In this document: piece after piece, positions 1-38,313 of the stretch
How positions within the stretch are numbered: position 1 is the stretch's first letter
How the letters are laid out: each line of letters begins with the position of its first letter
Source: Treponema sp.
GTDB lineage: Bacteria; Spirochaetota; Spirochaetia; Treponematales; Breznakiellaceae
Length of the DNA: 38,313 bases
Direction: 5' to 3'
NCBI GenBank assembly: GCA_009784935.1
Contig: WQXI01000021.1
Span: forward strand, 1 to 38,313
Position numbers and translations under genes: made by a program
The notes under the pieces: model-generated
What the model was told of the DNA's origin: nothing
What the model saw: the letters and a program-made list of their open reading frames with translations, nothing else
The model's database searches: none

Positions 1-594
1 CATTTTATGAATTTAACATCTCTTTTTGCGCAGAATTGGCCAGAAGGCGCTGAAGGCATTTGGGAATTTAAACCCGGGTTTTATTATATGCTGGAAGATC
101 GAGTTAATATCCGTTCTCAGCCTAATATGGAGGGATCAGTTATAGGAAGGTTATCATTGCATGATAGAATTGAAATACTGGAATTAATCAGGAATCCTAT
201 GCGGGTTGGTAATGTATATTCTTATTGGTATTTAATACGTCATAATAATTTAGAAGGGTATATTTGGGGTGGTTATACGGCAATAGAGACACTTATTTTT
301 GATATAGATGGGAACGGACAAAATGATTATTTCCAATACAGGATTTCTACAACAGAATATGTTTTTTATATGTTAAATCCAAGAACAGATATATATATTT
401 ACATTAATGGGAGAAAGATATCTATAGAAAATATTCCTGATCGTTGGGGTTCATGCACTTTTAGAAGTCAGGGTAATAAAGTAATTATGACATTAGATCG
501 AAGTAGAGGCCCTTTTATAAGTCAACATATTTATGAAATAGATCGTTTAGGTCAAATTACTTTAGTTGAAACGATTGAAAAAACAATGGAGTAA
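1..594 (+). CDS. Secreted SH3-like domain protein (5' end outside window)
   Basis: Function unknown; likely exported. The reading frame is open to the left edge, and the first visible Met (position 7) is followed by only LTSLFAQ before mature-looking sequence. That looks like the tail of a signal peptide ending in AQ, so the true start is probably upstream of the window. The next part (about residues 25-90 from position 7) reads like a bacterial SH3 domain: a hydrophobic start, then the VNIRSQP motif, a G-L turn, and a WYLI...GYIWGGY ending. The C-terminal half is polar and Tyr/Ile rich with no family I recognise. The stop lies 3 nt before the methyltransferase start, so the two are probably co-transcribed. 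AT-rich like the rest of the left block. Confidence 0.7.
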   Translation, partial: HFMNLTSLFAQNWPEGAEGIWEFKPGFYYMLEDRVNIRSQPNMEGSVIGRLSLHDRIEILELIRNPMRVGNVYSYWYLIRHNNLEGYIWGGYTAIETLIFDIDGNGQNDYFQYRISTTEYVFYMLNPRTDIYIYINGRKISIENIPDRWGSCTFRSQGNKVIMTLDRSRGPFISQHIYEIDRLGQITLVETIEKTME

Positions 595-597
595 AAA

Positions 598-1359
598 ATG
601 GAAAATAAACAACCGACTATGCTTGATTTAATCTATGAATCTCATATAGGACTGGAACGGCAGGGGATTGGCAGTCCAGAAATGACTATTAAAGCATTAA
701 GTTTTATAGATAATCTTAATAATATTTCTAAAGCAGCTGATTTAGCTTGCGGAACTGGCGGGCAAACAATGGTTCTTGCAAAAAATATTACTGGAAGCAT
801 TATTGGTTTAGATATTTATCCTGATTTTATTAATGTTTTTAATAGTAATGTCAAAAAATTAGATCTTCAAAATAGAGTTAACGGCATTGTTGGCTCAATG
901 GAAGATCTTCCGTTTCAAAAAGAGGAATTTGACCTTATTTGGTCAGAAGGCGCTATATACAGTATTGGCTTTGAAAAAGGCTTAGCTCATTGGCATGGCT
1001 TTCTCAAAAAGAATGGGTATGTCGCTGTAACACACCATTCATGGCTTACTCATGAGCACCCTGCCGAAGTTGAGAAGTTTTGGGTGGATGCTGGTTGCAG
1101 TGTAGATACAATTGAGTCTAATATTTCAATAATGCAAAAAACAGGTTATAGTTTTGTTGCTTCATTTGTTTTACCCGAAAAATGCTGGACTGATACTTAT
1201 TTTATTCCGCGGGAAGCAGCAGATAAAGCACTTTTGGAAAAATATCCTGGAAATGAAACTGTTAAGGCTTACATTAAAGAAAACAAAATTGAAACGGAGC
1301 TATATTCAAAATATAATCAGTATTATGGATATGTTTTTTATATTGGTAAAAAAATATAA
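598..1359 (+). CDS. Class I SAM-dependent methyltransferase
   Basis: Predicted cytosolic methyltransferase; substrate unknown. The Rossmann-fold SAM-binding motif I is clear at residues 46-55 (AADLACGTGG), followed by the acidic residue after strand beta2 (D72 in GLDIYPDF) and a motif II-like EDLPFQKEEFDLIWSEGA stretch near residue 101. The length of 253 aa fits a Methyltransf_11/25-type enzyme. A purine-rich GGAG in the last codons of the upstream gene serves as Shine-Dalgarno for the ATG at 598. Closely coupled to the SH3-like gene. The target could be a small molecule or a protein; nothing nearby settles this. Confidence 0.85.
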   Translation: MENKQPTMLDLIYESHIGLERQGIGSPEMTIKALSFIDNLNNISKAADLACGTGGQTMVLAKNITGSIIGLDIYPDFINVFNSNVKKLDLQNRVNGIVGSMEDLPFQKEEFDLIWSEGAIYSIGFEKGLAHWHGFLKKNGYVAVTHHSWLTHEHPAEVEKFWVDAGCSVDTIESNISIMQKTGYSFVASFVLPEKCWTDTYFIPREAADKALLEKYPGNETVKAYIKENKIETELYSKYNQYYGYVFYIGKKI

Positions 1360-1611
1360 AAAAAGTGTACACTCATAATTTGTCTAAATGCAATTAAGCG
1401 CAATTTGCGAAAAATAATATTGAAATAAAATATCATTAAAATATGGACCGGACAACCAGCACTTAACACTCTATATAATGCTTCGTTCCATTCGGTCGTT
1501 CGGTTTCAGCAAAACACCGGTCGGGCGTGCCAAGCGATAATACACCTATTTAGGTGTATTATTCCACAAAAATTACTTAAATTTACCCATAAAAAATATT
1601 TAAAAAAGCCC
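1360..1611. other. Non-coding spacer between methyltransferase and tetR
   Basis: No convincing gene. The first about 80 bp and last about 50 bp are very AT-rich, while the middle (about 1444-1536) is markedly richer in G+C and contains CGTTCCATTCGGTCGTTCGG-like sequence that looks unlike its surroundings. GACCGG (1443-1448) and CCGGTC (1517-1522) form one weak inverted pair. A strong hairpin follows at 1537-1562. The composition change suggests a remnant of a mobile or repeat element, but I cannot assign it to a family. Confidence 0.4.
1537..1562. repeat. Perfect 11-bp stem hairpin
   Basis: ATAATACACCT (1537-1547) is the exact reverse complement of AGGTGTATTAT (1552-1562), with a 4-nt ATTT between them. 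It could act as a weak bidirectional terminator after the methyltransferase, or as an end of a small repeat element. There is no run of T after the stem on the + strand, so a standard intrinsic terminator is doubtful. Confidence 0.55.
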
Positions 1612-1640
1612 TTGACATAATAACATAACAGCGTTATTAT
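1612..1640 (+). promoter_or_regulatory. Sigma-70 promoter of the tetR operon
   Basis: TTGACA at 1612-1617 (perfect -35), a 17-nt spacer, and TATTAT at 1635-1640 (5 of 6 for -10). It lies 41 nt upstream of the TetR ATG and inside a long palindrome, so it should be repressed by its own product. Confidence 0.75.
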
Positions 1641-1656
1641 AACAGTGTTATGTTAT
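1620..1656. promoter_or_regulatory. 37-bp palindromic operator, predicted TetR autoregulatory site
   Basis: ATAACATAACA (1620-1630) is the exact reverse complement of TGTTATGTTAT (1646-1656). Within it lie two smaller palindromes, ATAAC-AGC-GTTAT (1625-1637) and ATAACA-G-TGTTAT (1639-1651), so the half-site ATAACA recurs. The site covers the spacer and -10 of the promoter just upstream of a tetR gene, the classical arrangement for a self-repressing TetR regulator binding as one or two dimers. Confidence 0.7.
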
Positions 1657-1681
1657 TATATTATTTTAGAAAGGAGAATTT

Positions 1682-2314
1682 ATGGGAAAACCAAAGACCG
1701 ATTTAGCCCCCAGAATTAGGGAAAAAACACTGGAATTGCTTATGGAAAAGGAGCCAGAGGAGATATCTACAAGGGACATAGCAAAGGCCTGCGGAGCTAC
1801 AACAACGTGTATTTATTACTATTATAAGGACAAAGAAACGCTATATATGGAAATAAAGCTGTATTGTGTAGGAAAAATGGATGAATTCATAAAGAATCAA
1901 ATGGAAAAATTGATAAAAAAACATCAAAAGGCAGGCAATAAAACCGATCCGTTAATAGAAATTAGAGCAGGACTAGAAGCATTCAGAGATTGGGCGTTTC
2001 TAAATCCCAGAATAGCTCTACTGGTAATGGAAAGGCTAAAAGCAGATATTCTGGCTGATTCCGAAAAAATGAAAGAATACTATAAAAGCACTGTTTTTGC
2101 GAAAATAGTAATGGATAAGGCAGTACAGGCAGGATTAATAAAAAGCAAAGATACTTTACTTGACGCAAGCCTTTGTATTTCTGCTCTTTGGGGCGCAATC
2201 GAATCTGTACTTTTAAACCGAACAATACCGCAATACTGGACACAAAAAGGAAAAATTATTTTTACCGATAAAATGATCGATTTACTTTTAGTGTCATTGA
2301 CGAGAAAATTATGA
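1682..2314 (+). CDS. TetR/AcrR family transcriptional regulator
   Basis: DNA-binding repressor. The N-terminal helix-turn-helix of the family spans about residues 12-57: I-S-T-R-D-I-A-K-A-C-G-A followed by the YYYYKDKETLY recognition-helix end typical of TetR proteins. The C-terminal 140 residues are helical and would bind an unknown ligand. The start is supported by AAGGAG at 1671-1676. It overlaps the next gene by 4 nt (ATGA), so it heads an operon with the beta-barrel-like protein, the lipoprotein and the HD-GYP remnant. The palindrome over its promoter implies autoregulation. The ligand cannot be read from the sequence. Confidence 0.9.
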   Translation: MGKPKTDLAPRIREKTLELLMEKEPEEISTRDIAKACGATTTCIYYYYKDKETLYMEIKLYCVGKMDEFIKNQMEKLIKKHQKAGNKTDPLIEIRAGLEAFRDWAFLNPRIALLVMERLKADILADSEKMKEYYKSTVFAKIVMDKAVQAGLIKSKDTLLDASLCISALWGAIESVLLNRTIPQYWTQKGKIIFTDKMIDLLLVSLTRKL

Positions 2315-2889
2315 AAAAAATTATTTTTGTAATTATCTTAACGATCTTTTTTTCTGTTTCTGTTTTCGCAACGGATCACTCTTCTAACTCAATTTTTATA
2401 GGTTTTACTTTTAACATCGGAACATTCAGCGCAGGGGATAATTACGGCGGTTCTATTTTTTTAGGCGGTTCTCTATTTATAGACTGGCTGCCTAATAAAA
2501 ATATTGGTTTGTCATATGGGTTAGAAACCGCTCTATTTGGCGGAAAAAAACAGGAAAATACTATATTTGGTATACCGATAATTTTTCGTTTGGGATGGCA
2601 TCCGCATTTTTTACAATTTGAAAAATTTAATACATTTTTACTTGCCAAATTAGGATGGGGTTTGGGAATATGGGGAGATAATTTAGATGAAGCTTCTACA
2701 CCAAGTGGTATTGTTTGCGGATTTAATTTTGGTGCAAATTATACTCTGAATTCAAATTTGAGAGCCTATACCGAAATTGGATATAACTACTATGGATTTG
2801 CAAGGAATAGTAATTATCCTGAATATCCTCTGGGTTATGGCAGCGGAAAAGTCTACTCATCAGTTGGACTTACAATAAATTTATTTTAG
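2311..2889 (+). CDS. Exported outer-membrane beta-barrel-like protein
   Basis: Function unknown. Residues 1-20 are a signal peptide (MKK, hydrophobic stretch, VFA before cleavage). The mature part is made of alternating Gly/aromatic-rich strands (for example SNSIFIGFTFNIGTFSAGD and GLTINLF at the end), with a terminal Phe, as in small 8-stranded outer-membrane barrels. The ATG overlaps the tetR stop by 4 nt, indicating translational coupling. Co-regulation with a TetR repressor suggests it is made in response to a compound or surface stress, which is inference. Confidence 0.65.
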   Translation: MKKIIFVIILTIFFSVSVFATDHSSNSIFIGFTFNIGTFSAGDNYGGSIFLGGSLFIDWLPNKNIGLSYGLETALFGGKKQENTIFGIPIIFRLGWHPHFLQFEKFNTFLLAKLGWGLGIWGDNLDEASTPSGIVCGFNFGANYTLNSNLRAYTEIGYNYYGFARNSNYPEYPLGYGSGKVYSSVGLTINLF

Positions 2890-2897
2890 GAGGAACT

Positions 2898-3575
2898 ATG
2901 AAAAAGTTTGGATTGGTAATTTTGGTACTTGTTATTGTATGTTTTTTTTGCTATGTTAGCTGCAATTCGAATGATAAAAATGAACAGTTAACATTATTAA
3001 ATGGGAAACTGCTCACCATTGAACCCGGTGATCATTGGCAGGGAAGAATGAAATTATTTTTATTCTTTTCTATGAGAAAAACTCCGCAATTTGCAATATG
3101 GATAGAAAATAATCAAGGTGATTATATCTCCACAGTATTTGCTACCGGAAAAAGCGCAAAAAATAATTGGCAAAGCGCTCCCAAAGAAGGAAGACCAGAA
3201 ACATTGCCGGTGTGGAATCATAAAAGACAAATCAATTTAGATCAAATTGATATTGTTAGTTCGGCTACGCCAAAAGGAGCAGTAAACATCCAAATAGATA
3301 ATAATTCTTTAATTGAAGGACAGGAATATAATATTTATTTGGAAATAAACCACAGTTTTGATTACAATAATTTTTGGACAGAAAGCAGCTCTGGAGTAAA
3401 CGGACAGCCTTCATTAATTTATCATGCAAAATTTGCTGCAGGCTCAACAGATAAAGTCAATTTAATTCCAATTGGACATGGCTCAATTGACGGTTCAAAT
3501 GGGAATATTGTTAATGAGTTAGAAACACTTACAACAGCATTAACAATAATTAAAGACGTATACATGGTAAAATAA
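2898..3575 (+). CDS. Hypothetical lipoprotein, DUF2271-like
   Basis: Predicted lipoprotein: a basic N-terminus, hydrophobic stretch and lipobox YVSC with the lipidated Cys at residue 22. The start is supported by AGGAGG just upstream (about 2888-2893). The mature region has the pattern FAIWIENNQGDYI, then RPETLPVWNH and SSATPKGA, followed by an EGQEYNIYLEIN strand. These phrases recall the periplasmic DUF2271 family, found near flavin or iron-redox proteins, but this is recognition by eye only. It is the third gene of the tetR operon, 8 nt after the barrel-like gene. Confidence 0.6.
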   Translation: MKKFGLVILVLVIVCFFCYVSCNSNDKNEQLTLLNGKLLTIEPGDHWQGRMKLFLFFSMRKTPQFAIWIENNQGDYISTVFATGKSAKNNWQSAPKEGRPETLPVWNHKRQINLDQIDIVSSATPKGAVNIQIDNNSLIEGQEYNIYLEINHSFDYNNFWTESSSGVNGQPSLIYHAKFAAGSTDKVNLIPIGHGSIDGSNGNIVNELETLTTALTIIKDVYMVK

Positions 3576-3577
3576 AT

Positions 3578-4602
3578 ATGATTACTATTCCTTCTTCAAT
3601 AATAACTTCTGTACACTGTAAGCTTCGATGTGAAGTTCCGCAAAATATTAATAAACAGTTTGATCAGTTATTATTGAAGAATAGTTTATTTAGAATTAAA
3701 TTATTATGTATCACATTAACTATTGTTAAAATTATTTATACATTAAATTATATTTTTAATAAAAATTTATCAGAAATCGCAAAAACAGTTTATTATGAAG
3801 TTTATTCATTAAGTATTATAACAGTATTATTTTTCTTATTAACCGGTTATTTTTTAAAAAAGAAAAATGATTTTATGCTGTGGTTTATTTGTTATTTTTT
3901 CATACTTTATTATTTTGCATATGCGGTATTGAATATGATGTTTATAGGAGATGATAAAACAATTTTATATCTGTTTTCGGTTACAATTTTTGTTGGTGTT
4001 TTTATACCCGATTTTAAACCTAAAGTGTTTTTATTTTCTGCAGCAGTTTTTTATTTCATAACAACTATAATACTTATATATCAAAAATCTATGTTTATTT
4101 TTGAAGGAACACAGGAATTTATAACATTTATGTTTATTTCTATAATGATAATAAAATTAATGTATTATAATAATAAAGTAAATGTATTTGTTAATGAATG
4201 TAAAATAAATGAAATGAATAATAACCTTGAAGAAATTGTCCAAAGAAAAACAAAAACTGTTCTCGAACTGCAAAATACAGTAATGGAAACAATTTCTGAA
4301 TTAGTAGAAAAACGTGATGATGCAACAGGCGGACATATAACAAGAACCAGTAAATGTTTAAAAATATTTATTAATGCAATTATAGAAAGCGGATTATACA
4401 AAAAACATACTGTCTCCTGGAATATAGAACAAATGATATTATCGGCGCAGCTTCATGATGTTGGAAAGATTGCAATAAAAGACAGTATATTAACCAAACC
4501 CGACAAACTTACTGACAGCGAATTTGAGGAAATGAAAGCGGTTCTCATTTTGATCCAAAATTGGTAAAAATATTCGTAAATTCTGCAGAAAAATTTAGAT
4601 AA
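3578..4602 (+). pseudogene. Membrane-bound HD-GYP phosphodiesterase, broken by internal deletion
   Basis: Intact members hydrolyse cyclic di-GMP. The reading frame from ATG 3578 runs to a stop at 4565-4567 (329 codons). It encodes about six membrane helices (roughly residues 36-190), a short coiled coil, and the first half of an HD-GYP domain: DDATGGHITRTSKC, then HDVGK and ILTKPDKLTDSEFEEMK. After that the frame is nonsense. In the other frame from 4537, the sequence reads SGSHFDPKLVKIFVNSAEKF and stops at 4600-4602, which is the normal C-terminal end of HD-GYP domains. The HHE..DGxGYP part is missing, so an out-of-frame deletion of roughly 80 codons has joined the two ends. No clear Shine-Dalgarno is seen. 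Catalysis is not expected; the membrane sensor half may still be made. Confidence 0.75.
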
Positions 4603-4608
4603 ATAAGA

Positions 4609-5394
4609 TTAATTAACAGATGAATATCTTTCTAAAAAACGTTTTAATCTATCGCTGGAAGGATTATCCAAAAGTTCTGGTTTTCCATATTCAACAATTA
4701 CGCCTTCGTCTATAAACAATATTGTGTCTGCGACTTGACGAGCAAACTGCATTTCGTGGGTTACGATAATCATTGTTGTGTTTTGATTTGCAAGGTTGCG
4801 GATTACTTTTAATACTTCGCCGGTTAGTTCAGGATCAAGAGCCGAAGTCGGCTCATCAAAACAAAGAATATCAGGTTTCAGCGCCAATGCTCTTGCGATA
4901 GCAACGCGCTGCTGTTGTCCGCCGGATAATTCGTGCGGATAAAAATCTTTTTTTGCAGTAAGGCCGATTCGTTCCAGCAGCTGCATGCCGTCATTATGGA
5001 TTTCTTTGATTATTTTAATCTTGTTTTTTTTATATTCCGGTAATTTACTTGCGGCAAGTTCGCGGGCAAGTACGACATTCTTAAACGCCGTGTATTGAGG
5101 GAATAAATTAAACGATTGGAACACAAGCCCAAAATGAAGGCGTTTTTGCCGAATAACAGATTTATCCGCTTTAATATGAACGTCGGAATCAAACAGTGTT
5201 TCGCCGCGGACAATAATACGGCCGTTATTTGGTTTTTCTAAAAAGTTTAAACAGCGTAAGAGAGTAGTCTTTCCGCTTCCGCTTGATCCTATTACAGCCA
5301 AGACTTCGCCTTCGTTAAGCGAAAAACTTATATCATTAAGAACTTCGGCAGTACCAAAGCGTTTTGCAATATTATATACTTCCAAAATCTTCAT
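4609..5394 (-). CDS. Polar amino-acid ABC transporter, ATP-binding protein
   Basis: ATPase of a GlnQ/HisP-type importer on the cytoplasmic face. All motifs are in place: Walker A GSSGSGKTT (residues 36-44), Q-loop Q93, signature LSGGQ (156-160), Walker B ILCFDEP (176-182) with catalytic E181, and H-loop H213. Length 261 aa is slightly longer than GlnQ because of an insert near residues 118-140. It lies 4 nt downstream of the permease gene and is the last gene of a three-gene operon (binding protein, permease, ATPase). The 3' end faces the HD-GYP pseudogene with 6 nt between them and no visible terminator. Confidence 0.93.
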   Translation of the reverse strand: MKILEVYNIAKRFGTAEVLNDISFSLNEGEVLAVIGSSGSGKTTLLRCLNFLEKPNNGRIIVRGETLFDSDVHIKADKSVIRQKRLHFGLVFQSFNLFPQYTAFKNVVLARELAASKLPEYKKNKIKIIKEIHNDGMQLLERIGLTAKKDFYPHELSGGQQQRVAIARALALKPDILCFDEPTSALDPELTGEVLKVIRNLANQNTTMIIVTHEMQFARQVADTILFIDEGVIVEYGKPELLDNPSSDRLKRFLERYSSVN

Positions 5395-5398
5395 TATA

Positions 5399-6043
5399 TT
5401 ACGCCCTAAAATAACTAAGCCGTTTTTCTATATATCCAAAAAGGATTGTCAAAAATCCGACAAATACAAGATAGAATACGCCCGTGTAAAACAGCGGCCA
5501 AATCAAACCGGTACTCATGATATTTTCCGCCACCATAAGTATTTCCATAACTACAATTACCCTTGCTAAAGCAGTATCCTTAACCAGCGTAATAATTTCA
5601 TTGCCCATAGGAGCTGTGATTCGTTTTATTACCTGCAAGAGGACAATGCGGAAAAAAACCTGCGGTTTTGTCAAGCCGAGCACTTGCCCTGCTTCATACT
5701 GACTGCGCGAAATACTTTCGATTCCGCCGCGGTATATTTCGCTAAAGTAGCATGCATAGTTAATCGAAAAAGCAATAACTGCCGCATTAAACCGCGAAGC
5801 AATCGGCGCGCCGAATATAAAACCCGGTACAAAAAATATTATAATAACTTGAAGCATCAGAGGAACACCCCTGATGATCCAGACAAAAACTTTTGTTGTA
5901 TAACGCAAGGGCGCGAATTTCGACATTGACCCGAATGAAATTAAAAGGCCAAGCGGAAGCGAAAACAATAATGTTAGCGCAAACAGCAATAGGGTGGTCT
6001 GAAACCCGCCAAGCAGTCTGCTTGTGACTTCTAAAAAAGTCAT
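5399..6043 (-). CDS. Polar amino-acid ABC transporter, permease
   Basis: Inner-membrane subunit of the HisM/GlnP family. It has about five hydrophobic segments, starting with LLLFALTLLFSLPLGLLI, and the conserved EAA loop (about residues 101-130: EIYRGGIESISRSQYEAGQVLGL) that docks on the ATPase. Length 214 aa is normal. The gene lies 24 nt after the binding-protein gene and 4 nt before the ATPase gene. A single permease gene implies a homodimeric channel. The substrate is a polar amino acid or a relative; which one is not decided by sequence. Confidence 0.92.
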   Translation of the reverse strand: MTFLEVTSRLLGGFQTTLLLFALTLLFSLPLGLLISFGSMSKFAPLRYTTKVFVWIIRGVPLMLQVIIIFFVPGFIFGAPIASRFNAAVIAFSINYACYFSEIYRGGIESISRSQYEAGQVLGLTKPQVFFRIVLLQVIKRITAPMGNEIITLVKDTALARVIVVMEILMVAENIMSTGLIWPLFYTGVFYLVFVGFLTILFGYIEKRLSYFRA

Positions 6044-6067
6044 AATCTACACTCGCGCGCTTTCTGT

Positions 6068-6862
6068 TTATCGTATTGGATCTGTACCAATTACGAGTGA
6101 TTCTCTAAGGCCGTATTTTGCGGCGATTTCATAAAGTTTCCCTTCGTTATAGAGTTCCATTATTGCATTGTTGACTCTTTCTACAAGATCGCTTCCTTTT
6201 CTAAAGCCGATGGCATACACTTCCATTCTGGAACCCAGCGGAATATCTGCAACCATCAAACCAGAAAAATCACCGGTACCTGCAAGTCTGTGAGCTAAAA
6301 TACTGTCTACAACTGCAAAATCAACAGCGCCCGATAAAACTTCCATAAATGTATCGATTTGTTTTGTTTTATCGATCATTGTGCCTCTGGCTCCAATTGC
6401 TTCAACCGCTATGGTTTCTCCTGCAGAGCCTTTTTCGGCAGCAGCTATCTTACCGATTAAATCTCTTTGTGATGAAAAATCACCGGCTCTCGACGTTCTG
6501 ATAACCACACATTGCTGGTTTAAAAGGTAGCTGTAACTAAAATCGACATCTTCATGTCTTGGGCGGCCTGTTGTTCCGTCAACCGTATTGGCAGTCATTC
6601 CGTTCCAAATACAATTAATTGCACCGGACTGAAGCTCGACAAATTTTTGGCTCCATGTAATTTCCTGAAACTCAACTTTCATGCCGAGTTTTTTACCTAC
6701 CAAAAGCGCGAATTCTGTGTCAAAACCTGTCCAATTTCCGTTTGTATCCAGAAAATTCATAGGTTCAAACTGGGTGACTCCGCATATAAGCGTTTCTGTT
6801 TTATTAGCGCATGATACGCTCAATATTAAAACAGCCAATACAAGAACAGCAATTTTTTTCAT
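6068..6862 (-). CDS. Amino-acid ABC transporter substrate-binding lipoprotein
   Basis: Family 3 solute-binding protein, anchored in the membrane. The lipobox LSVSC puts the lipid on C18. The mature protein begins with the family pattern LICGVTQFEPMNFLD...GFDTEFALLVGKKLGM and continues with the two-lobed layout (QEITWSQKFVELQSGAINCIWNGMT near residue 75-100). The start is supported by GGAGAG upstream on the - strand. It is the first gene of the importer operon, with a promoter overlapping the start of hisA on the other strand. Substrate class (polar amino acid) follows from the family; the exact ligand is open. Confidence 0.9.
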   Translation of the reverse strand: MKKIAVLVLAVLILSVSCANKTETLICGVTQFEPMNFLDTNGNWTGFDTEFALLVGKKLGMKVEFQEITWSQKFVELQSGAINCIWNGMTANTVDGTTGRPRHEDVDFSYSYLLNQQCVVIRTSRAGDFSSQRDLIGKIAAAEKGSAGETIAVEAIGARGTMIDKTKQIDTFMEVLSGAVDFAVVDSILAHRLAGTGDFSGLMVADIPLGSRMEVYAIGFRKGSDLVERVNNAIMELYNEGKLYEIAAKYGLRESLVIGTDPIR

Positions 6863-6898
6863 TTTGTTTTTCTCTCCTTTTCCTTATTGCTGGAATTC

Positions 6899-6927
6899 AT
6901 TATAATGAACCATGGTCATAGCTTCAA
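6899..6927 (-). promoter_or_regulatory. Promoter of the amino-acid importer operon
   Basis: On the - strand, TTGAAG (6927-6922), a 17-nt spacer and a perfect TATAAT (6904-6899), about 37 nt upstream of the binding-protein ATG. The -35 lies inside the hisA coding sequence. The -10 sits within the palindrome CATTATAATG, so TATAAT can also be read on the + strand at 6901-6906. Confidence 0.6.
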
Positions 6928-8225
6928 TAGACATACAGAACGGAAAAGTCGTTCAGCTAAAACAAGGCGAAGAACTTGTGCTTCAGCGCGATAATGCGCA
7001 GGAGCTGGCGCGCGAATTTGATCGTTACGGCGAAGTAGCTGTAATAGATCTTGACGCCGCTATGGGCAAGGGCACAAACCTTGACATTATAAAGCCTCTT
7101 TTACGAATCGCAGAGTGCAGGGTAGGCGGCGGGATACGTACGCCGGCTCAGGCAAAAGAACTTGTCAGTTTGGGAGCGCGGAAAATAATTGTCGGTTCAA
7201 GCGCTTTTAGACAGGATGGAAAGTTTGCCGTAAACATTCCTTTCCTTAAAGAGATGTCCAAAACAATTGGGCGCGAAAGATTGATTGCAGCGGTCGACGC
7301 GCGAAACGGTGAAATTGTCGTCGACGGATGGAAAACCCCCACAGGACTTGATTATATTAAAGCTGCAAAAGAAGTTGAACCTTTTGCCGGAGAACTTCTT
7401 TTTACATGTGTTGAACGCGAAGGCACTATGACAGGCGCAGATCTTGCTCCGGCGCAAAAATTAAGAGAAGCTGTTTCCTGCCAAATAACCGCAGCGGGCG
7501 GCGTTTCAACATTGAATGATATAGAAGAGATTTCTGCGCTCGGCTGTGATGTTCAGCTGGGTATGGCTCTTTATCAGGGAAAAATAAAATTGGCTGACGC
7601 TTTTATAGCTTCGCTTAACTGGAAGAAAGGACAGCCGCTGGAACTTAATCAGGTTCCCGGTACTCCTGTTTTTACTGCAGGAAGACTGCTTCTTCCTGTA
7701 ATTGTACAAACACCTGACGGTCAAATTATGATGACAGGTTTTGCTGATAAAGAAGCGTTAGCCGAAACTTTTAACAGAGGTAATGTTTGTTTTCATAGCC
7801 GTACGAGAGACAAACTATGGATGAAAGGCGAAAACTCCGGCAATACCTTAAAGCTGATAAAGCTGAGAGCTGACTGTGACAGAGATGCGATTCTCGCTGT
7901 TGCAGAACCCCAAGGTCCCGTCTGTCATACAGGCGCCTGGTCTTGTTTTGGAACTAATAGAGATTATACATGGAAACTGCTTCAGGATATTATTACCGAA
8001 CGTTTTAAAAATCCAACGCCCGGTTCTTACACAGCGACTCTGGATGAAAAACGTGTGCGCGATAAAATTTTAGAAGAAGCGCAGGAACTATGTGACGCAA
8101 AAAATAAAGACGAAGTTATATGGGAAGCTGCAGATCTTTTATATTTTACTTCTGCATTGATGAGCCGCGCGGGCGTTACAGTGCAGGAAATATTAGACGA
8201 ACTTGACAGAAGGCACAAGAAATGA
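6912..8225 (+). CDS. hisA: Trifunctional HisA-HisI-HisE histidine biosynthesis protein
   Basis: One 437-residue protein with three domains. Residues 1-235 are HisA (ProFAR isomerase, a TIM barrel) with catalytic acids D7 and D129 and phosphate-binding loops VGGGIRT (71-77) and AAGGVST (194-200). Residues about 252-350 are HisI (PRA-CH): the DCDRD metal motif at 321-325 and the cysteines C322, C338 (VCHTG) and C345 (SCFG). Residues about 352-437 are HisE (PRA-PH), with EEAQEL and WEAADLLY. HisE, HisI and HisA catalyse steps 2, 3 and 4 of histidine synthesis, so the fusion covers three consecutive reactions. HisIE fusions are common; a HisA at the front is unusual. The ATG has no Shine-Dalgarno. 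The stop overlaps the hisC start (ATGA). Confidence 0.9.
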   Translation: MVIASIDIQNGKVVQLKQGEELVLQRDNAQELAREFDRYGEVAVIDLDAAMGKGTNLDIIKPLLRIAECRVGGGIRTPAQAKELVSLGARKIIVGSSAFRQDGKFAVNIPFLKEMSKTIGRERLIAAVDARNGEIVVDGWKTPTGLDYIKAAKEVEPFAGELLFTCVEREGTMTGADLAPAQKLREAVSCQITAAGGVSTLNDIEEISALGCDVQLGMALYQGKIKLADAFIASLNWKKGQPLELNQVPGTPVFTAGRLLLPVIVQTPDGQIMMTGFADKEALAETFNRGNVCFHSRTRDKLWMKGENSGNTLKLIKLRADCDRDAILAVAEPQGPVCHTGAWSCFGTNRDYTWKLLQDIITERFKNPTPGSYTATLDEKRVRDKILEEAQELCDAKNKDEVIWEAADLLYFTSALMSRAGVTVQEILDELDRRHKK

Positions 8226-9367
8226 GCGAGTATTGGAATGAACGGACAAAAAATATTTCTCCGTATGTGCCGGGCGAACAGCCAAGGGACAGGCAGTTTG
8301 TTAAACTTAACACAAACGAAAATCCCTATCCGCCTTCTCCCAAAGTTATCGAAGCAATAAAGAATGCAGCAAACAAAAACTTGCGTTTATACCCCGATCC
8401 CGAATGTACGCAGTTTCGCGAAGCTGTCGCCGCCCGTTACGGCGTTAAACCTCAGCAAGTTTTTGCAGGCAACGGCTCTGACGAAATTCTAGGTTTTGCA
8501 TTCGGAGCTTTTTTTGAATCAAAAACCGTTTGTTGTTCCAGCTGCTGCGCAACAAGGTGCGCTGATTGCGATGGTTCTAAAAAACCTGCTCCAATTCTTT
8601 TTCCTGATATTACCTATAGTTTTTATCCTGTGTATGCTGATCTTTGGAATATACCGTTTAAAACTATTCCGTTATGCGAAGATTTTACTATTAATACAGA
8701 TGAATATAAAATAAACTGCGGCGGTGTTATTCTTCCAAATCCAAACGCTCCTACTTCGATTGCCCTTGAATCGGATAAATTACTTGAACTCGCAAAGTAT
8801 CTTGAACCTTTAAATAAAGTTTTAATAATAGACGAAGCTTACATTGCTTTTAGTTCTGCAAAAAACGCGCAGTCTGTTATTTCTTTTATAGACAAACATC
8901 CCAATCTGCTTGTTGTGCATACTCTCTCCAAGTCTTATTCTCTTGCAGGACTTCGCGCCGGTTTTGCGATTAGCAATGAGAAACTAATAGAAGCTCTTTG
9001 CCGAATCCGCGATTCATTTAATTCATATACTCTTGACCGGCTTGCATTGGCAGGAGCGGCGGCGGCAATTGCTGATAAACAGTATTACGATGAGATAAAT
9101 ACAAAAGTAATAGCGGCAAGAGAAAGAACAGTAAAAGAATTAAAAAATCTTGGTATTGATGTTCTGCCGTCATCGGCTAATTTTGTTTTTATAAAAGCTC
9201 CAAATCTTAAAGGAGAAGATTTCTTTTTAAAACTGCGCGAAAAAGGAATTCTCGTTCGGCATTTTAAGAACGCAAAAATAGCTGACTACTTGCGTATCTG
9301 TATCGGAACAGATGAGGAGATGGATATAGTTCTGGCAGCGTGCAGGGAGATAATAGGAAGAGGTTAA
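8222..9367 (+). CDS. hisC: Histidinol-phosphate aminotransferase
   Basis: PLP enzyme of step 7 of histidine synthesis, converting imidazole acetol phosphate and glutamate to histidinol phosphate and 2-oxoglutarate. Fold type I motifs are present: LNTNENPYPPSP (30-40), GNGSDEIL (83-90), PNPNAPTS (172-179), DEAY (204-207), the PLP lysine K237 in LSKSYSLAGLR, and the substrate Arg in LRICIGT near the C-terminus. Length 381 aa is longer than many HisC because of an insert at about residues 100-122 that holds six cysteines (C104, 105, 108, 109, 113, 116), where relatives have a short GDEVLVPDP-like loop. It overlaps the hisA fusion gene by 4 nt. Confidence 0.93.
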   Translation: MSEYWNERTKNISPYVPGEQPRDRQFVKLNTNENPYPPSPKVIEAIKNAANKNLRLYPDPECTQFREAVAARYGVKPQQVFAGNGSDEILGFAFGAFFESKTVCCSSCCATRCADCDGSKKPAPILFPDITYSFYPVYADLWNIPFKTIPLCEDFTINTDEYKINCGGVILPNPNAPTSIALESDKLLELAKYLEPLNKVLIIDEAYIAFSSAKNAQSVISFIDKHPNLLVVHTLSKSYSLAGLRAGFAISNEKLIEALCRIRDSFNSYTLDRLALAGAAAAIADKQYYDEINTKVIAARERTVKELKNLGIDVLPSSANFVFIKAPNLKGEDFFLKLREKGILVRHFKNAKIADYLRICIGTDEEMDIVLAACREIIGRG

Positions 9368-9480
9368 CCACGGTAACCTTCACCGAGCCGCAAAGCGGCG
9401 AAGGTTCCCCTCTGAAGTACACGGAGTAACACGGAGGAATGTAAAGTTTTGTTTTAAAAACTCTGTGTCCTCTGTGGTTA
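9366..9480. repeat. CCACRGAG-type hairpin repeat, copy 1, with nested GC hairpin
   Basis: The outer arms are TTAACCACGG at the left and CTCTGTGTCCTCTGTGGTTAA at the right, with TACACGGAGTAACACGGAGG in the interior. Nested inside (9375-9406) is a strong hairpin, AACCTTC...GCCGC-AAA-GCGGC-GAAGGTT. It fills the hisC-hisD gap, and the transcript must pass through it to reach hisD. Confidence 0.75.
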
Positions 9481-9512
9481 AATATTCTTGATTTTAGTAT
9501 TAGGAGAATTTG

Positions 9513-10850
9513 ATGAAGATTATAAATGGCAGCGAATTTGACGCATACTGGAAGAATGAATCCAAGACAGCTATCGATGACCCAAAGACAGATAAAACTG
9601 TTAAAAAAATTATCGATGATGTCCGCAAAAAAGGAGACAAGGCTGTCCGCCGTTTCGCGTCAAAGTTTGATAAGTCTTCTCCGGTAAAACTGGAAGTTTC
9701 TTTTTCTGAAGCAAAGCAGGCTCTTGAACAATTGCGTGCAAATGAGCCGTCTCTTGCAGAAGCTTTGGAATTATCAGCAAAAAATATAAAAACATTTTCT
9801 CAAAAACAAAAAGAACAATTTATAAATTTTGAATATGAAATTGATTCTGGTCTTGTTACGGGACAGCGGGTTATTCCTGTTCAGCGCGCAGCTGTTTATA
9901 TTCCCGGCGGGCGGTTTCCGCTTTTTTCTTCGGTTCTTATGTGTTTGATTCCAGCTTTTTGCGCAGGCGCGAAAGAAGTAATACTTTCATCTCCGCCGAT
10001 GGAAGACGGCTTGCCCGATAAAAGAACTCTTGCGGCAGCCGCCGTTGCCACTGCCGTTTGCGGTGCAGCCGAAAAACAAATACGTATTTTTGCAATCGGC
10101 GGCGCGCAGGCAATCGCCGCGCTTGCGTTGGGTACGGAATCAGTTCCTAAAGTTGATGTTATAACAGGACCGGGTAACCGCTTTGTTGCCGCCGCAAAGA
10201 GAATACTTTTTGGCGCTGTAGGGATTGATTTTATCGCAGGACCTTCTGACGTACTTGTTATTACAGACGGAAAAGCTTTAAAAGATCCGGATCAAGCCGC
10301 AGATTTTGCGGCGGCAGATTTGATTGCGCAGGCAGAACATGACCCGGATGCGCGCTCAAGAGCGTTAGTTCCAAACAGGGAACTGGCAGAAAAAATAGCT
10401 GCGGCAATAGAACACCGATTAACTTCGCTGCCGACAGCAAAAACAGCGCGCGCTTCATTAAATACAGGCGGTCTTATAATAGTATATAAAGATAAAGAAG
10501 AAGCAATTTGCATTGCCGATAAAATCGCGCCGGAACATCTAGAATTGCAGACTTCTGATGATGACAGCTGGATTCCTTCTTTAAAAAATTACGGTTCTCT
10601 TTTTATCGGCGCTTTATCTGCAGAAGTTCTCGGTGATTATTCGGCGGGTGTTAATCATACGCTGCCGACAGAAACATCCGCGCGCTTTACAGGCGGTTTG
10701 TCTGTCCGCCAGTTTTTAAAAACTGTTACAACTCTGCGCTGTTCAAACGGCGATGGATATGAAAAAGCGCGTAATGCCGCAGAAATAATCGGCAGGGCAG
10801 AAGGGCTGGAAGGCCACGCTCTCAGCGCGGAGGGGAGAAAAACATGCTAA
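9513..10850 (+). CDS. hisD: Histidinol dehydrogenase
   Basis: Zinc enzyme for the last two steps of histidine synthesis (histidinol to histidine, two NAD reductions). The family signature is clear: DVITGPGNRFVAAAKR, then GIDFIAGPSDVLV (about 215-250), metal ligands Q273 and H276 in AQAEHD, and the catalytic Glu-His pair in APEHLEL. The start was set at the ATG 9513, six nt after AGGAG (9502-9506), rather than at the TTG one codon earlier. It is third in the histidine cluster but separated from hisC by a hairpin repeat. The last 7 nt overlap the following oxidoreductase gene. Confidence 0.94.
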   Translation: MKIINGSEFDAYWKNESKTAIDDPKTDKTVKKIIDDVRKKGDKAVRRFASKFDKSSPVKLEVSFSEAKQALEQLRANEPSLAEALELSAKNIKTFSQKQKEQFINFEYEIDSGLVTGQRVIPVQRAAVYIPGGRFPLFSSVLMCLIPAFCAGAKEVILSSPPMEDGLPDKRTLAAAAVATAVCGAAEKQIRIFAIGGAQAIAALALGTESVPKVDVITGPGNRFVAAAKRILFGAVGIDFIAGPSDVLVITDGKALKDPDQAADFAAADLIAQAEHDPDARSRALVPNRELAEKIAAAIEHRLTSLPTAKTARASLNTGGLIIVYKDKEEAICIADKIAPEHLELQTSDDDSWIPSLKNYGSLFIGALSAEVLGDYSAGVNHTLPTETSARFTGGLSVRQFLKTVTTLRCSNGDGYEKARNAAEIIGRAEGLEGHALSAEGRKTC

Positions 10851-11914
10851 GAGTAGGCGTAGTCGGAACAGGAGATATCAGCAGGATTTATCTTGATAAC
10901 ATAACAAAAGTATTCAGTGATAAATTAATTCTTAAAGGAGTCACTAACAAAACTTTTTCTAAAGCAGAAAAGACAGCGGCAGAATATAATGTAAAAGCGT
11001 ATAAAACAACAGATGAGTTATTGCAGAGCAGTGATATCGATATTATTTTAAATTTAACGCCGCCAAAGTCCCATTACGAAGTCGCTCTTGCAGCTCTTAG
11101 AGCAGGTAAACATGTTTATAATGAAAAACCTGTATGTACAAAGAGAGAAGAAGCGCAGGAATTAATAAAAACAGCAAATGAAAAAGGAATAAGAATCGGT
11201 TCCGCTCCCGATACATTTCTCGGAGCAGGGCTTCAGACCTGCCGTAAATTAATCGATGACGGATGGATAGGAAAACCCGCCGCTGCAACTGCGTTTATGA
11301 TGAGTCATGGAATTGAACATTGGCACCCGTCTCCTCACTTTTTTTACAAAGAAGGCGCAGGTCCAATGCTTGATATCGGTCCGTATTATTTAACTGCGCT
11401 GATAAATTTACTTGGACCAATTACCAGAGTATGCGGCAGCGCAAAGATGACTTATCCTGTACGGACAATAACAAATCAGTTTCAGTATGGTCAAACAATC
11501 GATGTAGAAATACCGACGCATATTACAGGAGTTTTGGATTTTGCCTGCGGAACTTCTGCGGTAATTATCACAAGTTTTGATATTCATTCTCATTCATTGC
11601 CATTTATAGAAATTTACGGCAGCGAAGGAACAATGAAACTTCCTGATCCAAATACTTTTGGCGGCGAAATATTAATAAAACGATTTAACGAAGAAAAATG
11701 GTCAAGCATTCCTTTATTAAAAAACTACAGCGAAAACTCACGCGGACTTGGTCTTGCAGAAATGGCAGAAGCAATAGAACAAGGACGTCCGCACCGCGCG
11801 TCTTTTGAACTCGCATACCACGTATTAGACGTTATGCATGGAATCCATGACGCATCCGCAAGCGGTAAGTATTACAAACTAAAAAGTAAATGCAAACGCC
11901 CCGAGGCGATGTAA
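10844..11914 (+). CDS. Gfo/Idh/MocA family oxidoreductase
   Basis: NAD(P)-dependent dehydrogenase of sugars or related polyols; substrate unknown. It has an N-terminal Rossmann fold (RVGVVGTGDISRIYLDN), the family motif EKPVCT near residue 94, and the C-terminal alpha/beta domain with GPMLDIGPYYLTALINLLG (about 176-195) carrying the D...Y catalytic region. Length 356 aa is typical. It starts inside the last codons of hisD, so it is translated with the histidine genes; a role in histidine synthesis is not known for this family, and the link may only be transcriptional. A terminator-like hairpin follows. Confidence 0.88.
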   Translation: MLRVGVVGTGDISRIYLDNITKVFSDKLILKGVTNKTFSKAEKTAAEYNVKAYKTTDELLQSSDIDIILNLTPPKSHYEVALAALRAGKHVYNEKPVCTKREEAQELIKTANEKGIRIGSAPDTFLGAGLQTCRKLIDDGWIGKPAAATAFMMSHGIEHWHPSPHFFYKEGAGPMLDIGPYYLTALINLLGPITRVCGSAKMTYPVRTITNQFQYGQTIDVEIPTHITGVLDFACGTSAVIITSFDIHSHSLPFIEIYGSEGTMKLPDPNTFGGEILIKRFNEEKWSSIPLLKNYSENSRGLGLAEMAEAIEQGRPHRASFELAYHVLDVMHGIHDASASGKYYKLKSKCKRPEAM

Positions 11915-11920
11915 CCAAAA

Positions 11921-11956
11921 AAAAGCTGCCCAAGATTTCTCGGACAGCTCCTTTTA
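11921..11956. terminator. Bidirectional intrinsic terminator
   Basis: An AAAAAAAA run, then AGCTGCCC (11924-11931) pairing with GGACAGCT (11942-11949; one mismatch) and CCTTTT. It lies between the converging oxidoreductase and acyl-CoA synthetase genes. The A run gives a T tail for - strand transcripts and the T run for + strand transcripts. Confidence 0.65.
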
Positions 11957-11994
11957 AATCATTTAAATCTTAATCCGCGATTCTCCGCAGACGC

Positions 11995-13701
11995 TTATAA
12001 GTTACCTCTCTTAATCTTTTTAGTCGTTGTCATTTCCATCGCCTGATCAAGAACTGTAGTTCTGTTTATTTTCTGCCATGGCTGAAGTCTTTGGTTAACT
12101 TCAGAAACAATACTTTCAATTCTGATCTTCATATCTTCTTTAGAAAGAGTTTCACCTTTTGCGTTTTTAAACTCCGGTGTTGGATAAACAAGCGCTTCGA
12201 TACCTTCGGTTTTCATTTTTTCGTCTATTGTGTATCCGCGGATAAGAATCTGTTCGATTTCTTCGAATAACTGGAATTCGTTTTCGATTTCTTCGGGATA
12301 TACATTTTTGCCGCCTTCTGTGACAATCATGTTTTTTGCGCGTCCTGTAAGGTAAAGATAATTTTCGTTATCCATATAGCCAAGGTCACCGGTTTTTAAG
12401 TAACCATCCTCTGTAAACGAAGCGGCAGTTTCTTCGGGCATATTATAATAACCAAGCATGACCATGGAACCTTTTACGATAACTTCACCGACGCCGCGTT
12501 CATCGGGATCGAGTATCTTCATATCAACCTGCGGACAAGTGCGGCCTACGCTCTTTACCTTGAATTGTTTGACAGGATTAATTGCAATGATAGGAGAAGT
12601 TTCTGTAAGACCATATCCTTGAACAAAATCAATTCCAAGCTGATTGTACTTTTTAAATACGCTAGGCGCCAGAGGTCCGCCTCCGGAGATACAAATACGA
12701 ATAGACGTGAGGCTTGCTTTATCAAGAATAAACTTAAACATTTTTTTCCCGGGATTCTTTTTAAATACTTTTTTTATTAACCCCGAAATCGCCATCATAA
12801 AAGAAATGATACCGTAAACTACAGGACCTTTTGCTTTTAAGCCGCGGATAATACCTGCAAGAACTTTATTAAAGAGCATTGGTACGCCAAGAAGCATTGT
12901 AATCTGCGCTTCTTTTAAATCTTTTAAAATTTGGCTTGTTACCATTTTTTTGCCGAATACTACTTCGGCACCTACAGAAATTGCCTCGATAAAAACGGCA
13001 AGCATTGTGTATGAGTGATGAATTGGAAGGATCGCGTAAAAAACATCAGTAGGTAAAATAATAAGCGGAGTTCCCTGCGCCAGATAGCAGTCAGAAACCA
13101 GATTTCTGTGCGTAAGCATAACTCCCTTTGGCACTCCGGTTGTACCTGACGTAAACAAAATCGCCGCAAGGTCAGTTTCTACAGATTGTTCAATTTGAAC
13201 ATCCGGTCCGTCTAAACTGTAAATATAAGTGCCAAGTCCATGTTTTAACGAAATTATTGTTTCCAGGCTGCCTTTGTTCTGTTGATAATATTCATGTTTT
13301 TCCTCGTCAACAAAAAGAATGCGCGCACCGGATGTTTTTAATAAAAGATCGGTTTCTTCATTTTTTAATTGGTAATCGATAGGTACTACAGTGCCCCCCG
13401 CAAAAAGAGTCGCCAAATAAGCGATTGCCCATTCCGGCGCGTTTTTCCCTGTGACAGCAACTTTGTCACCTCTGCGAATGCCCTTGTCATAAAGCCATCT
13501 TGCAATTGATTCAATTAATTTTAATGATTCTGTATAATTCAAGCTGATTCTGTCAGGATCATAAACGGTAAAGCATGGACGATCCGGGAAGCGCGAAACA
13601 GAAATTTTATACATTTCCGGCAGGGTAGGCCATTGCCCTGTAAAAAACTTTCCTTTGTATTCCTCTAAAAAACTCCAGGTATTTGCGTACGGAACAGACA
13701 T
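11995..13701 (-). CDS. Long-chain acyl-CoA synthetase (AMP-forming)
   Basis: Activates fatty or other carboxylic acids to acyl-CoA through an acyl-adenylate. The motifs are the ATP-binding [28 protein letters not shown], the YLKTGDLGYMD Asp, and the hinge GRAKNMIVTEGGKNVYPEEIEN. The final TTKKIKR contains the likely catalytic Lys. Start choice: an in-frame ATG at 13713 is itself part of the GGAGG that lies 5 nt before a second ATG at 13701, so 13701 (568 aa) is preferred. Single gene, divergent from a small lipoprotein gene. A palindrome, TGTCA-TTT-TGACA (13746-13758), lies in the divergent spacer and could be an operator. Confidence 0.9.
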   Translation of the reverse strand: MSVPYANTWSFLEEYKGKFFTGQWPTLPEMYKISVSRFPDRPCFTVYDPDRISLNYTESLKLIESIARWLYDKGIRRGDKVAVTGKNAPEWAIAYLATLFAGGTVVPIDYQLKNEETDLLLKTSGARILFVDEEKHEYYQQNKGSLETIISLKHGLGTYIYSLDGPDVQIEQSVETDLAAILFTSGTTGVPKGVMLTHRNLVSDCYLAQGTPLIILPTDVFYAILPIHHSYTMLAVFIEAISVGAEVVFGKKMVTSQILKDLKEAQITMLLGVPMLFNKVLAGIIRGLKAKGPVVYGIISFMMAISGLIKKVFKKNPGKKMFKFILDKASLTSIRICISGGGPLAPSVFKKYNQLGIDFVQGYGLTETSPIIAINPVKQFKVKSVGRTCPQVDMKILDPDERGVGEVIVKGSMVMLGYYNMPEETAASFTEDGYLKTGDLGYMDNENYLYLTGRAKNMIVTEGGKNVYPEEIENEFQLFEEIEQILIRGYTIDEKMKTEGIEALVYPTPEFKNAKGETLSKEDMKIRIESIVSEVNQRLQPWQKINRTTVLDQAMEMTTTKKIKRGNL

Positions 13702-13745
13702 GATTTCCTCCATTTTTATTTTTTGCGAGTATAAAAAACACCCTT

Positions 13746-13758
13746 TGTCATTTTGACA
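13746..13758. promoter_or_regulatory. Small palindrome, possible operator between divergent genes
   Basis: TGTCA (13746-13750) and TGACA (13754-13758) form a 5-bp inverted repeat around TTT, about 45 nt upstream of the acyl-CoA synthetase start. A TATACT that could be its -10 lies nearer to the gene. The short length makes chance occurrence possible. Confidence 0.3.
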
Positions 13759-13834
13759 CTAAAAACAGGTACATGTTGCAATTATCTCTATAATAAATTG
13801 AAACTTTTTAATAAATTGTTTATTTTATTAGTAT

Positions 13835-14548
13835 ATGAAAAGATACATAAAAAGATTTTTACCTTTGTTTTTTATCGTTTTTGCTGTGACTGCTCTTTCG
13901 TGCGCAGGCAGAATAGACGGCTCTCTCGCCGCAAACGGGTCGGCAGCTTTATCTGTTAATATATCGCTGGAACCGGGAATAACCGCTCTTATTCAGAGAA
14001 TGTTTACTGCAGGCGGGCAGCAGGGGCAAGTGTTAGACGGCGCTTCGATTGCACGTTCAATGTCAGAAGCCCCCGGAGTTTCTTCTGTCTCTTTTAGAAA
14101 TACATCTCCTTCTGCAATTGAAGGACAGATCAGAATATCTCAAATCAGCGAATTCCTTTCGCCGGCAAGCGGAAGCGGCTTCATTACATTTGAACAGACT
14201 GCCTCCGGCGGAAGATGTGTTGTCAATATAAACCGCAGAAACAGTCAGCCGATTATTAAATTATTATCTTCTGAGATTGAAGATTACTTAAATGCGCTTA
14301 TGGCTCCGATTGCAACAGGCGAAGAAATGACTAAACAGGAATATTTAGAGCTTGTTGGTTCTTTCTATAATAGAACAATCAGCAATGAGATTTCGTCTTC
14401 TCGAATCCGCGCTTCTATCGAGTTTCCGGGAACAGTAACGAGAGCAGCAGGCGGGACAATTTCCGGCAGGCGGGTTAATTTTGATATACCGTTACTCGAT
14501 CTTCTGGTTTTAGAAACACCGATGATTTATGAAGTTACTTGGAACTAA
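13835..14548 (+). CDS. Hypothetical lipoprotein
   Basis: No family recognised. The N-terminus is a typical lipoprotein signal: MKRYIKR, a hydrophobic stretch, and lipobox ALSC with the lipid on C23. The mature part is about 215 residues, rich in Ser, Ile, Gly and Ala, with alternating hydrophobic residues suggesting beta-sheet plus a helix around the LIQRMFTAGG region. No Shine-Dalgarno is evident before the ATG. A TATAAT at 13789-13794 could be the -10 but lacks a good -35. The 3' end runs into a small tandem palindrome that includes the stop codon. Confidence 0.75.
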   Translation: MKRYIKRFLPLFFIVFAVTALSCAGRIDGSLAANGSAALSVNISLEPGITALIQRMFTAGGQQGQVLDGASIARSMSEAPGVSSVSFRNTSPSAIEGQIRISQISEFLSPASGSGFITFEQTASGGRCVVNINRRNSQPIIKLLSSEIEDYLNALMAPIATGEEMTKQEYLELVGSFYNRTISNEISSSRIRASIEFPGTVTRAAGGTISGRRVNFDIPLLDLLVLETPMIYEVTWN

Positions 14549-14585
14549 AGTTCCTGGAATTAAAATTCCTAGAACTAAAGTTGTT
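14541..14585. repeat. Three tandem 15-bp palindromic units across a stop codon
   Basis: GGAACTAAAGTTCCT, GGAATTAAAATTCCT and AGAACTAAAGTTGTT follow each other directly with a 15-bp period. The first two are near-perfect palindromes. The stop codon of the upstream lipoprotein (14546-14548) is inside unit 1. Confidence 0.7.
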
Positions 14586-14600
14586 ACAAAGGAAGAGTTT

Positions 14601-14629
14601 AACCACGAAGTACACGGAGTTTCACAGAG
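14601..14629. repeat. CCACRGAG-type repeat, copy 2 (half element)
   Basis: AACCACGAAGTACACGGAGT followed by TTCACAGAG matches the left arm of the hairpin repeats at 9366 and 15285. No matching right arm follows, so this is a partial copy. Confidence 0.55.
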
Positions 14630-14661
14630 TAAGGTTTTGTATTATAACTTATGTATTCCTA

Positions 14662-14690
14662 TTGCACAGCGTGACAAGAATTAATATACT
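14662..14690 (+). promoter_or_regulatory. Promoter of the XRE-cupin regulator
   Basis: TTGCAC (14662-14667), a 17-nt spacer and TATACT (14685-14690). The -10 ends 6 nt before the ATG at 14697, so transcription would start at or next to the start codon. No Shine-Dalgarno is present, which fits a leaderless mRNA. Confidence 0.6.
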
Positions 14691-14696
14691 GTCATT

Positions 14697-15278
14697 ATGG
14701 CAACACCTACATTGGGCGAACGAATCGCCGAGATTAGAAAAACTTATTCAATAAGCCGGGAAGATCTGTCCGAACGCTCAGGCGTATCGGCGGACTTAAT
14801 CGCAAAAATCGAAGACGACGGGCATATCCCTGATCTTGCTCCGCTCATTAAAATATCAAGGGGTCTAGGCGTACGCCTAGGCACACTTCTAGACGATCAT
14901 GAACAACTAGGACCTGTAATTTGCAGGGCTGGAGACGCAGCTTCTGCGAGCCGTTTTAAAACTGGGTTACCAGAGGGCGCCGTTGCGGGCGGTCATCATG
15001 GCATGAGTTTTAACGCGCTTGCCGCTGATAAAACAGGGCGCCACATGGAGCCGTTTATCGTTACTATTCAGGCTGATGCAAAGCAGGAAAAATCCGCGCA
15101 CGAAGGCGAAGAGTTTATCTATGTAATGGAAGGAAACCTTTCGCTTGAGTACGGCATGGATAAAGAAACATTAAAAACAGGCGACAGCGTATATTACGAT
15201 TCGATAGTACCGCACAGGGTTTTTTCTGCGGACAATAATCCTGTTAAAATACTCGCTGTTATTTATACGCCTGTATAG
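14697..15278 (+). CDS. XRE-family regulator with C-terminal cupin domain
   Basis: Two-domain transcription factor. Residues 8-62 are a Cro/C1-type helix-turn-helix (ERIAEIRKTYSISREDLSERSGVSADLIAKIED). Residues about 110-190 are a cupin barrel (HEGEEFIYVMEGNLSLEYG, then TGDSVYYDSIVPHRV) that may bind a small ligand. Length 193 aa is normal for this architecture. It directly precedes an acyl-CoA synthetase gene, a pairing seen in other bacteria, so it probably controls that gene in response to a fatty or aromatic acid derivative. The link is inference. A 16-bp perfect palindrome lies inside the coding region at 14865-14880. Confidence 0.9.
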   Translation: MATPTLGERIAEIRKTYSISREDLSERSGVSADLIAKIEDDGHIPDLAPLIKISRGLGVRLGTLLDDHEQLGPVICRAGDAASASRFKTGLPEGAVAGGHHGMSFNALAADKTGRHMEPFIVTIQADAKQEKSAHEGEEFIYVMEGNLSLEYGMDKETLKTGDSVYYDSIVPHRVFSADNNPVKILAVIYTPV

Positions 15279-15284
15279 TTTTAT

Positions 15285-15347
15285 AACCACAGAGGTCACA
15301 GAGTTCTTTGTTTGCTGGCTCTTCTATCCTCCGTGTACTCCGTGGTT
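15285..15347. repeat. CCACRGAG-type hairpin repeat, copy 3
   Basis: AACCACAGAGGTCACAGAG at the left and CTCCGTGTACTCCGTGGTT at the right form a 63-bp imperfect hairpin with a loop of about 25 nt. It sits between the XRE-cupin gene and the acyl-CoA synthetase gene, so it would be in their common transcript. Confidence 0.8.
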
Positions 15348-15372
15348 TATCTTCTTTTTTAAGGATTAAGAA

Positions 15373-17013
15373 ATGGAATATATTGAGAAAACTTTAAGTC
15401 AGGTTTTACGCGAAAAAACTCAAGCGAATCCTGATCACGATTTTATTGTTTACGCCGATCGCAATCTGCGTTTTTCTTACGCGGAATTTGACAAAAGGGT
15501 AGACGACTGCGCAAAAGGGCTTTTAAATCTTGGCGTAAAAAAAGGCGATCATGTCGGCATTTGGGCGACCAATGTTCCTGATTGGAACACTGTGCTTTTT
15601 GCATGCGCAAGAATAGGCGCAGTACTTGTTACCATTAACACAGGTTATAAAACTCACGAACTTGAGTTTGTGTTAAAGCAATCGGACATGGTATGTTTGT
15701 GCTTAACAAACGGCTGGCGTGATTCTGATTATGTCGCAATGGTAAACGAACTTGTGCCGGAATTAAAAACTTCCCAGCGCGGACATATCGATTCAGAAAA
15801 GTTTCCGTTTTTAAAATATGTCGTGCATATCGGACAGCAAAAGCACAGGGGAATGTTCAGTTTTAACGAGCTGTTATTGCTTGGTCAGCATACAGATCCG
15901 GCACAGTTACGTGAAATCGAAGCCTCTCTGGATACAAACGATGTTGTAAACATGCAGTACACATCCGGCACTACAGGTTTCCCAAAGGGCGTTATGTTAA
16001 CTCACAGAAATATTTTAAATAACGGCTGGAATATCGGCGAGAATCAGCGCTTAACAGAAAAAGATATAGTTTGTCTTCCTGTGCCTTTGTTCCATTGTTT
16101 TGGACTTGTATTGGGAATGATGGCAATCGTTACGCACGGTTCAACCGCCGCGCTTATCGAATGGTTTGATCCGTTACTGGTACTTGCTACAATACAAAAA
16201 GAAAAGTGCACAGCAGTTTACGGCGTACCTACAATGTTTATAGCGGAGCTTAATCACCCAATGTTTAAGATGTTTGATCTTTCAAGTCTTCGCACAGGTA
16301 TCATGGCAGGATCTCCTTGTCCAATCGAAACAATGCGTCAGGTTATCGATCAGATGTACATGAAAGAAGTAACGATCTGTTATGGACTAACAGAAGCTTC
16401 ACCTGTAATGACTCAAACACGCTACGATGATGATATCATCATAAAAGTAGAAACTGTAGGCCGCGCGCTTCCCGGTATCGAAGTTACAATCCGTAACCCC
16501 GAAACAGGCGAAGAATGTCCCGACGGTACTCACGGCGAGTTCTGCTGCCGCGGTTACAATACAATGAAGGGTTATTATAAAATGCCCGAAGCTACCGCCG
16601 CATGTATCGATAAAGACGGATGGCTTCATTCAGGTGACCAGGGTATTAAAGATGAAAACGGCAACTTTAAAGTTACAGGGCGCATAAAAGACTTAATCAT
16701 CCGCGGCGGAGAAAACATTTCGCCCAAAGAAGTCGAAGACTTTTTGTATACTATGCCGGGTGTTCAAGATGTGCAGGTCGCAGGTATCGCAAGCGAAAAA
16801 TACGGCGAAGAAGTCGGCGCGTTTATTATTTTAAAACCCGATGTTAAAATGACCGAAGAAGAAGTGCGCGATTACTGCCGCGGAAAAATCGGCCGCTTTA
16901 AAACACCCAAGTATGTGTTTTTTATCGACAGTTATCCTCAGACACAAAGCGGCAAGGTGCAGAAGTATCTGTTACGAGACATGGGCAATAAGATGGTTGA
17001 GGAAAGAGGCTAA
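15373..17013 (+). CDS. Fatty-acid/acyl-CoA synthetase (AMP-forming)
   Basis: Member of the adenylate-forming family, medium- or long-chain FadD-like. Key motifs: [11 protein letters not shown] (196-206), [21 protein letters not shown], the hinge [21 protein letters not shown], and [11 protein letters not shown] with the C-terminal catalytic Lys. Length 546 aa is typical. AAGGA about 10 nt before the ATG serves as a ribosome site. It lies downstream of an XRE-cupin regulator and is separated from it by a hairpin repeat. The acid used cannot be read from the sequence. It is only distantly similar to the synthetase at 11995. Confidence 0.9.
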
Positions 17014-17064
17014 TTACTAAAGACCTCACGCAGAGACGCAGGGGAAGAATTAAGATAAGAATTT

Positions 17065-17136
17065 AACCACAGAGTTTCACAGAGTTCTTGTCCGAAAGTT
17101 CTTACCACTCTGTGAAACTCTGTGCCCTCTGTGGTT
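17065..17136. repeat. CCACRGAG-type hairpin repeat, copy 4
   Basis: AACCACAGAGTTTCACAGAG at the left pairs with CTCTGTGAAACTCTGTG...CTCTGTGGTT at the right: a long hairpin of 72 bp. Degenerate pieces of the same family lie on both sides (about 17022-17042 and 17311-17360). Located just after the acyl-CoA synthetase gene. Confidence 0.8.
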
Positions 17137-17154
17137 TTGTGCCTGCTAGGACTT

Positions 17155-17296
17155 CCAACGAGCTCGCAAGAGCGAAGTTTCCAGGTACAACCAACGAGCT
17201 CATAAGAGCGAAGTTTCCAGGTACAACCAACGAGCTCATAAGAGCGAAGTTTCCAGGTACAACCAACGAGCTCGCAAGAGCGAAGTTTCAAGGTAG
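17155..17296. repeat. 36-bp tandem repeat, four units
   Basis: Four direct units start at 17155, 17191, 17227 and 17263 (the last shortened by 2 nt at its end). Each contains ACGAGCTC-NNAA-GAGCGAAGTTTC, where GCTC and GAGC form a small hairpin; the four loop bases are GCAA in units 1 and 4 and ATAA in units 2 and 3. Units are contiguous with no unique spacers. The stretch 17014-17486 contains no gene I can support. Confidence 0.85.
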
Positions 17297-17419
17297 CTTC
17301 GCTGCAAGATCCTCCGTGTTCTCTGTGAACGCTGTGCCTTTGTGTGAATCTCTTAGCCGTATGACCCCTGCGAGCTCTGCGAGAGGTTTTTTCACTCTTT
17401 AATATCCTCTTCAGCCCCC

Positions 17420-17448
17420 TTGTAATATTTAATACTGTCTTGTACTAT
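17420..17448 (+). promoter_or_regulatory. Possible promoter of the Gly-rich lipoprotein
   Basis: TTGTAA (17420-17425), 17-nt spacer, TACTAT (17443-17448). Both boxes match only 4 of 6. The distance to the Shine-Dalgarno and ATG at 17487 is reasonable. Confidence 0.4.
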
Positions 17449-17486
17449 GTTTTTATAAAATGATAAGCAAAAAAAGGAGATTTATT

Positions 17487-18032
17487 ATGCTTAACTTTAA
17501 GAAAGGTAGTTTCTTGCTAATACTGATAGGAATTATGGTTTTTGCCGCTATGGTAATTTCCTGTCCCGGCAGTAATAACGAAGAACAGGAAGAACTTGAA
17601 TCAATGGTTGCCGATTTACAGGCAGAACTCGAAGAAGCGCTAAAGAGTAATACCGGCGCTGCAAACCAGTCCACAGCTTCTCAAGCAAGGATTCAGGAAT
17701 TGCAGAAATTATTGGATGATGCCCAAGAAGAACTTGAAAATGCATCAAACCGCGGCAGAGGCGGCAGCAGCAGCAATACACGCGGCGGAAGCAGTAATAA
17801 TAACCAGCGTTCAGGCCGTGGTTCCAGCGCTGATGCTGACGCAGAAGCAGAAGGCAGTTCTTCTGGTAATCGCGGCGGCGGCGGAGGTGGATCATCTGGC
17901 GGTGGTGGCGGCGGCGGCCAAGGCGGCGGCGGTGGTGGTGGAAACCAGCGTGGCGGCGGCGGCCAAGGCGGAGCTGCAGCAGCTGATGCAACCGAAGAAG
18001 AAGGCATTATTCACGTTCCAACAGGCGAATAG
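17487..18032 (+). CDS. Coiled-coil, Gly-rich lipoprotein
   Basis: Function unknown. Start 17487 is chosen because AGGAGA lies just upstream; the in-frame ATG at 17460 has none. The signal ends in lipobox VISC (lipid on C26). Residues about 32-85 form a Glu/Leu/Ala-rich coiled coil (for example QEELESMVADLQAELEEAL and RIQELQKLLDDAQEELEN). The remaining about 90 residues are low complexity, dominated by Gly with Ser, Asn, Gln and Arg in runs, then an Ala/Asp part and a conserved-looking end (GIIHVPTGE). It could be a surface or periplasmic spacer protein. An intrinsic terminator follows. Poly-Gly codons are all GGN and raise the local G+C. Confidence 0.75.
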   Translation: MLNFKKGSFLLILIGIMVFAAMVISCPGSNNEEQEELESMVADLQAELEEALKSNTGAANQSTASQARIQELQKLLDDAQEELENASNRGRGGSSSNTRGGSSNNNQRSGRGSSADADAEAEGSSSGNRGGGGGGSSGGGGGGGQGGGGGGGNQRGGGGQGGAAAADATEEEGIIHVPTGE

Positions 18033-18057
18033 TCTTAGACTATAATCGTTGACGTAG

Positions 18058-18097
18058 CGCGCCCTTACAGTTTTACTGTACAGAGGCGCGTTTTTTT
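18058..18097 (+). terminator. Intrinsic terminator after the Gly-rich lipoprotein
   Basis: CGCGCC (18058-18063) pairs with GGCGCG (18085-18090); inside lies a second stem ACAGT-TTT-ACTGT. A run of seven T follows. This is a standard Rho-independent terminator. Confidence 0.9.
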
Positions 18098-18117
18098 GTA
18101 TTAGTTTGAATTTTAAA

Positions 18118-19194
18118 TTATTCTGCCGGCAAATCAAATTCTACATTTAACTGTACAGCAATTTTTTTCATTTCTTCTAGTGTTTTTTCGTTAACCGGTA
18201 TTTTGCCGTTTACCCGCTGAGCCATAAGTTCTGCCTCACGCTCTCCATGTGTATAAATGCGGTCAAACCCTTCACTCTTTTTGCTGCTGCGGATTTCTTG
18301 TAAAAATTTTGACATGCTGTCTTTAATCGATTTTTTATCCCCAAAAATACCATAGTCAATCGCAGCAAAATAATGGCAAATACCGGTAGATCCTGGCTGT
18401 CTGTTAACATAATTAGAAGTAAGCCCGCCCGAGATTACCGCCGAGAATAAATCTACGATTATACTGAGTCCAAATCCTTTATGACCGCCATGCAGTGTAC
18501 CAAGACCTCCAAGCGGAGCTATGCCGCCGCCCGCTTTTGCGATAATATTTTCTACAACCAAAGCGGCGTCGTTACAGGGTTTTCCGTCTGCGTCAACTGC
18601 CCAATTATCCGGCAAGGCCTGATTATTTTTTCTGTAAACTTCGAGCTTTCCGCGCGGAACCACAGTAGTAGAAGCATCATAAGAAAAAACAAAAGGTTCC
18701 GCAGGCATTGCAAGCGCCATCGCATTTGTTCCTGTCATTGCCTGAGAGCCGAAAGTAGGAACGCAAATCGCTTCTGTATTTGTCATAGATACGCCGATTA
18801 AATCGTGAGCCGAAGCCATCTCTGTATAGTAACTTGCAATGCCGTAATGGTTAGAGCTGCGTACAGTAACCATTCCGCAGCCGGAAGTTTTTGCTTTTTC
18901 TATCGCGAGGTTCATTGCGTAAACACTGGCAAGCTGTCCCATTGCATTGTTTGCTTCGAGGCAGGCAGAAATTGCAGTTTCGTTTACGATTTGCGGTTTT
19001 GCTTTGACATTGACCTGCCCGGAAGTAATTTCTTCATGATAACGGACAAGCCTGTGAATACCATGCGAATCTATTCCGTATAAATCCGCTCTTAGTAAAA
19101 CATCAGTAATTATTCTGCTTTCTTCGATAGAAAACCCGTAAGCGCAAAACAATGTTTCGCAAAAGTTTCTGGCTTTTCCCGTATTAATAAACAT
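18118..19194 (-). CDS. Ldh2/MDH2-type malate/lactate dehydrogenase
   Basis: NAD(P)-dependent oxidoreductase of the malate/L-lactate/ureidoglycolate dehydrogenase family, unrelated to the classical Rossmann LDH. Family hallmarks: SHGIHRL near residue 40 (catalytic His), SNHYGIASYYTEMA near 111, and GHKGFGLSIIVDLFSAVISGG near 234. The length of 358 aa fits. It is 8 nt downstream of metK and likely in the same transcript. The exact substrate (malate, lactate, sulfolactate or an imino acid) is not resolvable here. The ATG has no good Shine-Dalgarno, perhaps because translation is coupled to metK. Confidence 0.88.
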   Translation of the reverse strand: MFINTGKARNFCETLFCAYGFSIEESRIITDVLLRADLYGIDSHGIHRLVRYHEEITSGQVNVKAKPQIVNETAISACLEANNAMGQLASVYAMNLAIEKAKTSGCGMVTVRSSNHYGIASYYTEMASAHDLIGVSMTNTEAICVPTFGSQAMTGTNAMALAMPAEPFVFSYDASTTVVPRGKLEVYRKNNQALPDNWAVDADGKPCNDAALVVENIIAKAGGGIAPLGGLGTLHGGHKGFGLSIIVDLFSAVISGGLTSNYVNRQPGSTGICHYFAAIDYGIFGDKKSIKDSMSKFLQEIRSSKKSEGFDRIYTHGEREAELMAQRVNGKIPVNEKTLEEMKKIAVQLNVEFDLPAE

Positions 19195-19202
19195 ACTGTA
19201 AA

Positions 19203-20387
19203 TCAGCCGACAGCTTTTTTAAGTTCTTCTGTCTTATCGGTTTTTTCCCATGGGAATTCCGATCTGCCAAAATGTCCGTATGACGCAGTCTTTAAATAAA
19301 TTGGTTTTCTAAGATCGAGTGTTTTGATAATTCCTGCAGGGCTTAAATCAAATACTTTACTTACAGCCTGCGAGATTCGCTTTTCGTCAGCTTTAGCAGT
19401 GCCGAATGTATCGACCATTACAGAAACAGGGAAAGGAACGCCGATTGCGTATGCAAGCTGAATTTCGCAGCGGTCTGCGAGTTTTGCCGCGACAATGTTT
19501 TTTGCTACATAACGCGCCGCGTACGCTGCAGAACGGTCTACCTTTGTCGGGTCTTTGCCGGAGAACGCTCCGCCGCCGTGCCGTCCCATTCCGCCGTAAG
19601 TGTCTACAATAATTTTACGGCCTGTAAGTCCTGTGTCGCCGAATGGTCCGCCTACAACAAAGCGGCCTGTCGGATTAATATAGTAATTTGTTTTTTTATC
19701 AAGAAGACCTGTAGGTTCTAAAACAGGTTTAATAATTTTTTCTATAACTGCGGCTTCAATATCTTTGTGGCTGATTTCCGGATCATGCTGATGAGAAACA
19801 ACAACTGCGTCAATGCGGACAGGTTTATAGCCTTCGTATTCAATCGTTACCTGACTTTTAGAATCCGGGCGAAGCCATTTCATAACTTTGCTTTTTCGTA
19901 ATTTGGAAGCGTTTATTAAAATTTTATGCGCAAGCATTATAGGAAGCGGCATTAATTCTTTTGTTTCGTTGCAGGCAAAACCAAACATCATTCCCTGATC
20001 CCCGGCTCCCTGCTGACCTTTGAATTTTTTTAAACCTGTTCCGGAAACGCCCTGAGAAATATCAGGAGATTGACTATGAATCATATCGAGTACTGCCATA
20101 GAGTTGCAGTCAAGCCCGTAAGAAGGATCTGTATAACCGATATCTCCGGCGATTTTTCGTACTATATGCTGAAAATCAACAAAAGTATTTGTAGTGATTT
20201 CGCCGCCGACAAGAACCAGCGAAGTAGACGCAAATGTTTCGCATGCTACACGGCTCGCAGGATCATCTTTTAAACAAGCGTCTAAAATTGCGTCAGAAAC
20301 TTGATCGCAAAGTTTATCCGGATGACCTTCGCCTACTGATTCGGATGTAAAAAAATATCTGGAATTATTTTCTTTTGTTGATTTCAT
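19203..20387 (-). CDS. metK: S-adenosylmethionine synthetase
   Basis: Makes SAM from methionine and ATP. Both family signatures are present: [12 protein letters not shown] and [19 protein letters not shown], with the N-terminal [21 protein letters not shown] carrying active-site His and Asp. The frame is open further upstream, but the start is placed at 20387 (394 aa) where AAAGGAGAG precedes the ATG and MKST...RYFFTSE begins the normal family N-terminus. Followed closely by the Ldh2-type gene. No SAM riboswitch was apparent upstream. Confidence 0.95.
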
Positions 20388-20406
20388 TTTGCTCTCCTTT
20401 GTACCT

Positions 20407-21750
20407 TCATAATTGAATACTAACATTATTATCCGCAGGGTACAAGTCTTCCCAGAGACCGTCAAGCGCGTATTGCTGTTGACTTAGTATAAAGCGTCCC
20501 CAAAGACTAAGTTTAGACTTATCTAAATCAGGGCGCAAAGAAGGATCCTCGTCGCCGGAATAATGCGCGGTAAAAGCGTCTCCGACAGCATCTACAATTA
20601 TTGCGATGTCTTTTTCTGATACTCTGTATCTTCTAAGCACATTGGATGCTTCCAGCATGACTGTCTGCTTAACAAAAGCATGAGCGTTTTTTGCAAAGTC
20701 TGTTTCGGGATAAAGTTTATCGATAATAAAATCCGTTCTTATATTCATTATTCCGCTGTTAATATTCACATAACGGATTGGGCAGGGAGCTGTAACCAGC
20801 GAGCCTGTCTGAATATCATACATGAATCCTGCGTTATAATCAGCAAGCGTTATATCCTGCGCATGATAATGTCCTGTAAAGCCGGCTCTTACATTCCATG
20901 ATGCGAGAAATTTGCTAAAGTTAGAAAAATCTTGGACAATATACACAGGATGCAGTTTTGACTGTCCTTTCCAGTGTTCAAAAAAGCCGTGATGCATCAT
21001 TGCCATAACAGCCTTTCCTCTCTTGTCCGCTTCCATTAATACTTCTCCCATCCAGTCTGCTGTGCCCTGAAGTATTCTGCCTGATACATGAGGGTATCCG
21101 TCGGGATCATTTTCGCGGTGACGCGTTGAATCAATGGCAAGCAGCCACAATCCTTCTACAGGTTCTGCGACATAACTTAAAGAGTTTGTGTCTCTATAAA
21201 TAGCGCTGCCGTATCCAAAATCGCTGTAAAATTGAGCAAATTGTTCTTCGGAAATATTAGGGACTCTTTCTGTTCTGTCTTCTATATATCTGAGCGCTTT
21301 GGGGCAGTTAACATCATGGTTACCGGGAATCACAAAAACAGAAATATCCGCCTCTGTAAACTTTCTTAATCTTTGCGACGCTATTTCGTGGTTGATTAAT
21401 TCGCCGTCTTTGGTTAAGTCTCCGGGAATTATTACAAAGTCAACACCAGACGCTATGATCTCGTTTATCGCATAATCTAACAGATCGATACTGTCCAGTA
21501 ATAGTTTCCTGTCAGAAAACATTATTTTATCAAAAGCCTCTCCAGAGGCGCCAAGCTCATGAGAGTAAACATGGATATCGCTTATTACTGCAAAAGACGC
21601 GTTTGGATAAACGGGCCCCGGTTTTATGCTGTCATTAAATAAATAGCTGTTGCCGGTTTCTTTAGAGCCGCAGCCGGTTAATGCAAAGCCAAAAATCAAT
21701 GTTATTAACACAGCAAAAAATACAAAATATTTTCTTCTTAATTGATTCAT
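20407..21750 (-). CDS. Calcineurin-like metallophosphoesterase lipoprotein
   Basis: Predicted exported two-metal phosphoesterase. The five metal-binding blocks are seen: ISDIH (D58, H60), [23 protein letters not shown] and GHYHAQD. The lipobox LTGC (C27) anchors it to a membrane. The frame extends upstream, but only the start at 21750 places the lipoprotein signal ([14 protein letters not shown]) at the N-terminus. No Shine-Dalgarno; a TATAAT lies 6 nt upstream of the ATG, predicting a leaderless mRNA. It could be a nucleotidase, phosphodiesterase or phosphatase. Confidence 0.85.
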
Positions 21751-21756
21751 ATAAGA

Positions 21757-21786
21757 ATTATAGGAGGTAAACAAAAAATAATTCAA
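21757..21786 (-). promoter_or_regulatory. Promoter of the metallophosphoesterase gene
   Basis: On the - strand, TTGAAT (21786-21781), an 18-nt spacer and a perfect TATAAT (21762-21757). Six nt separate the -10 from the ATG at 21750, so the start site coincides with the first codon. Confidence 0.6.
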
Positions 21787-21793
21787 GTAACTG

Positions 21794-21822
21794 TTTACCA
21801 ATTGTAAAAATAGCGTTATAAT
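21794..21822 (+). promoter_or_regulatory. Promoter of malQ
   Basis: TTTACC (21794-21799), a 17-nt spacer and a perfect TATAAT (21817-21822). It is 24 nt upstream of the malQ ATG, with AAAGGGGG between as ribosome site. Divergent to the metallophosphoesterase promoter, with only 7 nt between their -35 boxes. Confidence 0.55.
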
Positions 21823-21845
21823 GTTATCAGGGAAAGGGGGCAAAA

Positions 21846-23858
21846 ATGGAAAAAAGCGCAGTAAAACGAATGCTCGGCGTTGCTGTTCCGGTTGGGGCAT
21901 TGCGAACCAAGAACGGGATAGGAGTAGGAGAGTTTACCGATTTAGCTGAATTTGCAGCCCTTTGCAAAAAAATGAGAGTTGGGCTTATTCAGATTTTGCC
22001 CGTTAATGACACAGGTTACGAAAGCTCACCCTATTCAAGCTTAACCGCCTTTGGGCTTCATCCATTGTACCTAAGTATAGAAGGGCTTGCGGAGTTTAGC
22101 TCTGCAGATAAAGAAGTAAAAAACCGGATTAAAACAGCCAGAGACAAGTTTGAAGGCTATAAGCGTTTTTCCCATTACGAAGTTTTAAAAGAAAAGCTCG
22201 GAATCTGCCGTCTAATTTATGATTCCAATAAAGCAGAAATTTCTAAAAGCGCCGCCTCCGGCGTTTTGGCTGCATGGATAAAGGCAAACACATGGGTAAA
22301 AGAATATGCAGTATATAGAAGATTAAAAGAAGTTAACGATTTAAAATCATGGAAGGACTGGGGCGAATACAATACGGTAACATCCGCAGAGATTGAAAAA
22401 CTCTGGCAGGATAAAAAATTATCAGAAGAACATCTGTACTGGGTTTGGCTTCAGCAGGCTTTGGATATTCAATTTGCCGCCGCTTCCAAAGCAATAACAG
22501 ACGCAGGTCTTATATTAGAAGGCGACCTTCCGATTTTAATGAACGAAGACAGCTGTGATGTCTGGGCAAATCCCGATATTTTTATTCAAGGGCTTTCTGC
22601 AGGCGCGCCGCCCGATATGTACAGCCCCGACGGTCAAAACTGGGGATTCCCCATTTATAATTGGGAAGCGCAGGAAAAAGATAATTTTTCCTGGTGGAAA
22701 AAACGCCTTGCTGTCGCAGAAAAATATTATCAGGCTTACCGCATAGATCATGTGCTTGGATTCTTCCGTATTTGGGCAAGTTCTCAAAAGGATTATTCTT
22801 CGGCTCTTGGACGTTTTGTTCCGTATACTCCTGTTACATCGGGAGATTTAAAAAGACTCGGCTATGACAGAAACAGAATCCGCTGGGTTTCCCAGCCGCA
22901 TATTCCCACAGGAGAAGTCTGGGACGCGCTTAAAATAAACTGGGGCGGCTCTTTTACAGAAGCCGAAATCGCCGAAGCGGCAGAAAAAGTTTTTACAAAA
23001 GCTCTTGTGCGCGTCAATGACGAAGAACTTTGGCTCTTTAAAAAGAAAATCAAGGGAGAGAAGGATATAGACAGATTTAAACTTCATCCCGCCGTAAGAA
23101 ATTATTTAATGACAAAATGGAAGGACAGGCTTTTCCTTGAATACGAAAAAGGAAGGTTCTTTCCGGTTTGGTATTTTAGAAACTCTAAAGCGTATAAATG
23201 CCAGTCAGAAGAAGACAGGAATGCGCTTGAGGCATTGCTGGAAAAACGGCAAAGAAAATCAGAAAGAATTTGGTCTCAGCTGGGAATGAAGCTTCTTTCT
23301 GTAATGGTAGAATCTTCGCCGATGCTTCCATGCGCAGAAGATCTCGGCGCTGTTCCTGCATGTGTTCCAAAAGTTCTTACAAGATTAAGGATTCTTGGGC
23401 TGCGCGTTGTCCGCTGGTTCCGCGCTTGGGATAAAGACGGTCAGCCGTATATTCCTTTCGAAGAATATCCGCAGTTAAGCGTTTGTACGCCCGCAGTTCA
23501 TGACAGCTCTACTGTCCGTGAATGGTGGGAAAAAGAAGCGGATCAAGGACAGTTTTCCGGTTTTATCGGAGTGCCGTCACTGCCAAGAATTTACAATCCG
23601 GGGACCGCAAAAATTATTTTATCCAAGTCCGCTTCCGCGCGCTCGCGTTTTAGGGTTTTCCAGATTCAGGATTTACTGCATCTCTCCAATAACTGGTACT
23701 CCGAAAACCCCGAAGACGAACGTGTGAATGTGCCGGGCACTGCAAATGATTTTAACTGGACTTACAGGCTTCCCGCTCTTATCAGCGATATTGCAAAAGA
23801 TAATGAATTAATACATTCTGTTGCAGAATTAAGCAGAATAAAATCTGTAAAAAAGTAA
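21846..23858 (+). CDS. malQ: 4-alpha-glucanotransferase (amylomaltase)
   Basis: GH77 enzyme that moves alpha-1,4-glucan chains between maltodextrins, in the cytosol. The catalytic triad is visible: nucleophile D301 in YRIDHVLGFFRIW, acid/base E498 in CAEDLGAVP, and D553 in AVHDSST. The conserved start of the barrel (PVGALRTKNGIGVGEFTDL) and the WGFPIYNWEA block are also present. At 670 aa it is longer than the usual 500-aa amylomaltase and nearer to the longer GH77 type; extra sequence lies between about residues 85-190 and 335-480. Shine-Dalgarno AAAGGGGG. Followed after 15 nt by the LPP20-like gene. Confidence 0.92.
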   Translation: MEKSAVKRMLGVAVPVGALRTKNGIGVGEFTDLAEFAALCKKMRVGLIQILPVNDTGYESSPYSSLTAFGLHPLYLSIEGLAEFSSADKEVKNRIKTARDKFEGYKRFSHYEVLKEKLGICRLIYDSNKAEISKSAASGVLAAWIKANTWVKEYAVYRRLKEVNDLKSWKDWGEYNTVTSAEIEKLWQDKKLSEEHLYWVWLQQALDIQFAAASKAITDAGLILEGDLPILMNEDSCDVWANPDIFIQGLSAGAPPDMYSPDGQNWGFPIYNWEAQEKDNFSWWKKRLAVAEKYYQAYRIDHVLGFFRIWASSQKDYSSALGRFVPYTPVTSGDLKRLGYDRNRIRWVSQPHIPTGEVWDALKINWGGSFTEAEIAEAAEKVFTKALVRVNDEELWLFKKKIKGEKDIDRFKLHPAVRNYLMTKWKDRLFLEYEKGRFFPVWYFRNSKAYKCQSEEDRNALEALLEKRQRKSERIWSQLGMKLLSVMVESSPMLPCAEDLGAVPACVPKVLTRLRILGLRVVRWFRAWDKDGQPYIPFEEYPQLSVCTPAVHDSSTVREWWEKEADQGQFSGFIGVPSLPRIYNPGTAKIILSKSASARSRFRVFQIQDLLHLSNNWYSENPEDERVNVPGTANDFNWTYRLPALISDIAKDNELIHSVAELSRIKSVKK

Positions 23859-23873
23859 ACAATTGAGGAAGAA

Positions 23874-24935
23874 GTGTTAAAACGATTATTTTTTCTTTTA
23901 CTGCCGTTACTTTTAATCTCTTGTTTAACGCAGCCGCCGCGTAATAACAGCCGCGCGCCGTCATGGGTTACCGATGTTTATTCTGCTTTTCCGCAGGCGG
24001 AATATGTTGCTGCGACAGGATTCGGAGATAGCAGAGCGGCTGCAGAAGCAAATGCCCTCGCTGCTCTTACCGCTTTTTTTGGACAGTCAATACAGGTCGA
24101 ACGAACAGCTTTTTCTTCTTATGAGCAGGCTGTTGTCAATGGAATAATGAATAACTGGACAGATACCGCGCAGATGAGTTCCAATATTAAAACATTGGCT
24201 TCTATGGATAATCTTATGGGAGCAGAAATTAAAGAAGTCTGGTTTGATTCAAGAGGAACATATTATGCCGCCGCGGTAATGAACAAAGCAAACGGAATCC
24301 GTATTTATAATGAACTGCTTAAAAACAATGAAAAAATAATTCACGATCTCGCTGCGCAGTCATCCGCCGATCCTGTTTCGTTTAAATCTATTGTTTGTTT
24401 ATTGTTTGCCGCTGTTTTAGCGGACACAAATGAAGTATACAAAAACATTGTTACGCTTCTTGACGGCGCCGTAAACGTAGATCCCCTTGTTATAGGCGGG
24501 CTGTATTACCGTGTCGCCGCGAACGATCGTATAAAAAGAACAGGAATCGGAGTAAGAATAACAAGCGGCGACAGAAACGGAAGAATATTCGGCGCGTTCG
24601 CAAAATGTTTTGCGGACTGGGGGTTTGAGCCGTTTTTAATTCCCGCCCCAGAAGGCGTAGGTACGCGTTATTTGCTGGATGTAAATATCGTGCTTTCACC
24701 TGTTACCCTGCCTGCCAATCCTAATAATTTTTCGCGGATAGAAATAAGCGCAGAACTTATGGACACAGCCAATAATAATGTTATTTTAATCCCGTTTAAT
24801 TTTAACTCGAGGGAAGGGCATGTATCGCAGACAGAAGCGGACAACCGCGCTATAGCCGCCGCAGAACGAAACATCGGCGAAGCGTTTGCTTTAAGATTAG
24901 AGGATTATCTTACAAAATTAATAACTGACAGATAA
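23874..24935 (+). CDS. LPP20-like lipoprotein
   Basis: Predicted lipoprotein: GTG start with GAGGAAG 4 nt upstream, hydrophobic stretch and lipobox LISC (C17). Residues about 28-80 match the LPP20 pattern: PSWV, then EYVAATGFGDSRAAAEANALAALTAFFGQSI. The C-terminal part (about 215-350) alternates beta strands and ends in a helix (NRAIAAAERNIGEAFALRLEDYL), again like LPP20 or CsgG/DUF400-related lipoproteins. Role in spirochaetes unknown; probably outer-membrane or periplasmic assembly. Between malQ and an AAA ATPase gene with short gaps, suggesting one transcript. Confidence 0.7.
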   Translation: MLKRLFFLLLPLLLISCLTQPPRNNSRAPSWVTDVYSAFPQAEYVAATGFGDSRAAAEANALAALTAFFGQSIQVERTAFSSYEQAVVNGIMNNWTDTAQMSSNIKTLASMDNLMGAEIKEVWFDSRGTYYAAAVMNKANGIRIYNELLKNNEKIIHDLAAQSSADPVSFKSIVCLLFAAVLADTNEVYKNIVTLLDGAVNVDPLVIGGLYYRVAANDRIKRTGIGVRITSGDRNGRIFGAFAKCFADWGFEPFLIPAPEGVGTRYLLDVNIVLSPVTLPANPNNFSRIEISAELMDTANNNVILIPFNFNSREGHVSQTEADNRAIAAAERNIGEAFALRLEDYLTKLITDR

Positions 24936-24953
24936 GAAGGCGAGGGGGGATAA

Positions 24954-26705
24954 ATGCCTGATCAATATATTATTAGAAGCAATGAATACATAAAAATACT
25001 GCCGGTATGGGCGCAGGAGCTTGCCAATAAATACGGCTCTAAAACCGCTAATTTATATATTTTGCATGGCAATATTCTGGACTTTCTCCCGCACGAAAGA
25101 AAAGAAGGCGAATTTACTTTTACAAGGATTCAGGATTATATATCAGAAATAATTTTCGGCAACAGGGATATAATCGCGTATTATGACCGCTCAAGCGGAG
25201 TTACATTCTGCGAACCATCAATGGAGCAGGATTACAACAGCGCGGCTCCTAAGTTTGCAGTAAATACCGAAGACGGCAAGAGCGATTATTTTTCCAGAGA
25301 CCCGGAAAGATGTTTTCCTTATTTAGAAAAATATTTTTTAGCTCAAAGTCCAAAGCTTCGTAAGGTTTTAATAATCGATCAGGCCGAACATATCGTACCC
25401 GCCGGTGATTTAATTCGAATCTCTGACGCAGATCGTTACTGTATGGTAACATTCAACCGCTGGGCGACAGATCCAAAATTTATTAAAAGCGATATTTCTA
25501 TTATTTTATTGACAGAAAATCTAGCCGACATATCTTCGCGTCTTTCCAGCTCTCCTTCTACCGTTAAAATAAGCGTTCCGTTTCCGGAGACAAAGATCAG
25601 AGAAAGTTTTCTGCGTTCCAAGGAAAAAGAAGGCAAGTTAATGCTTGATCGCGGTCTCTCGCCGGAAAGACTTGCGGCTATCACATCGGGACTTAACCTG
25701 ATGAACCTAAACCGTCTTGCAGCCGAAAGCTACGAAAAGGACGAACCGTTATCTTTGGAATTTATGCGCAAAAAGAAAAAAGAAATAATAGAAAACGAAG
25801 CCGGCGGGCTTTTAGAATTTATGGAATCTTCTTTTGACCTCTCTCATGTATCAGGGCATGATTTTGTTAAGAAGCGTTTTATGAATGCCGCAAAAGCAAT
25901 AAAAAAGGGAAGACCCGATGTTCTTCCTATGGGTTATTTAATCGCAGGGCCTGTAGGAACGGGCAAGAGTTTTATGGTAAACGCTTTTGCCGGCGAAATC
26001 GGTATCCCGATGGTTAAGTTCAGAAACTTCCGCACCAAGTGGCAGGGCGAAACAGAGTCAAATCTCGAGAGAGTTTTAAATATTCTTGTCGCTATGGCTC
26101 CTGTCGGCGTAATGATAGATGAAGCAGACGCATTTCTCGGTGACAGGGATCAAGACGGCGATTCCGGAACATCCAACCGTGTGTTTGCGCAGATTGCGTC
26201 TTTTATGGGAAACACCGAGTTCCGCGGTAAAATCATTTGGTTCTTGATAACATGCCGCCCGGATTTAATTCCAATCGATCTTAAGCGGCAGGGACGCGCC
26301 GAAGAACATCTCGCATTGTTTTATCCGGAGTCAAAAAAAGACAGGGAAGATCTTTTTAAAACGCTTGTGCGTAAGTTGGATTTAGATATAAGAAACTTTT
26401 CTATAGCAGACTTGTTCCGCAAGTATGATCACGAATACTCCGGCGCAGATTTAGAAGCGGTTCTTGTCCGCGCTAAACTCCTTGCAGCAATGGCTGACAG
26501 GGTTTTTGTTAAGCGCGAAGATATGGAAGAAGCAATGGGTGACTTTGTCCCTGCCGCTTATCCGCACGAAGTAGAACTGCAAAACCTTGTTGCCGTTCTT
26601 GAATGTACATCAAAAGAAATGATCCCAAGCCGGTTTCAGAAACTGCCGCGCAGTAAAATAATAAGCGATATTCAGGAACTCAAGGCGCTTTTGGGCGAGA
26701 GGTAG
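24954..26705 (+). CDS. AAA ATPase with degenerate first AAA module (Ycf46-like)
   Basis: The C-terminal module (about residues 285-560) is a complete AAA ATPase: Walker A GPVGTGKS (332-339), Walker B VMIDEADAF with D389/E390, sensor-1 T in FLITCRPD, and an Arg in RQGRAEEHL that may be the finger. The first about 270 residues resemble a second, decayed AAA module: NLYILHGNILDF and a Walker B-like VLIIDQAEH but no P-loop. This layout recalls Ycf46-type CDC48-related proteins. Substrate unknown. Shine-Dalgarno GAGGGGGG. Its last 26 nt overlap the 3' end of the DUF2400 gene on the other strand. Confidence 0.85.
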   Translation: MPDQYIIRSNEYIKILPVWAQELANKYGSKTANLYILHGNILDFLPHERKEGEFTFTRIQDYISEIIFGNRDIIAYYDRSSGVTFCEPSMEQDYNSAAPKFAVNTEDGKSDYFSRDPERCFPYLEKYFLAQSPKLRKVLIIDQAEHIVPAGDLIRISDADRYCMVTFNRWATDPKFIKSDISIILLTENLADISSRLSSSPSTVKISVPFPETKIRESFLRSKEKEGKLMLDRGLSPERLAAITSGLNLMNLNRLAAESYEKDEPLSLEFMRKKKKEIIENEAGGLLEFMESSFDLSHVSGHDFVKKRFMNAAKAIKKGRPDVLPMGYLIAGPVGTGKSFMVNAFAGEIGIPMVKFRNFRTKWQGETESNLERVLNILVAMAPVGVMIDEADAFLGDRDQDGDSGTSNRVFAQIASFMGNTEFRGKIIWFLITCRPDLIPIDLKRQGRAEEHLALFYPESKKDREDLFKTLVRKLDLDIRNFSIADLFRKYDHEYSGADLEAVLVRAKLLAAMADRVFVKREDMEEAMGDFVPAAYPHEVELQNLVAVLECTSKEMIPSRFQKLPRSKIISDIQELKALLGER

Positions 26706-27432
26706 CCGATACCCCTGCGCCGAATAATGCAAAGTCGTACTTAACTGGATCATTGGGACAGAACTCCCGCAGTTTTTCGGTTAGTTCAATAACGGCTTTT
26801 TTATCATTTGATTTACGTTCTAAAAGTCCGAGTCTTCTGGCTGTCCGCGCGACATGTACATCTAACGGGATGTAAAGACCGGCAGGTTTAATGCTTTTCC
26901 ATAAATGTAAATCGACAGGTCCTTCGCGCACAAGCCAGCGCAGCGCTAGATTGATCCTCTTGCAGGCAGAACCGTTTTTGTCTGCTGTCCCCGGGTTCGC
27001 TATATGCACAGAGTATTCGCCCTTGTTGGCGGCTGCCATCTCTTCTCTAAAAAGCGCAATACCTTCCCATGTATTCTGTGCAGTTTTAAAGAGTTTTTCC
27101 AAGGTGCCGTATTTTTTATAACAATGCGCAAAGCCGCGGCAAAAATATTTAAAGTCGTCTTCAAAGAAAGTGCGGTGCACATTGCGATTTTTTAGTTTTT
27201 TATATTCGCCGGACATTATAAAGTCATATGGACTTTTTCCCATGAGAGCAAACATTTTTTTTGCAGAGCGGAGAATTAAATCGCGTCTTCCCCATGCGAT
27301 TGTCGCAGATAAAAAAGCGGCAATTTCTATATCTTCTCGTTTTTTATATAACCTAGGAAACTGCACAGGGTCGCTTAAAACAAAATCCGGAACACAAACC
27401 TTTTTGTACCATTTTTCTAGTTCGTTTTTCAT
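26680..27432 (-). CDS. DUF2400 / TIGR02757 family protein
   Basis: Conserved protein of unknown function with a helix-hairpin-helix-like character. Family phrases: KKREDIEIAAFLSATIAWGRRDLI near the N-terminus, SPYDFI, FFEDDFKYFCRGF and PLDVHVARTARRLGLLERKS, ending in DPVKYDFALFGAGVS. The last part resembles the base-excision glycosylase fold, so a DNA-related role has been suggested for such proteins; this is not shown here. Eight nt downstream of guaB and probably co-transcribed. The end overlaps the AAA ATPase gene tail to tail. Confidence 0.8.
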   Translation of the reverse strand: MKNELEKWYKKVCVPDFVLSDPVQFPRLYKKREDIEIAAFLSATIAWGRRDLILRSAKKMFALMGKSPYDFIMSGEYKKLKNRNVHRTFFEDDFKYFCRGFAHCYKKYGTLEKLFKTAQNTWEGIALFREEMAAANKGEYSVHIANPGTADKNGSACKRINLALRWLVREGPVDLHLWKSIKPAGLYIPLDVHVARTARRLGLLERKSNDKKAVIELTEKLREFCPNDPVKYDFALFGAGVSATSRPKAP

Positions 27433-27440
27433 AAAAAAAT

Positions 27441-28895
27441 CTACAATCGTGAATAATTCGGCGCTTCCTGTGTAATCTGCACATCGTGCGGATGGCTTTC
27501 TCTAAGACCTGCCGATGTAATTTTTACAAACTTGCGGTACTTATTAAGTTCCGGAATATCTTTACAGCCGCAGTACCCCATACCTTTGCGAAGACCGGCG
27601 ACAAGCTGATTTAAATATGATTTTAGTTCGCCCTTATAAGGAACGCGCCCTTCGATACCTTCCGGCACAGGTTCTTCGTCTTTGCCGATCTGGTAGCGGT
27701 CGCCCGCGCCGTCTGATATTGCGCCCATGCTTCCCATTCCGCGGTATTCTTTATAAATTCTTCCGTCAAAAATAATTTCACTGCCCGGCGCTTCTTTTAA
27801 TCCTGCAAAAAGACTGCCTACCATAACAACGCTCGCTCCGGCGCCGATTGCTTTTGTTATATCGCCCGAAAATTTTATACCGCCGTCAGCTATAACCGGA
27901 ATACCGCGCTTTGACGCTTCTTCGGCGCAGTCTAAAACTGCGGTAAACTGAGGTACGCCGATTCCCGCTACAACCCTTGTAGTGCAGATAGAACCCGGTC
28001 CTATGCCGACTTTTACCGCATCCGCTCCCGCGTCAATAAGATTTTTTGTTCCGTCTTTGGTGGCAACATTGCCGCCGATAACCGGAATATTAAATTCTTT
28101 TTTTATTTTACGCACAGCGTCCATTACATTTTTAGAATCACCATGCGCTGTATCAAGAACAACAAAGTCTACTTTTGATTTTATTAATAACGGCAGCCTA
28201 ACTTCATAATCCTGCGGAGAAATTGCCGCGCCGACAATTAATCTGCCGCTTTTATCAACAGCGGCATTCGGAAAGTTTTGGTTTTTTTCCATGTCTGTTA
28301 CGGTTATGAGCCCTGTTAATCTGCCTTTGTCGTCAACTACAGGAAGCTTTTCGATCCTAAACTGGCTGAATTTATCCTGCGCTTTTTCTACAGTCGGCTC
28401 GCCAGTGAGAGTTACAAGTTCATCTGTCATTACGTCTGTTACTGCAAGCGAATCATCGCGGCAAAACCTTAGGTCACGGTTTGTAATTATTCCTTTTAAT
28501 ATACCGTTATTGTCTACGACAGGAAGACCGGAAACGCCGAATGTATCTACAAGAACTCTTACATCGCGCACATACGCATTATGAGGAACTGTAATAGGGG
28601 ATTCGATTATCCAATTAAGGAAACGCTTTACATTGGATACCTGCCGCGCCTGTTCATCGGGGCTTAAGTTGCGGTGAATAACACCGGCTCCGCCTTCCAG
28701 CGCTATAGAAATAGCAAGTTTTTCTTCGGTTACTGTATCCATTGCGGCTGAGACAATAGGAATATTAAGGGTGATTTCGCCGCACAGTTGCGTTTTTACA
28801 TTGCAGTCTCTGGGAAGAATTTCTGAATATCCGGGCAATAACAGAACATCATCGTAAGATAAACCTTCGCCAAATTTCAATTCATGACTTTCCAT
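27441..28895 (-). CDS. guaB: Inosine-5'-monophosphate dehydrogenase
   Basis: First committed step of GMP synthesis: IMP to XMP with NAD. The catalytic loop GPGSICTTR has Cys at residue 304. The N-terminal [21 protein letters not shown] and the flap region [19 protein letters not shown] are typical. Two CBS domains occupy about residues 97-205. Length 484 aa is normal. There is no Shine-Dalgarno; a promoter with its -10 5 nt from the ATG predicts a leaderless transcript. Followed closely by the DUF2400 gene. Confidence 0.96.
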
Positions 28896-28900
28896 AGAAG

Positions 28901-28929
28901 ATCATTGCATTTTGCAAAAAAAAAGTCAA
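28901..28929 (-). promoter_or_regulatory. Promoter of guaB
   Basis: On the - strand, TTGACT (28929-28924), a 17-nt spacer that starts with a T run, and AATGAT (28906-28901; 4 of 6). Only 5 nt separate it from the guaB ATG, so the predicted start is at the first codon. Confidence 0.55.
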
Positions 28930-28986
28930 TCGCCCACTTGTATAAATTTAATCAATATTGGAAAATGAATAAAGGGAGAAACAATT

Positions 28987-29307
28987 GTGAGTAGTATCGA
29001 AATAACCAGTGAAAACTTTGAATCCGAAGTTCTGCAGTCACCAGTTCCTGTATTGATTGACTTTTGGGCGCCATGGTGCGGTCCATGCAAAATGCTCAGC
29101 CCTGTTATCGATCAGATTGCCGATGAATATTCCGGGCAGTTAAAAGTGGGAAAAATTAATATTGATGCAAACACCGCCCTTGCAGAGCAGCACGGGATTG
29201 TTTCAATCCCAATGCTGGTTGTCTACAAGGACGGAGAAATCGCAGTCCAGAGGAACGGAGCTGTTCCAAAGCACGATATAGAAGCCCTATTTAAGAACCT
29301 TATCTAA
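28987..29307 (+). CDS. trxA: Thioredoxin
   Basis: Cytosolic disulfide reductase. The active site WCGPC lies at residues 30-34 inside FWAPWCGPCKM, and the cis-Pro motif SIPMLVVYKDG follows at about 72-83. Length 106 aa is standard. The start is a GTG preceded by AAAGGGAG. It is divergent from guaB, and its stop codon overlaps the stop codon of the lamin-tail-like lipoprotein gene on the other strand. Confidence 0.95.
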   Translation: MSSIEITSENFESEVLQSPVPVLIDFWAPWCGPCKMLSPVIDQIADEYSGQLKVGKINIDANTALAEQHGIVSIPMLVVYKDGEIAVQRNGAVPKHDIEALFKNLI

Positions 29308-30227
29308 TACCGCCTTGTATTATTTTGTCCTCCGGGTGTTGCGCCGCTTGTTACGGTAACGTACCAGTCGGCGGCAGAGTTTGTGTTTGTTTTGGTTTCG
29401 TCACGGCAGATAGTTCGGGTTGCTGTTGTTCCTGTGCTCAATGCAGCTTTTCCGTTCCACGCTCCTTCTGCGATCAAAAAATCTGCAGTTTCCGCAAAGT
29501 AATCCTTTGGCCATGGCTGTTCGGGATTTTCGCTGATCATTACAGCGTTTAAAATACGGTCATCCTGATCCATCACATAAACCATAGCCGTTTTATGAAA
29601 CAGTTTAGTGTTTCCCGGAATCCTGTACTCGCGCGGCACAACAGCGGCATTCGCGTCAAGAGTACGCAGATGAAGAACAACATAGTCGCCGTTTCTTACT
29701 TCTGCCGGAGAAAACTCATAAACGGTCTGCCTGCTTGCATTGCTGTTTCCTATTATAAACACACGCATAGCTCCCAGATTACCTGCCGATCTCATTTTGA
29801 ATTCGATGAATTCTGTCCTTCCCGTACTGCTGGTATATTCGGTACATAGCTCATTAATAACCAAGTCCGGCATACGGTTATTCCTTGACCGCAATGTAAC
29901 AAGCACATTGATTGTATTCCTCCTTTCGTCTTCTACCAGCAGATCTGCTGTAATTAAACTGCCCGGCGCGGGTATTTGCTCCAGTTTTACCCTTACTGTT
30001 CTTCCGTTGTCTACAGAAACAACCGAAATATCCGGCTTTAAGCTCAGATACTTTACCGTTACAGACCGCGAGAAGGTAAATTCAATCTCATCCTCGCTGA
30101 CTGCCTTGCTGCCATGGAAGACCAGCGCATTAGAGCCGCCTCCCATCATTTTGGACATTGCCGTATCTCCCGTGCTGCAGGAGCCAAGTACAAGCAATGC
30201 AAGAAAAGAAACAAAATATTTCTTCAT
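29304..30227 (-). CDS. Lipoprotein with lamin-tail-like domain
   Basis: Predicted lipoprotein. The start at 30227 (307 aa) is chosen because GGAGG lies 6 nt upstream; the lipobox LGSC places the lipid on C17. After a linker, residues about 35-115 look like an Ig-like or Big domain. Residues about 117-305 recall lamin-tail domains: LVINELCTEY...RTEFIEFKM at the start, a strand pattern in the middle, and ADWYVTVTSGATPGGQN at the end. Such domains are thought to bind other macromolecules outside the cell. Role here unknown. Tail-to-tail overlap of 4 nt with thioredoxin. Confidence 0.65.
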   Translation of the reverse strand: MKKYFVSFLALLVLGSCSTGDTAMSKMMGGGSNALVFHGSKAVSEDEIEFTFSRSVTVKYLSLKPDISVVSVDNGRTVRVKLEQIPAPGSLITADLLVEDERRNTINVLVTLRSRNNRMPDLVINELCTEYTSSTGRTEFIEFKMRSAGNLGAMRVFIIGNSNASRQTVYEFSPAEVRNGDYVVLHLRTLDANAAVVPREYRIPGNTKLFHKTAMVYVMDQDDRILNAVMISENPEQPWPKDYFAETADFLIAEGAWNGKAALSTGTTATRTICRDETKTNTNSAADWYVTVTSGATPGGQNNTRRY

Positions 30228-30348
30228 GTAGAACCTCCACATATACATGGCGCGAGCCTGCGCGGCGCATTAGATAAACTAGACAAAAAACGCAAAAAAT
30301 GATAATTTTCATAGTAGAAATAAGCAGAAATAAATTTAGAGGTATATA

Positions 30349-31929
30349 ATGGCAAAGAAAAATAAGATAGCTCCGGCAGAAAAAGAATCAGCCGGCACAG
30401 CAATTTCCCGAAAATTCAAGCAAAGTCCCGGTTTATATATAGGTTCTGTTGTCGTTCTTGTTCTGATAACTATCACATTTATCGGCGGTGACTTCCTTTC
30501 TGGCGGCGGTTTCGGCGGCAGCAGAGGCGATTTGATTTTTGGGTACTATGATAAAGTACCGATTGTAATGAAAGAAGGAAACCTGTTTGGACAGACTTAT
30601 AATCAAGTGTATGATAACATAAGGCAGCAGTATCAGGCTCAGGGAATTGATATTACCGACCCTTCTTTTTCATCAGATACAAGACGGCAGATACATGCCA
30701 GTTCTGTATGGCAGGCTTATGAACAGGCTGTAATGCATAATGTCATTCTTCACCTTGTTAATAAATCAAAATATACTCCGTCAGAAAGAACAGTAGACAG
30801 GGCAGTAGCCCAGCAGTATATGGATCATACAGGTTCTTTATCACCGGCATACTATAGAATGACAGAATCCGCGCGCAGTGCGCAATGGCGGCAGTCTCAG
30901 GAAGAACTTGCAAAAATGATGTTTATCAGGGATTATTTTGCACTTTTAGTTCCAGAAGCCGAAGCAAGGTTTATAGCGAATATGGCTTCGCCGGAAAGAA
31001 GCTTTGATGTAGTTTCGTTCAATATAATAGAAGAATTTCCCGAAAGCGAATATCTAGCCTATGCAAGAGAAAACGCCGAATTATTTTATTCGATTCACTT
31101 GTCAAGAATTACGATTAGTTCGAGCGAAAGGGAAGCCAGAAGGGTTCTCGCATCGATAAGAAACGAAACTATAACATTCGAAGAAGCCGCGCGTGTTCAT
31201 TCTCAGGACGGCAATGCGGTAAGGGGCGGAGATATGGGAAGCCGCTATTTCTTTGAACTTAACTGGGAAATCCCCAATGCCGAAGACCGCGATGCGGTTT
31301 TTAAAATAGGCAGGGGAGAAGTAAGCGATGTTATACCTATAGGCGATGTATGGGCAATTTTTAGAGTAGAGCAGGAAGCTACACCGCCAAACTTTTTTGA
31401 CAATGTTTTAATGGAAAGAGTTCGTTCTTATGTAAGAAGCGTAGCCAGAGGCAGAATGGACAACTGGGCTATAGAAAGAGCAAATGATTTTATCAGAGAT
31501 GCGCGCGTTTCCGGTTTTGATAATGCCGCCCGTTTGCATAATCTGGAAAAACAAAGTTTTGGTCCGCTTCCGCTTAATTATTCCAGCGTAGAACTTTTTT
31601 CGACTCTCGAAACATTCGGATTAACCGGCAGCGCGGCAAACGAGATTTCCGGCTTATCGCGCAATGAAAGATTCTGGAGTCTTGCTTTTTCGGCGCCGTT
31701 AAACACACCTACAGAACCTCTTATTCAGGGAGGCCACGCTTTTGTATTTATTCCTACTCAGCAAACGGCTTCTAATGAGTTAGAGCTGGAAAATATCGCT
31801 ATGATGTACACAAATTCATGGGTTCCGTATCTTGCCGAAAAAATAATTAAGGAATATTTCTTAAACAGCGATAAAATTACAGACGATAACTTTTTCTGGG
31901 ATGCTTTTTACCGTAATATAAGATGGTAA
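30349..31929 (+). CDS. Membrane-anchored parvulin-type peptidyl-prolyl isomerase
   Basis: Predicted periplasmic folding factor, SurA/PpiD-like. Residues 29-50 form one membrane anchor after a basic cytoplasmic tail (MAKKNK...SRKFKQ). A helical SurA_N-like region follows (about 60-200), and a parvulin domain spans about 245-343: IHLSRITI, EEAARVHSQDGNAVRGGDMG, then GRGEVSDVIPIGDVWAIFRVE. Length 526 aa fits PpiD-like proteins with one catalytic domain. Shine-Dalgarno GAGG. The last 7 nt overlap the start of the Maf/DUF115 gene. Confidence 0.85.
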   Translation: MAKKNKIAPAEKESAGTAISRKFKQSPGLYIGSVVVLVLITITFIGGDFLSGGGFGGSRGDLIFGYYDKVPIVMKEGNLFGQTYNQVYDNIRQQYQAQGIDITDPSFSSDTRRQIHASSVWQAYEQAVMHNVILHLVNKSKYTPSERTVDRAVAQQYMDHTGSLSPAYYRMTESARSAQWRQSQEELAKMMFIRDYFALLVPEAEARFIANMASPERSFDVVSFNIIEEFPESEYLAYARENAELFYSIHLSRITISSSEREARRVLASIRNETITFEEAARVHSQDGNAVRGGDMGSRYFFELNWEIPNAEDRDAVFKIGRGEVSDVIPIGDVWAIFRVEQEATPPNFFDNVLMERVRSYVRSVARGRMDNWAIERANDFIRDARVSGFDNAARLHNLEKQSFGPLPLNYSSVELFSTLETFGLTGSAANEISGLSRNERFWSLAFSAPLNTPTEPLIQGGHAFVFIPTQQTASNELELENIAMMYTNSWVPYLAEKIIKEYFLNSDKITDDNFFWDAFYRNIRW

Positions 31930-33490
31930 AAAACGGCATAACTCTTTTATCAGAAAAAGATCCGGTCGGCCGTGCCGAAAAAACGGCTGACTCTGTTTCT
32001 ATAAAAGACAAAACGCTTTATTTTTGCCCTTCGCCGATTTATGGTTATGGTCTTTCCCGTTTTCTTTCGCGTCTGGAAAAAGAAGCGCCTCACTCCGCAG
32101 TTCTTTGTTTAGAAGCGGACAACGAACTTTATAAGCTGTCAATCGAAAATATCGATCCTCAAATAACTGCAAAAAAAAACTTTTTATTGCCGGGTAATTG
32201 CACAAAAGAAGAACTCTGCGCTCTTGTTCATGACAGGTGGGGTGACAGAATGTTCCGCTATACAGAAACAGTCCGTTTTTCGGGAGGCTTTCAGCTGCAT
32301 GCGCAGTTGTACGAGTCTCTTTGCGAAGCGCTTCGCCGGCAAATCACAGGCGATTTAAGTAATGCCCTTACCCTTGCAAAACTCGGACGATTGTATATAC
32401 GCAATGCTTTGCGTAATCTCTCTCTCATAAAACAATACCCGTCTGTTTCGCAGTTGTCTTTCGGCGAAGCGCCTGTTCTTGTTTTAGGCGCGGGACCTTC
32501 TCTCGATAAAGTGCTTGACGCGCTTAGCTCTCTTAATAACCAAGCAAAAAACCGAACATTCAAAATAATCTGTGTAGATACGGCTCTTACAGCTCTTAAA
32601 GACAGAGGGATTGTTCCGGATCTTGCAGTCATACTGGAAAGCCAGCATTGGAATATACGCGATTTTATCGGCTGCAGCGGATGGAATGTTCCTGCCGCTT
32701 TCGATCTTTCGTCGCTGCCTGCGTCTGCCGGCAAACTTGGCGCCAAAGGATTTTTATTTTTTACTCCATGGACGCAGCTGCGTATTTTTGAACGTATGAA
32801 AAACGCGGGGCTTCTTCCTGCAAAAGTACCGCCGCTTGGTTCTGTCGGTTTGACAGCGGTAGAAATAGCAAGGCGTATAACATCGGGAAGCATTATCTGC
32901 GCAGGCATAGATTTTTCGTATACTGCCGAAAAGTATCACGCGCGCTCTACGCCCGGACACAAAAGTAAGCTTAACAAGCTGACCCGCCTCGGCGCTATTT
33001 TTAATACTTCTGTTTATGAGGACTATTCGATTGCGGCATTGTCAAAGTCCGGCAGTAAGGTTTATACCAATCCGATTATGAAAAACTATCGTAATCTTTT
33101 TGAAGAAGAGTTTAAAACAGATCCAAGGATTTTTGATATCGAAGGTACGGGGCTGCCGCTTGGAGTTAAGACAATAAGTATAGAAGAGTTCACATCGGGA
33201 TTACTAACTAAAGAGTTTCCTCCGTGCTCTCCGTGTCTCCGTGTGAACTCTTCTGAGATAAATCTCTTTTATGAAGGCGAAAAAAACCGTTTAATTGAAC
33301 TGCGGGGTTTTCTTACCGGAGAGCAAACAATGAATCAAATACGGCTTAATGAGCTTGTAACAGAATGTGATTATCTTTGGGCGCACTTTCCGGATTATGC
33401 TCATAATATAAATGACATAACATTTTTAAAGAGAGTGAGAGCCGAAATCGATCCTATGTTAAAGATATTAAAGCTGCTAAAACCGTTATC

Positions 33491-33494
<4 letters not shown>
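31923..33494 (+). CDS. Maf/DUF115 family protein (6-hydroxymethylpterin diphosphokinase MptE-like)
   Basis: DUF115 proteins in flagellated bacteria are motility-associated factors that transfer nonulosonic-acid-type sugars to flagellin. The central Rossmann-like block is clear: VLVLGAGPSLDKVLDAL (about 183-200), KIICVDTALTAL, GIVPDLAVILESQ, and later SIICAGIDFSYTAEKYHAR. It overlaps the isomerase gene by 7 nt. At residues 430-443 there is an in-frame insert (KEFPPCSPCLRVNS) whose DNA (33211-33252) is a copy of the CCACRGAG-type intergenic repeat family, bounded by 7-bp inverted ends. The partner flagellin genes are not in the window. Confidence 0.85.
33211..33252. repeat. CCACRGAG-type repeat, copy 5, in frame inside the Maf gene
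   Basis: AAGAGTT (33211-33217) and AACTCTT (33246-33252) are perfect inverted ends around TCCTCCGTGCTCTCCGTGTC-like sequence, the same CTCCGTG units as in the intergenic copies. Length 42 bp is 14 codons exactly, so the reading frame is kept. Confidence 0.65.
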
Positions 33495-34874
<1,380 letters not shown>

Positions 34875-34885
34875 TTTTTTAATTT

Positions 34886-34965
34886 AACCACGAACAGACA
34901 CGAACCACCACGAGCGAAGATTAAGATTTGGAGTTCGGGTTCGTGTGGTTTTTTTGGTTCGTGGT
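34886..34965. repeat. CCACRGAG-type hairpin repeat, copy 6, possible bidirectional terminator
   Basis: AACCACGAACAGACACGAACC at the left pairs with GGTTCGTGTGG and GGTTCGTGGT at the right; here the unit is CCACGAAC rather than CCACAGAG. It contains ACGAGCGAAG, a short form of the unit in the 36-bp tandem repeat. It lies between the converging gdhA and the gene at 34979, with a T run in the right arm, so it may end both transcripts. Confidence 0.7.
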
Positions 34966-34978
34966 AAGACTCTTTTAA

Positions 34979-36451
34979 TTAATTAACAAGTGTCAGTGTT
35001 ATAGGGGGTTCGAGCAGGTCTTGAACTCCCTGTGTACCGAGCCGTACGCGCGAAAGAACCATCGCTCCCGCTGCAGTGTTTTCTATTCTGTAAACAAGCC
35101 TGTTTTCTTCGCCGTCTTCCGGGCGCATTTCTAATAAATCATTTGAGTTAACCTTGTAAAAAACATAGCGGCCTTTTCTTGTACTGCCGCCCGCGCTGAT
35201 AGTATATTCTCCGGAACTGTTAAACTGGACTCTGCCCCATGACGAATCATAAACCGCGTCAGTGCCGGGCCTAACCTGTGATAAGGTCTCCCTGATGTTT
35301 ACAGCTCCGGCGCGGCGGTAAGAGCCGTCCCATGTATTGCTTACTGCAATTTTAAGACGGACATCCTCTACAACACTCAGCCTTATTCTGTCCAAAGATT
35401 CTAGTTCTATATTGACAAAACGCAAAAGCGTACTAATAGAAATATTCTGGCTTCTTATATTAAGCCCAAAACGCGTAGGAGAAGAAGTCTGCCAGCGAAA
35501 AACTTGCTGTGTTTCATCGCCGAAAAAAATGATTTCTTTTTTTGCAGGATCAAAATATAAATATTGACTGGTATCAATAGTGCCCTGGGGACTTATAAAA
35601 TACCAAAGGTCGTTTATAAAGTTTTCGAAAACACCGGGTCTGCCGCTCAAAAGTTCTCTAAGACGGCGCTGTTCAATCTGCGATCCCGGGATTCTGGAAA
35701 CTTGTATTTGTTCATATTGCTCGCGCGCCGGATTATACGAATAAATTGTTTCTATTTGATCCAGTATATTGGCTGATGAACTGTCATGTCCGTATGCGGC
35801 AATATTAAAACTCTGCCCCCTTGTCATATTCTGCTGATATGCCAAAGAACGCAGTGTCTCTTGTATAACAATAGAGCCAGCAACCTGCATTTCTGCAATT
35901 TTTCTATAAGGCTGTCCCGGCATATAATTTGCGCCCCGCCTTAAAATTGTAATTGTATGCTCATTGTTAGTATTCATGCCTGTTACAATAATACAATTGT
36001 TTCTGTCGCCGATTAAATCAAAGCTGGAAATAGTAGCGGTTTCTGCCCTTACAGCCGCAGTGGGTAAACTCCACATTCTTCTGTATGATCTTGCCCTGTC
36101 GTCATAGCCAAAGAAAGTGATATGTATAGGAACTGCCGGATCAGAATCTCTATAAATAACAAATTGTTCTTCTCCGATATAGACTTCGCTTTCCCTGTTA
36201 AGAACAGCTATTACAATTTCGCCGTTTTCCATAGGCAGTTTGGTTTCGAGCTTTTCTTCCCATAGAAAATAATCAGTTGTATCAGATGCTGCAAATGTGT
36301 TTGCTTCGCGGGGTGTAATAATTCTGGTTCTGACATCATCATTAGAAGCCGGGTAAAAAACAACCTTCCATAGACCTGTCGCAAGGAAAATAATTAACAA
36401 AACGCAAAAAACTAAAATGCCGATATATAAACCGAATAATTCTTTTTTCAT
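34979..36451 (-). CDS. Membrane-anchored exported protein, possible pallilysin-related protein
   Basis: No firm family. From the start at 36451 (490 aa) it has a short cytoplasmic MKKE, one hydrophobic anchor (about 5-27, LFGLYIGILVFCVLLIIFLA) and a long periplasmic part rich in beta strands. The C-terminal 120 residues (AGAVNIRETLSQVRPGTDAV onward, ending VLSRVRLGTQGVQDLLEPPI) recall the end of treponemal pallilysin-type (TP0751) proteins, and the gene order with VWA, DHH and cfpA-like genes fits that locus. No HEXXH motif is present, so protease activity is not supported. The start lacks a Shine-Dalgarno and lies 13 nt after the DHH gene. Confidence 0.6.
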   Translation of the reverse strand: MKKELFGLYIGILVFCVLLIIFLATGLWKVVFYPASNDDVRTRIITPREANTFAASDTTDYFLWEEKLETKLPMENGEIVIAVLNRESEVYIGEEQFVIYRDSDPAVPIHITFFGYDDRARSYRRMWSLPTAAVRAETATISSFDLIGDRNNCIIVTGMNTNNEHTITILRRGANYMPGQPYRKIAEMQVAGSIVIQETLRSLAYQQNMTRGQSFNIAAYGHDSSSANILDQIETIYSYNPAREQYEQIQVSRIPGSQIEQRRLRELLSGRPGVFENFINDLWYFISPQGTIDTSQYLYFDPAKKEIIFFGDETQQVFRWQTSSPTRFGLNIRSQNISISTLLRFVNIELESLDRIRLSVVEDVRLKIAVSNTWDGSYRRAGAVNIRETLSQVRPGTDAVYDSSWGRVQFNSSGEYTISAGGSTRKGRYVFYKVNSNDLLEMRPEDGEENRLVYRIENTAAGAMVLSRVRLGTQGVQDLLEPPITLTLVN

Positions 36452-36464
36452 ATATTCTACAGTA

Positions 36465-37436
36465 TCACATATCCAGCCGCGATTCCACACAGGCAAGCAG
36501 TTTTTTTATAGTTTCCTCTATACCTATGTAGGTTCTAAAACCCGCTGCTGTAACATGGCCGCCCCCGCCGAAATTCTGCGCAATTTTTGACACATTCAAA
36601 GTACCCTTGGAGCGGAGAGAGCAAAAAATCTCCCCTTGCTCTTTTTCTTTGAGTAAAATACTCACTTCGACTTCTTTTGCTTTTAACGGAATATTAACGG
36701 TATTTTCTACTTCGTCAAACTGCGCTTCGGCTTTTTCAAAATCTTCCCAGCGCAGAACCATAAGGGCAATTTTTCTTCCTGCATGGAACTCAAGGCTGGA
36801 AAGCGCTTGTTTTTGCAAAAGAATAGACGCGCAGGAAGAGTTTTCCATAAGCTGCTTGTAAATTAGGTTTGGAGCCGCTCCCCATTCAAGGGTTTTCATT
36901 GCAGCTTTAAAAGTTCTCATCGATGTTTTTGGATAGGCAAAAAACCCCGAATCCGAAACTATCCCGGCATAAGCCGCAGTCGCGGTAAAAGGGTCCAATT
37001 CGATCCCCATTGCGCAGGCAAGTTCTATTGATAATTCCGATACAGAAGATGCCGAAGGATCTACAAGACCATTCAATTTTTCTGTTTTTTTAGGATCGTG
37101 GTGATCGATAGAAAAAGTTTCTTTTACTTTTTTTACAGCTTCCCTTATCGACCCTAAGTGATGTTCATCCGATGTATCCAAAACCAATAATGCCGAATTT
37201 TCTAAAAGCGGCGTATGTTTATCCGGATCCCACTGTTCAATCTCAAAACCTTCTTTAATAAAATCCAAATATCCGGGGATAGGGGATGAATGTATGATTT
37301 TAGTTTCTTTACCCTTCTTTTTTAAGATCGAAGTCAAAACAGCCTCGGCGCCGAGACCATCCGCGTCAGGAGAATCATGGGTAGTTAAGATAAAAGAGCT
37401 GTGGCGGTCGATAAATGATATAATATTGTCAAACAT
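36465..37436 (-). CDS. DHH/DHHA1 phosphoesterase, NrnA-like
   Basis: Predicted bifunctional nanoRNase and pAp phosphatase, or a relative, in the cytosol. The DHH domain has THDSPDADGLGA (19-30), VLDTSD (85-90) and the namesake DHH at 111-113; the C-terminal DHHA1 domain ends with the nucleotide-binding GGGGHVTAAGF. Length 323 aa is typical. It degrades short RNA pieces and recycles pAp in other bacteria; here this is inferred from family only. Between the VWA gene (31 nt upstream) and the membrane-anchored gene (13 nt downstream), so probably one operon. No clear Shine-Dalgarno. Confidence 0.88.
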   Translation of the reverse strand: MFDNIISFIDRHSSFILTTHDSPDADGLGAEAVLTSILKKKGKETKIIHSSPIPGYLDFIKEGFEIEQWDPDKHTPLLENSALLVLDTSDEHHLGSIREAVKKVKETFSIDHHDPKKTEKLNGLVDPSASSVSELSIELACAMGIELDPFTATAAYAGIVSDSGFFAYPKTSMRTFKAAMKTLEWGAAPNLIYKQLMENSSCASILLQKQALSSLEFHAGRKIALMVLRWEDFEKAEAQFDEVENTVNIPLKAKEVEVSILLKEKEQGEIFCSLRSKGTLNVSKIAQNFGGGGHVTAAGFRTYIGIEETIKKLLACVESRLDM

Positions 37437-37467
37437 CAGCTTTATTTGGTAAAAATGAAAATTCTGC

Positions 37468-38043
37468 TTAGTTGTTAAAGTAAGCGGAAGCTGCCCTTCT
37501 AACCCTGTCGTCTAAATTCAGCCCAACAACAAGCGCGCGCCAGGAAGAAAAGTCTTCTACTCTGGAAAAACGAAGCAAATTGCCCTGCGGGTTGTTAATT
37601 ACAGAAGAAAGCGCCTGCGGAGACGCGCTCACAAGCAGAGTATAACTGAAAGACGAGCTCTGTCTGCCAGCAGCTTCTCTTAAAGCGCCGGAAAAATCAG
37701 GATTATTGCCGGCAGGGGTTATTTCTCTAATGCTTCTTTTTGCCGCGTCCCTGTCGGAAGCTCCGTCCATTCTGCCGGAATATATAACGCGGGCAGAAGA
37801 ACCTGCGCTCCAGATTGTAACCCTGTCTCCAGTTGCAAGTATATTGTCGAGGCGAGTGGATACCCATGCCGAAACTTCGTCTTTTACGTCAGAAAAAGAA
37901 GCCGAACCGTCTATAATAATATTGACGTCGATAGGAGCCCTTTCTGAGGCAGTCTGGGCATAAACGCCCGAAAGGCCGAAAAAGACCGCCAAAACAAGCG
38001 GCATGAGGTTTCTTATTGATCCGGGTATTGCTTTATTAATCAT
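37468..38043 (-). CDS. Exported von Willebrand A domain protein (TP0750-like)
   Basis: Short exported protein. The signal peptide ends at VYA-QT (cleavage after residue 29). The rest is a compact von Willebrand factor A fold with the metal-ion site DGSAS (D45, S47, S49) at the end of the first strand, and TPAGNNPDFSGAL further on. Length 191 aa is close to treponemal TP0750, a VWA-fold protein reported to bind host proteins in T. pallidum. The adjacent cfpA-like gene on the other strand and the DHH gene support the same locus. Function in this organism is unknown. No Shine-Dalgarno; a TAAAAT 6 nt from the ATG suggests a leaderless mRNA. Confidence 0.75.
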   Translation of the reverse strand: MINKAIPGSIRNLMPLVLAVFFGLSGVYAQTASERAPIDVNIIIDGSASFSDVKDEVSAWVSTRLDNILATGDRVTIWSAGSSARVIYSGRMDGASDRDAAKRSIREITPAGNNPDFSGALREAAGRQSSSFSYTLLVSASPQALSSVINNPQGNLLRFSRVEDFSSWRALVVGLNLDDRVRRAASAYFNN

Positions 38044-38049
38044 GCCTAT

Positions 38050-38078
38050 ATTTTAACATATATTTTGGAAAATGGCTA
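38050..38078 (-). promoter_or_regulatory. Possible promoter of the VWA-DHH operon
   Basis: On the - strand, TAGCCA (38078-38073; 4 of 6), 17 nt, TAAAAT (38055-38050; 5 of 6), then 6 nt to the ATG. Same tight spacing as three other genes in the window. Confidence 0.4.
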
Positions 38079-38134
38079 GTAAAAATAAGGGGTTTCCTTA
38101 AGGGGGTATTGTTGAATTTTCCTCTAAAAAGGGC

Positions 38135-38163
38135 TTTACATTTGGGTCTCAAATGTGTTATTC
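38135..38163 (+). promoter_or_regulatory. Promoter of the cfpA-like gene with inverted repeat in the spacer
   Basis: TTTACA (38135-38140; 5 of 6), 17-nt spacer, TTATTC (38158-38163; weak). The spacer and the end of the -35 contain ACATTTG-GGTCT-CAAATGT (38138-38156), a perfect 7-bp inverted repeat that would suit a repressor or activator dimer. Confidence 0.45.
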
Positions 38164-38207
38164 TTCAATATAAGTAGTAGTTTAAACTAATTTATAAGGA
38201 GAGTTAT

Positions 38208-38313
38208 ATGGGAGCAATTGATCTGCCCAAATCCCCGAATGTATTCCATCCGGAGAAACCAAGTGCAGTCGGTTCACGCAATTCATTAGCACAGGAATAT
38301 CGTGATCAGCAGG
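38208..38313 (+). CDS. cfpA: N-terminus of cytoplasmic filament protein CfpA (runs off the window)
   Basis: Only 35 residues are present, beginning [17 protein letters not shown]; there is no stop before the edge. The opening is close to what I recall of treponemal CfpA, the protein of the cytoplasmic filament ribbons under the flagella of Treponema, which is largely confined to that genus. AAGGAG (38196-38201) is a good ribosome site. The neighbouring VWA and DHH genes agree with the TP0748-TP0751 order. The call rests on a short piece of sequence and memory. Confidence 0.6.

Follow-up and report, generated by a model that had tools for sequence, protein, structure and literature searches.

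A predicted HisA-HisI-HisE fusion protein of Treponema, its distribution among bacterial phyla and the exchanged residues of its HisA domain

The window analysed here is a whole stretch of 38,313 nucleotides from Treponema sp. (assembly GCA_009784935.1, contig WQXI01000021.1, positions 1 to 38,313 of the forward strand). Analysis of the reading frames revealed an ORF at 6912-8225 (+ strand) that is open along its whole length and encodes a protein of 437 residues. Searches with Pfam profiles detected three domains in this protein, namely His_biosynth (residues 1-225, E 2.2e-48, 165.2 bits against a curated cut-off of 23.6), PRA-CH (residues 274-346, E 5.6e-28) and PRA-PH (residues 357-435, E 4.7e-19), the last two also above their curated cut-offs. 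A single HisA-HisI-HisE chain of 437 residues had been proposed from the sequence alone, and one open frame with three Pfam domains above their cut-offs confirmed it. The features of the locus are as follows:

6912..8225 (including the stop), + strand: hisAIE, predicted trifunctional HisA-HisI-HisE fusion of 437 amino acids (ORF and Pfam)
6912..7619, + strand: HisA domain, residues 1-236, predicted TIM barrel; nearest solved structures PriA/HisA 3zs4 and 5a5w
7620..7730, + strand: linker (low model confidence at about residues 241-260) and beginning of the HisI part
7731..7949, + strand: HisI (PRA-CH) domain, residues 274-346
7872..7886, + strand: DCDRD metal motif of HisI, residues 321-325
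7980..8216, + strand: HisE (PRA-PH) domain, residues 357-435, with E388, E389, E392, E405 and D408
8222..9367, + strand: aminotransferase class I/II (hisC by position), sharing its first 4 nt with the end of hisAIE
9510..10850, + strand: hisD, histidinol dehydrogenase, a separate gene

Directly beside the his genes, an ABC transporter that includes a family-3 binding protein is encoded divergently on the opposite strand (4609-6862), 49 bases from hisAIE. No RNA elements were detected above the Rfam thresholds within the window, and the 13 promoter-like matches at 6600-11000, about twice the shuffle mean of 6.9, were not counted as evidence. Farther downstream, the ORF at 17088-17402 carries the repeated peptide TNELIRAKFPG and lies near a glycine-rich ORF (17460-18032) in a low-complexity stretch.

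Such a join between hisA and hisIE could be produced by an assembly or sequencing error, and the source genome is a draft of 68 contigs (94.57% complete); indel errors can create fusions of neighbouring operon genes. This explanation was rejected and is left with next to no probability, because independent genomes carry the fusion: 102 distinct fused proteins, the window's own included, were collected from many assemblies, among them the single-contig genomes G194, G212 and G310, and in the trees described below the fused rows constitute one clade for HisA and are separated from the others by one branch for HisIE. A scan of genome contigs yielded 66 loci, in records mostly of Treponema/Spirochaetaceae plus one of Brocadiia, one of KSB1 and one of Melainabacteria; HisA and HisI were located in one frame at 53 of these loci, together with HisE at 52.

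Within the Treponematales, HisI was detected in 118 of 146 genomes (120 matches), 112 times in frames of at least 400 aa and 8 times in shorter ones. When 24 Treponematales loci were fetched, HisA and HisI shared one frame in 23, and the contig of the remaining locus (L197) stops short of HisA. The HisE part of these 23 was detected by BLAST in 17 and by Pfam in two more (L191 and L195), while of the other four, L199 runs into a contig end, L203 has a stop ahead of HisE, and L198 (G138) and L205 (G432) apparently lack HisE, none being recognisable there although the contig continues. The long HisI frame of G392 was rejected as a fusion, its domains lying apart. The fusion is the usual form in Treponematales where HisI is present, and the search for this architecture in spirochaetes that had been suggested along with the sequence-only reading found it to be common in this order. 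Outside the Treponematales, among the phylum matches listed, the HisI frames measured approximately 118-267 aa.

The same architecture was followed in the other three groups. In the class of the Melainabacteria record, HisI was found in 53 of 137 genomes, 29 of which have it in frames of at least 411 aa, and all 18 long frames fetched (L154-L171) contained the three domains. HisI was also detected in 70 of the 82 KSB1-phylum genomes, and the 10 long frames fetched were all fusions, which together with L049 gives 11 genomes; in four genomes of this phylum (G620, G621, G622 and G623), frames of 269-291 aa give a second, less strong HisI match besides the ordinary HisI. In the Brocadiia class, HisI was found in 12 of 23 genomes and the fusion only in G459; eight frames of 207-286 aa were too short, and the long HisI frames of G608, G610 and G612 were rejected, as no HisA occurs in the same frame. 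One metagenome-assembled genome, Co191P1bin8, carries the fusion on three different contigs (L011, L007 and L056), perhaps reflecting a strain mixture in the bin.

Profile searches of the window's own genome (G000) revealed that the fusion is the sole PRA-CH match. The other strong His_biosynth match is HisF on contig C23, above the NCBI hisF cut-off, two partial His_biosynth matches (C9 and C4; E 6e-4 and 7e-4) fall below the Pfam cut-off, and the other PRA-PH match is a MazG protein. Thus, the separate hisA, hisI or hisE gene whose presence had been named as a point to check was not found: Pfam and NCBI profile searches recognised no second HisA, HisI or HisE in this 94.57%-complete genome, the remaining matches, apart from the two partial ones, being HisF and MazG. 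HisG, HisB and HisF are grouped on another contig, so that hisF and the fusion lie on different contigs, and an aminotransferase of the HisC type and HisD are also present. The His_biosynth search was extended to 17 further genomes, that is, G392, with its domains apart, and 16 fusion genomes chosen because a long HisI frame or a fused locus had already been seen there. Each of the 16 had one further strong His_biosynth match, and 15 of these begin with a motif of the HisF type (the exception, in G063, is unclassified). One extra His_biosynth copy each in G194 and G343 was rejected as a second hisA, since both score over the AglZ/HisF2 cut-off, and the weaker matches in these genomes (E 5e-7 or worse, covering no more than 129 of 228 positions) were not taken into account. 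Of 26 fusion genomes, 25 gave a HisB match, the exception being G459 (1.2 Mb, completeness not stated). The end of a hisF frame lies no more than 120 nt from the start of the fusion in at least 58 of the 102 fusions, none was recognised there in 29, and the other 15 lie too close to a contig end; the count of 58 is a lower bound, as HisF frames were recognised by motif. In L190 (4030-5616) and L203 (180-2387), the HisF frames adjoining the hisAIE gene have an N-terminal glutamine amidotransferase match (27.9 and 23.5 bits against a cut-off of 22.8) and are probable HisH-HisF fusions.

Comparison with NCBI family models showed that the fusion scores 162.7 with TIGR00007 (HisA), below the equivalog cut-off of 228.95, and 67.7 bits with the hisF model; by these profile scores and by its position in the tree, the N-terminal domain is a HisA rather than a HisF domain. 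Three other fused proteins scored 152-173 with TIGR00007, hence all four scored fusions are below the cut-off, while the three stand-alone spirochaete HisA that were scored reached it (229-247) and two HisA of the Brocadiia class, at 185 and 225, did not. The score with NF002747 (HisIE) was 173.8 against a cut-off of 187, which was reached by one of three other fused proteins (192.2) and not by the other two. The HisIE motifs DxDxD, three Cys, EExxE and ExxD are nevertheless all present together with PRA-CH and PRA-PH, including C322, C338 and C345 of the HisI part, which we take to be zinc ligands. With TIGR01919 (PriA/HisA-TrpF) the fusion scored 65.3, below the cut-off of 306.45, and no NCBIfam model for a three-domain protein occurred among its matches. 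A structure model built from 25 aligned fusions had a mean pLDDT of 87.4 and a pTM of 0.71, confidence being weak at residues 245-247 and 340-348, and its best Foldseek matches were PriA and HisA structures, several of them with ProFAR or PRFAR bound. Because of the pTM value, the weak linker and the poor fit of the HisIE structure 6j22, which is also among the matches but superposes only at 16.7 A rmsd and whose HisI and HisE arrangement the model does not reproduce, the predicted arrangement of the domains is not reliable.

The phylogenetic analysis of 99 HisA and HisF sequences placed the 52 fused rows, among which the window's own is counted twice, in one clade (support 100/99). With HisF as the outgroup, this clade is sister (98/92) to the 33 other HisA rows, a relation that holds for the sampled HisA, which came mostly from Spirochaetota and the phyla having the fusion. 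These 33 rows represent 32 genes (L149 and L185 both represent a single G612 gene) and include two proteins fused in another way, L258 and L261. Within the fused clade, the KSB1 and Brocadiia rows group together (96/85), and four Treponematales rows of families f3 and f4 group with Melainabacteria (98/94), which suggests, as far as the tree can tell, transfer between phyla. In the cleaned HisIE tree, one branch (100/95) split 51 fused from 59 other rows; this tree was computed without L197, the long-branched L187 and L072, which is the window's own copy. A first HisIE tree, which had rejected a single fused clade (AU p 0.0084), was discarded because L197, a fusion fragment cut by its contig, had been labelled stand-alone.

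Since a single clade holds the fused HisA domains and the HisIE parts of these proteins likewise fall together, a single fusion event with later spread is the likeliest history on these trees. An independent origin of the fusions, several times within the four phyla, would find some room in their patchy spread (1 of 12 HisI-bearing genomes in the Brocadiia class and 11 of 70 in the KSB1 phylum) and in the independent, differently made HisA fusion of other spirochaetes (L258 and L261), but it is unlikely given that all fused HisA fall in one clade, that all fused HisIE lie on one side of a branch and that the fused proteins have the residues at eight positions in common.

Other arrangements of these genes were also observed. 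In L258 (861-2258, G130) and L261 (865-2214, G246), an ordinary HisA is in frame with a HisI-like remnant and HisE (466 and 450 aa, respectively). In ten further loci of other Spirochaetia and G392 (L248, L249, L250, L253-L255, L257, L260, L262 and L189), hisA is followed by a frame of 188-316 aa of which the C-terminal part is HisE and the N-terminal part resembles a degraded HisI that lacks the metal motif; when 10 of these stretches were compared as a profile, the result was E 9.4e-5 at a probability of 59%. The six remnant genomes with a HisI place listed (G006, G185, G256, G349, G370 and G392) have the real HisI elsewhere. Finally, L205 (2168-4339, G432) contains a 724-aa frame of HisA, HisI and an aminotransferase of the HisC type, in which HisE was not found and which may be real or an assembly effect.

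Conservation was examined in an alignment of 103 rows, consisting of the 102 distinct fused proteins and the window's own repeated. The residues D7, D129, D321/D323/D325, C322/C338/C345, E388/E389/E392 and E405/D408 were invariant wherever a letter was present, across four phyla, and all HisA, HisI and HisE residues named in the sequence-only reading are among those present and invariant. The HisA domains of the 102 fused proteins (the window's own included) were further compared with 110 HisF and with the 33 other HisA rows. The positions concerned, all assigned by alignment, are the following:

6930..6932, + strand: D7, catalytic Asp of HisA, kept
6954..6956, + strand: Q15; the other HisA rows have 32 R and 1 K (n = 33)
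7038..7040, + strand: A43; His in 33 of 33 other HisA rows
7119..7121, + strand: R70, clade-specific Arg directly before the GGG loop; Q, E or D in 33 of 33 other HisA
7296..7298, + strand: D129, catalytic Asp of HisA, kept
7419..7421, + strand: E170, at the site of the catalytic Asp (S. enterica D176, M. tuberculosis PriA D175)

The fused set was nearly uniform at eight exchanged positions, which are, with the residue of ordinary HisA in brackets, Ser5 (Ala), Gln15 (Arg), Ala43 (His), Arg70 (Gln/Glu/Asp), Glu170 (Asp), Ala195 (Ser), Gln215 (Ile/Val) and Met218 (Lys/Arg), while D7, D129, W140, T165 and the GGG loop were kept. Gln15 occurred in all 102 fused proteins, as did Glu170, a position that aligns with an Asp of T. 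maritima HisA and is Asp in 31 of 33 other HisA and in 110 of 110 HisF. The HisA domain had been described as complete-looking with its active residues present, which is right for D7 and D129 and has to be amended for Glu170 in place of Asp and for the other conserved positions exchanged. Glu at the catalytic Asp position is not unique to the fusion, because two other HisA of the Brocadiia class (L183 and L221) have Glu there and Ser at the 218 site, L183 also having Lys15, in an otherwise ordinary pattern. The catalytic aspartic acid is D176 in the HisA of S. enterica and D175 in the PriA of M. tuberculosis (PMC9088769), and the S. enterica exchanges D176A and D176V abolish HisA activity and yield TrpF activity (PMC7591586). 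A change at this position would not be expected to be trivially neutral, though Glu keeps the carboxylate.

These exchanges raise the alternative that the HisA domain has lost its ProFAR isomerase activity and serves HisIE in a structural or regulatory way, for which the exchange of the catalytic Asp176, the loss of Arg15 and of the conserved His, and the score below the NCBI HisA cut-off would speak. The invariance of D7, D129, the Trp and the glycine loop argues against it, as does the ratio of substitution rates. Compared with near relatives, 10 of 15 domain comparisons allowed dN/dS to be calculated and gave 0.05-0.15, which are rough values at dS of 1.4-2.7, near saturation; for the HisA part it was 0.05-0.08 in five comparisons, with dS near saturation, and because of these low values the barrel appears to be under maintaining selection. 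Moreover, no other HisA was recognised in the window's own and the 16 fusion genomes, where the pathway is otherwise present as far as it was tested. Taken together, an inactive HisA domain is very unlikely, and an active isomerase is preferred.

A second alternative concerns tryptophan biosynthesis, in that the HisA domain could act on both substrates (HisA and TrpF), convergently with PriA, at least where trpF is absent. Only 12 of 26 fusion genomes, the window's own among them, gave a match to TrpF (PF00697), and Arg15 is exchanged in all fusions, an exchange of interest given that the S. enterica R15S variant retains HisA and gains TrpF activity (PMC7591586). The window's genome, however, has trpF near trpD- and trpC-type genes, and the position of the PriA Arg143, two before the Trp, is Asp (D138) in the window's protein and Arg in 3 of 102 fused proteins, when Trp140 is aligned with PriA W145, as we infer; in PriA itself, R143A lowers kcat/KM for PRA from 1.7e5 to 6.0e3 (PMC9088769). 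With trpF present and the Arg143 equivalent absent, a PriA-like role in the window's own genome was not supported. A dual-substrate domain is quite unlikely for the family, and a double role in the 14 genomes without TrpF is weakly suggested.

In the preferred reading, which is highly probable on the sequence comparisons, the fusion is a working trifunctional enzyme of steps 2-4 with a rebuilt isomerase site, and the fusion arose once and then spread. Because the named residues are kept and the only copy found of each function resides in this chain, it is very probable that the protein carries histidine biosynthesis through steps 2-4. HisE, at the C-terminus, would remove pyrophosphate from phosphoribosyl-ATP, HisI, in the middle, would form ProFAR by opening the adenine ring, and the HisA barrel at the N-terminus would convert ProFAR to PRFAR for HisF-HisH; as HisE, HisI and HisA catalyse consecutive steps, the chain should convert PR-ATP to PRFAR. 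The fusion would have formed once, from a HisA lineage that split early from the other sampled HisA, and would then have reached the several phyla either by transfer or through deep descent. In the rebuilt isomerase site, Asp7, Asp129 and the loop-5 Trp would have stayed, Asp176 would have become Glu and the loop-1 Arg15 Gln, the conserved His would have been lost, and the new Arg before the GGG loop may assume the charge of Arg15. Thereby, Glu170 would act as the acid/base group of a working isomerase together with a relocated Arg, and the relocation from Arg15 to Arg70 may be read from the alignment.

The joined chain would also provide fixed stoichiometry and transfer of intermediates by proximity. 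Channelling to PRFAR had been anticipated, and it is plausible by analogy with the kinetics of the HisIE of Acinetobacter, which point to preferential channelling of PR-AMP without a tunnel, with the warning from the same source that fusion by itself is neither sufficient nor required for channelling (PMC10242683). A broader proposal is put forward tentatively, as a possibility we would not favour at present: the clade would be a second natural design of ProFAR isomerase, marked by a split that preceded the diversification of the other sampled HisA, Glu for Asp and an Arg moved from loop 1 to the position before GGG, seen only joined to HisI(E), perhaps dependent on locally handed ProFAR and possibly processing PRA in genomes without trpF.

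The sequence-only reading had known of no established class with HisA in front of HisIE, which did not hold, as HisA-HisIE fusions have already been noted in passing in print and are common here. That mention assigned the same three activities in the same bacterial class, and in its section 5 it comes without the distribution, the HisA clade or an analysis of active-site residues. Fusions of this kind from gammaproteobacteria have been named in print as well. A survey from 2007 (PMC1963479) lists five his fusions, HisA-HisIE not among them, and a study from 2024 (PMC11237513, cluster 787.1) describes HisA/F-HisIE fusions in four archaeal assemblies, which have the same domain combination, compared here by description only. 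No published analysis of the fused HisA clade or its residues was found in the open-licence literature, to which the search was confined.

Compared with known systems, the fusion has the HisI-HisE order and the metal and carboxylate motifs in common with the HisIE proteins 6j2l, 6j22 and that of Acinetobacter (PMC10242683), which lack a HisA domain, whereas the fused HisIE parts form their own branch. Stand-alone HisA of S. enterica and T. maritima has the TIM barrel, D7, D129, the Trp and the GGG loop in common with the fusion, but Asp176, Arg15, His 43, Ser 195 and Lys/Arg 218 are exchanged in the latter. PriA of Actinomycetota has the HisA fold, and 3zs4 is the best structural match of the fusion model, but the window's protein lacks the equivalents of Arg19 and Arg143, is not actinobacterial and comes from a genome with trpF. 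The fungal HIS4 (HisI-HisE-HisD) is likewise a multifunctional histidine enzyme with HisIE; it has HisD in the chain where the fusion has HisA, hisD being a separate gene in the window.

In the literature searched, no description was found of the fused HisA as a separate branch that occurs in four bacterial phyla and has key conserved residues exchanged. Because the HisA part fell below the NCBI HisA cut-off in all four scored fusions, the gene may be annotated as HisIE only, and step 4 would then wrongly seem to be missing from annotated genomes. HisA, PriA and TrpF are model enzymes for the evolution of catalysis and specificity, and a deep natural clade exchanged at positions 15 and 176, which laboratory evolution has also hit, would offer a test of a new acid/base group.
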